Source of the DNA: Phytoamicus setariae
Lineage (GTDB): Bacteria > Pseudomonadota > Alphaproteobacteria > Rhizobiales > Rhizobiaceae
Assembly (NCBI RefSeq): GCF_016722925.1
Contig: NZ_JAEQNC010000001.1
Span: forward strand, 372,001 to 436,000
Length of the DNA stretch: 64,000 nucleotides
Direction of reading: 5' to 3'
Below the pieces are notes generated by a model that saw only the letters and a program-made list of their open reading frames with translations, did not search any database and was not told the origin of the DNA. The translations under genes and the position numbers were made by a program. This document shows positions 1 through 64,000 of the stretch, one piece after another. Each line of letters starts with the position of its first letter. The stretch's first letter is position 1.

Positions 1-110
1 AAGCCGGCGCCAAGCAAGGCTTCGATCGCCGCCGGCGTTTCTGCTGGCGTCAGACCGCGCAGGATCGCCACCAGAGGATACTTCATGTCGGGAAACGGTA
101 TGCGGTTCAT
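1..110 (-). CDS. dgoA: 2-dehydro-3-deoxy-6-phosphogalactonate aldolase, N-terminal fragment
   Basis: Only the first 36 codons are in the window; the gene runs off the left edge. The N-terminus reads MNRIPFPDMKYPLVAILRGL, followed by TPAET and an AIEALLGAGF-like stretch. This is the characteristic first strand of the KDPG/KDPGal aldolase family, where the LVAILRG strand opens the (beta/alpha)8 barrel. The enzyme cleaves KDPGal to pyruvate and glyceraldehyde 3-phosphate in the De Ley-Doudoroff galactonate pathway. It follows dgoK on the same strand after 12 bases, so the two are probably co-transcribed, and the kinase neighbour favours the galactonate enzyme over the gluconate aldolase Eda. The active-site lysine lies outside the window. 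Confidence 0.85.
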   Translation of the reverse strand, partial: MNRIPFPDMKYPLVAILRGLTPAETPAAIEALLGAG

Positions 111-122
111 GCTTGAATCTTC

Positions 123-1052
123 CTATGCGGGGTCCTGAAATTGCCAGATGGTGCGTGCCGACTGGGAGAGGCCCTGCCGGACCGCATCATCGGCGTCGAT
201 AGTCGAGAACTTTCGCCCGAGGCTGTGCAGGGCTGCTTCGTAGAGACCGCGCAGCTTTCCGGATACGACGAGTATGACCGGAGTGTCCTTGGGCGCTGAA
301 TGCATCGCACCTGCAAGTTCCAGCCCGATCATCGTGCCTGACAGCGTGGCTTCCGCCTCGATGTTGGAGAGCGAGAACAGCAGGCCGCGCGCCCGAACGG
401 AAAACAGTCGGTTCGAAACGGAATGCGGCTCGCGGAAAGCCGAAAGCACGGCTTGGGTAAAGGCGGGGTCGGCGCCATCGAAACCGGGTGAATCCTTGAT
501 GGCGTGGCTGAGGATCGTATGGCCTGAAATGGCCTGAAACAACTCGCCGGTCATGAATGTTGCAAAGCCCAGAACTTCGCCCCGAACGATGCGCACCCAT
601 TTTGAATGCGTGCCCGGCATGGCGACCAGACAATCGCTGCTCTTCATGCTCTGGGCGCAGCCAAGAAGTTGCGTTTCCTCGCCGCGCATGACGTCCGCCG
701 TATGCGGGTCGCGCTGCGCCAGCCCCGGCAGGATGCGGATCTCCCGGGATTGCCCTTCGATTGCGATCGAGTGGTCTGGGATCGCCGAAAGGCGTGATGG
801 CACGTCGATGTAGCCGGCTTCCTGCCAGCCCTGCTTGGCGCCCGCCATGCCGCAGATCATGACTGGAATATCGGCAGGCGCATTCACGTTCGCGAGATGC
901 TTTTCGAGGATTTCCGAAAATCCAGTTTCCCGTGCCGTGGTCATCCCCTCGCCGGAGCGGCTTTCCCCGAGAATCACATCATCCTCGCCCATCAGCCATA
1001 GCCGGAAACTCGATGTTCCCCAATCAACAGCGGCGAATTGCGGTTTGACCAT
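123..1052 (-). CDS. dgoK: 2-dehydro-3-deoxygalactonokinase
   Basis: Phosphorylates 2-keto-3-deoxygalactonate to KDPGal, the substrate of the adjacent DgoA. The 309-residue product begins MVKPQFAAVDWGTSSFRLWL, where the DWGTS element (residues 10-14) is the phosphate-binding strand typical of DgoK in the ASKHA superfamily. A second family block, MPGTHSKWV, and the GELFQ segment follow in mid-protein. The open frame extends about 140 codons upstream, but that part overlaps the dehydrogenase gene in another frame and has no family similarity. The ATG at 1052 fits the family length, and its bases overlap the TGA stop of the upstream SDR gene (TGATG), suggesting translational coupling. Confidence 0.9.
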   Translation of the reverse strand: MVKPQFAAVDWGTSSFRLWLMGEDDVILGESRSGEGMTTARETGFSEILEKHLANVNAPADIPVMICGMAGAKQGWQEAGYIDVPSRLSAIPDHSIAIEGQSREIRILPGLAQRDPHTADVMRGEETQLLGCAQSMKSSDCLVAMPGTHSKWVRIVRGEVLGFATFMTGELFQAISGHTILSHAIKDSPGFDGADPAFTQAVLSAFREPHSVSNRLFSVRARGLLFSLSNIEAEATLSGTMIGLELAGAMHSAPKDTPVILVVSGKLRGLYEAALHSLGRKFSTIDADDAVRQGLSQSARTIWQFQDPA

Positions 1053-1819
1053 CAGAAATAGCCTCCATCGACAATAAGGGACTGGGCGCTCACGGCGCCG
1101 GATATGCTGGACGCGAGGAACAGGCAGGGGCCGACCATATCCTCGGCGGTCAGCGAGAATTTTAGACATTGACGCGCCTTGTGCGCTTCTGCCGCCTCGT
1201 CGGACACCCACAGTTGCTTCTGTCGTTCGGTCAGGACCATTCCGGGCAGGATCGCATTGACACGAATATTGTCCGGACCGAGTTTGCCGGCCAGTCCTTT
1301 GGTCAGGCCGATGATGCCCGCCTTGGCCGTGAGATAAGCCGGCATGTCTGGCAGGTTCATCATGAAGGCGACGGACGAAAAATTGATGACTGCACCGCTG
1401 CCGGAAAGCTTCAACCAGGGCAGGGCGGCTTGCGTGACGAAAAATGCCGGCCGGAGATTGATGCCGAGACTCATATCCCAATAGTCTGGTGTGACGGCCT
1501 CGATATCGCGCCGATCGTCCCAGGCCGCGTTGTTGACAACGGTTTTGATCCCACCGAGCCTTTCGGCAGCACGTTCCACGGCAGTCCGTGTGGCTGCGGC
1601 ATCCCTGAGGTCAACGACTTCCAGCACAGGCGTGTGCTTCGCCTCCGCACAGCCGGCAACGGTCGCTGCGCCCGCCTTGGCATCTATATCCAGTATGGCG
1701 ACCCGGCAGCCTTGTGCGGCAAAACCCTTGACCAACGCGGCGCCAATGCCGGAAGCTCCGCCCGTAATCAATACACCCGTATCGTTGAGATCGGGAAAAC
1801 ATGCCTGTCCTGAGCCCAT
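1052..1819 (-). CDS. SDR family oxidoreductase, probably a sugar or sugar-acid dehydrogenase
   Basis: Classical short-chain dehydrogenase of 255 residues. The nucleotide-binding motif TGGASGIG is at residues 19-26, NNAA at about 96-99, and the catalytic Ser149, Tyr162 and Lys166 (YLTAK) are all present. The C-terminus ends LIVDGGYF, usual for the family. The start at ATG 1819 (MGSGQ) is preceded by a GGGGGA sequence; a longer frame back to 1960 has no SDR similarity. It is the first gene of a dgo operon and its stop overlaps the dgoK start, so a role in oxidising galactose, a related aldose or an aldonate is likely. The exact substrate cannot be read from sequence. Divergent from the LuxR-type regulator at 2304. 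Confidence 0.8.
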   Translation of the reverse strand: MGSGQACFPDLNDTGVLITGGASGIGAALVKGFAAQGCRVAILDIDAKAGAATVAGCAEAKHTPVLEVVDLRDAAATRTAVERAAERLGGIKTVVNNAAWDDRRDIEAVTPDYWDMSLGINLRPAFFVTQAALPWLKLSGSGAVINFSSVAFMMNLPDMPAYLTAKAGIIGLTKGLAGKLGPDNIRVNAILPGMVLTERQKQLWVSDEAAEAHKARQCLKFSLTAEDMVGPCLFLASSISGAVSAQSLIVDGGYF

Positions 1820-2002
1820 TCCGTAGAAATCCCCCACCGAGCCGCGCGAAAGCAGTTCCGTCGCTGTTGCTCCACATCGCGACATCGACGGTATATGACG
1901 GAAAAGTTGGCCAGAAAACCCCTTGGTGTAAAAATCATACTTATTACCCGTTTGCGGCACATACCGGAAAACTCATTCAACTCAAGATGTATTAATGTGA
2001 CG

Positions 2003-2022
2003 ATGTAATGAAATAATTACAT
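2003..2022. promoter_or_regulatory. Candidate operator, 7-bp inverted repeat
   Basis: ATGTAAT - GAAATA - ATTACAT is a perfect 7+7 dyad with a 6-base spacer. It lies in the 480-base space between the divergent SDR-dgoK-dgoA operon and the LuxR-type gene. The symmetry and AT content fit a dimeric repressor site, but no regulator can be named. The rest of 1820-2303 shows no convincing gene; on the minus strand there is a possible long leader to the SDR gene. Confidence 0.35.
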
Positions 2023-2303
2023 TGTGTGTTTTGTTGTTGGCGCCGCTATGGCGAATCACATTGATGTCTGCCATCAATTTTTATGCGATCACCGTTCAAT
2101 CTGGGCACTTTCGGGACAGCTTCGGACTTTATGGTGTCGATAAAATGCGTCGCCTTTGTCGTTCCGACGAAGGTGTGTTGCATCGCGAATATGAAAGTCT
2201 TGCGTGCCGGGCACCGCGACAAATCATTGCAGGCCATGGACGCCATTGGCTGCATTGTATGTTTGTTGATTGCGTTGCACATGGAATCAACGAATAATTG
2301 CAG

Positions 2304-3041
2304 ATGCTCGAGCGAACTGAAGTGTATAAGCCCAGCCACGACTGCCTGTTGAAGGAAATTTCGGCGGCAACCACACAGTTCGATGTGCTGAGATTCCTGA
2401 AGAAAACGACGGAATTATACAGGTCGCGCGCCTTTATCGTGCTGAAGGTGCCGAACCGGACTGCCAGCGCGCTTCAATCCGTATCAGTCATCAATAGTTG
2501 GCCGTCTGAACTGCTTTCGCGCTACGACGCCGAGGGATTGTTTCACGATAGCCCCACGATCGCGCAAATTCGCTCATCGACACTGCCGTTCTCCTACGAA
2601 ATCGCCAAGCTCAACGAAAAGCGCAGTCCTGAGAAAAAAACCAAGATAATCGAACTTTCCGAGAAGTTCGGCATGTCGCGAGGCGCCTATTTCCCCGTCT
2701 GCGACCCTGGCGGCGAGCGCGGCAGCGTCGGGTTTTCGGGGAGCCGCGAACCGTTCACTGCCGCCGAGATGCTTGAACTGCACATGATCTCTACCTTCGC
2801 GTTCGATCGGTTGTACAAGATCAGCAGCCCCGGCCAGAGGGCCGGTGACGATCTGACCCAGCGGGAGATAGACTGTCTGAACTGGACGGCCGCAGGCAAG
2901 ACCAGCCTGGAAATATCCAATATTCTCAGCCTCTCCGAGCATACGGTCAATCACTACCTCAATCGTGCGGCCAAGAAACTTGATGCCGTCAATCGTACCC
3001 AGGCGGTCGCCAAGGCAATGCGCATGGGCATTATCAGTTGA
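2304..3041 (+). CDS. LuxR family transcriptional regulator with autoinducer-binding-like N-terminal domain
   Basis: The 245-residue protein has a two-domain plan typical of LuxR regulators. An N-terminal alpha/beta sensor-like half (about residues 10-160) resembles the autoinducer-binding domain. A C-terminal HTH (about 180-243) carries the LuxR signature: LTQREIDCLNWTAAGKTSLE, an EISNIL segment, then SLSEHTVNHYL and the NRTQAVAKA recognition/dimer region. The start is either TTG at 2298 or ATG at 2304; I prefer the ATG. No luxI-like synthase is present, so if it binds acyl-homoserine lactone it is a solo. It stands divergent from the sugar-acid operon, which it may regulate, but that is only positional inference. 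Confidence 0.75.
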   Translation: MLERTEVYKPSHDCLLKEISAATTQFDVLRFLKKTTELYRSRAFIVLKVPNRTASALQSVSVINSWPSELLSRYDAEGLFHDSPTIAQIRSSTLPFSYEIAKLNEKRSPEKKTKIIELSEKFGMSRGAYFPVCDPGGERGSVGFSGSREPFTAAEMLELHMISTFAFDRLYKISSPGQRAGDDLTQREIDCLNWTAAGKTSLEISNILSLSEHTVNHYLNRAAKKLDAVNRTQAVAKAMRMGIIS

Positions 3042-3254
3042 TACTTTTGCCTGCCGCAATGTGCGCAGAAGACGTGTCCCGGGCAGACGTACAGCTTCCA
3101 TAGCTTGGGAGCTCGCGACTCGAAAAAGTGCTGCCGGGCCGCATTTTTAGCGGGATTTCATAAACTGTTTCGCGGATCGATATGCATGCCATTGGTAATA
3201 CGTGTGTTTTGGCCGCGCCACCCTCATATGGGGGGACTTTATTTTTGCGCCCGT

Positions 3255-3399
3255 TATATATAGACTGACAGAGGTTTTCCACTTCATCTGTTTCAAAGGC
3301 TGGTATGGCGGACCCCACTTCGGATCGTCCCTTCGGGATGCCGGAGACGCTAGCCGGTAAAACCCGCCCGCAGCCCTGCCGGGCGGGTTATCCTTTTTT
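3255..3399 (+). ncRNA. Candidate small RNA ending at a strong intrinsic terminator
   Basis: A TATATA -10-like element at about 3255-3262 is followed by roughly 135 bases with no credible reading frame but clear pairing. ACAGA/TCTGT encloses about 3266-3292, TCCC-TTC-GGGA forms a small hairpin near 3328-3338, and GGCTGG/CTAGCC flank the middle. The segment then runs into the terminator at 3361-3399. The layout (promoter-like box, structured body, U-tract) fits a trans-acting sRNA. No known family could be assigned. A 3' leftover of the LuxR transcript is the alternative. Confidence 0.4.
3361..3399 (+). terminator. Strong rho-independent terminator
   Basis: AACCCGCCCG (3361-3370) pairs perfectly with CGGGCGGGTT (3380-3389) around a 9-base loop, followed by ATCC and six T. 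It is one of the two strongest terminators in the window, yet no gene ends within 300 bases upstream, which supports a non-coding transcript. Confidence 0.8.
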
Positions 3400-3685
3400 G
3401 GTACCGAGCAGTAAGCCGACAATGCACAAATTGTGTGCTCTGCACAGTGAATGGACGGCAATCCTGCAACTTCATTGGGCGCATCGGAGCCGCATGGGCG
3501 GCCGTTTCGGCGCCCGCAGCGCCAATTCCTCGCCTTTGGGTAGTTGGCACGTTTCCTGCTTTGTTATCAGCAGGTCCGGAGGGGACTGCAATTATAGCAC
3601 CCGACAAAGGGTGCAGATTGAAGGCAAGACCGCTCCCACGCCCTGAGCCGAGAGACGGCAGGGCGTGGGGCGGTTCTTTCATATT
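3400..3685 (+). ncRNA. Hairpin-rich gene-free segment ending in a second terminator-like hairpin; candidate structured RNA
   Basis: Between the two terminators there is no plausible gene but a run of potential stems: GCCGCATGGGCGGC near 3490; GGCGCCCGCAGCGCC near 3508; CCTGC/GCAGG around 3556-3575; GCACCC/GGGTGC around 3597-3614; then a long hairpin with arms at 3629-3645 and 3659-3674 (one bulge), followed by TCTTTC. Weak open frames occur on both strands, but none has a good ribosome site or a recognisable product. The strand is uncertain because both flanking terminators are partly bidirectional. Nothing further is seen from 3685 to the mrp start. Confidence 0.35.
3629..3682 (+). terminator. 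Terminator-like hairpin
   Basis: ACCGCTCCCACGCCCTG (3629-3645) pairs with CAGGGCGTGGGGCGGT (3659-3674) with a single bulged base, followed by a short T-rich tail. It probably closes the structured segment before mrp. Confidence 0.6.
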
Positions 3686-3861
3686 GGGTCTGCCCCAACT
3701 CCCCGGACGATCATCACGCGCTTGGTAGAGCAGATATCGACCGCCATTGGCCAGCCCGCGGACCCGTTGTCGCAATTGGCCGAAATATTTGTTTCATCCG
3801 ACCGTTGGCGACCCGCGCTTGATCTATTATCTAAGGCGCAAGCAGCGCGTGAGGGATGAGA

Positions 3862-5028
3862 ATGGCTGAAGTGACAAGCAAGGACGTTCTGGAGAAACTG
3901 AAGACGGTTCGCGGACCGGATATGGAAGGCAATATCGTCGATCTTGGCCTGGTTTCCGATGTATTCATTTCGGATGGCAAGGCCTACTTCTCGATCACGG
4001 TTCCAGCTGAACGTGCCAAGGAACTCGAGCCGCTCAGGCAGGCTGCCGAACGTGCAGTCAAGGATATGCCCGGCATGAAGGGTGCGTTTGCAGCGTTGAC
4101 CGCCGACAAGAAGGCCGCCAGCGGCCAGGCGCCCGTTAGCCGTCCGCAGGCAGGCCCCGTTCAAGGCCATGGTCATGCCCACCCTCATCCGCCGCGCCCG
4201 GCCGGCGCACCTGCGCCCAAGCCAGGTATTCCCGGCGTTAAGCACATTATTGCGGTCGCGTCCGGCAAGGGTGGTGTCGGCAAATCCACGACATCGGTCA
4301 ATATTGCCCTCGCTCTGCAGTCGCTCGGGTTGAAAACGGCGATTCTCGATGCCGATATCTACGGGCCGTCGGTTCCGCGGCTTCTCGGCGTTTCTGGCCG
4401 TCCGCAGCAGATCGACGGCAAGATCATCAAGCCGATGGAGAATTACGGACTGAAAGCCATGTCGATGGGATTCCTCGTCGATGAAGACGTGGCGATGATC
4501 TGGCGTGGGCCGATGATCCAGTCGGCACTGCTGCAGATGTTGCGCGAAGTCGCCTGGGGCGATCTCGATGTGCTGGTCGTGGACATGCCGCCGGGTACGG
4601 GCGATGCGCAGTTGACTATGGCCCAGCAGGTTCCCCTGTCCGGCGCGGTCATCGTATCGACGCCGCAGGATCTGGCGCTGATCGATGCCCGCAAAGCTGT
4701 GACGATGTTCAAGAAGGTGGAAATTCCACTTCTTGGCCTCGTCGAGAACATGAGCCATTTCATTTGTCCCAGCTGCGGGACATCGCACGATATTTTCGGC
4801 CATGGCGGCGCTCGCGCCGAGGCCGAAAAAATAGGCGTGCCTTTCCTCGGCGAGATTCCCCTGGCAATGACGATCCGCGAGAATTCGGATTCGGGTACCC
4901 CTGTCATGGTGTCGGCGGCGGACGGCCCACATGCGAAAGTCTACCGTGAAATTGCCACAAAGATCGCCGATCAGCTGTTTGCGGACGGAAAGGCTGTCCG
5001 CACGGCGCCCGAAATTATCTTCGAGTAA
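3862..5028 (+). CDS. mrp: Mrp/NBP35 family iron-sulfur cluster carrier ATPase
   Basis: A cytosolic P-loop ATPase that binds and transfers Fe-S clusters. Residues about 8-85 form a MIP18/DUF59-type domain. A His- and Pro-rich linker (about 93-125, with HGHAHPHPP) is followed by the ATPase domain, whose deviant Walker A is GKGGVGKST (137-145 counting from an ATG at 3856). The CPSCG motif near residue 300 supplies the two cysteines that hold a bridging 4Fe-4S cluster in a dimer. There are two in-frame starts, ATG 3856 and ATG 3862; the GAGGG at 3851-3855 is better spaced for 3862. It is monocistronic by spacing, with a nested hairpin (5048-5075) just downstream. Confidence 0.92.
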   Translation: MAEVTSKDVLEKLKTVRGPDMEGNIVDLGLVSDVFISDGKAYFSITVPAERAKELEPLRQAAERAVKDMPGMKGAFAALTADKKAASGQAPVSRPQAGPVQGHGHAHPHPPRPAGAPAPKPGIPGVKHIIAVASGKGGVGKSTTSVNIALALQSLGLKTAILDADIYGPSVPRLLGVSGRPQQIDGKIIKPMENYGLKAMSMGFLVDEDVAMIWRGPMIQSALLQMLREVAWGDLDVLVVDMPPGTGDAQLTMAQQVPLSGAVIVSTPQDLALIDARKAVTMFKKVEIPLLGLVENMSHFICPSCGTSHDIFGHGGARAEAEKIGVPFLGEIPLAMTIRENSDSGTPVMVSAADGPHAKVYREIATKIADQLFADGKAVRTAPEIIFE

Positions 5029-5047
5029 AGCCTCTCCACGCTGCTGA

Positions 5048-5075
5048 CCCGGAATCTTGAATGTCAAGCTCCGGG
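5048..5075 (+). terminator. Weak terminator-like nested hairpin after mrp
   Basis: CCCGGA/TCCGGG encloses CTTGA-ATG-TCAAG. There is no T-tract, so it may stop or protect the mrp transcript only weakly. Confidence 0.35.
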
Positions 5076-5251
5076 CCATTTCGCGTTGCAATATTCTTTT
5101 CTTGATTATTCAAGCGTTTTGAGCAATATCACCGCCCACGCCCGCGCTGAATGTGGTGGCGGGCAACAGTATTGCGCGCAAATTCCTTTGGATTGAACGG
5201 GGATAGACTTGGCTTGGGGCGCATGACGAATTCTTCCGGAGCACTGGCCTG

Positions 5252-6232
5252 ATGATAACCGCTTACCGTTCAAACGGTGAGGCGATCGTGCTGACAGTTG
5301 ACAATCAACTCCAGGCGCTGCCCGAAGATGTCATCTGGCTCGACCTCAATTGCCCGACGCGCGAGGAAGATAATTATGCCGAGCGGCTGACGGCAATTGA
5401 AGTCCCGACGCGGCAGGACCTGCGCGACATCGAACCGTCGAGCCGTCTCTACACGGATGGGCAGGCGACCTACCTCACCAGTACGCTGTTGTGCCATGCC
5501 GATACGCCCAATCCTGCGCTCAGCGACGTCGCCTTTGTCTTGACCCCCCAATACCTGGTCACGGTTCGCTACGACGATCCAAGATCGTTCAAGTTATTTT
5601 CGAGTTCGATTGCTCGGATACCGGACGGATTGAAAAGCGCACACACGGCCCTGACCAAGCTGATGGAAACCATCACCGACCGGACTGCCGAGGTTCTCGA
5701 GCATGCGGAAGTGCGTGGCGACATGTTGTTGATGCAGATTTTTGGTGAGGAAACTGCTGGCAAGAAGCGGCGGCCACCACGTTTTCTGGAAAGGCTGCTG
5801 ATCGATATAGCTCAGCATCACCGTCTGGTATCCAAGGCGCGCGATAGTCTTGCGTCGCTGTCGCGCGCGATGACGTTCCTGTATACCGTGCCCGCCGTTC
5901 AGGCTGATCAGGAAGCCAAGGAACTCTGCCGCTCGATCTCGCGGGACGTGCAATCGCTTTCGGAGCATGCTGCCTTCATTTCTGGCAATATCACATTCCT
6001 GCTCGATGCCTCGCTCGGTCTCATCAATGTCGAGCAGAACTCGATCATCAAGATTTTCTCGATCGCGTCCGTGGTGTTTTTGCCGCCCACGCTGGTCGCT
6101 TCGATCTATGGCATGAACTTCAAATTCATGCCCGAACTTGAATGGCTCCTGGGCTATCCTTCATCGCTGGTACTGATGATCGTTTCGGCCCTTGTTCCGT
6201 TCTTCTTCTTTCGTTGGAAAGGCTGGCTATAG
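5252..6232 (+). CDS. corA: CorA-type magnesium/cobalt transporter
   Basis: Inner-membrane divalent cation channel of the 2-TM-GxN family. The 326-residue protein has a soluble N-terminal alpha/beta plus helical funnel domain (about 1-255), then two transmembrane helices (about 262-285 and 301-320). The signature YGMN at 286-289 ends TM1 and forms the pore entrance selectivity ring. The positively charged RWKGWL tail follows TM2, as in CorA. It lies 14 bases upstream of kup, so the two ion transporters are likely one operon. Confidence 0.9.
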   Translation: MITAYRSNGEAIVLTVDNQLQALPEDVIWLDLNCPTREEDNYAERLTAIEVPTRQDLRDIEPSSRLYTDGQATYLTSTLLCHADTPNPALSDVAFVLTPQYLVTVRYDDPRSFKLFSSSIARIPDGLKSAHTALTKLMETITDRTAEVLEHAEVRGDMLLMQIFGEETAGKKRRPPRFLERLLIDIAQHHRLVSKARDSLASLSRAMTFLYTVPAVQADQEAKELCRSISRDVQSLSEHAAFISGNITFLLDASLGLINVEQNSIIKIFSIASVVFLPPTLVASIYGMNFKFMPELEWLLGYPSSLVLMIVSALVPFFFFRWKGWL

Positions 6233-6246
6233 CCAGAAAATTGAAC

Positions 6247-8157
6247 ATGTCAGATAAGGCATTGCACGCCAGCGGTCATCAGGGACCGATGTCCAAAAAG
6301 AAGCTTGTCGCGCTGTCGATAGGCTCGGTCGGCGTGGTTTATGGCGATATCGGCACCAGCCCGCTCTACGCTTTCCGCGAGGCATTGCGGCCTGTTTCTC
6401 ATGATGGTGTCCAGGAACTCGAGATCATCGGCCTCATTTCACTGTTTTTCTGGGCTTTGACGATTATCGTTACCCTGAAATATGTGATCTTCCTGCTGAG
6501 GGCCGATAACGACGGCGAAGGGGGCACCCTGGCGCTGCTGTCGCTGGTGACGAAGGCTGTGTCGGAACGCCGGGCAGGGATTTTGTTCATCATCGGAGTC
6601 GTGGGCGCTTCGCTGTTTCTCGGCGATGCGATGATTACGCCGGCCCTGACGGTCCTGTCGTCCGTCGAAGGCTTGAAGCTCGTGGCGCCGGGGCTGCAGC
6701 AATATGTCGTGCCGATCTCGGTCGTGATTCTGGTGATTCTGTTTGCGGTCCAGTCGCGGGGTACGGGCGCTGTCTCGGCGTTCTTCGGACCCATCATGAT
6801 GATATGGTTTTTGATCCTGGGTTCTATCGGGGTCTACCATATTTTCGACGACATCAGCGTGTTGCGTGCATTCAATCCCTATTATGGCGTGTGGTTCCTG
6901 ATCCACAGCGGTTTTGTCGGTTTTATCGTGTTGGGTTCGGTGTTCCTGGCCGTCACCGGCGCTGAAGCGCTGTATGCCGATCTGGGCCACTTCGGTCGTT
7001 CGCCGATCCGGTTGGCATGGTTCGGGCTGATCTTTCCGGCACTGATCCTCAATTATCTGGGGCAGGGCGCTTTCGTGCTCGGCAATCCCGCAGGGCTTTC
7101 CGATCCGTTCTTTCTGATGTTTCCGGAAACGATCCGGCTGCCGGTGGTTATCATGGCCACCATCGCCGGCATCATTGCCAGCCAGTCGGTCATCACAGGC
7201 GCGTTCTCTCTGGCACGCCAGGCCATCCATCTCGGCTTCCTGCCGCGCATGGAAATCTACCACACGTCAGAGACCAACACCGGGCAGATCTATCTGCCGG
7301 CCGTCAACACGATCCTGCTGTTCGGCGTCATGGCGCTGGTGCTGATGTTCCGCAGTTCCGAAGCGCTCGCCGTGGCCTACGGTATCGCGGTGACCGGTGA
7401 TATGGTGGTGACCACCATCCTGTTCTACAATTTCGTGCGTGTATTCTGGAAGTGGAGCGTGGTTCGGACCTTGATGGTGGTTGCGCCGCTGTTTTTTGTC
7501 GAGTCGATTTTCCTTGGCTCGAACCTTACCAAGCTGCATCATGGCGGCTATGTCCCGGTGCTGATCGCCAGTTGCTTCATCGTGATCATGTGGACATGGA
7601 GGCGCGGCACCCGCATTCTGTTCGAGAAGACCCGGCGCACGCATATTCCGCTCGCCAGCTTCGTAAAGTCGCTTGAAAAGAAGAGCGACCACGGACCGAT
7701 CGAAGTGCCGGGAACGGCTATCTTCCTGACGTCGGATCCGACATCGACACCAGCCGCACTCCTGCACAATCTCAAGCACAACCATGTGATCCACTCGCAG
7801 AACATCGTGCTGACGATCAAGACCCAGAACCGACCGCGCGTTCCGGTCGAAGAGCGTGGGCGTATAGAGCGGATCTCCGAGCATTTCCAACTGCTTGAGC
7901 TGAACTTCGGCTTCCAGGAAACGCAGAACGTTTCGCAAGCGCTTGCGCATCTGCGAAAGGCGGGCTTGAAGTTCGACATCATGTCGACATCCTTCTATCT
8001 CGGCCGCCGCAAGCTGATTCCAGACGCCAATTCGGGCATGCCGGTGTGGCAGGATCGACTGTTCATCGCGCTCGCGACTGCCGCCACAGATCCCTCCGAC
8101 TATTTCAGGCTACCGGCCAATCGTGTCGTCGAGCTCGGCGCGCATGTGACCGTTTGA
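6247..8157 (+). CDS. kup: KUP/HAK/KT low-affinity potassium transporter
   Basis: K+ uptake protein of 636 residues. The N-terminus has the family signature VVYGDIGTSPLYAFREAL in TM1, followed by about 12 hydrophobic helices and a C-terminal cytosolic domain of about 150 residues ending VELGAHVTV. The FLGDAMITPA motif and GGTLAL loop in the first third are also diagnostic. I chose the ATG at 6247 (MSDKAL); the open frame reaches further upstream but overlaps corA. The ribosome site is weak, which suggests translational coupling to corA. A hairpin GGCTGCCC/GGGCAGCC at 8164-8189 follows the stop. Confidence 0.93.
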   Translation: MSDKALHASGHQGPMSKKKLVALSIGSVGVVYGDIGTSPLYAFREALRPVSHDGVQELEIIGLISLFFWALTIIVTLKYVIFLLRADNDGEGGTLALLSLVTKAVSERRAGILFIIGVVGASLFLGDAMITPALTVLSSVEGLKLVAPGLQQYVVPISVVILVILFAVQSRGTGAVSAFFGPIMMIWFLILGSIGVYHIFDDISVLRAFNPYYGVWFLIHSGFVGFIVLGSVFLAVTGAEALYADLGHFGRSPIRLAWFGLIFPALILNYLGQGAFVLGNPAGLSDPFFLMFPETIRLPVVIMATIAGIIASQSVITGAFSLARQAIHLGFLPRMEIYHTSETNTGQIYLPAVNTILLFGVMALVLMFRSSEALAVAYGIAVTGDMVVTTILFYNFVRVFWKWSVVRTLMVVAPLFFVESIFLGSNLTKLHHGGYVPVLIASCFIVIMWTWRRGTRILFEKTRRTHIPLASFVKSLEKKSDHGPIEVPGTAIFLTSDPTSTPAALLHNLKHNHVIHSQNIVLTIKTQNRPRVPVEERGRIERISEHFQLLELNFGFQETQNVSQALAHLRKAGLKFDIMSTSFYLGRRKLIPDANSGMPVWQDRLFIALATAATDPSDYFRLPANRVVELGAHVTV

Positions 8158-8163
8158 CGTTTC

Positions 8164-8189
8164 GGCTGCCCAATCGCAACGGGGCAGCC
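8164..8189 (+). terminator. Terminator-like hairpin after kup
   Basis: GGCTGCCC (8164-8171) pairs with GGGCAGCC (8182-8189) over a 10-base loop, 6 bases after the kup stop. There is no T-tract. The rest of the 319-base space up to 8476 shows no supported gene. A minus-strand frame (8105-8362) with one hydrophobic stretch overlaps kup and lacks a family match. Confidence 0.35.
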
Positions 8190-8476
8190 AGCACACCCGC
8201 AATCCCCATGACGACGAACATTGCGAACGCGACCGGGATCAGGCTCCGGACGTGGCGTCCATCTTCGGAGCGAGCAGGCGGGCCAGGTGCCGGAAATAAG
8301 GAATCCGTAGGGGCACGCACCTTACGAGCGAGGCGTATTGCCGCATTATGGTTAATCGGCAAAAGCTAATAAAGACATTCAAACGCCACAAACGCACCTG
8401 TTAACCACTCATCAAGGTTAATGGTTCATTTTCGGGAAACTGTTCCTGTATCGGTCATTCGTGGAGTAGCGTTCCC

Positions 8477-9652
8477 GTGTTGAAGCGTAAATTGGCGTCG
8501 CGGCCCGTGGGTCTGCGCGTATCGAAGTGGGCGACGCCCGCAATTTTCGCCCTGGCTGGCATCATCATTTTTCCAGGCATCCCGGCGGAGGCCGATGTCA
8601 CAAGTCTGATGAGCGACGGCGCAGCGAGCTCGCAAAGCTGGCGAAATTACATGGTCAGCGCTGCTGCGGGATCAATTCATAGCGAGGAACTCGTCTTCGC
8701 AGGCTCCCGCAATGCCGGTTTCAATGCATCCGGTCGCGGTATCGTGACGGATAGTGGCAAGCGTGTCGCTTTCAGCGATGCCGAAAAGCCTGTTCCCGCG
8801 ACCCCCGATGAGAGCCGTGTTACTCGCTCCCTGAAAAAGGGCCGCATCGTCGCAGTCGACCGAATCCAGCCGCCGAAGGATTTCAGCGCCGGCAGTATTC
8901 TCGATAGACAGGCGCATCTGCTGGACCCGCAACTGTCCGAAGGCCAGCTGACGGCCTTCGTCAAGCCTGATATCAAGGGCAAGGAGATCGGCATCGCGCT
9001 GGCCTTCCACGCCAACCAGCCCAAGCGGGACGATTTTGGTGTTCCGGCGATGCTTACCGGTCTGATTACCAACGAGACGGGTGACAGCCTCGCGAGCGCC
9101 TATGCCGACCCCAAGCCCGACTATGCGCTGCAATCGCCTTTCGATTCCATCCTGGTCGACACCGCGCGGAAGCGTTTCATTCCGCAGATCAAGGGGACCG
9201 ATCACGCCTGGGCGGCCAATGTGTTGCCCGCAACCGTCTTCTCGGCCAAGGAACAGAAATGCCTCGCCGAGGCAATCTACTTCGAATCGGCAAACGAGCC
9301 GCTCAAGGGGCAGGCGGCCGTGGCGCAGGTGGTCTTGAATCGTGTCCGCAACCCGACCTTTCCCAATTCCATCTGCGGGGTAGTTTACCAGAACGAAGAC
9401 TGGCGCAATCGGTGCCAGTTCTCGTTTGCGTGCGATCGCATACCTGATATCGTCTGGTCGCGCAGCAAGTTCAATACGGCCAAGCAAGTCGCCATGGCTG
9501 TGACCGCGGGCAAGATCTACCTTGCGGATGTGGGCGATTCCACTCACTATCACGCTGTCTACGTAAAGCCGAATTGGGCACGGACGATGAAAAAGGTCAG
9601 CAAGATCGGCCTTCACATTTTCTACCGAACCTATCGCGGCGGCTGGGTCTGA
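8477..9652 (+). CDS. SleB-type cell wall hydrolase
   Basis: A secreted or membrane-anchored peptidoglycan hydrolase of 391 residues. The N-terminus has a positive stretch and a hydrophobic segment (about residues 21-38) ending PAEA, consistent with a signal peptide. A low-similarity region of about 200 residues follows. The C-terminal 135 residues are a Hydrolase_2 (SleB/CwlJ) domain: KCLAEAIYFESANEP, GQAAVAQVVLNRV, CQFSFACD, and the THYHAVYVKPNW block. The glutamate in YFESANEP is the expected catalytic acid. The start is GTG at 8477, with TTG at 8480 possible. The gene is alone; the next operon begins 266 bases later. In rhizobia such proteins are expected to act in wall remodelling, not germination. 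Confidence 0.82.
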   Translation: MLKRKLASRPVGLRVSKWATPAIFALAGIIIFPGIPAEADVTSLMSDGAASSQSWRNYMVSAAAGSIHSEELVFAGSRNAGFNASGRGIVTDSGKRVAFSDAEKPVPATPDESRVTRSLKKGRIVAVDRIQPPKDFSAGSILDRQAHLLDPQLSEGQLTAFVKPDIKGKEIGIALAFHANQPKRDDFGVPAMLTGLITNETGDSLASAYADPKPDYALQSPFDSILVDTARKRFIPQIKGTDHAWAANVLPATVFSAKEQKCLAEAIYFESANEPLKGQAAVAQVVLNRVRNPTFPNSICGVVYQNEDWRNRCQFSFACDRIPDIVWSRSKFNTAKQVAMAVTAGKIYLADVGDSTHYHAVYVKPNWARTMKKVSKIGLHIFYRTYRGGWV

Positions 9653-9789
9653 CGCCAACCGGAATCCCGGGGCGATTCCTGCATCGGTTGCGACGATGCT
9701 CGCATTTTAAAGCAGTGAATGCTGCTTCGGTCACTTAACATATTGAAAAATATCAATTAAATAGCATCTGTTAACTACTGTATCGCGCC

Positions 9790-9818
9790 TTGACTATCAC
9801 GAAGTGTGAAACTATGTT
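9790..9818 (+). promoter_or_regulatory. Sigma70-type promoter of the F0 ATP synthase operon
   Basis: TTGACT at 9790-9795 and TATGTT at 9813-9818 are separated by exactly 17 bases, and lie about 100 bases upstream of the atpI start. This is the clearest vegetative promoter in the window and fits a constitutive housekeeping operon. Confidence 0.6.
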
Positions 9819-9918
9819 GCAGCCGGCTTGAAGGCGGGGGTCTTACAAGTTTCCACACGGCCGTGACCGGTCTCCAAGGCCGGAAAAACCGGGCAGGACC
9901 TGGTTGAAGGAGGCAAGG

Positions 9919-10299
9919 ATGGGAACCGACCGCAAGGATAGTCTGGAAGACCGCATGGGTCGCCTGGAAGACAGGCTGACCGAGGCGCGCGCGACGGAGA
10001 AAGATGGGGCTGGCGTCAGCGACGAAACCCGCAAGGGCTATTCGCAGGGGCTGAAAATCTCATCGGAATTCATCGCTGCGGTGATCGTCGGCGCGATGAT
10101 CGGCTATCTTCTGGATTATATTCTGTCCTCCAAGCCGTGGGGGATGATTGTATTTCTCCTCCTCGGATTTTGTGCGGGCGTGCTGAATGTCCTAAGGGTT
10201 GTGGGTGTGGTAAAGTCACCCCATCCGGTGGATAGAATTGGCGCGGGACGCAAGCAAGACAACGCGCGCTCGTCGTCCGACAAGCGCAATGGAATGTAA
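9919..10299 (+). CDS. atpI: ATP synthase subunit I
   Basis: A small inner-membrane protein that assists assembly of the c-ring and is not part of the finished enzyme. Its 126 residues start with a charged, coiled-coil-like segment (MGTDRKDSLEDRMGRLEDRL), followed by two transmembrane helices around residues 48-70 and 75-98, then a basic tail. ATG 9919 is chosen because AAGGAGG (9907-9913) sits at ideal distance; a TTG at 9904 would lie before that site. It is the first gene of the F0 operon, 15 bases before atpB. Confidence 0.9.
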   Translation: MGTDRKDSLEDRMGRLEDRLTEARATEKDGAGVSDETRKGYSQGLKISSEFIAAVIVGAMIGYLLDYILSSKPWGMIVFLLLGFCAGVLNVLRVVGVVKSPHPVDRIGAGRKQDNARSSSDKRNGM

Positions 10300-10314
10300 C
10301 GAGAGAGACCAGAC

Positions 10315-11076
10315 GTGGCAGGCGACAGCGGCAAGGTAGATCCAATCCACCAGTTCCACATCAACACATTGATTGAGAATGTTGGTGGGAGCGGTTTTCA
10401 TTTTACCAATTCGGCGCTGTTCATGGTGCTGACCGTCATCGTGGCGACCGGCTTCCTGCTCTGGGCTTCGGCGCCCAAGGCAATCGTTCCGGGCCGGATG
10501 CAGTCGGTCGCTGAGCTTTCCTACGAATTCATCGCCAAGATGCTGAAGGATTCGACCGGCAAGGAAGGCATGAGGTTTTTCCCGTTCGTCTTCTCGCTGT
10601 TCATGTTCGTGCTGGTCTCCAACATGTTCGGCATGATCCCGGGCTTCTTCACGGTCGGCAGCCAGATCATCGTCACCTTCGCTCTGGCGATTCTGGTCAT
10701 GCTCGTCGTGATACTTTACGGCGTCTACAAGCACGGTTTCCACTTCTTCGGCATCTTCGTTCCGTCGGGCGTTCCGGCGCTTATCGTACCGCTGGTGACT
10801 TCGATCGAAATCGTCTCGTTCCTGTCGCGTCCCGTCAGCCTCTCGGTTCGTCTTTTTGCCAACCTGCTGGCCGGCCACATCACGCTCAAGGTCTTCGCCG
10901 GCTTCGTGTTCTCGCTCGGCGTGGTCGGACCCATCGGCATGGTTGGCGCAATTCTGCCGCTGCTGATGACGGTCGGTTTGACCGGACTTGAGTTCCTAGT
11001 CGCCTTCCTGCAGGCCTATGTGTTCGCCGTTCTGACCTGCATGTATCTCAACGATGCGGTTCATCCGGGCCACTGA
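10315..11076 (+). CDS. atpB: F0F1 ATP synthase subunit a
   Basis: Membrane stator subunit that forms the proton half-channels against the c-ring. The 253-residue protein has five to six hydrophobic helices. The essential arginine is Arg179 in [12 protein letters not shown], and the C-terminal helix ends [15 protein letters not shown]. The start is GTG at 10315, read as [14 protein letters not shown], with GAGAGA upstream. It is 15 bases after atpI and 88 bases before atpE. Confidence 0.95.
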
Positions 11077-11164
11077 TTACCCAATAATCCGGCGCCTGTT
11101 GACTCTGGCGGGCGCTGCTGATTAACACCCAACCAAGAAACGAAAGACTTGAAGGAGTTTTAAA

Positions 11165-11389
11165 ATGGAAGCTGAAGCAGCAAAGTACATCGGCGCTGGT
11201 ATTGCGTGCCTGGGCATGGGCGGTGCGGCCCTCGGTCTCGGCAACATCTTCGGAAATTACCTGGCCGGCGCACTGCGCAACCCATCGGCTGCCGACGGCC
11301 AGTTCGGCCGCCTGATTTTCGGCTTCGCCGTTACGGAAGCTCTGGGCATCTTCTCGCTGCTCGTTGCACTTCTCGCTCTCTTCGGCTGA
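11165..11389 (+). CDS. atpE: F0F1 ATP synthase subunit c
   Basis: Proteolipid of the rotating c-ring, 74 residues in two transmembrane helices joined by the polar loop containing RNP (38-40). The proton-carrying carboxylate is Glu58 in [11 protein letters not shown]. The glycine-rich packing motif [14 protein letters not shown] is in helix 1. An excellent ribosome site (GAAGGAG) precedes the ATG, fitting the many copies of c needed per complex. An intercistronic hairpin follows at 11407-11440. Confidence 0.96.
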
Positions 11390-11406
11390 TCGGTTATTAA
11401 AGCTTC

Positions 11407-11440
11407 CGGGTCATGGCGCTTGTTCATGACCCGTTTTAAT
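11407..11440 (+). terminator. Intercistronic terminator/attenuator between atpE and atpF'
   Basis: CGGGTCATG (11407-11415) pairs perfectly with CATGACCCG (11425-11433) over a 9-base loop and is followed by TTTTAAT. It is inside the operon, 17 bases after the atpE stop. It could terminate part of the transcripts or stabilise the atpE 3' end, which would raise c over b/b'. Confidence 0.6.
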
Positions 11441-11466
11441 ACCGTATCCTTGCCTTGGAGGTAGGA

Positions 11467-12072
11467 ATGTTTGTGACGACAGCCTATGTTCTGTCAGCCA
11501 CGGCGGTGGAAGGGCAAGCAGCGGCGCAGGCCGTTGAAGGCCAGGTGCATACCGAGGTGGGTGCAAACCCCCAGGTCGAGCACGACACCTTTCCGCCATT
11601 CGACCCGGCACATTTCCCGTCGCAGCTCCTGTGGCTGGCGATTACGTTTGGTGCCTTCTATTTTCTGGTTTCCAAGCTGATCACGCCGCAAATCGGCGGC
11701 ATCATCGCCAAGCGCGAAGGCCGGATCGCCAGCGATCTAGCCGAAGCCAAGCGGATGAAGGACGAAGCCGACGCATCCATAGCCAAGTACGAGCAGGAAC
11801 TGTCTGAAGCCCGCATCAAGGGTCAGGGCATTGCTGCCGAAGCGCGCGACGCAGTCAAGGCGAAGGCCGACGCTGAACGTGCGCAGCTGGAAGCCGGCCT
11901 CGCCAAGAAGATTGCCGATGCCGAGCAGAGTATCGCGGCCATCAAGACCAAGGCTCTTGCCGAGGTCGAAACCGTCGCCGAGGACACCGCCTCGGAAATC
12001 GTCGAGCAATTGACCGGCGTCACCGTAACCAAAGCTGCAGCCGCTTCCGCGGTCAAGGCTTCCAAGGTCTGA
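11467..12072 (+). CDS. atpF': F0F1 ATP synthase subunit b'
   Basis: One of two non-identical b-type peripheral stalk subunits, as in photosynthetic and other alphaproteobacteria. The 201-residue protein has an acidic N-terminal extension of about 50 residues. A single transmembrane helix follows (about 56-75, LLWLAITFGAFYFLV), then a long Ala/Glu/Lys-rich coiled coil to the C-terminus. ATG 11467 follows GGAGGT at 11457-11462. Distance to the next gene is 14 bases. Confidence 0.92.
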   Translation: MFVTTAYVLSATAVEGQAAAQAVEGQVHTEVGANPQVEHDTFPPFDPAHFPSQLLWLAITFGAFYFLVSKLITPQIGGIIAKREGRIASDLAEAKRMKDEADASIAKYEQELSEARIKGQGIAAEARDAVKAKADAERAQLEAGLAKKIADAEQSIAAIKTKALAEVETVAEDTASEIVEQLTGVTVTKAAAASAVKASKV

Positions 12073-12086
12073 TCGGAGGGTTCGTC

Positions 12087-12578
12087 ATGGATGCAACAAT
12101 GTGGGCCCAGATTTGGTCCCAGGTGGCGCTGGCGATTTTCCTCGGCATCGTGATTTATCTCAAGGTTCCTGGGATGATCACGAAGACCCTGGATGCCAGA
12201 GCGGTCAAGATCGCCGGTGAACTGGACGCTGCAAAGCAGATTCGCGAAGAAGCTCAATCGCTTCTGGCTGAATACAAGAAGAAGCGCTCGGAAGCTGAGG
12301 CCGAAGCTGCAGAGATCGTTGCGGCCGCCAAGCGCGAAGCCGACAGCCTCGCAGCCGACGCCAAGCAGAAGACCGAAGAGTATGTTGCTCGTCGGACCGC
12401 GCTTTCCGAGCAGAAGATCAAGCAGGCTGAAGCCGATGCGGTCAACGCCGTTCGCTCTGCCGCGGTTGATCTGGCGATCGCCGCTGCTGAAAAGCTGATC
12501 GGCGGCAACCCGGACGCCAAGGTCGCTGACGGCCTGTTCAGCAACGCCGTTGAGCAGGTCAAGACCCGTCTTAACTGA
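12087..12578 (+). CDS. atpF: F0F1 ATP synthase subunit b
   Basis: Second peripheral-stalk subunit, 163 residues: a short N-terminus, one transmembrane helix (about 8-28, WSQVALAIFLGIVIYLKVP), and a coiled-coil helix rich in Ala, Glu and Lys that reaches up to F1. It pairs with b' as a heterodimer. A GGAGGG ribosome site precedes the ATG. It is the last gene of the operon, followed by a strong terminator. The F1 genes are not in this window, which is normal for the order. Confidence 0.93.
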   Translation: MDATMWAQIWSQVALAIFLGIVIYLKVPGMITKTLDARAVKIAGELDAAKQIREEAQSLLAEYKKKRSEAEAEAAEIVAAAKREADSLAADAKQKTEEYVARRTALSEQKIKQAEADAVNAVRSAAVDLAIAAAEKLIGGNPDAKVADGLFSNAVEQVKTRLN

Positions 12579-12600
12579 GCGTCGCTCGCTTGAAGTTCCA

Positions 12601-13379
<779 letters not shown>

Positions 13380-13451
13380 TCAAGACGGCGAGGATTTCCC
13401 TGCCGCGAAAGGCTCCAGCGCCTTGAAAGCCGTCCGCGCTTTCTCGGCTAT

Positions 13452-13610
13452 GGTGTCCGGCCGGTCTTCTGGCTCGGGATCGCTCGGAACGGCGCTGCCT
13501 TCCCGGTTGCCCAGTGGCATTGTGCGTCGTTCCGTCCCCCTGACAGCGTTGGGCACGCGCAGGTCTTGCACCTGCTTCCCGATTCTTCCCCGCTTATGGG
13601 GGACACCGGA
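13452..13610 (-). promoter_or_regulatory. Cobalamin (AdoCbl) riboswitch upstream of bluB
   Basis: Read on the minus strand, the leader carries the conserved cobalamin aptamer blocks in order: GGTGTCCCCC; AAGCGGGGAA; GGGAAGCAGGTGCAAGACC; GCCACTGGGCAACCGGGAAG; and the B12 box AGCCAGAAGACCGGCC at 13459-13474. The two outer ends (GGTGTCC and GGACACC) pair to close the aptamer. About 97 bases separate it from the bluB start. A GACGGC/GCCGTC stem in that space could be the expression platform; there is no T-tract, which favours translational control. Confidence 0.9.
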
Positions 13611-13672
13611 CAGCGTCTTCTATCAGGGCGTGGTGACCGGGGGCAAGCCGGCAGCGTCAGAGGTTGACGCGA

Positions 13673-14323
13673 TCAGTCCTTGCGTAGGGGGCGAAACGTC
13701 ATCCGGTGAATGGCGCAAGGGCCGAGCGCGTTGATCGCATCGCGATGGACTTGCGTTCCATAGCCGGCATGAAGCTCGAAGCCGTAGCCGGGAAACGTCT
13801 TGCCGGCGGCCGACATGATCCGGTCGCGGGTTACCTTGGCGACGATCGAGGCGGCCGAGATCGACAGGGAGCGTGCGTCGCCCTTGATCAATGCCTTGGC
13901 GGGACAGGGAAGGCCGGGTGCAACATCACGCCCGTCGATGAGCGCGAAGTGCGGTCGCCGATGCAACGACAAAGCCGCCCTGCGCATGGCTTCGAGGCTC
14001 GCTCTGAGGATGTTCGTGCGGTCGATCTCTGCGGGGCTCACGGAAGCGACCGCAACCTCTGCCGACGCCAGTATCAACTCGAAAAGGTGCTCGCGGCGGG
14101 CTGCGGTCAATTGCTTGGAATCGTGAAGGCCATCAGGGATGTTGTGCGGATCGAGGATCACGGCACTTGCCACGACGGGGCCGGCAAGCGGTCCGCGCCC
14201 TGCTTCGTCCAGTCCGCACACCATCTCGTAACCGTCCCGCATCAATCCTTCCTCGATCAGGAAGGTCGGTCGTGGGGCTTCCTCGAAAAGGGGAAGGGAA
14301 TCGGTGAGAGCGTGCCGTTTCAT
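13673..14323 (-). CDS. rnhB: Ribonuclease HII
   Basis: Removes RNA from RNA-DNA hybrids, including single ribonucleotides misincorporated during replication. The 216-residue protein has the family motif [14 protein letters not shown], giving metal ligands Asp39 and Glu40; Asp130 (ALIDGRD) and Asp149 (KGDARS) complete the DEDD set. The block [15 protein letters not shown] and the final [18 protein letters not shown] are also typical. The N-terminal 28 residues are non-conserved, so a start at Met28 is possible. The gene shares direction with bluB but is separated from it by the riboswitch leader. Confidence 0.92.
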
Positions 14324-14487
14324 ACGGGGTTAGTGACACATTCTCCCGATTCCCTGCAAGTCCCGGAAAGAGGGCGGCGTTCCGGGACAGGCGCGCGCCG
14401 GGCCAGGGCGGGGAAGGCCGGGCAGCGCGAGGCTCATTCAGCAGCGGGTGCGGGGCAGGGAGCCAACCCGGCGCTGAAGAGATGGGG

Positions 14488-15681
14488 TCAGAGCAGGCTG
14501 AGTTGCACGCCGTGGCCGCTGGGCGGTACGAAAAGCTCCGTATTCAGCTGGATGCCGCGACGCTTGAGATCGAGTTTCTTGGCCGCAAGTTCGAAGCGGC
14601 GGCTGAGTTGCCAGGCATAGGGTCCGTCGCCCTTCATCCGCTTGCCGAATTCGGCGTCATAGTCCTTGCCGTTGCGCATCGAACGGATCAGGCTCATCAC
14701 ATGCCTGTAGCGCTCCGGATAGTTCCTGAGCAACCAGTCGCGGAACAGCGGGCTCACCTCGAGCGGCAGCCTGAGCATGATGTAGTTGGCCTCCGTGGCG
14801 CCGGCTGCGGCGCCAGAATCCAGAATTCGTTCCAGCTCGTGGTCGTTGAGTGCCGGGATCATTGGCGCTGCCATCACGGCAGTAGGCACGCCGGCAGCGG
14901 TAAGGGCACGGATTGCCTCCAGGCGGCGTGTAGGCGTCGATGCGCGCGGTTCCATCAGCCGGGCCAGTCTGCGGTCGAGCGTGGTCACCGAAAGCGCCAC
15001 CTTGGTAAGGCCGCGTTCGGCCATCTTACCGAGAATGTCGATGTCGCGCATCACCAGCGCTGACTTGGTGACGATGGATACGGGATGATTGGCGGCCGCC
15101 AGCACTTCTAGGATCTGGCGCATGATCCGCCATTCCTTCTCGATCGGCTGGTAGGGGTCGGTATTGGTGCCGATGGCAATCGTCTTCGGCTTGTAGCCGG
15201 GCTTGGATAGCTCCCGCTCGAGTAACCTTGCCGCATCCGGCTTGGCAAATAGTTTGGCCTCGAAGTCGAGGCCCGCCGACAGGCCGACATAGGCGTGCGT
15301 CGGCCGGGCAAAGCAATAGATGCAGCCATGCTCACAGCCGCGATAGGGATTGATCGAACGGTCGAACGGGATGTCCGGGCTGTCGTTGCGGGTAATGATC
15401 GCGCGCGGTTTTTCCACCTGCACTTCTGTCCGGAACGGTTCGAGACTTTCCAGTGTCTGCCAGCCGTCGTCGACAGCTTCGCGCTCCTTGGGCTCGAACC
15501 GTCCCGACGGGTTGATCCCGGCAGCACGCCCCCGGCGACGATCGATCTCGATCCTCAGACCGCTCTCCTTGAGCAGGCCATCGGCAATATCTGCCGTATT
15601 GGCAGGCGCAAAAGCAGCCTGCCGCGAAAGCGACATATTGATCATGGGCATCTCCTGCGAGGCGACTCCTTGCCCCGTCAT
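14488..15681 (-). CDS. PA0069-family radical SAM protein
   Basis: A 397-residue radical SAM enzyme related to the spore photoproduct lyase/PA0069 group, of unknown reaction. The cluster motif is CEHGCIYC (Cys116, Cys120, Cys123), inside NPYRGCEHGCIYCFARPTH. Later blocks IAIGTNTDPYQPIE and VTKSALVMRDIDIL are typical of this family. ATG 15681 is preceded by AGGA at good distance; ATGs 30-45 bases further in are possible. The gene is isolated: 164 bases of GC-rich, featureless sequence separate it from rnhB, and the next gene upstream is divergent. Confidence 0.82.
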   Translation of the reverse strand: MTGQGVASQEMPMINMSLSRQAAFAPANTADIADGLLKESGLRIEIDRRRGRAAGINPSGRFEPKEREAVDDGWQTLESLEPFRTEVQVEKPRAIITRNDSPDIPFDRSINPYRGCEHGCIYCFARPTHAYVGLSAGLDFEAKLFAKPDAARLLERELSKPGYKPKTIAIGTNTDPYQPIEKEWRIMRQILEVLAAANHPVSIVTKSALVMRDIDILGKMAERGLTKVALSVTTLDRRLARLMEPRASTPTRRLEAIRALTAAGVPTAVMAAPMIPALNDHELERILDSGAAAGATEANYIMLRLPLEVSPLFRDWLLRNYPERYRHVMSLIRSMRNGKDYDAEFGKRMKGDGPYAWQLSRRFELAAKKLDLKRRGIQLNTELFVPPSGHGVQLSLL

Positions 15682-15767
15682 GATTATTTTCCTATCGTGA
15701 AAAAGAGAACAATGCAAGAACAAAATGGAAGCTGGTCTTTTAGAAAACCTTCCGCTAAAGGTAAGGA

Positions 15768-16286
15768 ATGCTGACTGTTTTGCTAGAATGCCGGGACAAC
15801 GAGCAGGAACTTGCCCATACGCTGGCAGTGCTGGTCGCCGGAGCGGTGGATGGCCTGGTGAGCGACGTAATCGTGCTGGACCATGGTTCACAGGATGCAT
15901 CGGCCGCCGTGGCCGATGCAGCCGGCTGCCGGTTTTTAACGCAGTGGAGTCTGGAAGAGACGTTGCTGTCAGCGCGCGGCGACTGGGTCATGCTGCTGGA
16001 GGCCGGGGCACGTCCACAATCCGGCTGGATCGAGGAAGTGTCTGAATATGCGGCGATTGCCGGTATGCCCGCGCGGTTCTCGCCGTCGCGGCGCTTCCGC
16101 CGTCCGTTCTTCAAGCGACTGATGGCGCGGACCGGGGCGTTGGAAAATGGCTATCTCATTTCGAAGCGGCAGGCGGCGGCACTTGCGCGACCGGGCATGG
16201 ACCTGGATGCACTCGCCAAGTCTGCTTCATGCCGCAAGCTACGATCCGAGCTGATCCCGGCCTGGGTGATCCGCGAGGGGCGTTAG
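15768..16286 (+). CDS. Short GT2-like glycosyltransferase family protein
   Basis: A 172-residue protein beginning MLTVLLECRDNEQELAHTLA, with an IVLDHGSQDAS segment and a GDWVMLLEAGARPQSGWIEE block. These recall the first half of a GT-A fold family 2 transferase, where SxDxS and the D-x-D-like region bind the sugar nucleotide. The DxD equivalent here is degenerate (LEAGARP), and the protein is shorter than typical GT2 enzymes, so activity is doubtful. The ribosome site GGTAAGGA immediately precedes the ATG. It ends 2 bases before the convergent HTH gene. Confidence 0.55.
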   Translation: MLTVLLECRDNEQELAHTLAVLVAGAVDGLVSDVIVLDHGSQDASAAVADAAGCRFLTQWSLEETLLSARGDWVMLLEAGARPQSGWIEEVSEYAAIAGMPARFSPSRRFRRPFFKRLMARTGALENGYLISKRQAAALARPGMDLDALAKSASCRKLRSELIPAWVIREGR

Positions 16287-16288
16287 CC

Positions 16289-16606
16289 TCAAGCTGCAGC
16301 GCTGACCGCCAGGTGAATGCCGTCCGACTTCTGCAGGATATTGATGACCTTGAAGATGTGATTGGCGCTAGGGTTGCCTGCGTCGCTGAACATGTGCTTC
16401 AGGCTTCTTTCAGACAAGCCGGACTGGAGGGACAAATCTTCAAAGCCAATCGTGGCTTCGATATAATCCCATAGCACGCCCTTTGCCGTTTCCAGATCGC
16501 CCGACAGCAGCACCTCCACGGCTTTGGAAAGCAGCGCCAGACGAAATGCTTCATCGCTCTGAATACGAGCTCTGATTGTTTTCTTTATTTCTTTTGTCAG
16601 AGTCAT
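16289..16606 (-). CDS. Small HTH protein resembling an orphan HigA-like antitoxin
   Basis: A 105-residue protein with a helical N-terminal half (KEIKKTIRARIQSDEAFRLA, ALLSKAVEVLLSGD) and a C-terminal helix-turn-helix. The HTH includes VIEATIGF-like and DLSLQSGLSERSLKHMFS, then ANHIFKVINILQ. This plan is shared with addiction-module antidote proteins of the HigA/XRE type. No toxin gene lies beside it: downstream is the convergent glycosyltransferase and upstream is glyS in tandem after a 175-base gap. ATG 16606 has AGGAAA upstream and is preferred to ATG 16627. A palindromic ATATTTC/GAAATAT (16687-16710) may be its operator. Confidence 0.5.
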   Translation of the reverse strand: MTLTKEIKKTIRARIQSDEAFRLALLSKAVEVLLSGDLETAKGVLWDYIEATIGFEDLSLQSGLSERSLKHMFSDAGNPSANHIFKVINILQKSDGIHLAVSAAA

Positions 16607-16686
16607 CGGGGTTTCCTGCAAAAACATAATTTTATCGTCAGGACATATAGGTACGACTGCGTCGCAAAAACGGCAGCATCGACAAA

Positions 16687-16710
16687 ATATTTCTTATTTT
16701 TGTGAAATAT
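16687..16710. promoter_or_regulatory. Candidate operator upstream of the HTH gene
   Basis: ATATTTC and GAAATAT form a perfect 7-bp dyad with a 10-base spacer in an AT-rich stretch, 81-104 bases upstream of the HTH protein start. Autorepression is the usual arrangement for such genes, but this is inferred. Confidence 0.3.
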
Positions 16711-16781
16711 CGAGGATACGGGAGAGTTTGTGTCCCTGGCGCCACAGGTTGTCCCGTGACGCCGCATGATTGTGCGGAGGC

Positions 16782-18908
16782 TTATCCCGAAATCCTGGAG
16801 AAATCCGCAACAGTTCCGGTGGCGCTGCGGATGGCCGCCAGTAGCGCAAGGCGGTTGGCGCGAATGTCTGCATTCTCGTCGTTGACGAGGACGTCCGTGA
16901 AGAATGTGTCGACGGGGCCGCGCAGTTTTGAAAGTGCTTCCATTGCGCCTTCGAAATCCTCGCGCACAACAGCCGATGCCGCGCCCTCGGAGGCCGAGAC
17001 GATGGCCGAATGCAGCGCTGTTTCGGCTGGAAGCTTCAGGATGGAAAGATCGATGCGGTCGCCAACCACGGTGCCTTTCTTCTCCTCGGCGGCCAGCAGC
17101 TGGGTGGCACGCTTGGTGCCGGCCAGAAGATTCTCGCCGTCTTCCGAGGTGATGAAGGCCGTCAGCGCGCGGGCGCGGCGGACGATGGTCAGCAGGTCGT
17201 CGGCATTCTCTGTCAGCACCGCATCGACGATGTCATGGCGCTGGCCGTTGTCCCGGAGATAGACCTTCAGCCGGTCATGGAAGAAGGACAGGAGGTCGCG
17301 ATCCTTGGCCACCGTCAAAAGCGGCAGGCGAATGCTGTTCTCCAGCAGGATCCGGATCACGCCGAGTGCCGCGCGACGCAGCGCATAGGGATCCTTGGAG
17401 CCGGTCGGCTTTTCGTCGATGGCCCAAAAACCGATCAGCGTGTCGAGCTTGTCGGCAAGCGCGACGGTCACGGAGACGGGATCGGTTGGCACGCGGTCCG
17501 ATGGGCCATTCGGCTTCCAGTGGTCCTCGATGGCTGCGGCAACCGATGCATCTTCACCCTGCAGAAGCGCATAGCGGCGGCCCATCAGGCCCTGCAGCTC
17601 GGGGAATTCACCAACTGCTTCGGTGCGCAGATCCGCCTTGGCCAGCACGGCGGCACGATCGACCTTGATCGGGTCGCCGCCAGTCGACTTGACGAGTTCG
17701 GCGGCCAGCGTACGAATACGCTCGACCCGGTCGCCCTGCGTCCCGAGCTTGGCGTGGAACGTGACGTTGAGAAAATCGAGCTTGGCCATCCGCTGATCGA
17801 GCGGCTTCTTCAGGTCGAGACCGAATTTCGCAGCCGATGCGGCGAGGTCGGCAAGGTCAGGCAGGTCGCCCTGGTCGCGCTTGTAGAAGTGTGCTGCGTC
17901 CGACAGGCGGGCGCGCACGACCTTGCCGTTGCCGTGGATGATCTCCTTGCCGCCGTCCTTCGCCTCGATGTTCGAGATCAGGATGAAGTGGTTGGAGAGC
18001 GAAAGCCCTTCCTCGGACGCGCCGGGCTTGGCGACCACGAAGCATTTCTGGTTGGTCTTGATCGTCAGGCGGATGATTTCAGCCGGGATCTTGAGATAGT
18101 CCTCTTCGAACGTGCCCATCAGCACGTTGGGAAATTCGACCAGGCCGGAAACTTCCTCGAGCAGGCCTTCGTCCTCGACGAGTTCGAGGCCTGAGGCGAA
18201 GGCGAGGTTGCGGGCGTCGGTGAGGATGATTTCCTTGCGGCGTTCGGCATCGAGAATGACCTTGGCCTTTTCGAGGCTCGAGACATAGTCAGAAAAGCGT
18301 TTGACGGTGATCGCTTCGGGCGCATGGAAACGATGGCCGTACGTGACGTTAGATGCGATGATGCCGTCGATTTCGAAGGGGATGATCACCGGCTCGTCGT
18401 GTTCTGCGCCAAAGGTGCAGACGATCGATTGCAGCGGCCGCACCCAGCGCAGCGCGCCGGATTTGGCGGAGGCAGCGCCCGAACGCATCGATTTCGGCCA
18501 GGGGAAGTTGCGGATAATGTCTGGCATCACCTCGGTGATGATCTCTTCGGCCGAACGACCGGGCTTGGAAATGATGGCGACGTAGAAATCGCCTTTCTTC
18601 GGATCGGTGCGCGTTTCGGCCTGTTCGATGGATGTCAGTCCAGCGCCGCGCATGAAGCCGTCGATCGCCTGTTGGGGTGCCGACGTGCTCGGGCCTTTTT
18701 TCTCTTCGCGCATGTCGGGCGAGCGAATGGTCAGGCCACGAATATCGAGCGTCAGCCGGCGCGGTGTCCAGTATTCACGCGCGCCCTCGTAGGTCAGTCC
18801 CGCTTCGACCAGCGCATCCGTCAGTAGCTTCTTGAGGTCGCCGGCAGCCTTGCGCTGCATGCGGGCAGGAATTTCCTCGGAGCGGAGTTCAAGCAGAAGA
18901 TCGGGCAT
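16782..18908 (-). CDS. glyS: Glycine-tRNA ligase beta subunit
   Basis: Beta chain of the bacterial alpha2beta2 glycyl-tRNA synthetase. The 708-residue product opens [18 protein letters not shown], the conserved start of the family, and ends with a DALR-type anticodon-binding region ([30 protein letters not shown]). Internal blocks such as FPKSMRS-like PWPKSMRSG and the HD-like region are as expected. It needs the catalytic alpha subunit GlyQ, encoded on the same strand 7 kb upstream (25922-26875). A hairpin-forming repeat (18923-18945) sits directly before the start. Confidence 0.95.
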
Positions 18909-18922
18909 CAGTTCTCTTCCTC

Positions 18923-18945
18923 ACCCTGCCCGGAGCGGGCAGGGT
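18923..18945. repeat. Short palindromic element upstream of glyS
   Basis: ACCCTGCCCG-GAG-CGGGCAGGGT is a perfect 10-bp hairpin 15 bases upstream of the glyS start, followed by a second imperfect palindrome (GGCACACGGTGCC). It looks like a REP-type extragenic palindrome, though a role in the glyS leader is possible. The remaining sequence up to 19160 shows no supported gene. Confidence 0.45.
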
Positions 18946-19163
18946 CGGCACACGGTGCCGGGTGTGGTGAAAATGGTTGGCCCCTGCTAGCAAAATTTGC
19001 CGTTGCTGCACAATGGGAAATATCGCGGCAAGTGCTGCGAAGTCGCCTTACAGGCCATCATTGTGCAACTGATGTGGGTGGATGGAGCGTTCGCGGCCGA
19101 AGATCACGGCCGCCAAGCCTGCAATGTCCTGGCGGCGAGTTGGGTGGGCTCCGGTAATTGCAG

Positions 19164-19193
19164 GCGGGGCCGTCGATAACGAGGCGGCCCCGC
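19164..19193 (-). terminator. Hairpin downstream of the first RTX gene
   Basis: GCGGGGCCG (19164-19172) pairs perfectly with CGGCCCCGC (19185-19193) around a 12-base loop, 8 bases after the stop of the RTX gene on the minus strand. No T-run follows, so termination would be weak or aided by Rho. Confidence 0.5.
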
Positions 19194-19201
19194 ATATTGC
19201 T

Positions 19202-21571
19202 TCAGGCAAAATCGAAGCTCTGACCAGTGATATCGGCCGCGTTCAGATTTGCCAGCGTCAGCACGTCTGTCCCTGCCGTTCCGCCGGCGGCGGCCCCGAG
19301 GTCGATCACGACATCGACGCCGGACTGAATCATATTGGCTGCGATGTCGGCAAAGCTGCCAATTCCCGTAAAATCAGTCAGATCGATCGTGTCGCGCTGC
19401 GTTTCGAAATCGAAGATCGTGTCGAGCCCGCTGCCAAGAGCGAAGACGAACTGGTCAGCGCCGCGTTTGACGTTGCTGAGATCACTGTAAAACGGATCGA
19501 CATCGCCATAGAGCATGTCGTTTCCTGCTCCGCCGATCAAAGTGTCATTGCCGGCGACGGCCCGGTAGTTGGCGGTGATTGCGTCACCATAGAGAAAGTC
19601 ATCGCCGGTGCCTCCATCGAGCCAGTCGTTGCCGGCCTTGGCGGTGTCATTGAGAAGGGCGCCATCACCTACCAGAAAGTCCCCATCGTCACCACCTGCG
19701 AGCCGATCGTCGCCCCCCTCGCTCCGATCCGAAAGGAAAATACCATCGCCTATGAGGAAGTCGAACCCAGCTCCACCGTCCAGCCGATCGTTGCCGCCAC
19801 GCGCACGCCCACGCAGCTCGCCGGCTGCGTCGCCGTTCAGCCCGTCGTCGCCGTCTCCGCCTTCGAGCCAATCGTTGCCGCCGACGGCCTTTTCGGCAAG
19901 GATGTCGCTGTCGCCGGTCAATCCGTCATTGCCATCCCCACCGCGCAGGACATCATTGCCCCCGCGTGTCGTGGCGCCCATTGTGTCCGCTGCATCACCG
20001 TAGATTGAGTCGTCGCCGTTGCCCCCGTCGATCGTATCGTTGCCTCCGCGTGCCGAATCGAACATCTGAAAGGCATCGCCATTGAGAAAATCGTTGTCAT
20101 CTCCGCCGTCGAGCATGTCATTGCCGCCCTTGGCGTTTCTTGTCATCAGATAGGCATCGCCGAAAATGGTATCGTCGCCAGCGAGGCCCCGGATTTGATC
20201 AGCGCCGCCGGTACCGCCCGAAAAAATGCCCGTTTCGGCAAGCCCGTACGGATTGCCTGTCGTGTACGGATCGCCGAACAGAACATCTGCGTTGGCGGTC
20301 CCGTCGATTTTGTCATCTGCATTCTGATTGTGATTGTCGTTTTTGTGAGTGTTGCCTCCTGCATCCGGCCAGTGGAGGTTCTCGCCTGGAAGCACGAAGT
20401 TGCCCGCCTCGATATCAGCGAGATCAATTGCTGCGAGCGTCAACACGTCCACTCCGGCCGGACCGCCGGCGGCGGCACCCAGATCGATCACCACATCGGC
20501 GCCCACTTGCTGGGCAGCCGCCAAAAGATCGGCAAATCGGTTGATACCCTTGATGCCGCGCAGGTCGATCAAGTCTCGTTCGATCTCGAAATCGAAAATC
20601 GTGTCCAGCCCGCTGCCAGTGTCGAAGACGAAGCGGTCCGCTCCACGGGTCACCATGGCAAGAGCACTCGAAGCTGGATCGAGGTCGCCATAGAGAGAGT
20701 CATTGCCCGATCCACCGATTAGCACATCGTTGCTACACTGTGCCTTGTCGTTGGCCACCACAACATCGCCGAAGATCCGGTCGTCGCCCGTTCCCCCATA
20801 CAGCAGATCCCTTCCGGCACGGGCATAATCATGCATAAAATAATCCTCGCCATAGAGGGTGTCGTTGCCGTTTCCACCGTACAGGCGGTCTTCCCCGCCC
20901 TTAGCGTGGTCGTAAAGCCAGGAATCGCCATAGACGATATCGTTTCCCTCGTCGCCGTACAGCCGGTCGTTGCCGCCACGTGCCCACCCGGTGATCCGCG
21001 CGCCTTCGCCCTGGATCTCGTCGTTGCCGTCGCCGCCATAGGCCACATCGTTACCACCGCGGGCTTGGTCGCTCAGAAGGTACGCGTCGGCATAGATCAG
21101 GTCGTTGCCGATGCCGCCGCGTATGAGGTCGTCTCCACCCTGGCTGCGGCCGGATATTGTCGGTCGATATCCGCGCAGGTTTGTACCTGCGTCACCGAAA
21201 AGACTGTCATCGCCAGCGCCGCCGTCGATGACATCGTTGCCGCCGCGGGCATCGCCAAAAAGCATCTCCGCGTCGCCGGATACTGTGTCATCGCCATCAC
21301 CCCCGGCAATGGTGTCAGCGCCGCCACGCCCTTCGTCGGCGATCTGCAGTGCATCGCCCCAAATGACATCGCTGCCACCACCGGCATCGATCCAGTCATT
21401 CCCGCCGACCCCGCTGTTAAGCACGCCGCTCGGCGGTGAGCCGACCGAGTTGCTGGGGTCGAGAGCGCTGATGGTGTAGGGATCGCCGACGATGATGTCG
21501 TCGGCCGACGTGCCGATAATCGTGTTGTTGATCCCATTGAGCGGTGGGAGACCGCCGATGAACGTAGCCAT
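19202..21571 (-). CDS. Large RTX-type calcium-binding protein with two tandem modules
   Basis: A 789-residue, very acidic protein made almost entirely of glycine/aspartate repeats. Unlike plain nonapeptide RTX proteins, the unit is about 27-28 residues: two nonapeptides (as in GGNDTIDGGNGDDSIYGD) plus a 9-10-residue insert usually ending A-R/K before the next GGND. The protein has two modules. Each module has roughly eight such units, followed by a closing segment with RGADxFVFxxGSGLDTIFDF, a DLI/TIDL strand and DVVIDLGAAAGG. The closing segment occurs near the middle and again at the C-terminus, where it should act as a type I secretion signal. A Lys/Asn/His-rich linker joins the halves. ATG 21571 follows AGGAGG; upstream in-frame sequence is not repeat-like. 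No enzymatic domain is visible and no transporter is nearby. Confidence 0.8.
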   Translation of the reverse strand: MATFIGGLPPLNGINNTIIGTSADDIIVGDPYTISALDPSNSVGSPPSGVLNSGVGGNDWIDAGGGSDVIWGDALQIADEGRGGADTIAGGDGDDTVSGDAEMLFGDARGGNDVIDGGAGDDSLFGDAGTNLRGYRPTISGRSQGGDDLIRGGIGNDLIYADAYLLSDQARGGNDVAYGGDGNDEIQGEGARITGWARGGNDRLYGDEGNDIVYGDSWLYDHAKGGEDRLYGGNGNDTLYGEDYFMHDYARAGRDLLYGGTGDDRIFGDVVVANDKAQCSNDVLIGGSGNDSLYGDLDPASSALAMVTRGADRFVFDTGSGLDTIFDFEIERDLIDLRGIKGINRFADLLAAAQQVGADVVIDLGAAAGGPAGVDVLTLAAIDLADIEAGNFVLPGENLHWPDAGGNTHKNDNHNQNADDKIDGTANADVLFGDPYTTGNPYGLAETGIFSGGTGGADQIRGLAGDDTIFGDAYLMTRNAKGGNDMLDGGDDNDFLNGDAFQMFDSARGGNDTIDGGNGDDSIYGDAADTMGATTRGGNDVLRGGDGNDGLTGDSDILAEKAVGGNDWLEGGDGDDGLNGDAAGELRGRARGGNDRLDGGAGFDFLIGDGIFLSDRSEGGDDRLAGGDDGDFLVGDGALLNDTAKAGNDWLDGGTGDDFLYGDAITANYRAVAGNDTLIGGAGNDMLYGDVDPFYSDLSNVKRGADQFVFALGSGLDTIFDFETQRDTIDLTDFTGIGSFADIAANMIQSGVDVVIDLGAAAGGTAGTDVLTLANLNAADITGQSFDFA

Positions 21572-22057
21572 TGTATCCTCCTGGTCCAAAGCTTCGCCGC
21601 CAGCAGCAACCGGCGAGTCCGCCATGCGGACGTCGGGCTGGTGAAAGGCGCGGCGAAGGTAATGTTGACTCTCGCTGGAGGAGCGATTCGACCTGTTTGT
21701 CGTTTTCACATCATGAGATTGAGCGCCGACTCGGGCCTTGGCCTTTCGTGCCTTTGTCGATGTCCGCCAGCGAAGGCGTGCTAACTGTTCAACTGGTTGC
21801 AAGACAAATACGTCACCGAACCGCATGATAGTCCATACGGATAAGAATGGCCGGTAACAAAATAAGAAGATTCACATGCGGATAGTAACTGCTTATGCTA
21901 CATCAAAGCAGGAAAATCCACGAAACTGCCTTAGAACAAACGAAAATACTTGATTGTCCTATATCGACATCAGTCAATACTGGCTGGAATCTTCAATCGC
22001 GCATATACTTGCGTGATAAGGGGATGCTATATACACTAAAACATTGCAGGAGTCAAT

Positions 22058-22123
22058 ATGCGCGAGTCGATTCGTCGTTTGCAACCTGCCCTATATGAGG
22101 GCGTGGTGTTTATAAGCTATTGA
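22058..22123 (+). CDS. Possible very short ORF with strong ribosome site
   Basis: AGGAG followed five bases later by ATG opens a 21-codon frame (MRESIRRLQPALYEGVVFIS plus Y). It lies in the AT-rich 625-base space between the RTX gene and the DUF2207 gene. Nothing else in 21572-22196 is convincing: the 5' leader of the RTX gene occupies the left part. The ribosome site could be chance; the product is not recognised. Confidence 0.2.
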   Translation: MRESIRRLQPALYEGVVFISY

Positions 22124-22196
22124 TTTACCTGGGCGTGCAGGTGTGGATGCGCCGCCAAATTTTTTCGAGCGGCACATCCGGGGCGGGCCTCGAGAA

Positions 22197-24158
22197 CTAC
22201 CACCCGCCGCCGCCGCCGCCTCCGCCGCCTGAGCCCGATGAGCCGCCGCCTGATGATGAAAAGCCGGAAGAGGAACTCTTGGGTGGGGGAGGGAGTGTCG
22301 AGGACACCGTCGAGGACAGTGACGACGAGAAATTCGACACGCTTTGACCTAAATGCTGACTATCGAAAGGCTGGCCGGAATACCAGGCGGGCGAATAAGC
22401 CTGGGCCGTGGCGCCCGCCGCAATCAGCCAGGACTGGAAATGTTCCGACCACGGCTTTTCGACACCCAGCGCCACCGCATAGGGCAACAGCTTTTCGAAA
22501 TGCTGCGGCGACATTTCCGGTGCGCCGGCGAAGTTCATTCGGTCCTTCTCCGCGACGGTGAGATAAAGCCTCAAGCCTTCGATGCCGTCGCGCAACTGGC
22601 GGCCAAGCGGTGTCGCAGCACCCATGATGGCACTGAACAGGGTGGCGACCACGATCATGCCGCCGCTGGCGGCAAGGGCAAAGATATCGTCGGGCGATCG
22701 CGCCTCCGACAGCGCCATCGCCGCCGAGGCGGCCAGCATCACCGCCATGCCAAGCCAGAAGAAACCGAGCATGATCCAGGCGAAGATGCGCAGGACCATG
22801 ACCTGCGACGCCAGCGCGGTGGCCGCGAGGACGGCTGAAAAAGCCGCCACGAAGACGAACACGAATGCCGGTACGATCAGTAGCCCCAGCATGTTCTGGT
22901 TAAAGTCGCCGAGTACGATCACCGCGAGATAGGCGGCGACCGTCAGAATAATCCCGGTGGTGAGGACGCCGAGATTGAAGCGGTGATACTTACCGCTATG
23001 CTCCCGGTCTATTGCCGAGCGGAAATCCTCGCCCATCTTCTGGATCGTCCTGCCATTGGCCTTGTCGATCATGAAATAGGTCTGGCCCTTGACCTTGTTG
23101 TAGATGATGTCTTCGCCAAGCGGCAGCCGGGCCTGGGGTTTGGCATCCGTCCGCTTCAGCGTTACGGACTTCTTGAGATCCTCAAGCGTAATCAATCCCT
23201 TGACGGCAAGGTCGATCATCGAGGCGGAAAACGCCGTCCAGCCGCCATTGGAAAATCCCTTGTTGTCGACATAGTTGACCAGTGCGGGAGAAAGGTCTGC
23301 CGGCGGATCCCAACGCGGTACGATCACGCCCTTCATCGGGTCGCGGCCGACGCGCAACCAGTTGAAGCCGAAATAGGCGAGCACGGCGATGAAGCCCAGG
23401 CCGGCGATGATGGAGTTCATCCGGTCGTGCAGCCACCACCATTGTTCGTCGCTGTCGCTCGGCGCATCGATTGCACCCTTGGCGAGCTTGATGCCGATCG
23501 TCATGCCCTCCAGCCGGTCGAGCGGCGCAGTGCTTTCGAAGCCGAGCTTGCCGCCGTCCTGCCAGACGCGGGCGTTCTTTTCGGTGGCGCCTTGTGGGCC
23601 GGTGTAGAAGACGGTCGCGAGCGGGGAAACCCTTTCGGGCAATGTCACGGTCGCCGATGCGTGATAAATCGGAAAATCCCAGAAATTGCCGGTGACATTC
23701 CAGAACAGTTCGTCGTGCCTGTCGAAATAGCGGATCTGCCGGCCTGTCTCGTAGGTGATCTTGAATGTATGCTCGCCGCTGTCGAGGAAGACGTCTTCCT
23801 TGCCGATATAGATGCGGGTGCCATTGTCGATCGATTCTGTGCGATAGTCCTCCTGCTGGCCGTCCCGTTCGATGCGCCTGATGTCGAAATCGACCCGGTG
23901 CATCTGGCCGTCACTGCCCTCGAAGGTCAGCGGAAAGTCGCGGAAGATGCCCCTTCTTATCTTGTAGCCCTCGGCATTGACCTTGATGGTTTCGGTGATG
24001 GTCAGGACGCCGGATTTGGCGACATCGATGTCGGCATGATAGTTGCGGATGACTTCCTCGGCGTTGGTGGGGAAGGCCGAGAAAAGAAGTAGAAATAGAA
24101 GAAGAGTTGCGAGGAGATGTCGCGAAGCGACAGAGGGGGGTAAACTGAGCGCGCCCAT
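22197..24158 (-). CDS. DUF2207 domain membrane protein
   Basis: A 653-residue inner-membrane protein. A signal peptide (about residues 12-33, LLATLLLFLLLFSAFPTNA) is followed by an extracytoplasmic beta-rich DUF2207 domain (about 34-240, starting EEVIRNYHADIDVAKSGVLT). A transmembrane helix comes near 255-272. Then there is a cytosolic region, a cluster of three to four helices around residues 395-510, and a soluble tail ending in a serine stretch and about nine consecutive glycines before a final Trp. The glycine run is common at the end of this family. Its start is 3 bases after the lemA stop; LemA-DUF2207 pairs are widespread and thought to act in the envelope, but the function is unknown. 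Confidence 0.85.
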   Translation of the reverse strand: MGALSLPPSVASRHLLATLLLFLLLFSAFPTNAEEVIRNYHADIDVAKSGVLTITETIKVNAEGYKIRRGIFRDFPLTFEGSDGQMHRVDFDIRRIERDGQQEDYRTESIDNGTRIYIGKEDVFLDSGEHTFKITYETGRQIRYFDRHDELFWNVTGNFWDFPIYHASATVTLPERVSPLATVFYTGPQGATEKNARVWQDGGKLGFESTAPLDRLEGMTIGIKLAKGAIDAPSDSDEQWWWLHDRMNSIIAGLGFIAVLAYFGFNWLRVGRDPMKGVIVPRWDPPADLSPALVNYVDNKGFSNGGWTAFSASMIDLAVKGLITLEDLKKSVTLKRTDAKPQARLPLGEDIIYNKVKGQTYFMIDKANGRTIQKMGEDFRSAIDREHSGKYHRFNLGVLTTGIILTVAAYLAVIVLGDFNQNMLGLLIVPAFVFVFVAAFSAVLAATALASQVMVLRIFAWIMLGFFWLGMAVMLAASAAMALSEARSPDDIFALAASGGMIVVATLFSAIMGAATPLGRQLRDGIEGLRLYLTVAEKDRMNFAGAPEMSPQHFEKLLPYAVALGVEKPWSEHFQSWLIAAGATAQAYSPAWYSGQPFDSQHLGQSVSNFSSSLSSTVSSTLPPPPKSSSSGFSSSGGGSSGSGGGGGGGGGW

Positions 24159-24161
24159 CGT

Positions 24162-24716
24162 CTAGAACTTGACTTGCGGCACCGCGCGGTCCGCGGCGTT
24201 GTCGATCTCGAAAAAGGCCTTCTTAATGAAGCCGAACGGGCCGGCGAGCAGGTTGGAAGGGAAGCTTTCGACCTTGATATTGAGGTCACGGGCCGCACCG
24301 TTGTAGTAGCGACGCGCCATCTGGATCTCGCTTTCGATACCGTCGAGCGATTGCTGCAATTCGGCAAAATTCTGGTTGGCCTTGAGGTCGGGATAGGCCT
24401 CGGCGAGCGCCATCACCCGGCCGAGCGCCTGGCCGAGCAGACCCTCTGCAGCGCTTCGGCCGGCGACATCCCCCTGCGGTATCGCCTGGGCCTTGTTGCG
24501 CAATTCGACGATTTCCGAAAGCGTCGACTTCTCGTGGGTGGCGTAGCCTTTCACGGTTTCGATCAGGTTGGGGATCAGGTCGGCGCGGCGCTTGAGCTGC
24601 ACATCGATGCCCGACCATGCCTCCTCCGCCATCTGCCGGGCGCGCACCAGCCCGTTGTAAAGGACAATGGCGATGAAGACTGCAAGGACGACGACCGCGA
24701 TAGCGATGTAAGACAT
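24162..24716 (-). CDS. lemA: LemA family protein
   Basis: A 184-residue protein with one N-terminal transmembrane helix (MSYIAIAVVVLAVFIAIVLY) and a cytosolic or periplasmic helical bundle. The LemA signatures are NGLVRARQMAEEAWSGIDVQ, LKRRADLIPNLIETVKGYA and the C-terminal NxxxxSFPSNLLAGPFGF segment. ATG 24716 starts exactly at the hydrophobic helix; an in-frame codon 24 bases further upstream would add eight residues without reason. It forms a two-gene unit with the DUF2207 gene, spaced by 3 bases. Confidence 0.9.
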   Translation of the reverse strand: MSYIAIAVVVLAVFIAIVLYNGLVRARQMAEEAWSGIDVQLKRRADLIPNLIETVKGYATHEKSTLSEIVELRNKAQAIPQGDVAGRSAAEGLLGQALGRVMALAEAYPDLKANQNFAELQQSLDGIESEIQMARRYYNGAARDLNIKVESFPSNLLAGPFGFIKKAFFEIDNAADRAVPQVKF

Positions 24717-24890
24717 GGAGTTCCCCCGAACTGCGAGCAATTGATTGCAAGGTAACGTTTCAACCGGCCAAAGTCATGGGAGATTCTTGCGGGAATCTTG
24801 CGGCGTCGCGGGATTTGCTGTGCGACGCGTGGGTTGTGATAACAATAGGATACCGGATTCAAGTGAGACACCCAGCCAGGGCGACCTGCT

Positions 24891-25079
24891 ATGATGACCA
24901 CCAAGCCATTCATTAATATCCTCGCATTTTCGGTGCTGTTCTTCGATTATGCCGTGGCGAGGCCGCCTCATCCGCCTGGCACGCGTTGCTTCGTGCAGCT
25001 ATTCGGTGGCCAGTTGCCGACGTCAAGCTACCGGACGCAATTACCTATCTGCGAGCTCGGTGTAAGGTGGGGGAGGTAA
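24891..25079 (+). CDS. Possible small secreted protein, unrecognised
   Basis: A 62-codon frame starting MMTTKPFINILAFSVLFFDY, which looks like a signal peptide with cleavage near AVA-RPP. A Pro/Cys-containing tail follows. Ribosome-site similarity is weak (AGGGCG 10 or more bases away). It occupies most of the 369-base space between lemA and the DUF4328 gene, which otherwise holds only the lemA leader. It may be chance. Confidence 0.25.
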   Translation: MMTTKPFINILAFSVLFFDYAVARPPHPPGTRCFVQLFGGQLPTSSYRTQLPICELGVRWGR

Positions 25080-25085
25080 TGTGAG

Positions 25086-25808
25086 CTAGGTCGGTTCGGC
25101 CTGCGGTTCTAAAGCTCCCTTGGAAGCTTCAAACGCATCTGATTGCGCTATCCACATGCGCTTGAGAAACAATATGCACGTGGACATGGCCACCACTGAG
25201 ATCAACTCGGAGGCCATCACCAATTTTCTGGAAAGGATCAACTCGTTGATCGTTTCAGCCTTCATCGAATATTTGAAAGCAATCCTGCCAAGCCAGCTCT
25301 GCACGATCCAGAGCAGCCACCACAACTTCACGAAATTCAGCGATTCCAGCTGGTCTTTGGAAGCCTGGCTCGTCCATAAGTCCTGTGGAGACAACGTCGC
25401 GAGATAGATTTCCTTCATTGCGAAATAGGGGCGGAATAGATTCAGAATTGGGACAAAATACCAGCCGACCGACCACGCCGGAGAATACTTCATCGTTGCC
25501 GCTCCAAAGGCACGTGCGAGCTTGTTGCTTTTGAAAACCCATATAAACCACAGGCAAGTGGTCGCAATTACCAGACACGTTTGCACGATGCCCATGACGA
25601 ACTGATTGCGATCGCTGGCCTCCGCCATTGCCACGATATCGCTTGCCGGATCGAATGTATGCTCGCGCAGCGAAATCAGTAAATTATATTCAAGTACATC
25701 AAGTATGAGTGCGGCAGGGATGAGCGCAAGCGATATATAAAATAAGTAATGCAGCGTCTTCGTAAGTTTGCCAACACCAGCGTAGCGCCATTGGATTTCC
25801 GGATTCAT
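25086..25808 (-). CDS. DUF4328 domain membrane protein
   Basis: A 240-residue polytopic membrane protein. Hydrophobic helices are visible around residues 18-40, 72-92, 165-180 and 200-218. The family-like core is FVMGIVQTCLVIATTCLWF followed by WVFKSNKLARAFG, YSPAWSVGWYFVPILNLFRP and YFAMKEIYLA. Such proteins are predicted membrane proteins of unknown role. G+C is clearly lower than in flanking glyQ, and the gene sits with the RTX and LemA genes between glyQ and glyS, suggesting it belongs to a variable insertion. Confidence 0.72.
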   Translation of the reverse strand: MNPEIQWRYAGVGKLTKTLHYLFYISLALIPAALILDVLEYNLLISLREHTFDPASDIVAMAEASDRNQFVMGIVQTCLVIATTCLWFIWVFKSNKLARAFGAATMKYSPAWSVGWYFVPILNLFRPYFAMKEIYLATLSPQDLWTSQASKDQLESLNFVKLWWLLWIVQSWLGRIAFKYSMKAETINELILSRKLVMASELISVVAMSTCILFLKRMWIAQSDAFEASKGALEPQAEPT

Positions 25809-25921
25809 TCAACGGCTTTCTGAAAACGGTGGGCTTTTGGGAGTGCAATTCTGCCTGACCTGCCCAAACGACCATGCATTAATGGCTAGAGATTTCCGTC
25901 TGTGACCGTTGCAATCGAAAG

Positions 25922-26875
25922 TCAGGCCGCCTTCACCCAGTTCACGCCGCCCGCTTCGGTCAGCAGGAAGGCTTCGCCGCAGGCCTTGGCAAGCGTGCGC
26001 ACGCGCAGGATGTAGCTCTGGCGTTCGGTTACCGAGATGACGCCGCGCGCGTCGAGCAGGTTGAAGACGTGGCTCGCCTTGATGCACTGGTCATAGGCAG
26101 GCAGCACGCATTTGTGCACGCGTTGATTGTCGGTATCGCCCGGCGCGCCGGCGGCGAGCAGCGCCTGGCATTCCTTTTCCGCATCGATGAAGTGCCGGTG
26201 CAGCATCTCGGTGTTGGCGAATTCGAAATTGTGGCGCGAATATTCCTGTTCGGCCTGCAGGAAGACGTCGCCATAGGTGATCTTGTCTTCGCCTTCGCGG
26301 CCGTTGAAGTTCAGGTCATAGACATTGTCGACGCCCTGGACATACATGGCAAGGCGCTCAAGACCATAGGTCAGTTCGCCGGCAACTGGCGAGCACTCGA
26401 TGCCGCAGACCTGCTGGAAATAGGTGAACTGGGAAACTTCCATGCCGTCGCACCAGCATTCCCAGCCGAGGCCCCAGGCGCCCAGCGTCGGGCTTTCCCA
26501 GTCGTCCTCGACGAAGCGCACGTCGTGCAGCAGTGGGTCGAGGCCGATCGCAGCAAGCGAACCGAGATAGAGTTCCTGCAGGTTCGACGGATTCGGCTTC
26601 AGGATCACCTGGTACTGGTAGTAATGCTGCAGACGGTTGGGATTTTCGCCATAACGGCCGTCGGAAGGGCGGCGGGACGGCTGGACATAGGCAGCCTTCC
26701 AAGGCTTGGGACCAAGTGCTCGCAGCGTCGTGGCTGGATGAAACGTACCGGCGCCGACTTCCATGTCATAGGGCTGCAGAACCGCGCAACCCTTGTCCGC
26801 CCAATAGTTATGGAGCGTCAGGATCAGCCCCTGGAAGGAGCGGGTCGGATGCATATGATCGGGAAGTGCGGACAT
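25922..26875 (-). CDS. glyQ: Glycine-tRNA ligase alpha subunit
   Basis: Catalytic alpha chain of bacterial glycyl-tRNA synthetase, 317 residues. Strongly conserved text includes [60 protein letters not shown] and the class II motif-3-like [14 protein letters not shown] 26875 (MSALPDH) gives the usual family length; the frame continues upstream to about 27112 without homology, and a second ATG at 26887 is possible. The partner glyS is separated by about 7 kb of accessory genes instead of being adjacent. Confidence 0.95.
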
Positions 26876-27034
26876 ACGGGCTACCATGGTGGGTGGATGA
26901 AATATCGGCGGTGAGTGCCACGTCATCGCATATCGGTCAAGTTCTTTGAGGTCGATCCAGCGTCGCGCTCGAATTGCCTCGCACCTGGATTGGTGCAAGA
27001 ATGTCGGCGAGCGCGATTTCCCTGGAGACTTCAT

Positions 27035-27280
27035 ATGACAGTGAAAATCTCGGTAGAACTCACCGAACGCCAGATAGCTTTGGCCGAAGAGCAGATGCGC
27101 TTCCTTGGTCATGATACGCTATCGAGTTACTTTGCCGCCCTCATCGAGGGAAAGGCGGCGGACGCCGACGCCGCAAGCGCGATCCGCTCGCGCATGGAAG
27201 TGCCGGATGAAAACTGGTTGAACCAGGAAGAATTCTGGAAAGGGTATGACGAACGCCGCGAGACACGAACGAAGAAGTGA
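27035..27280 (+). CDS. ParD-like antitoxin of a type II toxin-antitoxin family, apparently orphan
   Basis: An 81-residue protein with the CopG/RHH pattern: a beta strand [19 protein letters not shown], then helices, and an acidic, flexible C-terminal tail that would normally bind the toxin ([20 protein letters not shown]). ATG 27035 has TGGAG seven bases upstream. No ParE/RelE-like reading frame follows: the next 260 bases on the plus strand are open only as shadows of a convergent gene. Either the toxin was lost or this is a solitary regulator. Confidence 0.6.
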
Positions 27281-27334
27281 AACTGGCGGCTTCGCGACGA
27301 TTTCATGAGCGATCGCCGACTTGCAGCCGCAAAC

Positions 27335-27538
27335 TCAGTTTTCCTCTTCGCGTCGCTTGACGCGGTACTCCCCTGTCACCGGATCCTGCACCAGTGTGCC
27401 CTGGGCGCCCGTCTGCTGCTCCTTGCGCTTGGCGGCGGAGGATTTTGCCAGCTTGATCGCGTCTGCGACGAATTTCCGGTAGAGAAACCAGCCAGCAAGC
27501 GCAATCAGCGCGACGAATATGACCTTCGTGAAACCCAC
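27335..27538 (-). CDS. Small single-pass membrane protein next to the S49 peptidase
   Basis: A 67-residue protein with one N-terminal helix (GFTKVIFVALIALAGWFLYR) and a charged cytosolic tail ending PVTGEYRVKRREEEN. I chose GTG at 27538 because GGGGA lies five bases upstream; an upstream start at 27574 would overlap the S49 stop. It is 14 bases downstream of the peptidase and likely co-transcribed. The function is unknown; the position suggests a helper of the protease. Confidence 0.6.
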   Translation of the reverse strand: MGFTKVIFVALIALAGWFLYRKFVADAIKLAKSSAAKRKEQQTGAQGTLVQDPVTGEYRVKRREEEN

Positions 27539-27552
27539 TTTCTTCCCCGTTA

Positions 27553-28419
27553 CTAAAGTCCGTAGCGGCTCCACCAGAGCCGCTCTTCCGCTGTATCCGC
27601 CAAGCCCTTGGCCAGTCCCTCGCCGATAGACGCTTGCTCCAGGGCATGCGACGAGGAACCCGAGATCAACCGGCTGAAGAAACCCTTGGATTTCTCGATC
27701 GCCTCGATCTTGACCTTGTCACCATAGCGCCTTTTGAGGTCGGTCGTCATGTCGCCCGTTGCATCCACAAGGCCGAGCTCCCGGCCTTTTTCGCCCGACC
27801 AGAAAAGGCCGCTGAAAAGCTGGTCGTCTTCGGCAAGCTTACCTGCCCGGCGCTCCTTGACCATATCGATGAAAACCTTGTGCACATCGAGCTGCAGGGA
27901 CTTCAGGTGATTTATGTCACTTTGCTTCTCCGGCATGAAGGGGTCGAGCACGGATTTGTTCTCTCCGGCCGTATAAATTCGGCGCTCGACGCCAATCTTC
28001 TTGAGAAGTTCCGGAAAGCCGAAGCCGCCGGAAATGACGCCGATGGAGCCGACGATCGAGGTCGGGTCGGCGATGATCTCGTCTCCAGCCAGCGCAATCA
28101 GGTAGCCGCCGGATGCGGCAACGTCTTCCACGAAGACGAGAACCTTCTTCTCCTTCTCGACCGCCAGCGAACGAATGCGATGGAAGATGGCGCGCGATTG
28201 CACAGGCGAGCCGCCGGGAGAATTGATGACGATCGCAACCGCCGGCGCCTTCTTGAAGTCAAACGCCTTTTCGAGGCTTTCCTCGACGCTTTCGAGACTG
28301 AGCGAAGGCCGAAAGCGGCTGCCGCCAGCCTGGATGATGCCAGCAAGCCGCACGAGGGGAATAACCGTCTTCTGCTCGCGAAATTTCTTCGGGATCAGGC
28401 GCTTGAGCGATGAGAGCAT
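27553..28419 (-). CDS. sppA: S49 family signal peptide peptidase (SppA/SohB-like)
   Basis: A membrane-associated serine protease that degrades leftover signal peptides. The 288-residue, short (36K-type) form carries the nucleophile Ser103 in VEDVAASGGYLIA and the general base Lys155 in AGENKSVLDPF. The oxyanion-hole strand is INSPGGSP (66-72). The SIVGSIGVISG motif (121-131) is also typical. There is no obvious N-terminal transmembrane helix, unlike E. coli SppA; membrane association may come through the small downstream protein. It is 20 bases downstream of the TrmN-like gene, same strand. Confidence 0.88.
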   Translation of the reverse strand: MLSSLKRLIPKKFREQKTVIPLVRLAGIIQAGGSRFRPSLSLESVEESLEKAFDFKKAPAVAIVINSPGGSPVQSRAIFHRIRSLAVEKEKKVLVFVEDVAASGGYLIALAGDEIIADPTSIVGSIGVISGGFGFPELLKKIGVERRIYTAGENKSVLDPFMPEKQSDINHLKSLQLDVHKVFIDMVKERRAGKLAEDDQLFSGLFWSGEKGRELGLVDATGDMTTDLKRRYGDKVKIEAIEKSKGFFSRLISGSSSHALEQASIGEGLAKGLADTAEERLWWSRYGL

Positions 28420-28439
28420 TTTCTATCCAGTTATTGGCG

Positions 28440-29276
28440 TCAGATCGGAGATGTAATGCGCTTTGAGGGAAACGCAATGGGCGGGGATGCCTTCCTCGCG
28501 TGTTTCACCCGCTCGTAGGCTTTGCGGCCATTGTTGAGATCGTCGACATCGGCAAGAAACCGGTGCGATCCCTCCGGATGCATGTAGAGCGGCGAGCGGA
28601 AGGTCAGCCGCGCCCGTGATCCCTTGATGGCGCTGACCAGCACACGGATTGCGTTTTCTGCTTCGCGCGGGTGGATCAGCGTCACCTCGATGCCGCCGAA
28701 TCTTCGACCGCAGGCGTCGATGATGGCGGCAATCGATTCCGGTCGGGCAATCAGTGACATCTGGCCGCCGGGCTTCAGCATCGCACCCGCGGTACGGATC
28801 CAGTCTTCGAAAAGGTCGCCCTGCATGGCATGTGCCTCTGCTTTCAACCCATCCGGTGCACGCCGGTCCGAGGCGTCGTTGAAGGGCGGGTTCATGATGA
28901 CGTGGTCATAGGTATCGTCTTCCAACCCCGCGGCGAGCCTTGCCTTGCCCTTGAGGGTGACGTCGGCTTCGGTCACGGCGATCCGTGCGGCGATCCGTGC
29001 GTTTTCGGGCAGGGCAAGGCTTTTCCTGGCAAAGGCGACCATATCGGCGGATTTTTCCACCAGCAGAACGGAGGCCGTATCGAGCCGCGCCGCGACAGCC
29101 ATGCCTGCTGCCCCCGCGCCGGCGCCGAGGTCGGCGACGCGGATCGGCCCCTCAGTTGCCACCATCGAAGCGAGCAGCATGGCATCCATGCCCGCGCGAT
29201 GCCCTCGGCCCTTCGGCTGGACGATATGGAAGCCGCCGAAGTGGAAGGCATCGATGGTTTCGGAGGTTGCACTCAT
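28440..29276 (-). CDS. TrmN6-like tRNA adenine-N6 methyltransferase family protein
   Basis: A 278-residue class I SAM-dependent methyltransferase. The SAM motif VADLGAGAG (48-55) and the NPPF motif (129-132), typical of N6-adenine methylation, are both present, as is the N-terminal FHIVQPKGRGHRAGMDAMLL block found in TrmN6 homologues. The closest role would be methylation of A37 in tRNA1(Val). Its start overlaps the stop of the DUF2007 gene by four bases (ATGA), so those two are coupled. Confidence 0.8.
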   Translation of the reverse strand: MSATSETIDAFHFGGFHIVQPKGRGHRAGMDAMLLASMVATEGPIRVADLGAGAGAAGMAVAARLDTASVLLVEKSADMVAFARKSLALPENARIAARIAVTEADVTLKGKARLAAGLEDDTYDHVIMNPPFNDASDRRAPDGLKAEAHAMQGDLFEDWIRTAGAMLKPGGQMSLIARPESIAAIIDACGRRFGGIEVTLIHPREAENAIRVLVSAIKGSRARLTFRSPLYMHPEGSHRFLADVDDLNNGRKAYERVKHARKASPPIAFPSKRITSPI

Positions 29277-29491
29277 TTCAATTCCCCGCCCAGGCCGGCA
29301 TCCCTGAGTATCTGCCGAGCTTCGTCGGCGCGGTCGGCTTCCACCAACAGGCGCCGCTGCAATATGCCGATTGAGCCTTCCAGAATGCTCATGCCCTGAT
29401 CGGCAACCATACAGTGGATCGACTGGTCCTTCAGCAAGCTCTGCGCGAAGGAAAGGCCGACTGCATCGTTCGTCCGCATGATTTCAATCAC
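29273..29491 (-). CDS. DUF2007 domain protein (putative signal-transducing protein)
   Basis: A 72-residue protein with the DUF2007 pattern: MIEIMRTNDAVGLSFAQSLL, then KDQSIHCMVADQGMS, then RRLLVEADRADEARQIL. Such small proteins share a fold with PII-like domains; the function is unsettled. It overlaps the methyltransferase start by four bases and is divergent from the prenyl synthase gene, with about 109 bases between. Confidence 0.75.
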   Translation of the reverse strand: MIEIMRTNDAVGLSFAQSLLKDQSIHCMVADQGMSILEGSIGILQRRLLVEADRADEARQILRDAGLGGELK

Positions 29492-29600
29492 TTTTCCGTT
29501 CCTTTCCTGCCATTTTTCCGTGGGCGGGACAAATCGCCACTTGCCCCTCCGCCCACCTGTTTTTATGGTCTTTCAACAAAAATGAACAGGAGCCGGTTCC

Positions 29601-30617
29601 TTGGGCGTTGTGATACCGCTTGACGAAAGCAAAAACAAACAGGCATCCATCAAGCCGCTGGTCGATCTGACCAGGGCCGACATGGAGCGTGTCAACCAGC
29701 TGATTCTCGCCAAGGCCGGTTCGGATGTGCAGATGATTCCCGAGGTTGCCAACCACCTGATTTCTTCGGGTGGAAAGCGGCTGCGGCCGATGCTGACGAT
29801 CGCCACCGCCAATATGTTCGGCTATAAGGGCGATGCCCAGGTCAAGCTTGCGGCCAGCGTCGAGTTCATGCACACAGCCACGCTGCTGCATGACGATGTC
29901 GTCGACGAAAGCGATTTGCGCCGCGGCCGCAAGACGGCCCGCATTCTCTGGGGAAACCAGGCAAGCGTGCTGGTCGGCGACTTCTTGCTGGGGCAAGCCT
30001 TCAGAATGATGGTCGAGGTCGGCTCGCTCGAGGCGCTCGACGTCCTCTCGACGGCTGCAACAGTGATCGCTGAGGGTGAAGTCCTGCAGCTTTCCGTGGC
30101 CAAGAACATGGATACCACGGAAGACGATTATCTTCAGGTGATCCGGGCCAAGACGGCTGCGCTGTTTGCTGCTGCCGCCGAAGTCGGGCCGATCGTCGCC
30201 GGCACCAGCAAGGCCGACCGGGCCGCACTCAAGTCCTACGGGATGAATCTCGGGCTGGCCTTCCAGCTCGTCGACGATGCGCTGGACTACGGTGGCAAGG
30301 CCGCCGACCTTGGCAAGAACACCGGGGACGACTTCCGCGAGGGCAAGATAACGCTGCCTGTCATTCTCGCCTGGCGCCGCGGCAATGAAGAAGACCGTCG
30401 ATTCTGGCGTGAGGCCATCGAGGGTGGCAAGAACGACGATGCCGGCTTGGAACGGGCTTACGGGCTGATCACCAAGTATGGTGCGCTGACCGATACGATA
30501 GCGCGTGCCAATCACTACGGAACGATCGCGCGCGATGCACTTGCGGCTTTGCCGGCTTCGCCGTGGAAGTCGGCGCTGATGGAAGTCATCGACTTTTGCA
30601 TCGACCGCGTCAATTAA
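29601..30617 (+). CDS. ispB: Octaprenyl/decaprenyl diphosphate synthase
   Basis: A trans-prenyltransferase that builds the long isoprenoid tail of ubiquinone, in line with the downstream ubiA. The 338-residue protein has the first Asp-rich motif DDVVD (98-102) and the second DDALD (225-229), with GGKRLRPML upstream and KTAALFAAA in between. These are all hallmarks of the long-chain type. The start is TTG 29601, supported by AGGAG nine bases upstream; GTG at 29610 is possible. It is divergent from the DUF2007 gene. Chain length cannot be deduced; rhizobia normally make C50. Confidence 0.9.
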   Translation: MGVVIPLDESKNKQASIKPLVDLTRADMERVNQLILAKAGSDVQMIPEVANHLISSGGKRLRPMLTIATANMFGYKGDAQVKLAASVEFMHTATLLHDDVVDESDLRRGRKTARILWGNQASVLVGDFLLGQAFRMMVEVGSLEALDVLSTAATVIAEGEVLQLSVAKNMDTTEDDYLQVIRAKTAALFAAAAEVGPIVAGTSKADRAALKSYGMNLGLAFQLVDDALDYGGKAADLGKNTGDDFREGKITLPVILAWRRGNEEDRRFWREAIEGGKNDDAGLERAYGLITKYGALTDTIARANHYGTIARDALAALPASPWKSALMEVIDFCIDRVN

Positions 30618-30744
30618 AAGCCCGCTTTCAAGGTTATGGCCCCGTGAGTTTCGGTGTCTTGTGACGGGCACCTTTTTGTGATCTTAAGAGGCGATGTATC
30701 GCTTCGGCGATTTGCGCATCCGTGCCCCTATGAAAGGCTCTCGA

Positions 30745-32880
30745 ATGGCTTTTTTGACTATCCGCCGACTTCGCGTTGGTACCGCGCTTGGTTTGTTTCT
30801 GGCGGTATCTGCGCCGGCCCTTGCTCAAGAGGCCAAACCGGCGGACGAAGGTCAGGCGGCTCAGGTTCAGTTCGACGTTTCTGCTGTCGATACGTTCGCG
30901 GGCGCATTCCTGGCGGCCCGAACCGCTGACAACGATTACGATTATGAGACGGCGATTAAGCTCTACCGCACCGCGCTCAAGTTCGAGCCGGGCAATGTGG
31001 AGGTGCGTGAACGGCTGATGGTAAGCCTGTTCATGAACGGCAATTTCGATGACGGCGTCGTCGAGGCCACCCGCCTGAAGGATGATCCGGCCGTCGAGCG
31101 GATCGCGGTGATCGCGCTTGGCATTGACGCCATCCGCAACAAGAAATTCGCCGACGCCTACCAGATGCTCAAGTACAATGGTCCCAACGAGCTCGACCGG
31201 ATGGTCAATACGCTCCTGATCGCCTGGGGCCAGTTCGGCGAAGGCAAGTCGAAGGAAGCGCTTGCCACGATCGAGACCATGAAGGGCCCCGACTGGTATT
31301 CCGTCTTCCGCAACTACAGCGCCGGGATGATTGCCCTGGCGGCTGGCGATCTCGATATGGCGCGACGGAAGTTGAACGACACTATCGCCAATCGCGATGA
31401 GGGCTCGGCGGCAAGCGATACCTATATGCGGGCAGTCGTTGCTCTTGCCGGGCTGGAAGCACGGGCCGGAAACAAGCAGAAGGCATTGGACGCCATTGCC
31501 ATCGGCGAGGCATTCGCGCCGGGTTATGTGCCGTTGCAGGCCTTCCACAAGCAAATCGATGCAGGCGTGAAGCCGGAAGTGCCGATCACCAACGCCACCG
31601 AAGGGGCGGCATCCGTGCTGTTTTCTGTCGGCGGAGCGCTGAACCAGTCGCTTTCCAATTCCCCGGACCGGCAGGGCGCGCAGGATATCGTCAGTTTCTA
31701 TCTCGTCACTTCGCATGCGCTGGCGCCGAAAGACGCCGATACGTCGGTGCTGCTTGGCGGCTTGGCCGAAAGCCTCGATCAGCCCGAGAGGGCGATCCGC
31801 TGGTACAAGCAGGTTGGCCCCAATTCGCCCCTGCGCCGGATTTCGGAATTGCAGCTCGGTCTCAATCTTGCCGCGACCGGCAAGGTCGACGATGCCCGCA
31901 AACACCTGAAGGCAGCGATCGCCGCCGATCCAAAGGATATTCGCGGTTACGTCGCCTATGGAAGTCTCCTTTCCGACAACAAGGAATATGAGGAGATGGC
32001 CAAGGTATACGACAAGGCCGTCGAGGTGATTGGGCCGGTGACGAAGCGGTCCGACTGGTCGGTTTTCTTCCAGCGGGGCATCGCTTACGAGCGCCTGAAG
32101 AAGTGGTCGGAAGCCGAGCCCAGCTTCAAGAAGGCACTCCAGCTTTACCCCGACCAGCCGCAGGTGCTGAACTATCTGGGCTATTCATGGGTGGACATGA
32201 ACATCCACCTCGATGAAGGCCTCAACATGATCCGCAAGGCCGTCGACCTCAGGCCAGACGACGGCTACATCGTCGATTCGCTCGGCTGGGCCTATTTCAG
32301 GCTCAACCGCTTCGACGATGCGGTTGGCGAGCTGGAACGTGCAGTCGAGCTCAAGGCTTCCGACGCGACCATAAACGACCACCTGGGCGATGCCTATTGG
32401 CGCGTCGGGCGCAAGCTCGAGGCGATTTTCCAGTGGCGGACAGCGCTTGAAATGAAGCCGGAAGAAGCCGAGATCCCGAAGATCCAGAAAAAGATCAAGG
32501 AGGGGTTGCCTCCGATCGAGGCCATCGCGGTTCCGAAGTCCGAACCGGTAACGCGCGCTGTCGCGGTTGCGCAGGCAGATCCGGTGAAGCAGCCGGCAGT
32601 GAAGCCTGCCGATGCACAAAAGCAGCAAACGGAAGAAGCACCGGCGCAGCCGGCTGGAGCGGACGACACGGGCGTGAAGCCGACGGATGCCGGCGCAACG
32701 TCGCCAGCTGACCAGTCTCATACGGTGGTGAAGGGCGATTCGCTGTGGAATATCGCACGTGAGATCCTGGGTGATGGCCACCGGTTCCGTGAGATTATCG
32801 ATCTTAACCCGGAGCTCAGGCGCTATCCCGATCGCTTGCAGCCGGGCCAGTTGCTGAAGCTGCCGGCAACGAAGAACTGA
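30745..32880 (+). CDS. Exported tetratricopeptide-repeat protein with C-terminal LysM domain
   Basis: A 711-residue protein starting with a signal peptide (MAFLTIRRLRVGTALGLFLA, cleaved after ALA-Q). A long array of TPR helices spans about residues 55-610, clearest at VLNYLGYSWVDMNIHLDEGL and DDGYIVDSLGWAYFRLNRFD. An Ala/Pro/Gln-rich linker follows, and finally a LysM domain (about 660-711, SHTVVKGDSLWNIAREILGD) that should bind peptidoglycan. ATG 30745 has AAAGG seven bases upstream; longer starts at 30694 and 30730 are possible. It is 127 bases after ispB. Probably a periplasmic or outer-envelope scaffold; no specific partner can be named. Confidence 0.8.
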   Translation: MAFLTIRRLRVGTALGLFLAVSAPALAQEAKPADEGQAAQVQFDVSAVDTFAGAFLAARTADNDYDYETAIKLYRTALKFEPGNVEVRERLMVSLFMNGNFDDGVVEATRLKDDPAVERIAVIALGIDAIRNKKFADAYQMLKYNGPNELDRMVNTLLIAWGQFGEGKSKEALATIETMKGPDWYSVFRNYSAGMIALAAGDLDMARRKLNDTIANRDEGSAASDTYMRAVVALAGLEARAGNKQKALDAIAIGEAFAPGYVPLQAFHKQIDAGVKPEVPITNATEGAASVLFSVGGALNQSLSNSPDRQGAQDIVSFYLVTSHALAPKDADTSVLLGGLAESLDQPERAIRWYKQVGPNSPLRRISELQLGLNLAATGKVDDARKHLKAAIAADPKDIRGYVAYGSLLSDNKEYEEMAKVYDKAVEVIGPVTKRSDWSVFFQRGIAYERLKKWSEAEPSFKKALQLYPDQPQVLNYLGYSWVDMNIHLDEGLNMIRKAVDLRPDDGYIVDSLGWAYFRLNRFDDAVGELERAVELKASDATINDHLGDAYWRVGRKLEAIFQWRTALEMKPEEAEIPKIQKKIKEGLPPIEAIAVPKSEPVTRAVAVAQADPVKQPAVKPADAQKQQTEEAPAQPAGADDTGVKPTDAGATSPADQSHTVVKGDSLWNIAREILGDGHRFREIIDLNPELRRYPDRLQPGQLLKLPATKN

Positions 32881-32967
32881 TGCTTGGCCAGCTTTTGTAG
32901 CGCGGGTTTGTGTGTCCTCGGGTTAAGCCCGAGGATGACACCGTGTTAGGGTCCTGATCATTCCGGC

Positions 32968-33849
32968 GTGTCCATGACGATCCACGAATTCGCTCCCGCC
33001 AAAATCAACCTCGCGCTGCATGTAACGGGCCAGCGGCCGGATGGCTATCATCTGCTCGATACGCTGGTAACGTTTGCCGATGCCGGCGACCGGCTGCGCT
33101 TTGCTGTGGCCGAGCGGGATGCGTTTACCGTTTCCGGTCGCTTCGCAAGCGGCTTGCCCACGAATTCGGAGGCACAAACCGGCAATCTGGTCTTGCGGGC
33201 GCGCGACAGCCTGCGCGCGTTCGCGGGAAGGCAGGGGAGGGCGACCAACCCGGTCGAAATCCATCTGGAAAAGAACTTGCCGATCGCCTCGGGCATTGGC
33301 GGAGGATCGGCAGATGCCGCCGCCACGTTGCGCGGCCTCCTGCGTCTGTGGGATCTGAGCATCAGCCCCACCGAACTCGCCGATCTGGCGCTGACGCTTG
33401 GCGCCGATGTTCCGATGTGCCTTGAGGGCAGGCCGCTTGTGGCGCGCGGTATCGGTGAGGAAATCCAGATCATCGACGGCTTTCCGAAACTGCATCTGCT
33501 GCTGTTTAATCCGATGGTGGCGGTGTCGACGCCGGTGATTTTCAAGTTGCTCGCGACAAAGGACAATTCTGCACTGCTGCTCCCGCCTCACAGCGCTTCA
33601 GAGTGCGACTGGATCGATGCGCTGAGGGACGCGCGCAACGACCTTCAGCCACCCGCCGAGCGATTGCAGGCTGTTATCGCAGAGGCTATCGCGCTGTTGT
33701 CCGAGACCAAGCCGGTTCTCGCCCGCATGTCTGGATCTGGGGCAAGCTGCTTTGGTATCTATGAGGACGAAGTCTCCTGCCGGGCAGCTCTCGCAGCGCT
33801 TGAGGCGCGCCGGCCGGAATGGTATCTCGAAGCGACGACAACCAGATGA
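32968..33849 (+). CDS. ispE: 4-diphosphocytidyl-2-C-methyl-D-erythritol kinase
   Basis: Fourth enzyme of the MEP isoprenoid pathway, phosphorylating CDP-ME. This GHMP kinase of about 293 residues begins with EFAPAKINLALHVTGQRPDG, has the phosphate-binding loop LPIASGIGGGSADAAA, and a C-terminal ARMSGSGASCFGIY motif. GTG 32968 or ATG 32974 could be the start. It overlaps moaB by four bases (ATGA at 33846-33849). With dxs at the right end and ispB nearby, the window carries three isoprenoid steps. Confidence 0.93.
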   Translation: MSMTIHEFAPAKINLALHVTGQRPDGYHLLDTLVTFADAGDRLRFAVAERDAFTVSGRFASGLPTNSEAQTGNLVLRARDSLRAFAGRQGRATNPVEIHLEKNLPIASGIGGGSADAAATLRGLLRLWDLSISPTELADLALTLGADVPMCLEGRPLVARGIGEEIQIIDGFPKLHLLLFNPMVAVSTPVIFKLLATKDNSALLLPPHSASECDWIDALRDARNDLQPPAERLQAVIAEAIALLSETKPVLARMSGSGASCFGIYEDEVSCRAALAALEARRPEWYLEATTTR

Positions 33850-34409
33850 GTGGCCCCAGCATGTCCAAGCTTGACGAGTCCCGCCCTTTCATCCCGGTCG
33901 GCATCGCCGTCCTGACTGTATCGGACACCCGCACGCTTGCCGATGACAGGTCGGGCGACACGCTTGCTGCGCGGATCACGGATGCCGGTCACCGGTTGGA
34001 AGCGCGGGCAATCTGCCCCGACGACAAGCAAGCCATTTTCGATCGGGTAGAGGCCTGGACGCGAGCCGAGGGTATCGATGTGGTCATTACCACAGGCGGC
34101 ACCGGTTTTACCGGTCGTGACGTGACGCCCGAGGCGCTTGAACCACTGTTCGAAAAGCGCATGGATGGCTTTTCCGAAGTCTTTCACCGCATTTCCTATG
34201 ACAAGATCGGCACTTCCACCATCCAATCGCGTGCAACGGGGGGCGTAGCCAACGCGACGTTCATTTTCGTGCTGCCGGGCTCGCCCGGCGCCTGCCGGGA
34301 CGCTTGGGACGGCATCATCCGCGATCAGCTCGATTACCGGCACATGCCCTGCAATTTCGTCGAGATCATGCCGCGCCTGGACGAGCATCTGAGGCGGGGC
34401 GGCCAATGA
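33846..34409 (+). CDS. moaB: Molybdenum cofactor biosynthesis protein, MoaB/MogA family
   Basis: Adenylylates molybdopterin before Mo insertion. The 187-residue protein has IAVLTVSDTRTLADDRSGDT, the TTGGTGFTGRDVTPEAL motif that binds molybdopterin, and the LPGSPGACRDAWDGII block near the end. The start at 33846 overlaps the ispE stop; an internal ATG at 33861 is an alternative. The modABC transporter is in the same window at 44-47 kb but not in the same operon. Confidence 0.9.
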   Translation: MSGPSMSKLDESRPFIPVGIAVLTVSDTRTLADDRSGDTLAARITDAGHRLEARAICPDDKQAIFDRVEAWTRAEGIDVVITTGGTGFTGRDVTPEALEPLFEKRMDGFSEVFHRISYDKIGTSTIQSRATGGVANATFIFVLPGSPGACRDAWDGIIRDQLDYRHMPCNFVEIMPRLDEHLRRGGQ

Positions 34410-34422
34410 TCCGGCATATCCA

Positions 34423-34920
34423 TTGACTGCGAAGATCCTGATTAGCGCCTGCCTGATGGGCAAACCCGTCCGCTATGACGGCAAGGGCAAGCTCCTCAGT
34501 CATGATCTGATCTCCAAATGGGATCGGGAGGGGCGACTGGTGGTATTCTGCCCCGAACTGGCTGGAGGTTTTGCGGTTCCACGACCGCCCGCGGAAATTG
34601 AAAGTGGGCTTGCCGGCGCAGACGTTCTGGCAGGCCGGGCGCGGGTGATAGAGATTTCGGGCCGGGATGTGACGGAACAGTTTGTCCTGGGTGCCGAGAA
34701 GGCACTTGCGGCAGCGCAAGAAGGTGGATGCGCCTATGCGCTGCTGATCGATGGCAGCCCGTCCTGCGGTTCAGGATTTGTCTACGACGGTAGTTTTTCC
34801 GGCGTCAGGCATGCCGGAAGCGGTGTGACTGCGGCCCTTCTCGCTGCGCACGGGATAGAAGTCTTCCGCCCCTCGGAGATCGAGGACCTTGCGCTCAAGA
34901 TTGATGGTAACGTCGGATGA
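34423..34920 (+). CDS. DUF523 family protein
   Basis: A 165-residue protein with the DUF523 signatures: an N-terminal KILISACLMGKPVRYDGKGK, VVFCPELAGGFAVPRPPAEI, and the cysteine-containing LIDGSPSCGSGFVYDG. The conserved cysteines in ISAC, FCPE and PSCGSG suggest metal or Fe-S binding. The start is TTG 34423; there is no ATG in a better position and the ribosome site is weak. It is 13 bases after moaB, likely the same operon. Confidence 0.82.
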   Translation: MTAKILISACLMGKPVRYDGKGKLLSHDLISKWDREGRLVVFCPELAGGFAVPRPPAEIESGLAGADVLAGRARVIEISGRDVTEQFVLGAEKALAAAQEGGCAYALLIDGSPSCGSGFVYDGSFSGVRHAGSGVTAALLAAHGIEVFRPSEIEDLALKIDGNVG

Positions 34921-34929
34921 GCACCCGCG

Positions 34930-35415
34930 CTATTTAAGCCGCAGCTCCATTTGTTCCGGAGCGAATGCGGTTGTCGTGGCCAGCTTGGGTGTCGGATTGT
35001 TGTCGGCCTCGCCCGTCATGTCGGCTGTGACGGCAGAGGTGGTCGCATCCTTGTCAATGGTGACAGGTGCGGTGATCGGGTTGGAGCCGCCGTCGACATT
35101 CACAGCGACATTGGCATCTGTCTCCTGTTCTGGCGCCTTGGAAACGAACACGACCGGCGAACCGCCCATCCATGCCTCGGTTCGGAAAATCTTCTTGACC
35201 CCGTCGACATCGCGGATCTCGACTTTCTGGGTCCCGGGTTCCAGGGTGATTTCGACCGCTTGCTTGCGGATCCGCGACTTGAGTGGCGGGCATGTGGCGC
35301 AGGATACATGCTCGATGCTGCGCTCGCTATCGTTGGTCGCAACCTCATCGATCGATGCAGCCTGGGCGGCTGCGGCCGCCAGAACCACGGTACCCGAAAA
35401 AATCAAAACGCGCAT
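34930..35415 (-). CDS. HPE1-like periplasmic protein
   Basis: A 161-residue secreted protein. The signal peptide (MRVLIFSGTVVLAAAAAQAA) is followed by SIDEVATNDSERSIEHVSCA and TCPPLKSR. That block, with its CxxC, matches the family annotated in rhizobia as plant virulence effector HPE1-like domain proteins. The middle (ITLEPGTQKVEIRDVDG) is beta-rich and the C-terminal third is low complexity. The name reflects similarity only; no effector activity is implied. It is convergent with the DUF523 gene (9-base gap) and downstream of purD on the same strand. Confidence 0.6.
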   Translation of the reverse strand: MRVLIFSGTVVLAAAAAQAASIDEVATNDSERSIEHVSCATCPPLKSRIRKQAVEITLEPGTQKVEIRDVDGVKKIFRTEAWMGGSPVVFVSKAPEQETDANVAVNVDGGSNPITAPVTIDKDATTSAVTADMTGEADNNPTPKLATTTAFAPEQMELRLK

Positions 35416-35498
35416 CAAGCTGCACTCCCGGTTTGGATCACCCGGAAGACTATGAAAAAAAAGTAAAGTTTGGGTCAGGAGAGGTGGTTAAGTAAGGC

Positions 35499-36776
35499 TT
35501 AAGTGCCGGTCTTTTCACGGGCTACAGCACGCCAGCCGATATCGGAGCGGCAAAAACCTTCGTCCCAAGCCACTTCGGACACTGCCTGATAGGCTGCTGC
35601 CTGCGCGTCCGATACCGTCGAGCCGACGCCTGTGACATTCAGCACGCGCCCCCCGGTTGCTACCAGCTGGCCATTGGCGAGCGCGGTGCCGGCATGGAAA
35701 ACCCGCATGCGCTCCGTGTTGCCGGGGAGCGAGGCGATCGGCGTGCCCTTCCGGTAAGATCCGGGATATCCCTTTGAAGCCATGACGACCGTAAGTGCCG
35801 CCTCATCGCTCCACTCGGCGCTTGCTTCATCGAGCGTGCCTTGAGCGGTTGCGATCAGCAATGGCAACAGATCAGACTTCAGCCGCATCATCAGCACCTG
35901 GCATTCCGGGTCGCCGAAGCGGACATTGTATTCGATCAGTTCGGGGCCTTTGGCCGTGATCATCAGTCCGGCAAACAGCACGCCGGAGAACGGATGGCCC
36001 ATTTCAGCCATGCCGCGGATCGTCGGCTCGATGATCTCTTTCATCGTGCGGGCGGTCAATTCCGCTGTCATCACGGCTGCGGGAGAATAGGCGCCCATGC
36101 CTCCGGTATTGGGACCCTTGTCGCCATCTTCCACGCGCTTGTGATCCTGCGCGGAGGCCAGCGCCAGCGCATGCACACCGTCCGACAGCACGAAGAAACT
36201 TGCTTCCTCGCCATCAAGGAAGGCTTCGACCACAACTTCGGCACCGGCATCGCCAAAGGCGCCCTCAAAGCAGTCGTCTATGGCCGCGCACGCCTCTTCG
36301 ACAATCATGGCCACGGTCACGCCCTTGCCGGCGGCGAGGCCATCGGCCTTGACGACAATCGGCGCGCCCTGCGCCCGCACATAGGCTTTGGCCTTGGGGC
36401 CGTTGTTGAAGCGTTGATAGGCACCGGTCGGAATGTTGAACCGGGCACAGAAATCCTTGGTGAAGCCCTTCGAGCCTTCAAGCTGTGCTGCCTTCGCCGA
36501 CGGGCCGAAGACCAGGAAACCGGCATCGCGCAGCATATCGCCAAGGCCGGCGACGAGCGGGGCTTCGGGCCCGAACACCACGAAATCGATGGTTTGGTTG
36601 CGGCAAAAATCGAGCACCGCCTGATGATCGTCGACGTTGAGCCCAACGAGTTCTGCATGCTCGGCAACGCCCGGATTGCCCGGGGCGGCGAAAAGCTTTG
36701 ACAACAGCGGCGACTGGGCGATCTTCCACGCCAGCGCATGTTCGCGTCCGCCCGATCCGATCAGCAGTACCTTCAT
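35499..36776 (-). CDS. purD: Phosphoribosylamine-glycine ligase
   Basis: Second step of de novo purine synthesis (GAR synthetase). The 425-residue ATP-grasp enzyme starts [20 protein letters not shown] and has the ATP-grasp loop [16 protein letters not shown], the [17 protein letters not shown] motif, and the family signature [18 protein letters not shown] 36776 is used; an in-frame TTG six bases earlier is less likely. There is an 80-base gap before the HPE1-like gene. Confidence 0.95.
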
Positions 36777-36997
36777 TGCCAAGCCTCTTATATTCCAGAT
36801 CCTCGCGGGTTAAGGGTGAAGGCTGGAAAGGTCAAGCGCCAATGCGGCCCAACCGCCTGCTGTATACCCTGCTTAACCCGCCATTAACGCTACTTCTTGT
36901 TGATGCGCTAACCAAACGCCGCTAGTCTCCGGTTCCGAAAGCGTGAATCGACTGCTTAAGTCGTACGCCATTTTCGATCATCGATTTGGAGCTTACC

Positions 36998-37801
36998 TTG
37001 CGTTTCAGGATATATCAGGCACTTTCCGCCGGTCTCATGCTCGCCGCACCATCCATCGCTTCGGCCGGCGACTACTGGTGGTCCGGTGACTGGTATCTGA
37101 AGGTTGGCGCATCGGGCTTCATGGCACCGCGTTACGAGGGCTCCAAGAGTTACCTGTTGCAGGGCAAGCCGATGATTTCGCTCGGCAAGGCGGGCGATGT
37201 TGTGCGCTTCACCTCGCGCAACGACAACGCTTCCTTCTCGCTCTATGACGCGGGCTTCGTTCGCCTTGGTGCAGTCGGCAAGCTGGACATGCCTCGTGAC
37301 GCAGATGATTCCTCTGATCTCAAGGGTCTCAAGCCCGTGAAACTCGGGGTGGAAGTGGGCGGTTTCGCCGAGGTCTATCCGACAGACTGGCTCCGCATGC
37401 GCGCCGAAGTGCGCCAAGGCATACGCAGCCATCAGGGCATCGTTGCCGACCTGGCTGCCGATGCTTTTTACGACGTGACGCCAGTGGTGCGCGTCTCCGC
37501 CGGCCCGCGTGTATCCTTCGCATCGGCTGACTACGTCGATGCTTATTACGGCGTCAATGCGTCCGAGTCGGCCAAATCCGGACTCTCGAAATACAAGGCG
37601 AAAGGCGGCATTCAGTCGGCGGGCGTCGGCGCGGCCATCAATTGGCAGGCTACGGAGAACATCGATACCAGCGCATTCGGCGAGTACAAGCGCCTGCTGG
37701 GTCCTGTTGGCGATTCCAGCCTCGTGCAGGAACGCGGTTCGAAGGATCAGTACCTGGTCGGTGTCTCTGCCACCTACCGCTTCAATTTCACGCTGCCGTG
37801 A
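36998..37801 (+). CDS. MipA/OmpV family outer membrane protein
   Basis: A 267-residue beta-barrel protein. A signal peptide (MRFRIYQALSAGLMLAAPSI, cleaved after ASA) precedes GDYWWSGDWYLKVGASGFMA and PRYEGSKSYLL, the MipA/OmpV opening. Alternating aromatic/hydrophobic strands follow, and the final strand ends ATYRFNFTLP, with a penultimate-strand pattern typical of BAM substrates. The start is TTG 36998, with GGAG seven to eight bases upstream. Possibly a scaffold for murein enzymes or a porin-like protein. Confidence 0.78.
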   Translation: MRFRIYQALSAGLMLAAPSIASAGDYWWSGDWYLKVGASGFMAPRYEGSKSYLLQGKPMISLGKAGDVVRFTSRNDNASFSLYDAGFVRLGAVGKLDMPRDADDSSDLKGLKPVKLGVEVGGFAEVYPTDWLRMRAEVRQGIRSHQGIVADLAADAFYDVTPVVRVSAGPRVSFASADYVDAYYGVNASESAKSGLSKYKAKGGIQSAGVGAAINWQATENIDTSAFGEYKRLLGPVGDSSLVQERGSKDQYLVGVSATYRFNFTLP

Positions 37802-37857
37802 TATCTCGCCGGGCAGCTGCTTGACTGGCGCGCCGTTTGGGTTCAGTGGCTTGTGTC

Positions 37858-38811
37858 ATGAGCATGTTTTCCCCTGACAACGGGCGTGTTGCGGATGCGC
37901 CCTCCGGCAATTTCGTCTATCGCGTCCTGCCCCGATGGGCCTGGCCCTATGCGCAGCTTGCGCGTTGGGATCGCCCAATCGGCTGGCAATTGCTGATGTG
38001 GCCCTGCTTCTGGTCGGCGGCGCTTGCCGCCAATGCGGCCGCCCCCACAGCCCCCGTATGGGGGCAGATGGTCTGGCACCTGCTGCTGTTCTTCATTGGA
38101 TCGGTCGCCATGCGCGGAGCCGGTTGCACCTATAACGATCTCGTCGACCACGAAATCGACAACGCTGTGGCGCGAACCCGTTCGCGTCCACTGCCGTCGG
38201 GGCGGGTCAGCCGGACCCAGGCAAAGACGTTTCTTGTGCTGCAGGCGCTCGTCGGACTGTTTGTGGTTTTGAACTTCAACATGTTCACGATCGTCCTGTC
38301 GATCCTCTCCCTGGCAATCGTAGCGATCTATCCTTTTGCCAAGCGCTTTACGGATTGGCCGCAATTCTTCCTGGGTATGGCCTTTTCCTGGGGGGCACTG
38401 GTGGGTTGGGCGGCCGTTTTCGGTTCATTATCCTTCGCTGCGGTCGCACTCTACATAGGGGCGATTGCCTGGACGATCGGCTACGACACGATCTATGCGC
38501 ATCAGGACAAGGAAGACGACGAGTTGATCGGCGTCCGCTCGACGGCACGCCTATTCGGCGAAAGCACCAAGGGCTGGCTCGCCGGCTTCTATATCGCCAC
38601 GACTTTGCTGGCGGCTTTCGCGTTCATTGCTGTCGGCGTTGCGTTCCCGGCCTGGATCGGGCTGTTCGTGGCCGCGCTGCTTTTCGGCTGGCAGTTGCTG
38701 ACGATCGATATTCATGATGCCGATCAGTGCCTGGCGCTTTTCAAGTTCAATTCGGTTGTCGGAGCCGTGATTTTTGCCGGCCTGCTGCTGGCCTTGCCTC
38801 TCGCAGAATAG
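37858..38811 (+). CDS. ubiA: 4-hydroxybenzoate polyprenyltransferase
   Basis: Attaches the polyprenyl chain made by IspB to 4-hydroxybenzoate in ubiquinone synthesis. The 317-residue inner-membrane protein has eight to nine helices. The first Asp-rich motif is NDLVDHEID after GAGCTYND and the second is YDTIYAHQDKEDD, both binding Mg-diphosphate. ATG 37858 is taken; the frame extends seven codons further upstream. A hairpin (38817-38845) follows at once. Confidence 0.93.
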   Translation: MSMFSPDNGRVADAPSGNFVYRVLPRWAWPYAQLARWDRPIGWQLLMWPCFWSAALAANAAAPTAPVWGQMVWHLLLFFIGSVAMRGAGCTYNDLVDHEIDNAVARTRSRPLPSGRVSRTQAKTFLVLQALVGLFVVLNFNMFTIVLSILSLAIVAIYPFAKRFTDWPQFFLGMAFSWGALVGWAAVFGSLSFAAVALYIGAIAWTIGYDTIYAHQDKEDDELIGVRSTARLFGESTKGWLAGFYIATTLLAAFAFIAVGVAFPAWIGLFVAALLFGWQLLTIDIHDADQCLALFKFNSVVGAVIFAGLLLALPLAE

Positions 38812-38816
38812 AAAAA

Positions 38817-38845
38817 GCCCGGCTGTGGGACAAAGACAGCCGGGC
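38817..38845. terminator. Hairpin after ubiA
   Basis: GCCCGGCTGT (38817-38826) pairs perfectly with ACAGCCGGGC (38836-38845). On the plus strand it is followed by CTTCC, a poor tail. On the minus strand the hairpin is followed by TTTTTC, so it could terminate antisense transcription as well. The rest of the 323-base gap up to 39134 is AT-richer sequence, probably the leader of the RTX gene, with no gene seen. Confidence 0.6.
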
Positions 38846-39134
38846 CTTCCACCAACCGCTGCTGAGTGCCGCGGTGAAGTGTTGGGCGAACCTAGAGTCA
38901 GTGTGGGGTTCGGGCTGTTACTTTGGTGACAGTTGTTCAGTGACGTTTTAATCTGAGAAATACATGATTAACAGCGTACGCTGCCGGTTTTTGTGTTGTA
39001 TTGTGTTCTTTGCGACGCCCCGGTAATTATTCGTACACTGATGCCTGTGGTTGAAATTGACTCCGGATCACGCGACAGGCATATGGAATCAACTACGCTG
39101 ATTTGCAGTCTGTATTTCCGGAGCACCAATTTCT

Positions 39135-40976
39135 ATGTCCACCAACTCTGCTTTCATGGTTTCGCTGATGAAAATTCCCTATTTTGCTCAGTTAGCTGCA
39201 GAGAATGGCGAGGACTGGCTCAACGATGTTTTCTCCTCGCTCGAAACCACGGATTTTGATTTTTCGCCCTTTGAAGATCTGGCTGCTGCCATCGAGGCGG
39301 ACGCGGCTGAAGCGGATTTGATCGTCGATGTGCCAGTTGGCGAGGCCGACGCAAACGCGGACGATGAAGGTGCTGTGGCCAAAACGAGTGATCTGGAAAT
39401 TCCCGCTACGTTCGCCGATTTCGACCAAGATGCCGATGCTGCAGTCGCCAAATCTGACGCAGCAGCCGGCGATAACAGTCGGCCTGACAACTTCGAGAAC
39501 GCCGCATTGGAAATGCCGGAATGGAGTGGCATGGATTCCAACCGTTATTTTAGCCTGCTCTTTTCATACTTCCGTGGCATGGCCGTGGGCGGAAATTTTG
39601 GCGATGACGCAAACAAGGTAGCCCTCAACGGCTTTTACGAAAACCTGCGCCTGGGCGGAGGCGACGATCACATCTATACCTCTCTGCGGACCAGCAGCGA
39701 GGTGGTGAAATGGAACACCACTGAGGTGCATGGCGGCGACGGCATCGATACGTTGCACCTGGATCAGGGCAGAGACTACACGATAAAGCTCGGCGAGCAG
39801 AGCGATCTCGGGCGGTTTGGCGGCCGGGTGACCATCACCGGGGTCGAAAACGTCATCGGCTCGGGTGGCAACGACAAGATTACCGGTGCAGCTGAAGACA
39901 ACAATCTGAAGGGCTTGGCCGGCGACGACATGCTGGATGGACGCGGCGGCAACGACACGCTCGATGGCGGAACCGGCAATGACACCATTTATGGTGGTCT
40001 GGGCAACGACACCATTTATGGCGGCACGGGCAACGATGTCATCGACGGCGGCGCTGGCGACGATGTGATCGACGCTGGTAATGGTAATGACAAGATCGAC
40101 GCTGGCGATGGCAAGGACAAGATCGAGGCCGGTGACGGCGACGATAAGGTCGACGGCGGCGCAGGCGACGACACCGTCAACGGCGGTGCGGGCGATGACA
40201 CGCTGAGCGGCGGCGTGGGCAAGGATACGATCACCGGCGGCGAAGGCGATGACATCATCAATGGTGGCGCCGGCGACGATACGCTGAGTGGCGACAGCGG
40301 CAACGACGCGATAGACGGCGGTGCAGGCCATGACAAGATCGATGGCGGCGCTGGCGCTGACAAGATCCATGGCAACGACGGCAACGATACCATCACTGGT
40401 GGCGTCGGCGACGACCAGATCTGGGGCGATGAAGGCGATGACACGTTGTCCGGCGATGCTGGCAAGGACACGATCTACGGTGGCGCGGGCAATGACAAGA
40501 TCACCGGCGGCGCTGACGACGATACGCTCGATGGTGGCGATGGCGATGACACGCTGGACGGTGGGGACGGCAAGGACAAGTTGCTTGGCGGCGCGGGCGC
40601 AGACACCATCAGCGGTGGTGCTGGTGACGATATCATTACTGGCGGCGCAGGCGCGGACAAGCTGACCGGCGGGGCCGGCAAGGACACGTTCGTCTATACG
40701 GGCATGAGCGATACGGGTGCTGCAGATCATTTCGATCTGATCACCGACTTCGACGTTGCAGAGGACAAGTTCGACCTGACGGAGCTCAGCTTGACCGACG
40801 TCTTCGTTTTCACCGGCACTGGAGCGTTCACCAAGGGCGGCGAGCCCGAGGTTCGTTATGAGAAGGGCGCCACCAATACGATGGTCCAGTTCGATACGGA
40901 TGGCGACGGCGATGTCGACATGCAGATCGAACTGACCGGCCTCAAGGATCTGACCGGGTCGAACTTTGTTCTATAA
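39135..40976 (+). CDS. RTX-type calcium-binding protein with nonapeptide repeats
   Basis: A 613-residue acidic protein. The N-terminal ~130 residues are non-repetitive: MSTNSAFMVSLMKIPYFAQL, then an Asp/Ala-rich stretch without a Sec signal. A beta-rich segment (about 150-260) follows, then about 28 nearly perfect nonapeptides of the GGxGxDxhx type (about 262-525). The closing domain is serralysin-C-like: KDTFVYTGMSDTGAADHFDL, ITDFDVAEDKFDLTEL, ending LTGSNFVL, a type I secretion signal form. In calcium the repeats should fold into a beta-roll. No catalytic motif such as HExxH is present. The gene is alone, with a strong terminator after it; no HlyB/HlyD/TolC genes are near. Confidence 0.85.
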   Translation: MSTNSAFMVSLMKIPYFAQLAAENGEDWLNDVFSSLETTDFDFSPFEDLAAAIEADAAEADLIVDVPVGEADANADDEGAVAKTSDLEIPATFADFDQDADAAVAKSDAAAGDNSRPDNFENAALEMPEWSGMDSNRYFSLLFSYFRGMAVGGNFGDDANKVALNGFYENLRLGGGDDHIYTSLRTSSEVVKWNTTEVHGGDGIDTLHLDQGRDYTIKLGEQSDLGRFGGRVTITGVENVIGSGGNDKITGAAEDNNLKGLAGDDMLDGRGGNDTLDGGTGNDTIYGGLGNDTIYGGTGNDVIDGGAGDDVIDAGNGNDKIDAGDGKDKIEAGDGDDKVDGGAGDDTVNGGAGDDTLSGGVGKDTITGGEGDDIINGGAGDDTLSGDSGNDAIDGGAGHDKIDGGAGADKIHGNDGNDTITGGVGDDQIWGDEGDDTLSGDAGKDTIYGGAGNDKITGGADDDTLDGGDGDDTLDGGDGKDKLLGGAGADTISGGAGDDIITGGAGADKLTGGAGKDTFVYTGMSDTGAADHFDLITDFDVAEDKFDLTELSLTDVFVFTGTGAFTKGGEPEVRYEKGATNTMVQFDTDGDGDVDMQIELTGLKDLTGSNFVL

Positions 40977-40992
40977 TGAAATGCTTATATAC

Positions 40993-41021
40993 AAAAATGG
41001 CGCCGAATGGCGCCATTTTTG
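40993..41021. terminator. Bidirectional terminator between convergent genes
   Basis: AAAAATGGCGCC (40993-41004) and GGCGCCATTTTT (41009-41020) form a perfect 12-bp stem with a GAAT loop. A- and T-tracts on both sides let it serve the RTX gene on the plus strand and the DUF6101 gene on the minus strand. Confidence 0.85.
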
Positions 41022-41040
41022 TTAATGCCTGCAGGATCGG

Positions 41041-41607
41041 TCAATCCAGCGGAAAGATTTCTTTTCCTTCCAGCTTCATCCGGATGCCGAGAGTGCCTGA
41101 TTTGCGGCGAACGAGGAAGCGCGGCCTGCGATCTGCGAAGTAGGAATGGCGGCGACGCGGCTTTGGCGGCTTGGAGCCCGCTGTCAGCAGGTGTTCGTCA
41201 AGCGGTCGGGCGATGCCGTCGGCTTCCACCATCAGCATCGGAATGCCGTAGGCTTCCGACCAGGACCGCCAGTCCGCAGCGACATCGAACAAGTCGTGTG
41301 CCACCAGCAGCGGAATGCATAGACCGGGGTCTGTGTGGTGTAGTTCCAGCGTGACCGTGACTTCTCCATTGCCGTGATCGATTGCCCGGGCGGCGACGCC
41401 GGCAAATACCCGTGAGGGCAGTGCAACAGTCAATGGCAGGCCGCTCGCGGGCAGGTTTCGCCGCATGACGGCGCCGCGTTCATCGATGGTTATCGAGACG
41501 ACTTCCGTGGAATTGTCGATCCGATAAGTCAATTGCTGCGGAAACAGGCCGGGATCGAGTCTCAGGATCTTCGATGCCCAGCTGGGCTGCATGACGGTGT
41601 TTTGCAT
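41041..41607 (-). CDS. DUF6101 family protein
   Basis: A 188-residue protein found mainly in rhizobia and relatives and of unknown function. It starts MQNTVMQPSWASKILRLDPG and has RAIDHGNGEVTVTLELHHTD in the centre. It ends in a basic region (PPKPRRRHSYFADRRPRFLVRR) before GIRMKLEGKEIFPLD. There is no membrane segment or signal peptide. Long AT-rich leader sequence with inverted repeats lies upstream (41608-41902). Confidence 0.6.
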   Translation of the reverse strand: MQNTVMQPSWASKILRLDPGLFPQQLTYRIDNSTEVVSITIDERGAVMRRNLPASGLPLTVALPSRVFAGVAARAIDHGNGEVTVTLELHHTDPGLCIPLLVAHDLFDVAADWRSWSEAYGIPMLMVEADGIARPLDEHLLTAGSKPPKPRRRHSYFADRRPRFLVRRKSGTLGIRMKLEGKEIFPLD

Positions 41608-41621
41608 GGTCTTCTACCCTG

Positions 41622-41690
41622 TTCTATCTTGAGAGCTCAGGCTCTTCTCTGCTTGGGACTTTGCGTCCTCTTGATGAGTTCAAGATAGAA
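41622..41690. repeat. Widely spaced 11-bp inverted repeat
   Basis: TTCTATCTTGA (41622-41632) and TCAAGATAGAA (41680-41690) are exact inverse copies separated by 47 bases, just upstream of the DUF6101 start. It could be a long stem in the DUF6101 leader or a paired regulator site. Confidence 0.4.
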
Positions 41691-41753
41691 GCCGGGCGTT
41701 TTAGGCGGCTTAAAAATCTCGGTTAAGAAAACTTTGCCTCTCGCGATGGTTAG

Positions 41754-41784
41754 CGATTTGCAAGGCGGTTGGGTTTGCAAATCG
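41754..41784. promoter_or_regulatory. Perfect 10-bp dyad between DUF6101 and DUF1217 genes
   Basis: CGATTTGCAA (41754-41763) and TTGCAAATCG (41775-41784) are exact inverse copies with an 11-base spacer, about 120 bases upstream of the DUF1217 gene. There is no T-tract after it. This fits an operator for a divergently acting regulator better than a terminator. Confidence 0.4.
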
Positions 41785-41902
41785 TGAACAAGATCCGGCG
41801 ATTTTGAAAGTTCGGCTTAAGGCATCGCAAGCAATGGCGGGTAAGTTTCGGATAAGACTTTTGCAGTATCCTTCCGGCATTTGACGGAATTCTGGTATCG
41901 AT

Positions 41903-44068
41903 ATGGTCTCGACGTTTCTGAGCTACAATCTGGTCAATCGCGATCTCAAGGCAAACCTCGAGCGCGTGGGCTCGTCGACGACCGTGGCGCGCGCGGCGCA
42001 GTATTACAAAGACAATATCGGTAAGGTGAACACCGTCGAGGAGTTCGTCGGTGACTACAGGTTGTTCTCCTACGCCATGAAAGCGCATGGCCTTGAAGAC
42101 ATGACCTATGCCAAGGCCTTCATGAAAAAGGTGCTGGATAGCGATCTCACGGACGACAATTCTTTCGCCAACAAGCTCACAGACGACCGCTACCGCAAGT
42201 TTGCAGAGGCTTTTCAGTTTTCTTCGGGCACCGCGATTACCCAGACGTCGGGGCAGGTCGAAGATGTCATCAACAGTTACAAGAAGAATTTTGAGCTGGA
42301 GGCCGAGGCTGTTTCGGTCGCCAACGCCTATTTCAAGAACACTGTGACAACAATCACGTCAGTGGATCAGTTGTTGAACAACGGCAGCCTCCGGGACTAT
42401 GCGCTGGATGCGTTCGGCCTGGACAAGGTCTACTGGAATCGTGACTTCCTGACCAATGTACTGACGAGCGACGTCAGTGACCCCGGGAGTTTCGTCAATA
42501 CGCTGACGGCCAAGAACAAGTCAGACTATGTCGCGCTTGCGGCTGCGTTCAACTTCAACGCGGCTGGAGGCCTCGACGCCGGAGTCAGCGCGCAGGATGC
42601 CAGTCAGACCAATGCGGTGGTGGAAGCCTATACGTTCACGGTTCCAAGCCGGACGGTTCCTGCCGCAGCCGAGTTGAACAAGGTCGACTTTGAAAATCAC
42701 ATCGGGCTGATCAGCAATGTCAGCGATCTGGTCAACGATGCGAGGATGCTGAGCTACGTCAAGACCGCCTTCGGTCTGCCAAACTCGACGCTCAAGGCCA
42801 CGGTGGAAAACATCCTGACCAGCGACCTCAGCGATCCCAGCAACTATGCAACGACCATGGGCGGGGCGAAATACGAAGCGCTTGCCAGGGCGTTCAACTT
42901 CCAGGCCGATGGTTCGCTTGCCAGCGGCACTTCTGCCCAGACGGCGACCCAGACCGCGACGACCTCAAGCCTTTATATGGAGCGCTATGACGATCCGCAG
43001 GAGGAAGCCGACGATGGGATCTACGAGTTCTATCGGTCCTATATCGGTGGCGTCGACAGTTTCGACGAACTCACGGGAACCAAGAAACTCTACAATTTCG
43101 TCCTGGCCGCATTTGGCTTCGATCCTTCCACGACCAAGGAAGCGACGATCAAGAAGGCTTTGACCAGCGATCTGAGTGATCCGAAAAGCTTTGCGAATAC
43201 CCAGAAGGATGGCCGCTTCAAGGAAATGGCCGCAGCGTTCAACTTCAATTCCGATGGCGAGAAGACCGCGCCGCTGCTGGCCCAATCGCAGTCCACCATT
43301 CAGCAGACGGCGAAGGATTATGTGATCCTCAAGACCCGCTACGGCCACGAGGACGAAAAGGAAGACGCGACCAAGGAGGCGAAATACTACGCCGACCAGG
43401 TACAGAACATCAGGACGGTGTCGGATTTCCTTGGCAACAGCCGGCTGGTGAATTTCGTGCTCGAAGCCAATGGCATTGATCCCGAAGGAATCACGAAGGA
43501 TTTCATGAAGCAGCTTTTCGAGTCCGATCTCAACGACCCGAAGAGTTTTGCCAATCAGCAATCCGATCATCGTTTCACGGAAATTGTCGGGTCGTTCAAT
43601 TTCGGCAAGGACGGCAACCTCGCGACCCGCGAAACCGGCATCCAGGGCCGTTACGGCCAGATGATGACCCAGTATCTTTATCTCCAGCAAAGCCTGGAAG
43701 AGCAGACAGGCGAGGACAATAGTGGCGCTCGTCTGGCGCTGTACTTCAAGCGCATGATGCCGGAAATCAATACCGCCTACGATATTCTCGGCGATCCGGC
43801 GCTGTTGGAAGTGTTCCGCACGACCTTCGATCTGCCCGCGGAAATGTCGACCATGGATATCGACAAGCAGAAGGCTCTCGTTGAGCGCCACATGGATTTT
43901 GCGGAATTGCAGGATCCCGACAAGCTGGAAAAGTTCGTCGGGCGCTTCACGGCCATGTATGATCTGGCCAACGGCACCGATAGCGATCCGACGCTGGCGC
44001 TGTTTTCCAACAATTCCGGCGGCATCAGTGCCGATACACTTCTTTCGATAGCCCAGTTGAAACGGTAA
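41903..44068 (+). CDS. Long multi-repeat DUF1217 protein
   Basis: A 721-residue protein built from about five copies of a 120-150-residue unit. Each unit carries an AxxYYxxxxxxIxTVxxFxxxxxLxxYxxxAxGL helix pair, then a (T/D)SDLxDPxSFxN segment and a AFNFxxDG closing motif, seen near residues 110, 210, 330, 450 and 575. DUF1217 proteins in rhizobia are usually encoded inside flagellar clusters. This copy is not beside flagellar genes; it lies between DUF6101 and modA. No signal peptide or transmembrane helix is seen; it starts MVSTFLSYNLVNRDLKANLE. A secreted or flagellum-associated role is possible. Confidence 0.72.
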   Translation: MVSTFLSYNLVNRDLKANLERVGSSTTVARAAQYYKDNIGKVNTVEEFVGDYRLFSYAMKAHGLEDMTYAKAFMKKVLDSDLTDDNSFANKLTDDRYRKFAEAFQFSSGTAITQTSGQVEDVINSYKKNFELEAEAVSVANAYFKNTVTTITSVDQLLNNGSLRDYALDAFGLDKVYWNRDFLTNVLTSDVSDPGSFVNTLTAKNKSDYVALAAAFNFNAAGGLDAGVSAQDASQTNAVVEAYTFTVPSRTVPAAAELNKVDFENHIGLISNVSDLVNDARMLSYVKTAFGLPNSTLKATVENILTSDLSDPSNYATTMGGAKYEALARAFNFQADGSLASGTSAQTATQTATTSSLYMERYDDPQEEADDGIYEFYRSYIGGVDSFDELTGTKKLYNFVLAAFGFDPSTTKEATIKKALTSDLSDPKSFANTQKDGRFKEMAAAFNFNSDGEKTAPLLAQSQSTIQQTAKDYVILKTRYGHEDEKEDATKEAKYYADQVQNIRTVSDFLGNSRLVNFVLEANGIDPEGITKDFMKQLFESDLNDPKSFANQQSDHRFTEIVGSFNFGKDGNLATRETGIQGRYGQMMTQYLYLQQSLEEQTGEDNSGARLALYFKRMMPEINTAYDILGDPALLEVFRTTFDLPAEMSTMDIDKQKALVERHMDFAELQDPDKLEKFVGRFTAMYDLANGTDSDPTLALFSNNSGGISADTLLSIAQLKR

Positions 44069-44104
44069 TTCGTTCCGCGCTGGACGGATTGCTTTTGTGT
44101 GCGA

Positions 44105-44132
44105 CCCATTATATTCCTCCGTATATCACGAT
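44105..44132 (+). promoter_or_regulatory. Mo-box (ModE-type operator) at modA
   Basis: TTATAT - about 7 bases - TATATCACGAT lies 13-40 bases before the modA start. The right half agrees with the ModE half-site TATATAACGAT at all but one position; the left half is weaker. It overlaps a TATATT -10-like box, so binding of molybdate-loaded ModE would block the promoter. The likely binder is the ModE-like protein at 46706-47077. Confidence 0.55.
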
Positions 44133-44145
44133 ATGGGAGAAGTAG

Positions 44146-44934
44146 ATGTTTCGCCGTTCATTTCTGGTTTCCGTCGCCGCTGCAGTTGCCGTTTCTGCTA
44201 TCTCGCTGCTGCCTGCCCGCGCCGAAGACAAAGTGCTTAACGTGTTTGCCGCTGCCAGCATGAAGGGGTCGCTCGACAAAGTCGCAGCTCTCTACGAGAA
44301 GAAGGCTGGCGTCAAAGTGTCGATCTCATTTGCCGCAAGCTCCGCACTTGCCAAGCAGATCGAGGCTGCCGCACCGGCGGATGTGTTCATCTCGGCCGAT
44401 ATGAAATGGATGAACTACCTGGTCGAGAAAGGCGCGGTGAAGAAGGAGGAAGTGGTCAAGCTGCTTGGCAACCGACTGGTGCTCGTAGCCGCCAAGGATT
44501 CGACCATTTCGCTGAAGATCGAGAAGGAGTTTCCGCTGGCCAAGGCGCTAGGTGAGGACGGCCATCTCGCCATGGGTGAGGTCAAGAGTGTTCCCGCCGG
44601 CAAGTATGGCAAGGAATCGCTCGAATTCTACGGTGTCTGGAAGGACGTCGAATCCAGGGTTGCAGGCGCCGACAACGTGCGCGCGGCGCTCCAACTCGTG
44701 ACCCGCGGAGAAGCACCGCTCGGGATCGTCTATGAAACCGATGCGAAGGCTGAGCAGGGCGTCAAGGTCGTCGATACGTTTGGTGAGGACAGTCACACGC
44801 CGATTGTCTATCCGGTGGCACCCGTAGCGGCATCGACCAAAGCGGAAGCGAAGGACTTTCTTTCCTTCCTGAACGGGGCCGAAGCCCAAGCTGTTTTCAA
44901 GCAAGCCGGCTTTACCGTGCTCACAGGTTCCTGA
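44146..44934 (+). CDS. modA: Molybdate-binding periplasmic protein
   Basis: Substrate-binding component of the molybdate ABC transporter. A signal peptide (MFRRSFLVSVAAAVAVSAIS, LLPARA) precedes the mature domain with VLNVFAAASMKGSLDKVAAL, FAASSALAKQIEAAAPADVF and ISADMKWMNYL. The serines of the AASMKGS and AASSA segments are the expected oxyanion ligands. It is 262 residues, the normal length. GGGAGA precedes the ATG. It is the first gene of modABC. Confidence 0.93.
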   Translation: MFRRSFLVSVAAAVAVSAISLLPARAEDKVLNVFAAASMKGSLDKVAALYEKKAGVKVSISFAASSALAKQIEAAAPADVFISADMKWMNYLVEKGAVKKEEVVKLLGNRLVLVAAKDSTISLKIEKEFPLAKALGEDGHLAMGEVKSVPAGKYGKESLEFYGVWKDVESRVAGADNVRAALQLVTRGEAPLGIVYETDAKAEQGVKVVDTFGEDSHTPIVYPVAPVAASTKAEAKDFLSFLNGAEAQAVFKQAGFTVLTGS

Positions 44935-44946
44935 TAACCATCGAGC

Positions 44947-45639
44947 ATGCAATTCAGCGCTGAAGAATGGGTGGCGATCACCCTTAGTCTACAAGTGGCG
45001 GGCCTGGCGGTTGTCGTCAGCCTGCCGCTTGGCATTCTGGCGGCCTATATCCTTGCCCGGCATGAGTTTTTCGGCAAATCGCTGTTCAGTGCGCTGATCT
45101 CGCTGCCGTTGATTCTGCCGCCTGTCGTCACAGGCTACCTGCTGCTGGTCGCGTTTGGCCGCAAGGGGATATTCGGAGGTTTTCTCGAAACCTTCGGCAT
45201 CGTCTTTTCGTTCCGCTGGACGGGCGCCGCACTCGCTGCGGCGGTGATGGGTTTTCCGCTTTTGGTGCAGGCGATCCGGATTTCCATGGAGGCGATCGAC
45301 CGGCGGCTTGAGGCTGCGTCCTCGACGCTTGGCGCTTCGCCGCTGATGGTCTTCCTGACGGTAACGCTGCCCCTCAGCTTGCCCGGCATCCTTGCTGGGG
45401 CCGTTCTTTGCTTTGCCCGGTCGCTTGGCGAGTTCGGTGCGACGATTACGTTCGTTTCGGCCATACCGGGGGAAACCCAGACGCTGGCCTCTGCTGTTCA
45501 TGCGGCATTGCAGGATCCTGATGGCGAACCCACCGTGTTCCGGTTGACCTTGCTTTCTATCGTGATCTCGTTTGCGGCTATCTTCCTGTCCGGTTTCGTA
45601 TCGCGGTTTATAGCCCGACGCGTGGGGGCGAGCGGATGA
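44947..45639 (+). CDS. modB: Molybdate ABC transporter permease
   Basis: A 230-residue inner-membrane permease with five hydrophobic helices. The EAA-type coupling loop is EAASSTLGASPLMVFLTVTL PLSLPGI and contacts ModC; the FARSLGEFGATITF motif near residue 165 is diagnostic for ModB. It is 12 bases after modA, and its stop overlaps the modC start (ATGA). Confidence 0.94.
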   Translation: MQFSAEEWVAITLSLQVAGLAVVVSLPLGILAAYILARHEFFGKSLFSALISLPLILPPVVTGYLLLVAFGRKGIFGGFLETFGIVFSFRWTGAALAAAVMGFPLLVQAIRISMEAIDRRLEAASSTLGASPLMVFLTVTLPLSLPGILAGAVLCFARSLGEFGATITFVSAIPGETQTLASAVHAALQDPDGEPTVFRLTLLSIVISFAAIFLSGFVSRFIARRVGASG

Positions 45640-46730
45640 TCTCTGTTTCGGTCAAGCACAGACAGGGAGAATTCGAGATCGATGCGGCGTTCGAAGCGGG
45701 CGGTGGAGTCACAGCGCTGTTCGGCCCGTCCGGTTCGGGCAAGACGACGCTGGTGCAGGTCATTTCCGGCCTTACCCGACCGCGAGAGGCAACGATCCGT
45801 TTCGATGGCACGGTCTGGAACGATACCGCCAAGGGCATCTTCGTGCCGCCCCACAAGCGGCGCATCGGTTACGTCTTTCAGGAGGGACGGCTGTTTCCGC
45901 ATCTTACCGCAAGGCAAAACCTGCTCTATGGCCATTTCTTCGCGCCAAAGGATGCGGGGGCGATGGCCGAGGCGGAGGTCGTGGCGCTGCTCGGGATCGA
46001 ACGATTGTTGAGCGCGCGCCCAGCGACGCTATCGGGGGGAGAAAAGCAACGCGTGGCGATTGGCCGGGCACTTCTGGCAGCCCCACGGTTGATCCTGATG
46101 GACGAACCGCTGTCGGCGCTGGACAGGTCCCGCAAGCAGGAAATCCTTCCCTACATCGAGCGCATCCGTGACGAGCTGCGCATTCCGGTCATCTATGTCA
46201 GCCATGCGATCGACGAGGTTTCGCGACTGGCCAACAGCGTCGTGCTGCTGGACGAGGGCAGGGTGAAGGCTTCAGGTCGCCCTGACGTGGTGTTTGCCGG
46301 AGCCTTTGGCATGCCGGAAAGCATGGTGCCGCAGTCGATCCTCGATGGCCGCTTGATCGGACACGAACCTTATTATGGGCTGAGCATCGCCGAGGTTGGC
46401 AGCGATATCGTCACTCTGCAGCCTGTCGATTTGCCGGAAGGCACCGTTGTGCGCATGCGGATCGCATCAACTGACATCATGCTTGCGCTTGAACGTCCTG
46501 ACAATATCAGCGCACTCAATCACCTCAGCGGCACAATAACCGATATGGTTCCGGACGGCCCGCATGTGCTGGTCAGCCTGGATTGTTCGGGCCAGAAGCT
46601 GGTGTCGCGGATCACCCTGCTTTCGGCTGAGCGGCTTTCACTCCACAAGGGGCTTTTGGTGCATGCGCTGTTCAAGGCGGTCACCGTCGACAGCGCCAGC
46701 GTCTTTCACACCTCCGCCGATGGATCCTGA
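45636..46730 (+). CDS. modC: Molybdate ABC transporter ATP-binding protein
   Basis: Energises molybdate import. The 364-residue protein has Walker A GPSGSGKTT, the signature LSGGEKQRVAIGRAL, Walker B LILMDEPLSALD and the switch His in VIYVSHAIDEV. These are followed by a C-terminal TOBE/mop-like domain (about 290-355) that can bind molybdate and inhibit transport. The start overlaps modB by four bases. Its last 25 bases overlap the 3' end of the modE-like gene on the opposite strand. Confidence 0.94.
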   Translation: MISVSVKHRQGEFEIDAAFEAGGGVTALFGPSGSGKTTLVQVISGLTRPREATIRFDGTVWNDTAKGIFVPPHKRRIGYVFQEGRLFPHLTARQNLLYGHFFAPKDAGAMAEAEVVALLGIERLLSARPATLSGGEKQRVAIGRALLAAPRLILMDEPLSALDRSRKQEILPYIERIRDELRIPVIYVSHAIDEVSRLANSVVLLDEGRVKASGRPDVVFAGAFGMPESMVPQSILDGRLIGHEPYYGLSIAEVGSDIVTLQPVDLPEGTVVRMRIASTDIMLALERPDNISALNHLSGTITDMVPDGPHVLVSLDCSGQKLVSRITLLSAERLSLHKGLLVHALFKAVTVDSASVFHTSADGS

Positions 46731-47077
46731 GGCGGCTGGGCATTGGCTTCAAGCCAGTCTAGATCGGCTTTCAGGGCAAGTTGCGTGCGTATTTCCATGT
46801 CGCGGAAGCGCGCCAGCAGTGCCGTACCGAATTCCGTCAGCACCGCGCCACCACCGCTCTTGCCGCCGTGCTTGGTGGCGACCACCGGCTCGCGGAACAT
46901 GCGGTTGAGTTCGTCGGTCAGCAGCCAGCCACGTCTGTAGGACATGTCCATCCGCTGCGCAGCCTGGCGGATTGAGCCGGTTTCGCGGATCAGTTCCATC
47001 AACTCTGCCTTGCCATGGCTGAGCGGCGAGCCACCGGGAAATGTCAGCCGCAGATTGGTCTTGATCGCGCGGGTCAT
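46706..47077 (-). CDS. ModE N-terminal-domain type winged-helix regulator
   Basis: A 123-residue LysR-like winged HTH with the ModE sequence pattern: LMELIRETGSIRQAAQRMDM, SYRRGWLLTDELNRMF, then a GGKSGGGAVLTEFG wing. It lacks the C-terminal molybdate-binding TOBE domains of E. coli ModE, so either molybdate is sensed differently or the protein works through another Mo signal. It is the third gene of a minus-strand operon (tsaC, FAD oxidase, this gene), with a four-base overlap at its start. It is tail-to-tail with modC, with a 25-base overlap. It probably represses modABC through the Mo-box. Confidence 0.8.
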   Translation of the reverse strand: MTRAIKTNLRLTFPGGSPLSHGKAELMELIRETGSIRQAAQRMDMSYRRGWLLTDELNRMFREPVVATKHGGKSGGGAVLTEFGTALLARFRDMEIRTQLALKADLDWLEANAQPPQDPSAEV

Positions 47078-48495
47078 TGCGGGCGGATCACCTTTTCCGG
47101 GTTCATGATGCCGGCGGGGTCGAAGGCGCGCTTGATGCGGGCCATCAGGTCCATCTCGATCGCGGGACGGATTTCGGCGAGTTCGTCACGCTTCAATTGC
47201 CCGATCCCGTGTTCGGCCGAAATCGAGCCGCCAAACTCCAGCACCAGCCCATGGACGATGGCATTGACCTCGCGCCAGCGTCCGATGAAGGCCTGCTTGT
47301 CGGCGCCGACAGGCTGGGAAATGTTGTAGTGGATGTTTCCATCGCCCATGTGGCCGAAGGCGCAGATGCGGGCGCCCGCCACGACGGCTGTGACAGCCTT
47401 CTCCGCCTTGGCCATGAACTCGGGGATGGACGAGATAGGTACGGAAACATCGTGCTTGATCGAACCGCCTTCCGGCTTCTGGGCTTCCGACATGCTTTCG
47501 CGCATGTGCCAGAAGGCGCGTGCCTGCGAACTGGACGTCGCAACTGCGGCATCTTTGATAATGTCAGCTGCCAAAGCTTTTTCCAGCAGGGCCTGCAGCA
47601 TGGTTTCAGCACTTTCGGCGCTGTCCGAGGTCGAGATATCGATGAGGACATGCCATGGATAGGCCTCGGAGAGCGGGTCGCGCACCCCGGGAATGTGGCG
47701 AACGGTAAACTCGACGCCGAGCCGGACCATCAGCTCGAAGCCGGTGAGCGAGGTGCCGCAGATATCCGAGGCCATGCCCAGAAAAACCAGCGCGTCTTCG
47801 GCACTGGCGAGGCCTGCAAACGCCACCTGATGCCCCCTTGGACGGGGGAAAAGCTTGAGCACCGCGCCGGTGATCACCCCAAGCGTGCCCTCGGCGCCGA
47901 TGAACAAATCCCGGAGGTCGTAGCCGGTGTTGTCCTTTTTGAGTTTTCTCAACCCGTCCCAGATTTCTCCGGTCGGCAGCACCACTTCCAGCCCAAGGCA
48001 GAGCTGGCGCATGTTGCCATAGGCGAGAACCTGCGTACCGCCGGCATTGGTCGACAGGTTGCCGCCGATCTGGCAACTGCCCTGCGAGCCGAGCGATAAT
48101 GGAAACAGCCGGTCATGCTGTTCGGCGATTTCGTGAACCGATTGCAGCACGCAGCCCGCATCGACGACGATGAGATTTGCTGATGTGTCAATTTCCCGGA
48201 CACGGTTCATGCGCGAAAGCGTGAGCAGAACGTCGTCCTTGCCTGCCCTCGGCGTCTGGCCACCGACATGGCCGGTGTTGCCCGATTGCGGCACGATTGC
48301 CGTGCCGGTCTCGCTCGCGAGCTTGAGGATTGCTGCTACTTCCTCCTTGCTGGCGGGCTTCAGCAGCAGAGGCGATGCTCCATGATAGAGGCCGCGCGTT
48401 TCAACAAGGTGTGGGGCGATCTCGTTTCGGTCGGTAATGGCATTGCTTACGCCGACGATGGCGGCGAAGCGGGCGATGAGATCTGGATCAAGCAT
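47074..48495 (-). CDS. FAD-linked oxidase, GlcD / D-2-hydroxyacid dehydrogenase family
   Basis: A 473-residue flavoprotein of the vanillyl-alcohol oxidase/GlcD type. The FAD-binding PCMH domain covers about 35-215, with QSGNTGHVGGQTP and SLGSQGSCQIGGNLSTNAGG. The C-terminal domain ends with FGHMGDGNIHYNISQP, GGSISAEHGIGQLKRDEL and FDPAGIMNPEKV, giving the conserved HGIG and metal-binding His residues. Likely substrates are D-lactate, D-2-hydroxyglutarate or glycolate; the sequence alone does not decide. It is 3 bases after tsaC and overlaps the modE-like gene by four bases. Confidence 0.85.
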   Translation of the reverse strand: MLDPDLIARFAAIVGVSNAITDRNEIAPHLVETRGLYHGASPLLLKPASKEEVAAILKLASETGTAIVPQSGNTGHVGGQTPRAGKDDVLLTLSRMNRVREIDTSANLIVVDAGCVLQSVHEIAEQHDRLFPLSLGSQGSCQIGGNLSTNAGGTQVLAYGNMRQLCLGLEVVLPTGEIWDGLRKLKKDNTGYDLRDLFIGAEGTLGVITGAVLKLFPRPRGHQVAFAGLASAEDALVFLGMASDICGTSLTGFELMVRLGVEFTVRHIPGVRDPLSEAYPWHVLIDISTSDSAESAETMLQALLEKALAADIIKDAAVATSSSQARAFWHMRESMSEAQKPEGGSIKHDVSVPISSIPEFMAKAEKAVTAVVAGARICAFGHMGDGNIHYNISQPVGADKQAFIGRWREVNAIVHGLVLEFGGSISAEHGIGQLKRDELAEIRPAIEMDLMARIKRAFDPAGIMNPEKVIRPQ

Positions 48496-48498
48496 AAC

Positions 48499-49470
48499 CT
48501 ACTCCCTGGGAGCTGCGGCGCGGGCGAGCCGATCGTTGATGGCTTCGCCAAGCCCCTCGGCCGGTATGGGCGCAAATGCGATGGCGCGGGCTGAAAGCGT
48601 GTCCGCCTTCTTCATGATCGCAAACAGATTTGCCGCGGCCTCGCGAAGGTCTCCGGCAGGACTCAGATCGAACCGGGTAATGGCTGTGTCGCCACCTTCG
48701 ATGGTCTGATTGCCGAAGTTGACGAGGATCTCATCATGGCCCACCGATCGGGCATCGAGCCGCACCGGCGCATGCGGTGCATAATGCGACGCCAGCATGC
48801 CCGGCGCTTCGATTGCTTCCGCGTGGTCAGAGCGCTGGACGGGCACGCCCAGCATGGCCTCGATTTCGGCGACATCGAGCCCGCCCGGACGCAACAGCCG
48901 GACAATGCCATCCTCGACCTTGATGATCGTACTCTCGACGCCGACCGGCGAGGCACCGCCATCCACGATCAGCGGGATTTTCTCGCCGAGATCCGCAAAT
49001 ACGTGGGCGGCGGAGGTGGGGCTGATACGGCCTGACGTATTGGCGCTGGGTGCGGCGAGTGGTCGGCCGAAAGCGGCGATCAGCAGGCTGGCGAACCCTT
49101 CCGGCACGCGGACGCCAATCGTGGAGAGCCCCGCCGTGCAGAGATCATGGATCGGGCTTTCACTTTTCACCGGCACCACAAGCGTCAACGGGCCGGGCCA
49201 GAAGCGTTGTGCAAGCACCATCGACAGGGGATCGAAATCCGCATGTTTGAGTGCCATTTCCAGTGAGGACATGTGGGCGATGAGAGGATTGAAGCGTGGC
49301 CTACCCTTGACCTCGTAGATACGGGTGATCGCGGCCGGGTTGGTGGCGTCGGCCGCCAGCCCGTAGACCGTCTCGGTCGGGATGGCGATCGGTTCGCCGC
49401 GCGCCAGAACGACGCAAGCCTCTGCAATCGCCCGCTCCGGTTCCAATGTGATGTCGATCAATTCGGCCAT
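48499..49470 (-). CDS. tsaC: L-threonylcarbamoyladenylate synthase (Sua5/YrdC type)
   Basis: Makes threonylcarbamoyl-AMP for the t6A37 modification of ANN-decoding tRNAs. The 323-residue long (Sua5) form has the YrdC core (about 5-195) with IPTETVYGLAADATNPAAIT, YEVKGRPRFNPLIAH, GPLTLVV and the APSANTSGRISPTSA motif. A linker containing PGMLASHYAPHAPVRL leads into the C-terminal Sua5 domain. ATG 49470 is selected; about 21 further upstream codons lack similarity. It heads the operon with the FAD oxidase and the modE-like gene. Confidence 0.93.
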   Translation of the reverse strand: MAELIDITLEPERAIAEACVVLARGEPIAIPTETVYGLAADATNPAAITRIYEVKGRPRFNPLIAHMSSLEMALKHADFDPLSMVLAQRFWPGPLTLVVPVKSESPIHDLCTAGLSTIGVRVPEGFASLLIAAFGRPLAAPSANTSGRISPTSAAHVFADLGEKIPLIVDGGASPVGVESTIIKVEDGIVRLLRPGGLDVAEIEAMLGVPVQRSDHAEAIEAPGMLASHYAPHAPVRLDARSVGHDEILVNFGNQTIEGGDTAITRFDLSPAGDLREAAANLFAIMKKADTLSARAIAFAPIPAEGLGEAINDRLARAAAPRE

Positions 49471-49548
49471 GATCCGCCGCAATTCTAAAGCTGTTAGCGG
49501 CGTATACAGCGACGGTTCGCCCTTGCCAAGCAAAACGCCGCGATATGC

Positions 49549-50151
49549 TTAGAGCGCGTTGATGATCCTGCGTGCGGCCTCATGCTTGGCGCCCAGCAGC
49601 AGCACGTTCTTCATTGCCATTTTGGGGTCGTGGGTACGGAAAAGCAATCCGTTGCCACGGATCGACCTGTTGATCGCAAACTTCTTCTTTTCCTCGTCCT
49701 TTTCCATCGCCACGGCGAAGTACATGCGTTCGGCGCGCATGTTGATCTTGTGGAACTCGAGGTCTTCGGTAGCGATCTCGGCGGAGAAGTTGGCGATGTA
49801 GAAGGACCACTTCACATCCTTGTACTCGGCAAAACTGGATTTCGCCGCCGTCACATGGCAATAGCCGAGATGCGGCGTTCCCTTGAGCGTGCGATGAAAG
49901 ATCATGCGCGGAAACTGGATGCTGCGATGGAAGTTGTTGAGCCGCTCGTGGGTGCGCACGCCGGCGCTGGACAATACCTTGCCGGTCCGCTCGGCCACTT
50001 CTTCGTAGGACAGATAGCGCTTCTCGGTCGGCTCCCAGTTGGGGCGGGTACGGTCGATGCGGCCGGTGCGCAGGAACTCCGTGTGTACGGCCGGCTTTTC
50101 CAGCACCGCAGCTGCCGCCAAGTCCCGTTCGAAATACTGCAGTTTCGCCAT
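49549..50151 (-). CDS. Unrecognised rhizobial protein (possibly DUF6656-like)
   Basis: A 200-residue soluble protein starting MAKLQYFERDLAAAAVLEKP. Distinctive segments are HTEFLRTGRIDRTRPNWEPT, EKRYLSYEEVAERTGKVL, NNFHRSIQFPRMIFHRTLKG and PHLGYCHVTAAKSSFAEYKD. I recall similar proteins only from Rhizobiaceae, annotated as a domain of unknown function, and I am not certain of the number. There is no membrane segment, no catalytic motif I know and no Cys cluster. An upstream start at 50184 is possible. It is isolated from neighbours by 78 and 117 bases. Confidence 0.5.
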   Translation of the reverse strand: MAKLQYFERDLAAAAVLEKPAVHTEFLRTGRIDRTRPNWEPTEKRYLSYEEVAERTGKVLSSAGVRTHERLNNFHRSIQFPRMIFHRTLKGTPHLGYCHVTAAKSSFAEYKDVKWSFYIANFSAEIATEDLEFHKINMRAERMYFAVAMEKDEEKKKFAINRSIRGNGLLFRTHDPKMAMKNVLLLGAKHEAARRIINAL

Positions 50152-50268
50152 CGTGGAGAGGTCTTCCGGAGCTAGTCCCTGCATGTGCGTACTCTGAAAC
50201 TGGTTACTATGGCCCGCAGCTATAGCAATCGTATGTTTCGCCAGGCTTGCCTGTCGTGAGCAACGCGC

Positions 50269-51234
50269 CTAATCTTCCTGATAATTCAATGCGGTTAGCA
50301 CGGATGGCACGCGCGCTAGCGAGTGGGCGCTCCCAAAGCCCAGGCCGGCAAGCGCGCTGGTGCCGAGACTACCCTTCACATTGACGAGATATTGCAAGGC
50401 CGGTGGTTTTTCCGGCAACAATTCGCCCTTGCCCCAGATCTTCGCCAGAGCTTCCCGGGAGATAGGGACCGTGTTGACGTCGATGTCGTCGAGCGTGCCT
50501 TCTATGCGCATGGGACAGGAGCGGTCGTCGCAGTTGGTCGATGAAGAGAACTGCCAGAGCATGTAGTTGTCCCAGTTGCCCATCGGAAACACGCCCTTGA
50601 TCTCCGGCTTGTAGCGCGCGTACCAGAGCGGCAAGCGCGACAGCAGCCGGTATTGCTCGCGGCGCGTGGCAATGTAGCGCGCGGTGTCATGGTTGATGTA
50701 GAGGACGGGATAGCGGCCGGTGCGCGCCTTGATATGGCGGGCGAACGTCTCGGCATCGTCCAGTGACATGAACTGGCTGGAATCGAGGCTCTCGATATCC
50801 AGCACCATCATGTCTTCCGGACCCGGTGCAGCGTAATCGAGAAAATGGTTGGCCTGGTCGACCGGATTGCCGGGCCGGCCGAGATGGTAGGCGCCCCACA
50901 GCAGGCCATTAGCCTTGGCGAGAAGACGCCGCGTCTGGTGGAGCTCGCGGCTGACCGCGTATTTTCGCCACATCGTCTTGCAGTGGTTGACGGTGTCGCC
51001 GTTATGTTTCCTGCTGCAGTCGTAGACTTCCGGCAATCCGTCGGAGGCCTTGGAAATGAAACCGGCGATCCGTTTGTTGGTCACCATCTTGTCCCATTCG
51101 ACGGTGTTCAACTCATAGGCGTCGATCACCAGGGAGGTCGTCTTGTTTTTCCAAGGCTCGTCATCCGCTGCGATTGCGCCTTGCGCCCCACCGAGCGCAA
51201 ACAGGCCAATCGCAAGTGCTGCAGCTATCTTCAT
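50269..51234 (-). CDS. Secreted GH25-family (lysozyme-like) protein
   Basis: A 321-residue exported protein with signal peptide MKIAAALAIGLFALGGAQGA (cleaved after IAA). The glycoside hydrolase 25 fold is seen in TSLVIDAYELNTVEWDKM, GFISKASDGLPEVYD, GLLWGAYHLGRPGNPVDQAN and MMVLDIESLD, where the Asp/Glu pair is the catalytic set. LYINHDTARYIA and LPLWYARYKPEI follow, then a MLWQFSSSTNCDDRSCPMRI region. The unusual C-terminal ~60 residues are low similarity. Expected action is muramidase cleavage of peptidoglycan. ATG 51234 is chosen over a GTG six bases upstream. Confidence 0.78.
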   Translation of the reverse strand: MKIAAALAIGLFALGGAQGAIAADDEPWKNKTTSLVIDAYELNTVEWDKMVTNKRIAGFISKASDGLPEVYDCSRKHNGDTVNHCKTMWRKYAVSRELHQTRRLLAKANGLLWGAYHLGRPGNPVDQANHFLDYAAPGPEDMMVLDIESLDSSQFMSLDDAETFARHIKARTGRYPVLYINHDTARYIATRREQYRLLSRLPLWYARYKPEIKGVFPMGNWDNYMLWQFSSSTNCDDRSCPMRIEGTLDDIDVNTVPISREALAKIWGKGELLPEKPPALQYLVNVKGSLGTSALAGLGFGSAHSLARVPSVLTALNYQED

Positions 51235-51331
51235 GTCCACCGTGCCGTGATATTGAAAAAGGATCGTGCGGCAATATGGTCAATATTTGGTTAATATGAG
51301 GCAAAGCTAAAGTATCGAACTATTGCTTCGC

Positions 51332-51847
51332 TCACAAGGGCAGCAGGGCCGCGAGCGTGCCGAGGAGGGACGGGCGGGTGATCTTGGGGATCTGGCCCCG
51401 TTTCATACGGCCGAGCATGCTCCGCAAAGCCTGCACTTGCGGCGAATGGCGGCGACGGCAGAAGGCGATCTTGCGCACATAATCATCGATCTCCCAGTGT
51501 GCTTTGGTGCTCGCGGCGAAATAGGCGATGTCGCCTGGTTTCAGCGTGCGCACCTCGCCGCTCTGCGAGGTAATGCGGACCGATCCCTCGAGAATGAAGA
51601 CCGTTTCCTCGTCGTAGAATGTCCACCAGAAGCTTCCGGCGCTGCACTCCCAGATATTCGTCGATGTCATACCGTCGATGCTCGGCGAATGCAGGCCTGC
51701 CCGTGCGATGGGGGCACCCGACGTAATCCAGCTCGGATTGATCGGTGCAAGTTCGAGCGGGACGTCTTCTGCCCGTCCTGCGATGAACTCCGGATCATCA
51801 GCGACGAACGCTATGTTGCTTGCACCCAGTGACACGATTTCCTCCAT
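51332..51847 (-). CDS. Cupin domain protein (DUF861/cupin_3 type)
   Basis: A 171-residue single-domain cupin. The core runs WECSAGSFWWTFYDEETVFI, LEGSVRITSQSGEVRTLKPG and DIAYFAASTKAHWEIDDYVR. This is the pattern of the (S)-ureidoglycine aminohydrolase-like/ethanolamine-utilisation cupin_3 group. The metal-binding histidines of motif 1 are replaced by other residues, so it may not bind metal. A basic C-terminal tail (SMLGRMKRGQIPKITRPSLL) is unusual. ATG 51847 is preferred; GTG 51871 would add eight residues. Divergent from the small SDR gene. Confidence 0.65.
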   Translation of the reverse strand: MEEIVSLGASNIAFVADDPEFIAGRAEDVPLELAPINPSWITSGAPIARAGLHSPSIDGMTSTNIWECSAGSFWWTFYDEETVFILEGSVRITSQSGEVRTLKPGDIAYFAASTKAHWEIDDYVRKIAFCRRRHSPQVQALRSMLGRMKRGQIPKITRPSLLGTLAALLPL

Positions 51848-51916
51848 TGTAGCGATGCCCCTTTGTGACACAATTATTTTCGGAAACGGTTGAACCCTTG
51901 GCTAAAATTTGATCGA

Positions 51917-51933
51917 ACTTACCTTTGGTAAGT
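51917..51933. promoter_or_regulatory. Perfect palindromic operator candidate upstream of the small SDR gene
   Basis: ACTTACC-TTT-GGTAAGT is a perfect 7+7 palindrome ending 16 bases before the SDR start and 70 bases from the divergent cupin start. Similar sites are bound by HxlR-type redox regulators that control small SDR genes. No such regulator is encoded in the window. Confidence 0.5.
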
Positions 51934-51949
51934 GCTTTGGAGGAACAAA

Positions 51950-52549
51950 ATGAAAATTCTGGTTGTGGGCGCGAGCGGTATCCTGGGCAGCGCAGTGGCA
52001 TCCGAGCTGTCGAAACGTCACGACATAATTTCAGCGTCGCGAAATGGCGACGTGAAAGTCGACATCAAGGACGTCACGAGTATTCGCGCAATGTTCGAGC
52101 AGACGGGCAAGCTGGATGCGATCGTCTGTACAGCCGGCAAGGCCCATTTCGGCCCGCTCGCAGAGATCACCGAGGAAAAGATGTCCATCGGCATCAAGGA
52201 CAAGCTGATGGGCCAGGTGAACCTCGTGCTGGAAGGGACCAAGTTTCTCAATGATGGCGGTTCATTCACGCTCGTCAGCGGTATTCTCGGCTATGAGCCT
52301 ATCCTGAGTGGCGTCAATGCGAGCATGGTCAACGGCGCGATCGATTCCTTCGTCAAGGCAGCCGCAATCGAGTTGCCGCGCGGCATTCGCATCAATGCCG
52401 TCAGCGCCACCATGTTCGAAGAAGCGATAGCCCATTACGGCCCGTATTTCCGCGGCTTCAAACCCGTACCGGTTGCTGACGCCGCTCTTGCATTCTCCCG
52501 CAGCGTCGAAGGCCACAACACCGGGCAGATCTACAAGATCGGTTACTGA
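51950..52549 (+). CDS. Atypical short SDR-family protein
   Basis: A 199-residue Rossmann protein with a GASGILG dinucleotide loop (7-13: VVGASGILGSA) and an NAVSAT-like segment near residue 145. The normal YxxxK catalytic pair is absent: the position after VSGILGYEP reads ILSGVNASMVNGAIDSF. This subgroup is known from bacterial genomes with the same change, and its reaction is unclear. ATG 51950 is preceded by GGAGG at ideal distance. Palindromic operator upstream; downstream it is convergent with the ion-channel gene. Confidence 0.75.
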   Translation: MKILVVGASGILGSAVASELSKRHDIISASRNGDVKVDIKDVTSIRAMFEQTGKLDAIVCTAGKAHFGPLAEITEEKMSIGIKDKLMGQVNLVLEGTKFLNDGGSFTLVSGILGYEPILSGVNASMVNGAIDSFVKAAAIELPRGIRINAVSATMFEEAIAHYGPYFRGFKPVPVADAALAFSRSVEGHNTGQIYKIGY

Positions 52550-52631
52550 GCCGCAGGCGACTTGGTGCGTCCGCGCCTTCTGCGACAAGCTGCCGGCAGG
52601 GAGATCTGTCGGCAGCCGCGGGGTCCAGGTC

Positions 52632-53708
52632 CTATGTCAGGGAGCGTACGACCGAACAGACGCATACCAATGTGAATATGGCTGGCAGCACGAACCGCAC
52701 ATTGTTGCGGATCTCGGCTCTCAGGAAAGGATAACGGCTGAAAACCGGGATATTGGCGTAAATCAGGCTGAGATGAACGAGCAGTGTCAGCACCAGGTAG
52801 AAGTAGCCGATCGAAATCATGAAGGCGATCGGCGAATTCACCGACATCGAACCCGGGAAACTCGATTCGAACGTGAAGCTGAGTGCGGCGAGCGCAAGCA
52901 GGGCGGAATAGATGATGCCGGCGTGGTCCAGCCGCAGTTTTTCCGGTGCCCAAAGTATGAAAAGCGAGACGGAAACGACGGCAGCGAAAGGTATGAAAAG
53001 GCGCAGCAGGTAGCGCGGCCAGGCTCTTTCGACCGTTGCCGTCACTGTGGCGCGGACGAACGGCTTGGCGTTCCAGCCATAGAACTGCTCGAGGGTGAAA
53101 CCGAGATTGCCGGGATGCCAGTCGGCGACCGAGAGGCTTTCGCTGATTGAGGACAGTTCCCGATCACGGTCATCGATCGTGAAGATGACCTCACTCGTCG
53201 GATAGCGGGCGGCCACGAAGGCGAAATCGAGCTTTTGCCTGTCGAACGGGAAAGCCGCCAGGTTGACCAAGATACGGAAATCGGCGTCGATCTGGCGCAC
53301 AACCGTGATGTCCCCCTCCGATGTCACCGAAACGGCAACAGACTGGGATCTCGGGTCGCTGAGCTGGTTGGTTATGGATACGTCGGGATGCCACATGGCC
53401 TTGAGTGCGCCTGTTGCTTCGCCACCGTAGAAATCCTGACGATAGACGCCGGCGGCGAGCGGGTCGAAGCCGTGTGAGTCGTCCCGCCAGGAAAGGGTAT
53501 ATTCAAGGCGCGCTGATACCTCTCCCTTGGTCTCCTCGATGCGCGAGATGTTCAGGACGCGGGCGGACAAATGGACTTTGACGGGCAGGTGTATTCCAGC
53601 CGGCAGAGGTTGAGGCGCGGTGCTTTCCGTTGCTGTAACGGTTTGTGGTCGCAGCCCCAGGAGAATAAACAGGGCAGCAAGCATCAACGACGATCTCGAA
53701 AAGCGCAT
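52632..53708 (-). CDS. Prokaryotic pentameric ligand-gated ion channel (Cys-loop receptor homologue)
   Basis: A 358-residue homologue of GLIC/ELIC. Signal peptide about 1-27. The extracellular beta-sandwich (about 35-228) has loop-A-type MWHPDVSITN (105-114) and the signature FPFDRQ (153-158); the two Cys-loop cysteines are missing, as in other bacterial members. TM1 about 230-253 contains the conserved Pro240. M2 about 262-281 is followed by ESSFPGS (281-287), aligning with GLIC ETNLPKT. M3 covers about 291-317 and M4 about 335-356. By that alignment, position -1' is Asp261, 6' Ser268 and 9' Leu271, which suggests cation selectivity. ATG 53708 follows the sensor stop by one base (TGA-C-ATG), so both are one operon. 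Confidence 0.85.
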   Translation of the reverse strand: MRFSRSSLMLAALFILLGLRPQTVTATESTAPQPLPAGIHLPVKVHLSARVLNISRIEETKGEVSARLEYTLSWRDDSHGFDPLAAGVYRQDFYGGEATGALKAMWHPDVSITNQLSDPRSQSVAVSVTSEGDITVVRQIDADFRILVNLAAFPFDRQKLDFAFVAARYPTSEVIFTIDDRDRELSSISESLSVADWHPGNLGFTLEQFYGWNAKPFVRATVTATVERAWPRYLLRLFIPFAAVVSVSLFILWAPEKLRLDHAGIIYSALLALAALSFTFESSFPGSMSVNSPIAFMISIGYFYLVLTLLVHLSLIYANIPVFSRYPFLRAEIRNNVRFVLPAIFTLVCVCSVVRSLT

Positions 53709-53709
53709 G

Positions 53710-54810
53710 TCAGTGCTCGTTGTCGGTGGTCAGGGAAGTGTTGGCCAGGAGAGGTTCTTGCAGGGGGATGCTGCGGATCCGGAGATAGGTGCTCAGGCAC
53801 ACCGCTGGATTGTTTACTTCCCCGCCAAGGCGGTCGGCTGCGAGCTTTTCAAGCGGTCGGAAGACCAGCGCACGGAGCATTACCATCAACACGCCGTAAG
53901 CGATCAGCAGACCGCAGATGGCAACAACAGCGACAGTAACCAGCGTCGCCCGGAAACCAGCTTCGATCGCGGTGAAATCCTTCGCCACGATCAGCGTTCC
54001 AATCATCTTGCCGCTGTAGTCGAGCAGCGGACGGTTGAGCAGGCCGAGCTGTATGTCGCCGAGCCTGGTGGTCGAACTTTCTGCTGAGCGAGTCAGATGC
54101 ACCAGTCCGCGCGATTGAAGATCGTCAAAAAGCTGGCTGTCCGTTGCTGCGCCCAGCTGCAACGCAGCTCCTTTTTCGCCGTGGCCGCCTTTGCCATCAG
54201 GAATGAATTGCGGGTCCAGGAAGATTGCAAAATCAGCACCTGTCGAGGACTTGGCCAGTTCCATGAGCGTCTTGAGGCTGACGCCCACTTCAACCGTGCC
54301 CACCACAACACCCTCGCTCCGAATGGGGGAAACTGCGCGTAGGCTCAGGCCGCTCAGGCCGATCTCGAGTCCTTTCTGTGACTTGGCATGCTTGTTGGCG
54401 GAAAGGATCATCGGGCGAATACGCGACAGGTCCTGGCCGTAATCGTCCGGACTCCAGACGCGCAGGAATGATTTCATGTCCGCGGTATGGAAATGCAGGA
54501 CGTCTGCCCCGGCATCAACCTTCAAGCTATCGAAGACCGGCTTCATTCTTGCCTGCAACGCCGTGCGGTCGCCCGTCCTCATCAGCTCGATGACCGCAGG
54601 GTCTTGCGCCAGAAGCTCCGAGTGGCTGACCGTGAGGCTTTCCGCCTGGCTCATCGTGGTGGTCAGCACCAGTCCGGTTGCCTCAATCTGCTCTTTCTCG
54701 CCGGCAGCAAGACTGCCGCGTCCATCGTTGTAGAAAATAAAGCCGCCAATGCCGAGAGTAAGTGCGATGATGAGAGAAGTAATCAATGAAAGGCGTCGTT
54801 CGAGCGACAT
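53710..54810 (-). CDS. dCache-type membrane sensor protein without output domain
   Basis: A 366-residue inner-membrane protein. TM1 (about 8-28, LSLITSLIIALTLGIGGFIF) is followed by a large periplasmic domain (about 30-285) with the dCache_3-like blocks VLHFHTADMKSFLRVWSPDD, YGQDLSRIRPMIL and GLEIGLSGLSLRAVSPIRSE. TM2 is about 290-315. The protein ends only about 50 residues after TM2: FRPLEKLAADRLGG looks like the first helix of a HAMP domain, but no methyl-accepting, kinase or cyclase domain follows. It is the first gene of a two-gene operon with the ion channel, one base apart. ATG 54810 is chosen over TTG 54819. The natural reading is a ligand sensor acting with the channel. Confidence 0.75.
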   Translation of the reverse strand: MSLERRLSLITSLIIALTLGIGGFIFYNDGRGSLAAGEKEQIEATGLVLTTTMSQAESLTVSHSELLAQDPAVIELMRTGDRTALQARMKPVFDSLKVDAGADVLHFHTADMKSFLRVWSPDDYGQDLSRIRPMILSANKHAKSQKGLEIGLSGLSLRAVSPIRSEGVVVGTVEVGVSLKTLMELAKSSTGADFAIFLDPQFIPDGKGGHGEKGAALQLGAATDSQLFDDLQSRGLVHLTRSAESSTTRLGDIQLGLLNRPLLDYSGKMIGTLIVAKDFTAIEAGFRATLVTVAVVAICGLLIAYGVLMVMLRALVFRPLEKLAADRLGGEVNNPAVCLSTYLRIRSIPLQEPLLANTSLTTDNEH

Positions 54811-54950
54811 CGGTTTCAATCCAATAACCAGTAATGATACAATTCAGTCGATGGATATCGAGAGTCGGTTGCGCTGTCGATAGCTTCGCGCGCCGGTTCT
54901 TCGCGGTCACGGCACCAATGATTTGCCGGTCGCGACGCTCCTCATTGAAA

Positions 54951-54972
54951 TTGACGTTTACGTAAAAATCAA
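54951..54972 (+). promoter_or_regulatory. Candidate fatty-acid/branched-chain catabolism operator (LiuR/FadR-like palindrome)
   Basis: TTGACGTTTAC-GTAAAAATCAA is an 11+11 imperfect palindrome (9 of 11 positions symmetric) with a TTTACGTAAA core, about 85 bases before the acyl-CoA dehydrogenase start. TTGACG may also be the -35 box, with TAGCCA 17 bases later. Sites of this form are used by MerR-type LiuR and some TetR regulators of acyl-CoA metabolism. The rest of 54820-55056 holds no gene. Confidence 0.45.
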
Positions 54973-55056
54973 ATAGCCATATTCAACGTAAGTTCAGTCG
55001 CATTGCCCAGCTACATATGCAATCTGGAAGGCACGGACAAAGAATGGAGGGCACGC

Positions 55057-56838
55057 ATGTACAAGGCGCCGGTCGAAGACATTTTTTTCACCCTCAAGCA
55101 TGTGACGGGTCTGGATCGGGTTCTGGGCGCGGGTCGCTTTGGTGACCTTTCCGATGACCTTGCCCATGCCATTCTTTCCGAAGCCGGTCGGTTTGCCACC
55201 GAGGAAGTCGCCCCTCTAGCGGAGATCGGCGACAAACAGGGTGCGCGTCTCGTCGACGGGAAGGTCAAGACACCAGACGGTTGGGCCGGTCTTTACGCTC
55301 GCTGGGCCGAGGGCGGCTGGAATTCGCTTGCCGCGCCGGAAGAGTTCGGCGGGCAGGCCTTGCCGCATCAATTGCTCGTGGCAACCCTTGAGATGTGGAA
55401 CAGCGGTGCGATGGGCTTTGCCATCGGGCCGACGCTGACGATCGGTGCCATCGAGGCGATTGCCACCCATGCATCCGACGCGCTGAAACAAAAGTACCTG
55501 CCGAAGATGGTGTCGGGCGAATGGATGGGGTCGATGAACCTCACCGAGCCGCATTCCGGCTCGGATCTCGGCGTTCTCAAGACGCGCGCCGAGCGGCGCG
55601 ACGACGGCACCTACCGCATCTTCGGCCAGAAGATTTTCATCACCTATGGCGAGCATGATTTTACCGACAACATCGTCCATCTGGTGCTGGCCCGCCTGCC
55701 GGACGCGCCGGCTGGATCGCGCGGCATTTCCCTGTTCCTCGTGCCTAAATTCCTTGTCAACGATGACGGGTCGCTCGGCGCACGCAACGATGCCTATTGC
55801 CATTCGCTCGAACACAAGATGGGCATCCACGCTTCGCCCACCTGCACGATGATCTATGGCGATGGCAAGTTCGGTGCCGAGAAGGGCGCTGTCGGCTGGC
55901 TCATCGGCGAGGAAAACAAGGGGCTCGCCTGCATGTTCACGATGATGAACAATGCCCGGCTTGCCGTCGGCATGCAGGGCGTCGCGATCTGCGAGGCCGC
56001 GACCCAGAAGGCCATTCTCTATGCCCGCGAGCGGACGCAGGGCAGGGGGCCAGGCTGGAAGGGCGATGGCATGAGCCCGATCATCGAGCATCCCGACGTC
56101 CAGCGGATGCTATTGACCATGAAGGCCATCACCCAGGGCGCCCGCTCGATCGCCTATGCCTGCGCACATGCCATCGACATGGTTGAGGTAACCAGCGGTG
56201 CCGATCGTGGATTCTGGCAGGAACGCGCCAATCTGCTGACGCCGCTGGCGAAAAGCATTCCCACCGATGCCGGCGTCGAGGTCTCTTCGCTCGGCGTGCA
56301 GGTGCATGGCGGCATGGGCTACATCGAGGAGACGGGCGCGGCGCGGCTTTATCGCGATGCGCGCATCGCCCCGATCTATGAAGGCACCAATGGTATCCAG
56401 GCGATCGACCTCATCGGTCGCAAACTGCCGCTATCGGGCGGCGCCCATGTGCGTGGGTTCATCGGCGAACTCAAAGCCGTGGTCGAGGATGTCAGAAAAT
56501 CGAACAGGCCGGGTTTCGGGCACACCGCCGACAAACTCGCCATCGCACTGGCCGATCTGGATGAAGCCACCGAATGGCTGCTTGCTGCGCAAGGAGAGGG
56601 CCGGATAGCCGAGGCGCTTTCCGGTGCCACGCCCTTCCAGCGCCAGTTCGGCCTGACATTGACCGGCGTCTACCTCGCCAAGGCCGGGCTGGCGGACGCG
56701 GGCGATGGCAAGGACGAGGCCCGCGTGGCACTTGCCCGGTTTGCGGCGGAAAACCTGATTTCGGAGACCACCGCTCTCAAGGATCGCGTCGTCAACGGTG
56801 CGGCAAGCCTGGCGGCCGCCCGCGCTGCACTTGGCTAA
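55057..56838 (+). CDS. Acyl-CoA dehydrogenase, long form with C-terminal extension
   Basis: A FAD enzyme of fatty-acid or branched-acid oxidation, 593 residues. The N-terminus MYKAPVEDIFFTLKHVTGLD is typical of the large FadE-like subgroup. The FAD/substrate block is MNLTEPHSGSDLGVLKTRAE, then IFGQKIFITYGEHDFTDNIV; the catalytic base region is RIAPIYEGTNGIQAIDLIGR (Glu in YEGTN). The last ~120 residues form the extra helical domain of this subgroup. ATG 55057 has GGAGGG upstream; a GC-poor upstream extension to 55003 is less likely. It is followed after a palindromic element by an enoyl-CoA hydratase on the same strand. Confidence 0.92.
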   Translation: MYKAPVEDIFFTLKHVTGLDRVLGAGRFGDLSDDLAHAILSEAGRFATEEVAPLAEIGDKQGARLVDGKVKTPDGWAGLYARWAEGGWNSLAAPEEFGGQALPHQLLVATLEMWNSGAMGFAIGPTLTIGAIEAIATHASDALKQKYLPKMVSGEWMGSMNLTEPHSGSDLGVLKTRAERRDDGTYRIFGQKIFITYGEHDFTDNIVHLVLARLPDAPAGSRGISLFLVPKFLVNDDGSLGARNDAYCHSLEHKMGIHASPTCTMIYGDGKFGAEKGAVGWLIGEENKGLACMFTMMNNARLAVGMQGVAICEAATQKAILYARERTQGRGPGWKGDGMSPIIEHPDVQRMLLTMKAITQGARSIAYACAHAIDMVEVTSGADRGFWQERANLLTPLAKSIPTDAGVEVSSLGVQVHGGMGYIEETGAARLYRDARIAPIYEGTNGIQAIDLIGRKLPLSGGAHVRGFIGELKAVVEDVRKSNRPGFGHTADKLAIALADLDEATEWLLAAQGEGRIAEALSGATPFQRQFGLTLTGVYLAKAGLADAGDGKDEARVALARFAAENLISETTALKDRVVNGAASLAAARAALG

Positions 56839-56843
56839 GGAAT

Positions 56844-56903
56844 TTTTAGAAAGGCCCCTCCCAAACCCTTTCCACAAGGGGGAGGGTTGGGAGGGGTCTA
56901 AAA
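56844..56903. repeat. Palindromic intergenic element between acyl-CoA dehydrogenase and enoyl-CoA hydratase genes
   Basis: TTTTAGA (56844-56850) and TCTAAAA (56897-56903) enclose a long hairpin whose arms CCCCTCCCAA (56855-56864) and TTGGGAGGGG (56887-56896) match perfectly, with further inner pairing CCCT/AGGG. The pyrimidine-rich CCCCTCCCAACCCT text is a common extragenic repeat in rhizobia. It sits inside an apparent operon, so it may modulate the mRNA between the two genes. Confidence 0.7.
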
Positions 56904-56927
56904 TTCACTATTTTCTAGGGGTTTATC

Positions 56928-57686
56928 ATGACTGATCTCATCCTGCTTGAACTTCCTGCCGATCATCCGGGCGTGCTTGTCATCCGCATGAACCGCGCCG
57001 ACAAGAAGAACGCCATTACCCGCGAAATGTATGGCGCCATGGCACTGGCGCTTGCCGATGCCGACGCCAACGAAGCGATCAAAGCGGCGGTCCTGTTCGG
57101 TGCGCCCGGCTGCTTTTCATCCGGCAACGACCTGATGGATTTCATGGAAATCGCCAAGGTGAGGGAGGAAGGCAAGAATGTGATCGCCTTCGTCCGGGAA
57201 CTCGCGCGGTTCACCAAGCCGTTGCTCTCCGGCGTCGATGGCATTGCCATCGGCATTGGCGTGACGATGAATTTCCATTGCGACCTGACTTTCGCCACGC
57301 CGCGCACGGTTTTCCGCACCCCCTTCACCGATCTCGCGGTCGTGCCCGAGGCAGGCTCGACCTTGCTCGGGCCGGCCATCATGGGCCATCAGCGCGCCTT
57401 TGCCATGCTGGTCAACGGGCTGCCGTTCAGTGCCGAAGAAGCACGTGAGGCGGGTATCGTCTGGAAAGTGGTCAGCGAGGAAGAACTCGAGGCGACGACG
57501 CTTGCAGCCGCGTCCAATCTGGTTGCCCGCCCACACAATTCACTGATGCTGTCGCGCAAGCTGCTCAAGGGCGACCGCGACGTGATCCGCAGCCGCATCG
57601 ACGAGGAAATGGAGCATTTCCTCGATCAGTTGCAGTCCAGCGAAGCCGCCGGAGTCTATGAAGCGTTCTTCGCCAGGAAGAAGTAA
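56928..57686 (+). CDS. Enoyl-CoA hydratase/isomerase family protein
   Basis: A 252-residue crotonase-fold protein. The first oxyanion-hole segment is AAVLFGAPGCFSSGNDLMDF and the second VDGIAIGIGVTMNFHCDLTF, ATPRTVFRTPFTDLAVVPEA. The position usually held by the second catalytic Glu is met by the Glu of VVPEAGST, while the first is not obvious, which allows a hydratase-like or isomerase role. It follows the acyl-CoA dehydrogenase by 89 bases that contain a palindromic element. Convergent with the rRNA methyltransferase, 4 bases apart. Confidence 0.87.
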   Translation: MTDLILLELPADHPGVLVIRMNRADKKNAITREMYGAMALALADADANEAIKAAVLFGAPGCFSSGNDLMDFMEIAKVREEGKNVIAFVRELARFTKPLLSGVDGIAIGIGVTMNFHCDLTFATPRTVFRTPFTDLAVVPEAGSTLLGPAIMGHQRAFAMLVNGLPFSAEEAREAGIVWKVVSEEELEATTLAAASNLVARPHNSLMLSRKLLKGDRDVIRSRIDEEMEHFLDQLQSSEAAGVYEAFFARKK

Positions 57687-57690
57687 GGCT

Positions 57691-58941
57691 CTACCGCTCC
57701 AGCAGTGCCACCGCTTCTACATGCGAGGACCAGAGGAACTGGTCGATGGGCGTGACCGACTTGAGCTTGTAGCCACCGGCGATCAGGATCGACAGATCGC
57801 GCACCAGCGTCACCGGATTGCACGAGACGGCCGCGATGCGGGCAACCTTGGAGCGGGCAAGCTCGTGGCATTGCGCCTCCGCACCTGCGCGCGGCGGGTC
57901 GAACACGACAGCGTCGAAATGCTTGAGGTCTAGCGGCAGCATCGGCCGGCGGAAGAGATCGCGTCGTTCGATGCTGACCGGCTTCAGGCCTTGTGCGTGC
58001 CGGGCGGCGTGATCGAGTGCGGCGAGGGCCGGTGCATCGAATTCCACGGCGTGAACAGCCGATTTGCGCGCCAGCCTCAAGGAAAACGTGCCGCAGCCGG
58101 CAAACATGTCGACGACGCGTTTGGCCTTGCCGACATGGGCGATCACCAGTTCCGCCATGGCGCTTTCGGCGCTGGCGGTCGCCTGCAGGAAGCTGCCCGG
58201 CGGCAGCACGACGGGAACGCCGTCGAATTCGATCATCGGCTTGCGCGTCTCGATCAGGATCTCGTTTTCGAGCCCAACGCGTGCAATATGCGGCTCGCGC
58301 ATGGCCAGATCGGTGGCGGCCTGTCGCTTCTTGGCATCGGGCTTCTTCAGATCGGCGAAATTGACGTCCAGACCCGAAGTCGTCACCTGGATGGTCACCC
58401 GGAAGGGCTCCGAACCTGCCGCGAGCGCCGAGGCTAGCCGGCGCACGGCGGCAAGCTGCGCCACGATAGCCGGCTGGGCGATGGGACATTCCTCCACCGG
58501 CACGATGGTATGGCTCAGTGCCTGCATGAATCCGAGCACCACGCCCTTGTCGGTCAGCCGTCCTGACATGGTCACGCGCCGGCGCTCGCCGGCAGAGCAC
58601 GTGACAAGCGGCGCCACCTCGGTCTCGATGTCGTGCGATCTCAGCGCATCGATCACCAGCCCGCGCTTGTAGTCGTGATAGGGCTGATCGGCCCAATGCT
58701 GCAGCGAACAGCCGCCGCAGGCGCCGCCCTTGCCCTCGGGGCCAAAGTGACGACACTTCGGCGCGACGCGGTCGGCCGATGTGGTTGCCCACGACATGGC
58801 CGTGCCCTGGCTCTTCACCCTAGCGATGGCGACCTCTTCGCCCGGCAGCGTGAAGGGGACAAAGACCGGCCCCTGCGGTGTACGGGCAATGCCGTCGCCT
58901 TCGGCGCCTATTGCATGGATGGTGACTGTTTCTGTGCTCAT
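57691..58941 (-). CDS. RumA/TrmA-like RNA uracil-C5 methyltransferase
   Basis: A 416-residue enzyme that methylates a uridine in 23S rRNA or tRNA. An N-terminal TRAM-like segment (TVTIHAIGAEGDGIARTPQG, VFVPFTLPGEEV) is followed by a 4Fe-4S-type cysteine cluster (CRHFGPEGKGGACGGCSLQH). The SAM domain has VDMFAGCGTFSLRLAR, the DPPRAGAEAQCHEL block and the catalytic cysteine in AVSCNPVTLVRDL. ATG 58941 overlaps the tlyA stop (ATGA at 58938-58941), so the two RNA methyltransferases are coupled. Confidence 0.9.
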   Translation of the reverse strand: MSTETVTIHAIGAEGDGIARTPQGPVFVPFTLPGEEVAIARVKSQGTAMSWATTSADRVAPKCRHFGPEGKGGACGGCSLQHWADQPYHDYKRGLVIDALRSHDIETEVAPLVTCSAGERRRVTMSGRLTDKGVVLGFMQALSHTIVPVEECPIAQPAIVAQLAAVRRLASALAAGSEPFRVTIQVTTSGLDVNFADLKKPDAKKRQAATDLAMREPHIARVGLENEILIETRKPMIEFDGVPVVLPPGSFLQATASAESAMAELVIAHVGKAKRVVDMFAGCGTFSLRLARKSAVHAVEFDAPALAALDHAARHAQGLKPVSIERRDLFRRPMLPLDLKHFDAVVFDPPRAGAEAQCHELARSKVARIAAVSCNPVTLVRDLSILIAGGYKLKSVTPIDQFLWSSHVEAVALLER

Positions 58942-59681
58942 GATTTTCTTCCGGCCAAGAGGAATTCGATATTCCCGTCTCCGCCGGAAATTGGAGAGGG
59001 GATTACACCGAGGCTCTGCCAACCGCCAAGCGAATTCAGCCATTGTTCGAGATCTTCAGCGATTTTCGGTGCCGATTCCGGGTCTTTGAGCATTCCACCC
59101 TTGCCGACATTGTCACGTCCGGCCTCAAATTGCGGCTTGACGAGCAGCACGCACCAGGTGCCGCTTTCCGCAAGCTCGAGCGCTTGCGGCAATGCGAGCT
59201 TCAGGGAAATGAACGAGACATCCGAAACCACAGCCTTGATGGTTCGGCCGTCGAGGTGGCTTTCGTCCAGTATCCGGGCATTCAATCCTTCGAGGTTGGT
59301 GATCCCCGGATTGCTGCGCAGCCGCTTGTCGAGCTGATCGTGACCGACATCGACGGCCAGGACATGGTTTGCACCGCGTTCCAGAAGGACCTGGGTGAAG
59401 CCGCCGGTCGATGCGCCGATATCGAGGCAGTCGAGTCCTGCAGGCGAAAGGCCGAAATGGTCGAGTGCGGCGATCAGCTTCAGGGCTGCGCGCGACACAT
59501 AGGTCTGCGCTGGGTCGTCGACGATGACCACGGAATCCGGAAATACAATCAAGCCGGCTTTGGTGATGATCTTGCCATCGACGCGCACGGTGCCGCGCTG
59601 GATCGCATCGCGCCCCCGCGAGCGGCTGTCGAACAGGCCGAGGGAGACGAGCAGTTGGTCGAGGCGGATGGGATCTGACAT
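58938..59681 (-). CDS. tlyA: TlyA family rRNA 2'-O-methyltransferase / putative hemolysin
   Basis: A 247-residue protein. An N-terminal S4 RNA-binding domain (RLDQLLVSLGLFDSRSRGRD, AIQRGTVRVDG) is fused to an FtsJ-like methyltransferase domain with CLDIGASTGGFTQVLLERGA, VSDVSFISLKLALP and LLVKPQFEAG. The conserved Lys-Asp-Lys-Glu type residues lie in these segments. TlyA methylates the ribose of specific cytidines in 16S and/or 23S rRNA. AGGAC five bases before ATG 59681 supports this start. First gene of a two-gene operon. Confidence 0.9.
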   Translation of the reverse strand: MSDPIRLDQLLVSLGLFDSRSRGRDAIQRGTVRVDGKIITKAGLIVFPDSVVIVDDPAQTYVSRAALKLIAALDHFGLSPAGLDCLDIGASTGGFTQVLLERGANHVLAVDVGHDQLDKRLRSNPGITNLEGLNARILDESHLDGRTIKAVVSDVSFISLKLALPQALELAESGTWCVLLVKPQFEAGRDNVGKGGMLKDPESAPKIAEDLEQWLNSLGGWQSLGVIPSPISGGDGNIEFLLAGRKS

Positions 59682-59776
59682 TTTTGTCCTGGAGTTTTTC
59701 AGCGGTTTCCTTCTCATACCCATCTATGCAATGATCGCCTACGCTAAAATTCATTTCACCTTTGTGAGGTGCACCC

Positions 59777-60700
59777 ATGTCCTTCTTTCCGTGTCCCGAC
59801 CCAGAAGCCGGCGATCATGCCGCCGTCGATCAAGTGGAAATGCTGATCATTCCGCGCACGTCCGACATTGGCGGGCTTGAAGTGCGCCGCGCACTGCCGA
59901 CCGCCAAGCGCCGGCTCGTCGGCCCCTTCATCTTCTTCGACCGCATGGGCCCGGCCCTGTTCAGGGCAGGCCAGGGGCTAGATGTCCGGCCGCATCCGCA
60001 TATCGGGCTTTCCACCGTGACCTATCTGTTTGATGGCGAAATGACCCACCGCGACAGCTTGGGCACCGGCATGGTGATCAGGCCGGGTGATATTAACCTG
60101 ATGACGGCGGGCCGGGGTATCGTGCATTCCGAGCGCACGCCGGAGAACCTGCGCGGCAAGCCGTTCTCGCTGTCGGGACTGCAAACCTGGCTGGCCTTGC
60201 CCGAAAGCCATGAAAACAACGACCCGTCGTTCTTGCATGCCGAGGCGGGCAATCTGCCCGAATTTTCCGAACAGGGCTATTCGGGCCGCGTGGTGATCGG
60301 CAACTGGCAGGGGCTGAAGTCGCCGGTGGCCGTGCCGACCGATACGCTCTATGTTGATCTCAGGATCGAGCCGAATTCCGCATGTCCATTCCAGGCAGGC
60401 GCCGAGGAACGCGCCGCCTATATCCTCTCCGGCGCGCTGTCGGTTTCGGGTACCCGCTATGAAACCGACCAGTTGCTGGTGTTCCGGCCCGGCGATACGC
60501 TGGATCTGGTGACGGGCGACGAGCCTTGCCACGTCATGCTGTTCGGTGGCGAGACGATGGAATCCCCGCGCCACATCTGGTGGAATTTCGTTTCTTCCTC
60601 CAAGGAGCGCATCGAGCAGGCCAAGGAAGAATGGCGCACCGGCAAGTTCGATATCGTGCCGGGCGATGAGGAAGAGTTCATTCCGCTTCCAGCGAGTTGA
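59777..60700 (+). CDS. Pirin family protein
   Basis: A 307-residue bicupin of the pirin family. The metal-binding N-terminal cupin motif is DVRPHPHIGLSTVTYLFDGE, with MTHRDSLG and INLMTAGRGIVHSERTPE supplying further His/Glu ligands. The C-terminal half has YVDLRIEPNSACPFQAG and ends in ERIEQAKEEWRTGKF. Bacterial pirins have quercetinase or regulatory roles; the substrate is unknown here. GAGGT lies eight bases before the ATG. The gene is divergent from tlyA and followed by a 170-base palindromic element. Confidence 0.9.
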   Translation: MSFFPCPDPEAGDHAAVDQVEMLIIPRTSDIGGLEVRRALPTAKRRLVGPFIFFDRMGPALFRAGQGLDVRPHPHIGLSTVTYLFDGEMTHRDSLGTGMVIRPGDINLMTAGRGIVHSERTPENLRGKPFSLSGLQTWLALPESHENNDPSFLHAEAGNLPEFSEQGYSGRVVIGNWQGLKSPVAVPTDTLYVDLRIEPNSACPFQAGAEERAAYILSGALSVSGTRYETDQLLVFRPGDTLDLVTGDEPCHVMLFGGETMESPRHIWWNFVSSSKERIEQAKEEWRTGKFDIVPGDEEEFIPLPAS

Positions 60701-60704
60701 TTTT

Positions 60705-60874
60705 TGCCCCTCACCCCAGCCCTCTCCCCGCCGGGCGGGGAGAGGGAGTCTTGTCACACCTGCCTCGCTTTCAGCGCATTTCTCGACGTTGGAGAAATAC
60801 TCCGGTGGAGAAGCGAAACGCCGAGCGGATTCCCTCTCCCCGTTTTTGCGGGGAGAGGGCTAGGGTGAGGGGCA
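60705..60874. repeat. RIME-like palindromic intergenic element with terminal inverted repeats
   Basis: The element begins TGCCCCTCACCCCAGCCCTC and ends with the inverse, AGGGTGAGGGGCA, so its 25 or so outer bases are an inverted repeat with one or two mismatches. Each end also folds on itself: CCTCTCCCCG-CC-GGGCGGGGAGAGG on the left (60721-60746) and CCCTCTCCCC-GTTTTTGC-GGGGAGAGGG on the right (60832-60859). About 85 bases of unique sequence lie between. The layout fits a non-autonomous miniature element or a pair of REP-like palindromes of the kind repeated in Rhizobium and Brucella genomes. Confidence 0.75.
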
Positions 60875-60894
60875 GATTCGCACTGGGAGGCATC

Positions 60895-62088
60895 ATGACT
60901 GGCGACCACACCTATCGCGACCCGAAAAACCCGGGTGCACCGGTCATTCCGCGTGCTGAATGGGATATCGGGCCCTATAACCGCTATACCTTCCAGAATG
61001 TCCGAGATTTCGTGCCGACGACCCGGGTGTGGCGCGGCACCGGAGCGGTGTCACCGCTGGCTGAAGCCCATCAGGATCTTTCCGCTATCCGCTTCAGCCA
61101 CGACGGCACGGAGCGGACGATCGGTACGTTTCTCGATGAAACCTTCACCGACGGTTTGCTGATCATGCATGGCGGCAAGATCGTCTCCGAGACCTACATG
61201 AACGGCATGCGGCCGGAGACCTTGCATCTCAGCCAGTCGGTCGGAAAATCCGTGGTCGGCGCACTAGCCGGCATCATTGTCGGGCGTGGATTGCTCGATC
61301 CGCAGGCCGCCGTCACGGCCTATCTGCCGGAACTCGAAAAAACAGCCTATCGCGGCGCCACCATGCAGCAGGTGCTGGATATGACCACCGGCACAACGTT
61401 CGACGAGACCTACACCGCACCGGATTCGCATGTCGCCAAACTCGATGCGGCCTGCGGCTGGAAGGAGCGCAAGAGCGTGAACTGGCCACAAACCGTCTGG
61501 CAGCTGATCCTCGAACTCAGCGAAGCCGAGCGTCCGCATGGCGCGGCCTTCCAGTATCGTTCGATCGAGACTGATGTGCTGGCCTTCATCCTGCAGCGGG
61601 TCACAGGCAAGATGCTGGCAGAGCTTGTCAGCGAAGAAATCTGGATGCCGATGGGTGCGGAGCACGATGCCTCCTTCACCGTCGATCCCGCCGGTTATGC
61701 GCTGGCCTGCGGCGGCTTCAATGCCAGCTTGCGCGACTATGGCCGTTTTGCCGCGATGATCGCTGCCGGCGGCACCTTCAATGGCCGCCAGATCGTGCCG
61801 GCCGCATGGGTCGCTGAAACGAGAAGCGGCGGCAATCACGCGGTCTTCGGTTCGGACTACAGGTTCGTGCTGCCGAATGGCGCCTACCACAACCAGTTCT
61901 GGGTCGAGGATGTCGACCGGCCGGTGCTTATGTCGCGCGGTGTCTTCGGGCAATTGCTCTATATGGACCAAGATGCGGATTTCATCGCGGTCAAACTCTC
62001 GACCTGGCCGGATTTCATCAATGCCAAGCGCACGAAGCTGACGCTTGCCGCAATTCATGCGATCCGAAACGCGGTGTTGGCGCGCTGA
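60895..62088 (+). CDS. Serine hydrolase of the beta-lactamase / 6-aminohexanoate-dimer hydrolase family
   Basis: A 397-residue penicillin-binding-protein-fold hydrolase. The nucleophile motif SxxK is seen in HLSQSVGKSVVGALAGI. A YxN-like Tyr occurs in AAFQYRSIETDVLAF, and the fold block LACGGFNASLRDYGRFAAMI follows, as does NGRQIVPAAWVAETR. The overall pattern, with an N-terminal ~80-residue region, resembles NylB-like esterases more than true beta-lactamases. No signal peptide is present, so it is probably cytosolic. ATG 60895 has GGGAGG just upstream. The natural substrate is unknown. Confidence 0.82.
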   Translation: MTGDHTYRDPKNPGAPVIPRAEWDIGPYNRYTFQNVRDFVPTTRVWRGTGAVSPLAEAHQDLSAIRFSHDGTERTIGTFLDETFTDGLLIMHGGKIVSETYMNGMRPETLHLSQSVGKSVVGALAGIIVGRGLLDPQAAVTAYLPELEKTAYRGATMQQVLDMTTGTTFDETYTAPDSHVAKLDAACGWKERKSVNWPQTVWQLILELSEAERPHGAAFQYRSIETDVLAFILQRVTGKMLAELVSEEIWMPMGAEHDASFTVDPAGYALACGGFNASLRDYGRFAAMIAAGGTFNGRQIVPAAWVAETRSGGNHAVFGSDYRFVLPNGAYHNQFWVEDVDRPVLMSRGVFGQLLYMDQDADFIAVKLSTWPDFINAKRTKLTLAAIHAIRNAVLAR

Positions 62089-62280
62089 CGGCAACGCAAT
62101 CCAGGGTGCTGCAAATCGACACAATCACTGAAAAATGAGCGGTTTGCCTTTGCCCTGATGGTGGAATGCCTGTAGTTTGTTGTTTTGCGCCTTAATTTAC
62201 CCGCCCTTGGCGATTGAAAAAGGTGGTGAGACCGATAATAACGCCGGATCAAACAATTGTCCGGCGAACAGGACCTTTAA

Positions 62281-64000
62281 GTGAACCCAATGCTGCAGAC
62301 TCCGCTCCTTGACCAGGTGATCTATCCCGATGATCTTCGGAAGCTCGATGACAAGGATATGCCGCAACTGGCAGCCGAACTGCGCGCCGAAATGGTCGAC
62401 GCGGTCTCCAAGACCGGTGGACATCTGGGCGCCGGCCTCGGCGTGGTCGAGTTGACCATTGCCGTTCACAAGGTTTTCAACACGCCTTACGACCGGGTGA
62501 TCTTCGACGTCGGCCATCAGTGTTATCCGCACAAGATCCTGACCGGCCGCCGCGACCGCATCCGCACCTTGCGTCAGGAAGGCGGGCTTTCCGGTTTCAC
62601 GCGTCGCGCTGAAAGCGAGTACGATCCGTTCGGAGCGGCGCATTCGTCGACATCGATTTCCGCCGGTTTGGGCATGGCGGTTGCCGCAGAGATGGACGAG
62701 TCCAAGCGCAATGTCATCGCCATCATCGGCGATGGTGCGCTTTCGGGTGGCATGGCGTTCGAGGCGCTCAACAATGCCGGCTCGCTCGATGCCCGGCTGA
62801 TTGTCATCCTGAATGACAATGACATGTCGATCGCCCCGCCGACCGGGGCGATGAGCGCCTATCTGGCGCGTCTGGCTTCTGGCCGCACCTATCTCGGTTT
62901 TCGCGAGATCGGCAAGAAGCTGACCGCATATCTCGGCAAGAACATCGACCGCGCAATTACCCGGGCAGTCGAGCACGCGCGCGGCTATGTGACCGGCGGC
63001 ACCTTGTTCGAGGAACTGGGCTTCTACCATATCGGCCCGATCGACGGCCATTCCTTCGAACATCTGCTGCCCGTGCTGCGCAATGTCCGCGACAATGGCA
63101 ACGGCCCGGTGCTGATCCACATCGTCACCCAGAAGGGCAAGGGCTACGCGCCCGCCGAAGCCGCTGCCGACAAGTATCATGGCGTCAACAAGTTCGATGT
63201 CATCACCGGCGCACAGGCCAAGGCAAAGCCCAATGCACCTGCTTACACCTCGGTTTTCGCCGAGGCGCTGATCGAGGAAGCACGCCACGATCCGAAGATC
63301 GTCGGCATCACCGCCGCCATGCCGACCGGCACGGGGCTGGACAAGTTCGCCGAGGTTTTCCCCAAGCGTATCTTCGATGTGGGCATTGCCGAGCAGCATG
63401 GCATTACTTTCGCCGCAGGTCTGGCCGCCGAAGGCTACAAGCCGTTTGCGGCCATCTATTCGACCTTCCTGCAGCGCGCCTATGACCAGGTGGTGCACGA
63501 TGTGGCGATCCAGAGCCTACCGGTCCGTTTCGCCATCGATCGCGCCGGCTATGTCGGGGCAGACGGCCCGACCCATGCCGGTTCCTTCGACACGACCTAT
63601 CTGGCCACGCTGCCGGGCTTTGTGGTGATGGCGGCGGCCGATGAAGCCGAACTCAAGCATATGGTCCGCACCGCTGCTGCCTATGACGACGGCCCGATTT
63701 CGTTCCGCTATCCACGTGGCGAGGGCGTTGGTGTCGAGATGCCGGCGCGCGGCGAAATTCTCGAGATCGGCAAGGGCAGGGTAGTCAAGCAGGGCACCAA
63801 GGTGGCACTGCTGTCCTTCGGCACGCGCCTTGCCGATTGCCTTATGGCGGCCGAAGACCTCGACGCCGCTGGCCTGTCGACCACGGTTGCCGATGCGCGC
63901 TTCGCCAAGCCGCTGGACATCGATCTCATCCGCCAGCTTGCCCGCAATCACGAAGTGCTTTTGACGGTCGAGGAAGGCGCCATCGGCGGCTTCGGCGCGC
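62281..64000 (+). CDS. dxs: 1-deoxy-D-xylulose-5-phosphate synthase, 3'-truncated by the window edge
   Basis: First enzyme of the MEP isoprenoid pathway (pyruvate + glyceraldehyde 3-phosphate to DXP), TPP-dependent. The visible 573 codons include [15 protein letters not shown], the [20 protein letters not shown] motif, [29 protein letters not shown] and the TPP/Mg motif [16 protein letters not shown]. The second domain has [16 protein letters not shown] (catalytic Glu) and [18 protein letters not shown] 62281 is favoured because AGGA lies seven bases upstream; ATG 62290 is an alternative. The frame is open to the right edge with no stop, so the C-terminal transketolase domain is incomplete here. 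Confidence 0.95.

Follow-up and report, generated by a model that had tools for sequence, protein, structure and literature searches.

The gene of a dCache_3 sensor lacking an output domain and the directly adjacent gene of a pentameric ligand-gated ion channel (pLGIC) constitute a real, old and conserved two-gene unit. We identified both genes on the minus strand of the window, i.e. the whole stretch of 64,000 nucleotides that was analysed, and the same arrangement in a single group of related channels from rhizobia-related bacteria; channels of this kind are kin to animal nerve receptors. The two proteins very probably act in one function and, judging from sequences and structure models, we lean towards a direct modulation of channel gating by the sensor.

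Gene organisation of the locus

Both open reading frames of the original prediction were recovered in place as two adjacent genes on the minus strand, to which all coordinates given here refer. The first gene (53710..54810) encodes the sensor of 366 aa, consisting of helix 1, the dCache_3 domain, helix 2 and a short tail, without an output domain; the second (52632..53708) encodes the pLGIC of 358 aa. As had been predicted, a single base (53709..53709) lies between the sensor stop and the channel start, the junction reading TGA-C-ATG. The pair is flanked by a divergent acyl-CoA-dehydrogenase-like gene, whose NCBIfam matches stay under the cut-offs, and by a convergent short-chain dehydrogenase gene; since its neighbours are divergent and convergent, the sensor–channel pair is a unit of its own by gene order. 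The genome is congeneric with Rhizobium alvei: G1247 counts as a member of the genus, and the channel at its locus L084 equals that of the named locus L002. A fixed third gene was considered and rejected: directly after the pair we found CorA (5/35), PhoX (4/35) and YkuD (3/35), none of them being general.

Conservation of the pairing and of the spacing

Scanning of 84,980 species genomes with short channel-derived patterns yielded 16 relatives, and the sensor is encoded directly upstream of the channel in all 16. Sampling for PF02931 gave positives in 24 of 397 genomes of the order, in 5 of 385 of the class, with the cut-off exceeded in 4, in 7 of 398 of the phylum and in 3 of 48 genomes of the order to which G802 belongs; the window channel, when sought in the family, was present in 11 of 218 genomes. 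These samples share a few genomes and duplicates were removed before counting (L056, L084 and L086 being the same as L003, L002 and L015, respectively).

Altogether, we collected 57 distinct channels: 35 have an output-less dCache_3 protein encoded directly upstream, with the sensor gene first in every pair, and 22 are unpaired, i.e. have no such neighbour in view. The unpaired set includes the fragment L079, omitted from the channel tree (56 channels), and L077, whose contig begins 429 bases before the channel with the upstream gene out of view; the sensor profile matched nothing in the genome of the latter (71% complete). L075, a 183-aa frame under the Pfam cut-off and unmatched by the channel profile, was excluded. 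With 35 distinct pairs at hand, an adjacency confined to this one genome, the case that the original prediction had named against itself, is excluded.

The one-base spacing, whose conservation the original prediction had put up for testing, is not a feature of the group. Measured from the in-frame candidate start nearest to the sensor stop, a choice that favours small spacings, it is -4 in 25 pairs, +1 in 3, +3 in 3, -1 in 2, +4 in 1 and +16 in 1. If the starts of the longest open reading frames are used instead, overlaps of 41-370 bases would result in L014, L015, L066 and L076. The spacing of +16, in L058, is counted from a TTG, an ATG at -4 being out of frame. Plasmid-borne spread of the pair was rejected on a search of a plasmid collection, in which the channel was unmatched and the sensor gave only 4 partial matches, with less than 60% identity.

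Phylogeny, reciprocity and age of the unit

A 100/100 branch on the tree of 56 channels sets the 35 paired channels apart from the rest; with the root among the latter, where midpoint rooting puts it, the paired channels represent a clade. A single change of pairing is needed on this tree, compared to a mean of 17.1 for shuffled labels. The paired group comprises class I (28 loci) and class II (7 loci), the class II locus L076 coming from another taxonomic class of the phylum; G1163 carries one class I and one class II pair, and G065 two class I pairs. Branching within the group is less certain than the split itself, owing to long branches, which in the paired set include L057 and L061.

Distances between sensors and between channels are strongly correlated (r 0.84 over 35 pairs; the best of 2000 shuffles reached 0.34), also within class I only (r 0.885, 28 pairs; best shuffle 0.46), and the partial correlation given the neighbouring acyl-CoA-dehydrogenase-like gene is 0.875 (12 loci; 0/5000 shuffles as high). 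This co-divergence argues against partner swapping. Since adjacent, overlapping genes are inherited together, the correlated distances point to co-inheritance, not to contact.

The pairing was also followed from the sensor side, with a profile built from class I and applied at E<=1e-30, a threshold at which more distant stand-alone proteins could be hidden. In the 218 family genomes, with at most 9 candidates scored per genome, 13 matches were obtained, 12 beside 12/12 channels and one in a 719-aa receptor; a further 29 genomes with channels, where every candidate was scored, added 16 matches, 10 of them next to channels and the other 6 within frames of 677-895 aa. Taken together, the 247 genomes (at most 9 candidates per genome in 218 of them) contain 29 matches, namely 22 stand-alone sensors beside channels and 7 full chemoreceptors, and no stand-alone sensor away from a channel. 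Nor was a stand-alone sensor found with this profile and threshold in 20 genomes with unpaired channels, all candidates being scored. What holds of the proposed split unit is thus the pairing, which is conserved (35/35 of one channel group) and reciprocal in the sampled genomes; what fell is the spacing.

All seven long relatives of the sensor carry dCache_3 together with an MCP signalling domain, and on the tree of 42 sensors a 100/99 branch separates the 35 stand-alone sensors from these 7 chemoreceptors. Because of this division, we consider the truncation of the sensor to be old. A recent truncation of a chemoreceptor, to be suspected according to the original prediction if homologues keep the signalling domain, was rejected on the same tree: seven homologues do keep it, but the split from them is old. 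Stand-alone sensors and full receptors are both held by G132, G160 and G165. The midpoint root of the sensor tree joins the class II sensors to the full-length receptors (97/94), so that one ancient loss of the output domain and two such losses are equally conceivable.

The channel protein

The β-sandwich ligand-binding domain of the channel was recognised by Pfam Neur_chan_LBD (residues 41-196, 53121..53588; E 2.6e-14, 53.6 bits, cut-off 26). C-terminal to it, hydropathy and the structure model place four membrane helices: M1 (residues 231-253, 52950..53018), the pore-lining M2 (residues 262-283, 52860..52925, delimited by the model and by alignment with GLIC), M3 (residues 293-317, 52758..52832) and M4 (residues 327-357, 52638..52730). 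The model (pLDDT 81.1), for which, as for the sensor, a single chain was folded separately, matches pLGIC chains, with GABA-A, glycine-receptor and DeCLIC structures among them (best E 6.9e-21). With a profile of 17 homologues, GLIC (Glr4197) was the best-scoring solved relative (E 3.7e-22), the alignment running through M2; DeCLIC ranks first when the channel is searched as a single sequence.

The features by which the channel had been recognised in the original prediction are borne out: FPFDRQ of the Pro-loop (residues 153-158, 53235..53252), WHPD (residues 106-109), the four helices, and ESSFPGS, whose profile positions sit opposite ETNLPKT of GLIC in the same profile alignment. The Pro-loop proline (P154, within FPFD) is invariant in 17/17 homologues; it is the one absolutely conserved residue according to the accessible text of PMC4795631.

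An acidic residue, D261, stands immediately before M2, in which S268 and L271 take the positions 6' and 9' in the alignment with GLIC. D or E directly precedes M2 in 17/17 profile homologues, and an acidic residue is found there in 25 of the 28 class I channels, being missing in L057, L066 and L068. Acidic rings at the cytoplasmic mouth are seen in all known cation-selective pLGICs, as stated in the accessible part of PMC9897478, and, given the acidic residue before M2, we presume that the pore is cation-selective. It is probably also homopentameric. As three class I channels are devoid of the acidic residue, cation selectivity may not hold for every member of the group.

Loop C of the channel (GWNAKPF) is well conserved in class I, and the channel may therefore itself bind a ligand. 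A response of its sensory domain to pH, also proposed originally, receives little support from the residues. G62 and L273 occupy the positions aligned with E35 and H235 of GLIC, which we take to have roles in proton gating; with these counterparts not kept, a GLIC-like proton gating was rejected as being without support at the residue level.

The sensor protein and its tail

In the window sensor, dCache_3 is the sole Pfam family over the cut-off (residues 39-280, 53971..54696; E 1.6e-27, 97.1 bits, cut-off 25.7), the match covering model positions 5-236 of 239, with both modules; no HAMP or output-domain match was obtained in Pfam at E up to 1. The domain, which is supported by Pfam, structure match and conservation, is placed between two membrane helices by hydropathy, helix 1 (approximately residues 9-29, 54724..54786, inside the model helix 3-68) and helix 2 (approximately residues 294-314, 53869..53931, inside the model helix 280-328). 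In the structure model (pLDDT 84.8, pTM 0.70), a long helix precedes the two Cache modules and another long one follows them. Foldseek relates the model to double-Cache domains such as those of DctB and Tlp3 (TM-score, by target length, about 0.5-0.6; rmsd 6-9) and its distal module to CitA (TM-score, by target length, 0.85 over 127 columns; rmsd 1.6). A dCache_3-like domain, two membrane helices, no output domain and an end that by eye looks like a HAMP helix are just what had been noticed originally.

Within the 28 class I sensors, conservation is highest in the first, CitA-like and membrane-distal module, with 3.0 bits per position versus 1.5 in the tail; the membrane helices have 2.3-2.5 bits, TM2 (2.46) being similar to the proximal Cache module (2.34). 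R117 and R158 fall in the alignment opposite the basic CitA positions H69 and R107, which are presumably citrate contacts. The position of R117 is occupied by arginine in 35/35 sensors and also in the chemoreceptor L093. At the position of R158, the class I sensors have arginine but all seven class II sensors phenylalanine, which makes one carboxylate ligand for all sensors doubtful. The accessible part of the dCache_3 literature, including PMC8694187, names no ligand that could be used for the sensor.

The tail of the window sensor (residues 315-366, 53713..53868) opens with a HAMP-like RPLEKLA, and is variable and of low model confidence thereafter; by eye, RALVFRPLEKLA looks like the first HAMP helix. 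All 35 sensors end 8-66 residues past the second helix (tails from hydropathy), which is too short for an output domain. In 30 of them the tail has 42-66 residues and, by eye, the look of a degenerate HAMP. Among seven other stand-alone sensors scanned against Pfam, HAMP remained below the cut-off (E 0.0058 in L057 and 0.032 in L076), and the MCP signalling domain was absent from all seven, as well as from the window sensor.

Much shorter tails, of 8-11 residues, are found in L053, L054, L058 and L060, which form one branch of the sensor tree, and the sensor of L015 ends nine residues past KPL, its tail being 26 residues by hydropathy and about 17 from the conserved arginine. The cytoplasmic tail has thus been shortened at least twice, with the pairing retained. 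This is our main reason for preferring a passage of the signal within the membrane or the periplasm; with tails of 8-11 and about 17-26 residues in two lineages, its exit via a cytoplasmic domain is hardly possible.

Proposed mode of action and alternatives

We favour, on the strength of sequences and models, a reading in which the sensor is a ligand-sensing accessory subunit of the membrane that would tune the channel laterally. In the scheme that we infer for topology, sensor–channel contact, direction of effect, ligand class and ion selectivity, the sensor would be anchored in the membrane by its two helices, and its dCache_3 domain would face the periplasm, as would the ligand-binding domain of the channel itself. 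A ligand, perhaps a small anion such as a carboxylate, would bind to the membrane-distal CitA-like module and cause the membrane helices to move; as the sensor has no cytoplasmic output domain, this movement would be passed sideways to the channel and change its opening. Among the points against this scheme are that Cache receptors usually act as dimers and pLGICs as pentamers, which suggests no obvious stoichiometry, and that the tail still has 42-66 residues in 30/35 sensors.

The sensor could instead be a dedicated factor for assembly, trafficking or stability, with a Cache domain that is mainly structural or reports the ligand before the channel is built. The conserved pairing and the 4-base overlap in 25/35 pairs would equally suit co-translational assembly, and the sensor gene comes first in 35/35 pairs. 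Conservation, however, peaks in the distal sensory module (3.0 bits versus 2.3-2.5 for the membrane helices), and residues common to the sensor and the chemoreceptor L093 are kept, which would be needless for a pure chaperone; we regard such a factor as unlikely.

Equally improbable in our estimate is a signal-capture protein that binds or concentrates a ligand and lets it act on the ligand-binding domain of the channel, with no signal passing between helices. Tasneem et al. propose, in the accessible text of PMC549065, a preliminary ligand concentration or sensing by operonic Cache and PBP domains, and the conserved loop C speaks for a channel that may bind a ligand. For this purpose a soluble binding protein would suffice, yet the two membrane helices are kept in 35/35 sensors, and conservation in TM2 (2.46 bits) matches that in the proximal Cache module (2.34 bits).

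It is very unlikely that the sensor signals elsewhere, e.g., by mixing with full-length chemoreceptors via its HAMP-like tail, and is merely co-expressed with the channel. The closest long relatives in the searched genomes are indeed chemoreceptors (7/7), and weak HAMP matches below the cut-off occur in L057 and L076 among the seven sensors scanned; however, two lineages that keep the pairing have lost nearly all or much of the tail, and 0 stand-alone sensors lie apart from a channel in the 247 genomes (at most 9 candidates per genome in 218). A chance adjacency and a chemoreceptor gene in decay, for which the missing output domain and nothing else speaks, are refuted by the 35/35 pairing in one channel group, the frames open throughout and the old split from chemoreceptors, and their probability is negligible.

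Relation to known systems

The idea of a separate Cache partner that cooperates with the channel has a forerunner in print, and the split arrangement of the original prediction is not new. According to the accessible text of Tasneem et al. 2004 (PMC549065), a predicted operon of Rhodopseudomonas combines a stand-alone Cache gene with that of a pLGIC, whereas PBP-II genes occur in other operons and fused Cache or PBP-I domains elsewhere; a cooperation of such domains with the channel was proposed by these authors. The Rhodopseudomonas operon is like the present pair in combining a simple pLGIC with a separate Cache gene. As described there, it differs in concerning one bacterium, without topology, partner specificity or age; its Cache protein is a candidate at most for the dCache_3 group described here.

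Fused pLGICs likewise join a channel to an extra periplasmic module, which in the accessible part of the literature (PMC549065) is MCP-N plus Cache in Methanosarcina, Cytophaga and Microbulbifer and PBP-I in Bradyrhizobium and Magnetospirillum; DeCLIC belongs here as well, and the accessible parts of the DeCLIC papers treat the fused domain. In these proteins the module resides in the same chain (two jelly-roll lobes in DeCLIC), whereas here it is a separate membrane protein with two helices. GLIC, the proton-gated channel of Gloeobacter, is the best solved relative by profile, yet a distant one, with its E35/H235 counterparts not kept here. The dCache_3 chemoreceptors (MCPs) have the same sensory domain and motif (SFLR...GDDL...GLE.G in L093), but the 35 sensors offer no room for an MCP signalling domain.

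In the literature on gene neighbourhoods and auxiliary subunits covered by our search, which left most subscription journals outside, we found no later separate partner for a prokaryotic pLGIC. The accessible text of PMC4795631 mentions neither 'Cache' nor 'operon', and the accessible part of Upadhyay et al. 2016 (PMC4822843) has 883 dCache_3 proteins, with a dash for ion channels and a dash for structures solved by then. New here are the conserved, old and reciprocal pairing and the nearly tail-less sensors, in a type of pair glimpsed once in print before. We see an even chance that the sensor is a dedicated auxiliary subunit, within the literature searched the first for a bacterial channel of the Cys-loop family. 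Its ancestor, a chemoreceptor, would have given up the cytoplasmic output in the distant past, in one event or two, and come to report to a pLGIC by way of the membrane; the two proteins would together form a ligand-gated conductance, each with a possible site for sensing.

To our knowledge, the role of bacterial pLGICs in their hosts is largely open, and a conserved partner with a ligand-binding domain of its own provides a handle on the natural ligand. If the favoured reading is true, membrane helices alone would suffice to connect the sensor of a chemoreceptor to an ion channel. In logic, this would parallel the alpha2-delta subunits of animal voltage-gated calcium channels, membrane-anchored auxiliary proteins with double-Cache domains (accessible parts of PMC9901441 and PMC7351808). 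The likeness is in logic only: alpha2-delta subunits have dCache_1 and VWA and serve an unrelated channel family, whereas the present sensors have dCache_3. The nearly tail-less sensors represent natural minimal constructs for lateral signalling.

A second branch of sensor–channel pairs

Seven of the 35 paired loci (L088-L092, L061 and L076; class II) form another branch of the same unit, in which a stand-alone dCache_3 sensor gene lies directly upstream of a pentameric ligand-gated ion channel (pLGIC) gene. Compared with the window channel, the class II channels show 23-26% identity (five family genomes), and their pore helix M2 differs, reading IIIGGLFAVIALNFT in L089. Their sensors carry phenylalanine at the position of R158 in the window sensor, an arginine in class I. 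Both class I and class II pairs were found within one genome, G1163. The paired channel of L061 (L061:3570-4937, 455 aa) has about 90 additional N-terminal residues ahead of the ligand-binding domain, which is matched at residues 126-319.

Genes downstream of the channel

In five of the 35 pairs, the next gene on the channel's strand, 31-126 bases further on, encodes a CorA-type divalent cation transporter (L005, L015 and L017, by Pfam; L004 and L083, by BLAST); CorA is also present in the vicinity of L002, L006, L007 and L008. Directly 3' of the channel, and again on its strand, a PhoX phosphatase gene was identified at four loci (L006-L008 and L010) and a YkuD L,D-transpeptidase gene at three (L011, L013 and L087). 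These assignments were made with Pfam in L008 and L011, and via BLAST in the remaining loci.

Glutamate decarboxylase and ELIC-like channel operon

A second type of channel operon occurs at L059, L062, L063 and L064 (genomes G302, G149, G316 and G343; same order as the window genome, family f44). It begins with a glutamate decarboxylase gene (TIGR01788 above cut-off in all four), followed by an ELIC-like pLGIC, found in 4 of 20 f44 genomes. The L062 channel matches ELIC with an E-value of 2.3e-71, and the other three are 77-97% identical to it. The product of the third gene has two helices, a PDC/Cache-type domain and an extended C-terminal region (Pfam matches in both proteins scanned, L062 and L064), and the fourth gene encodes a protein with 11-12 helices (MFS in L062). 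Since ELIC is described as GABA-activated (PMC3430861), an enzyme making GABA adjoins what is probably a GABA-type channel in these operons.
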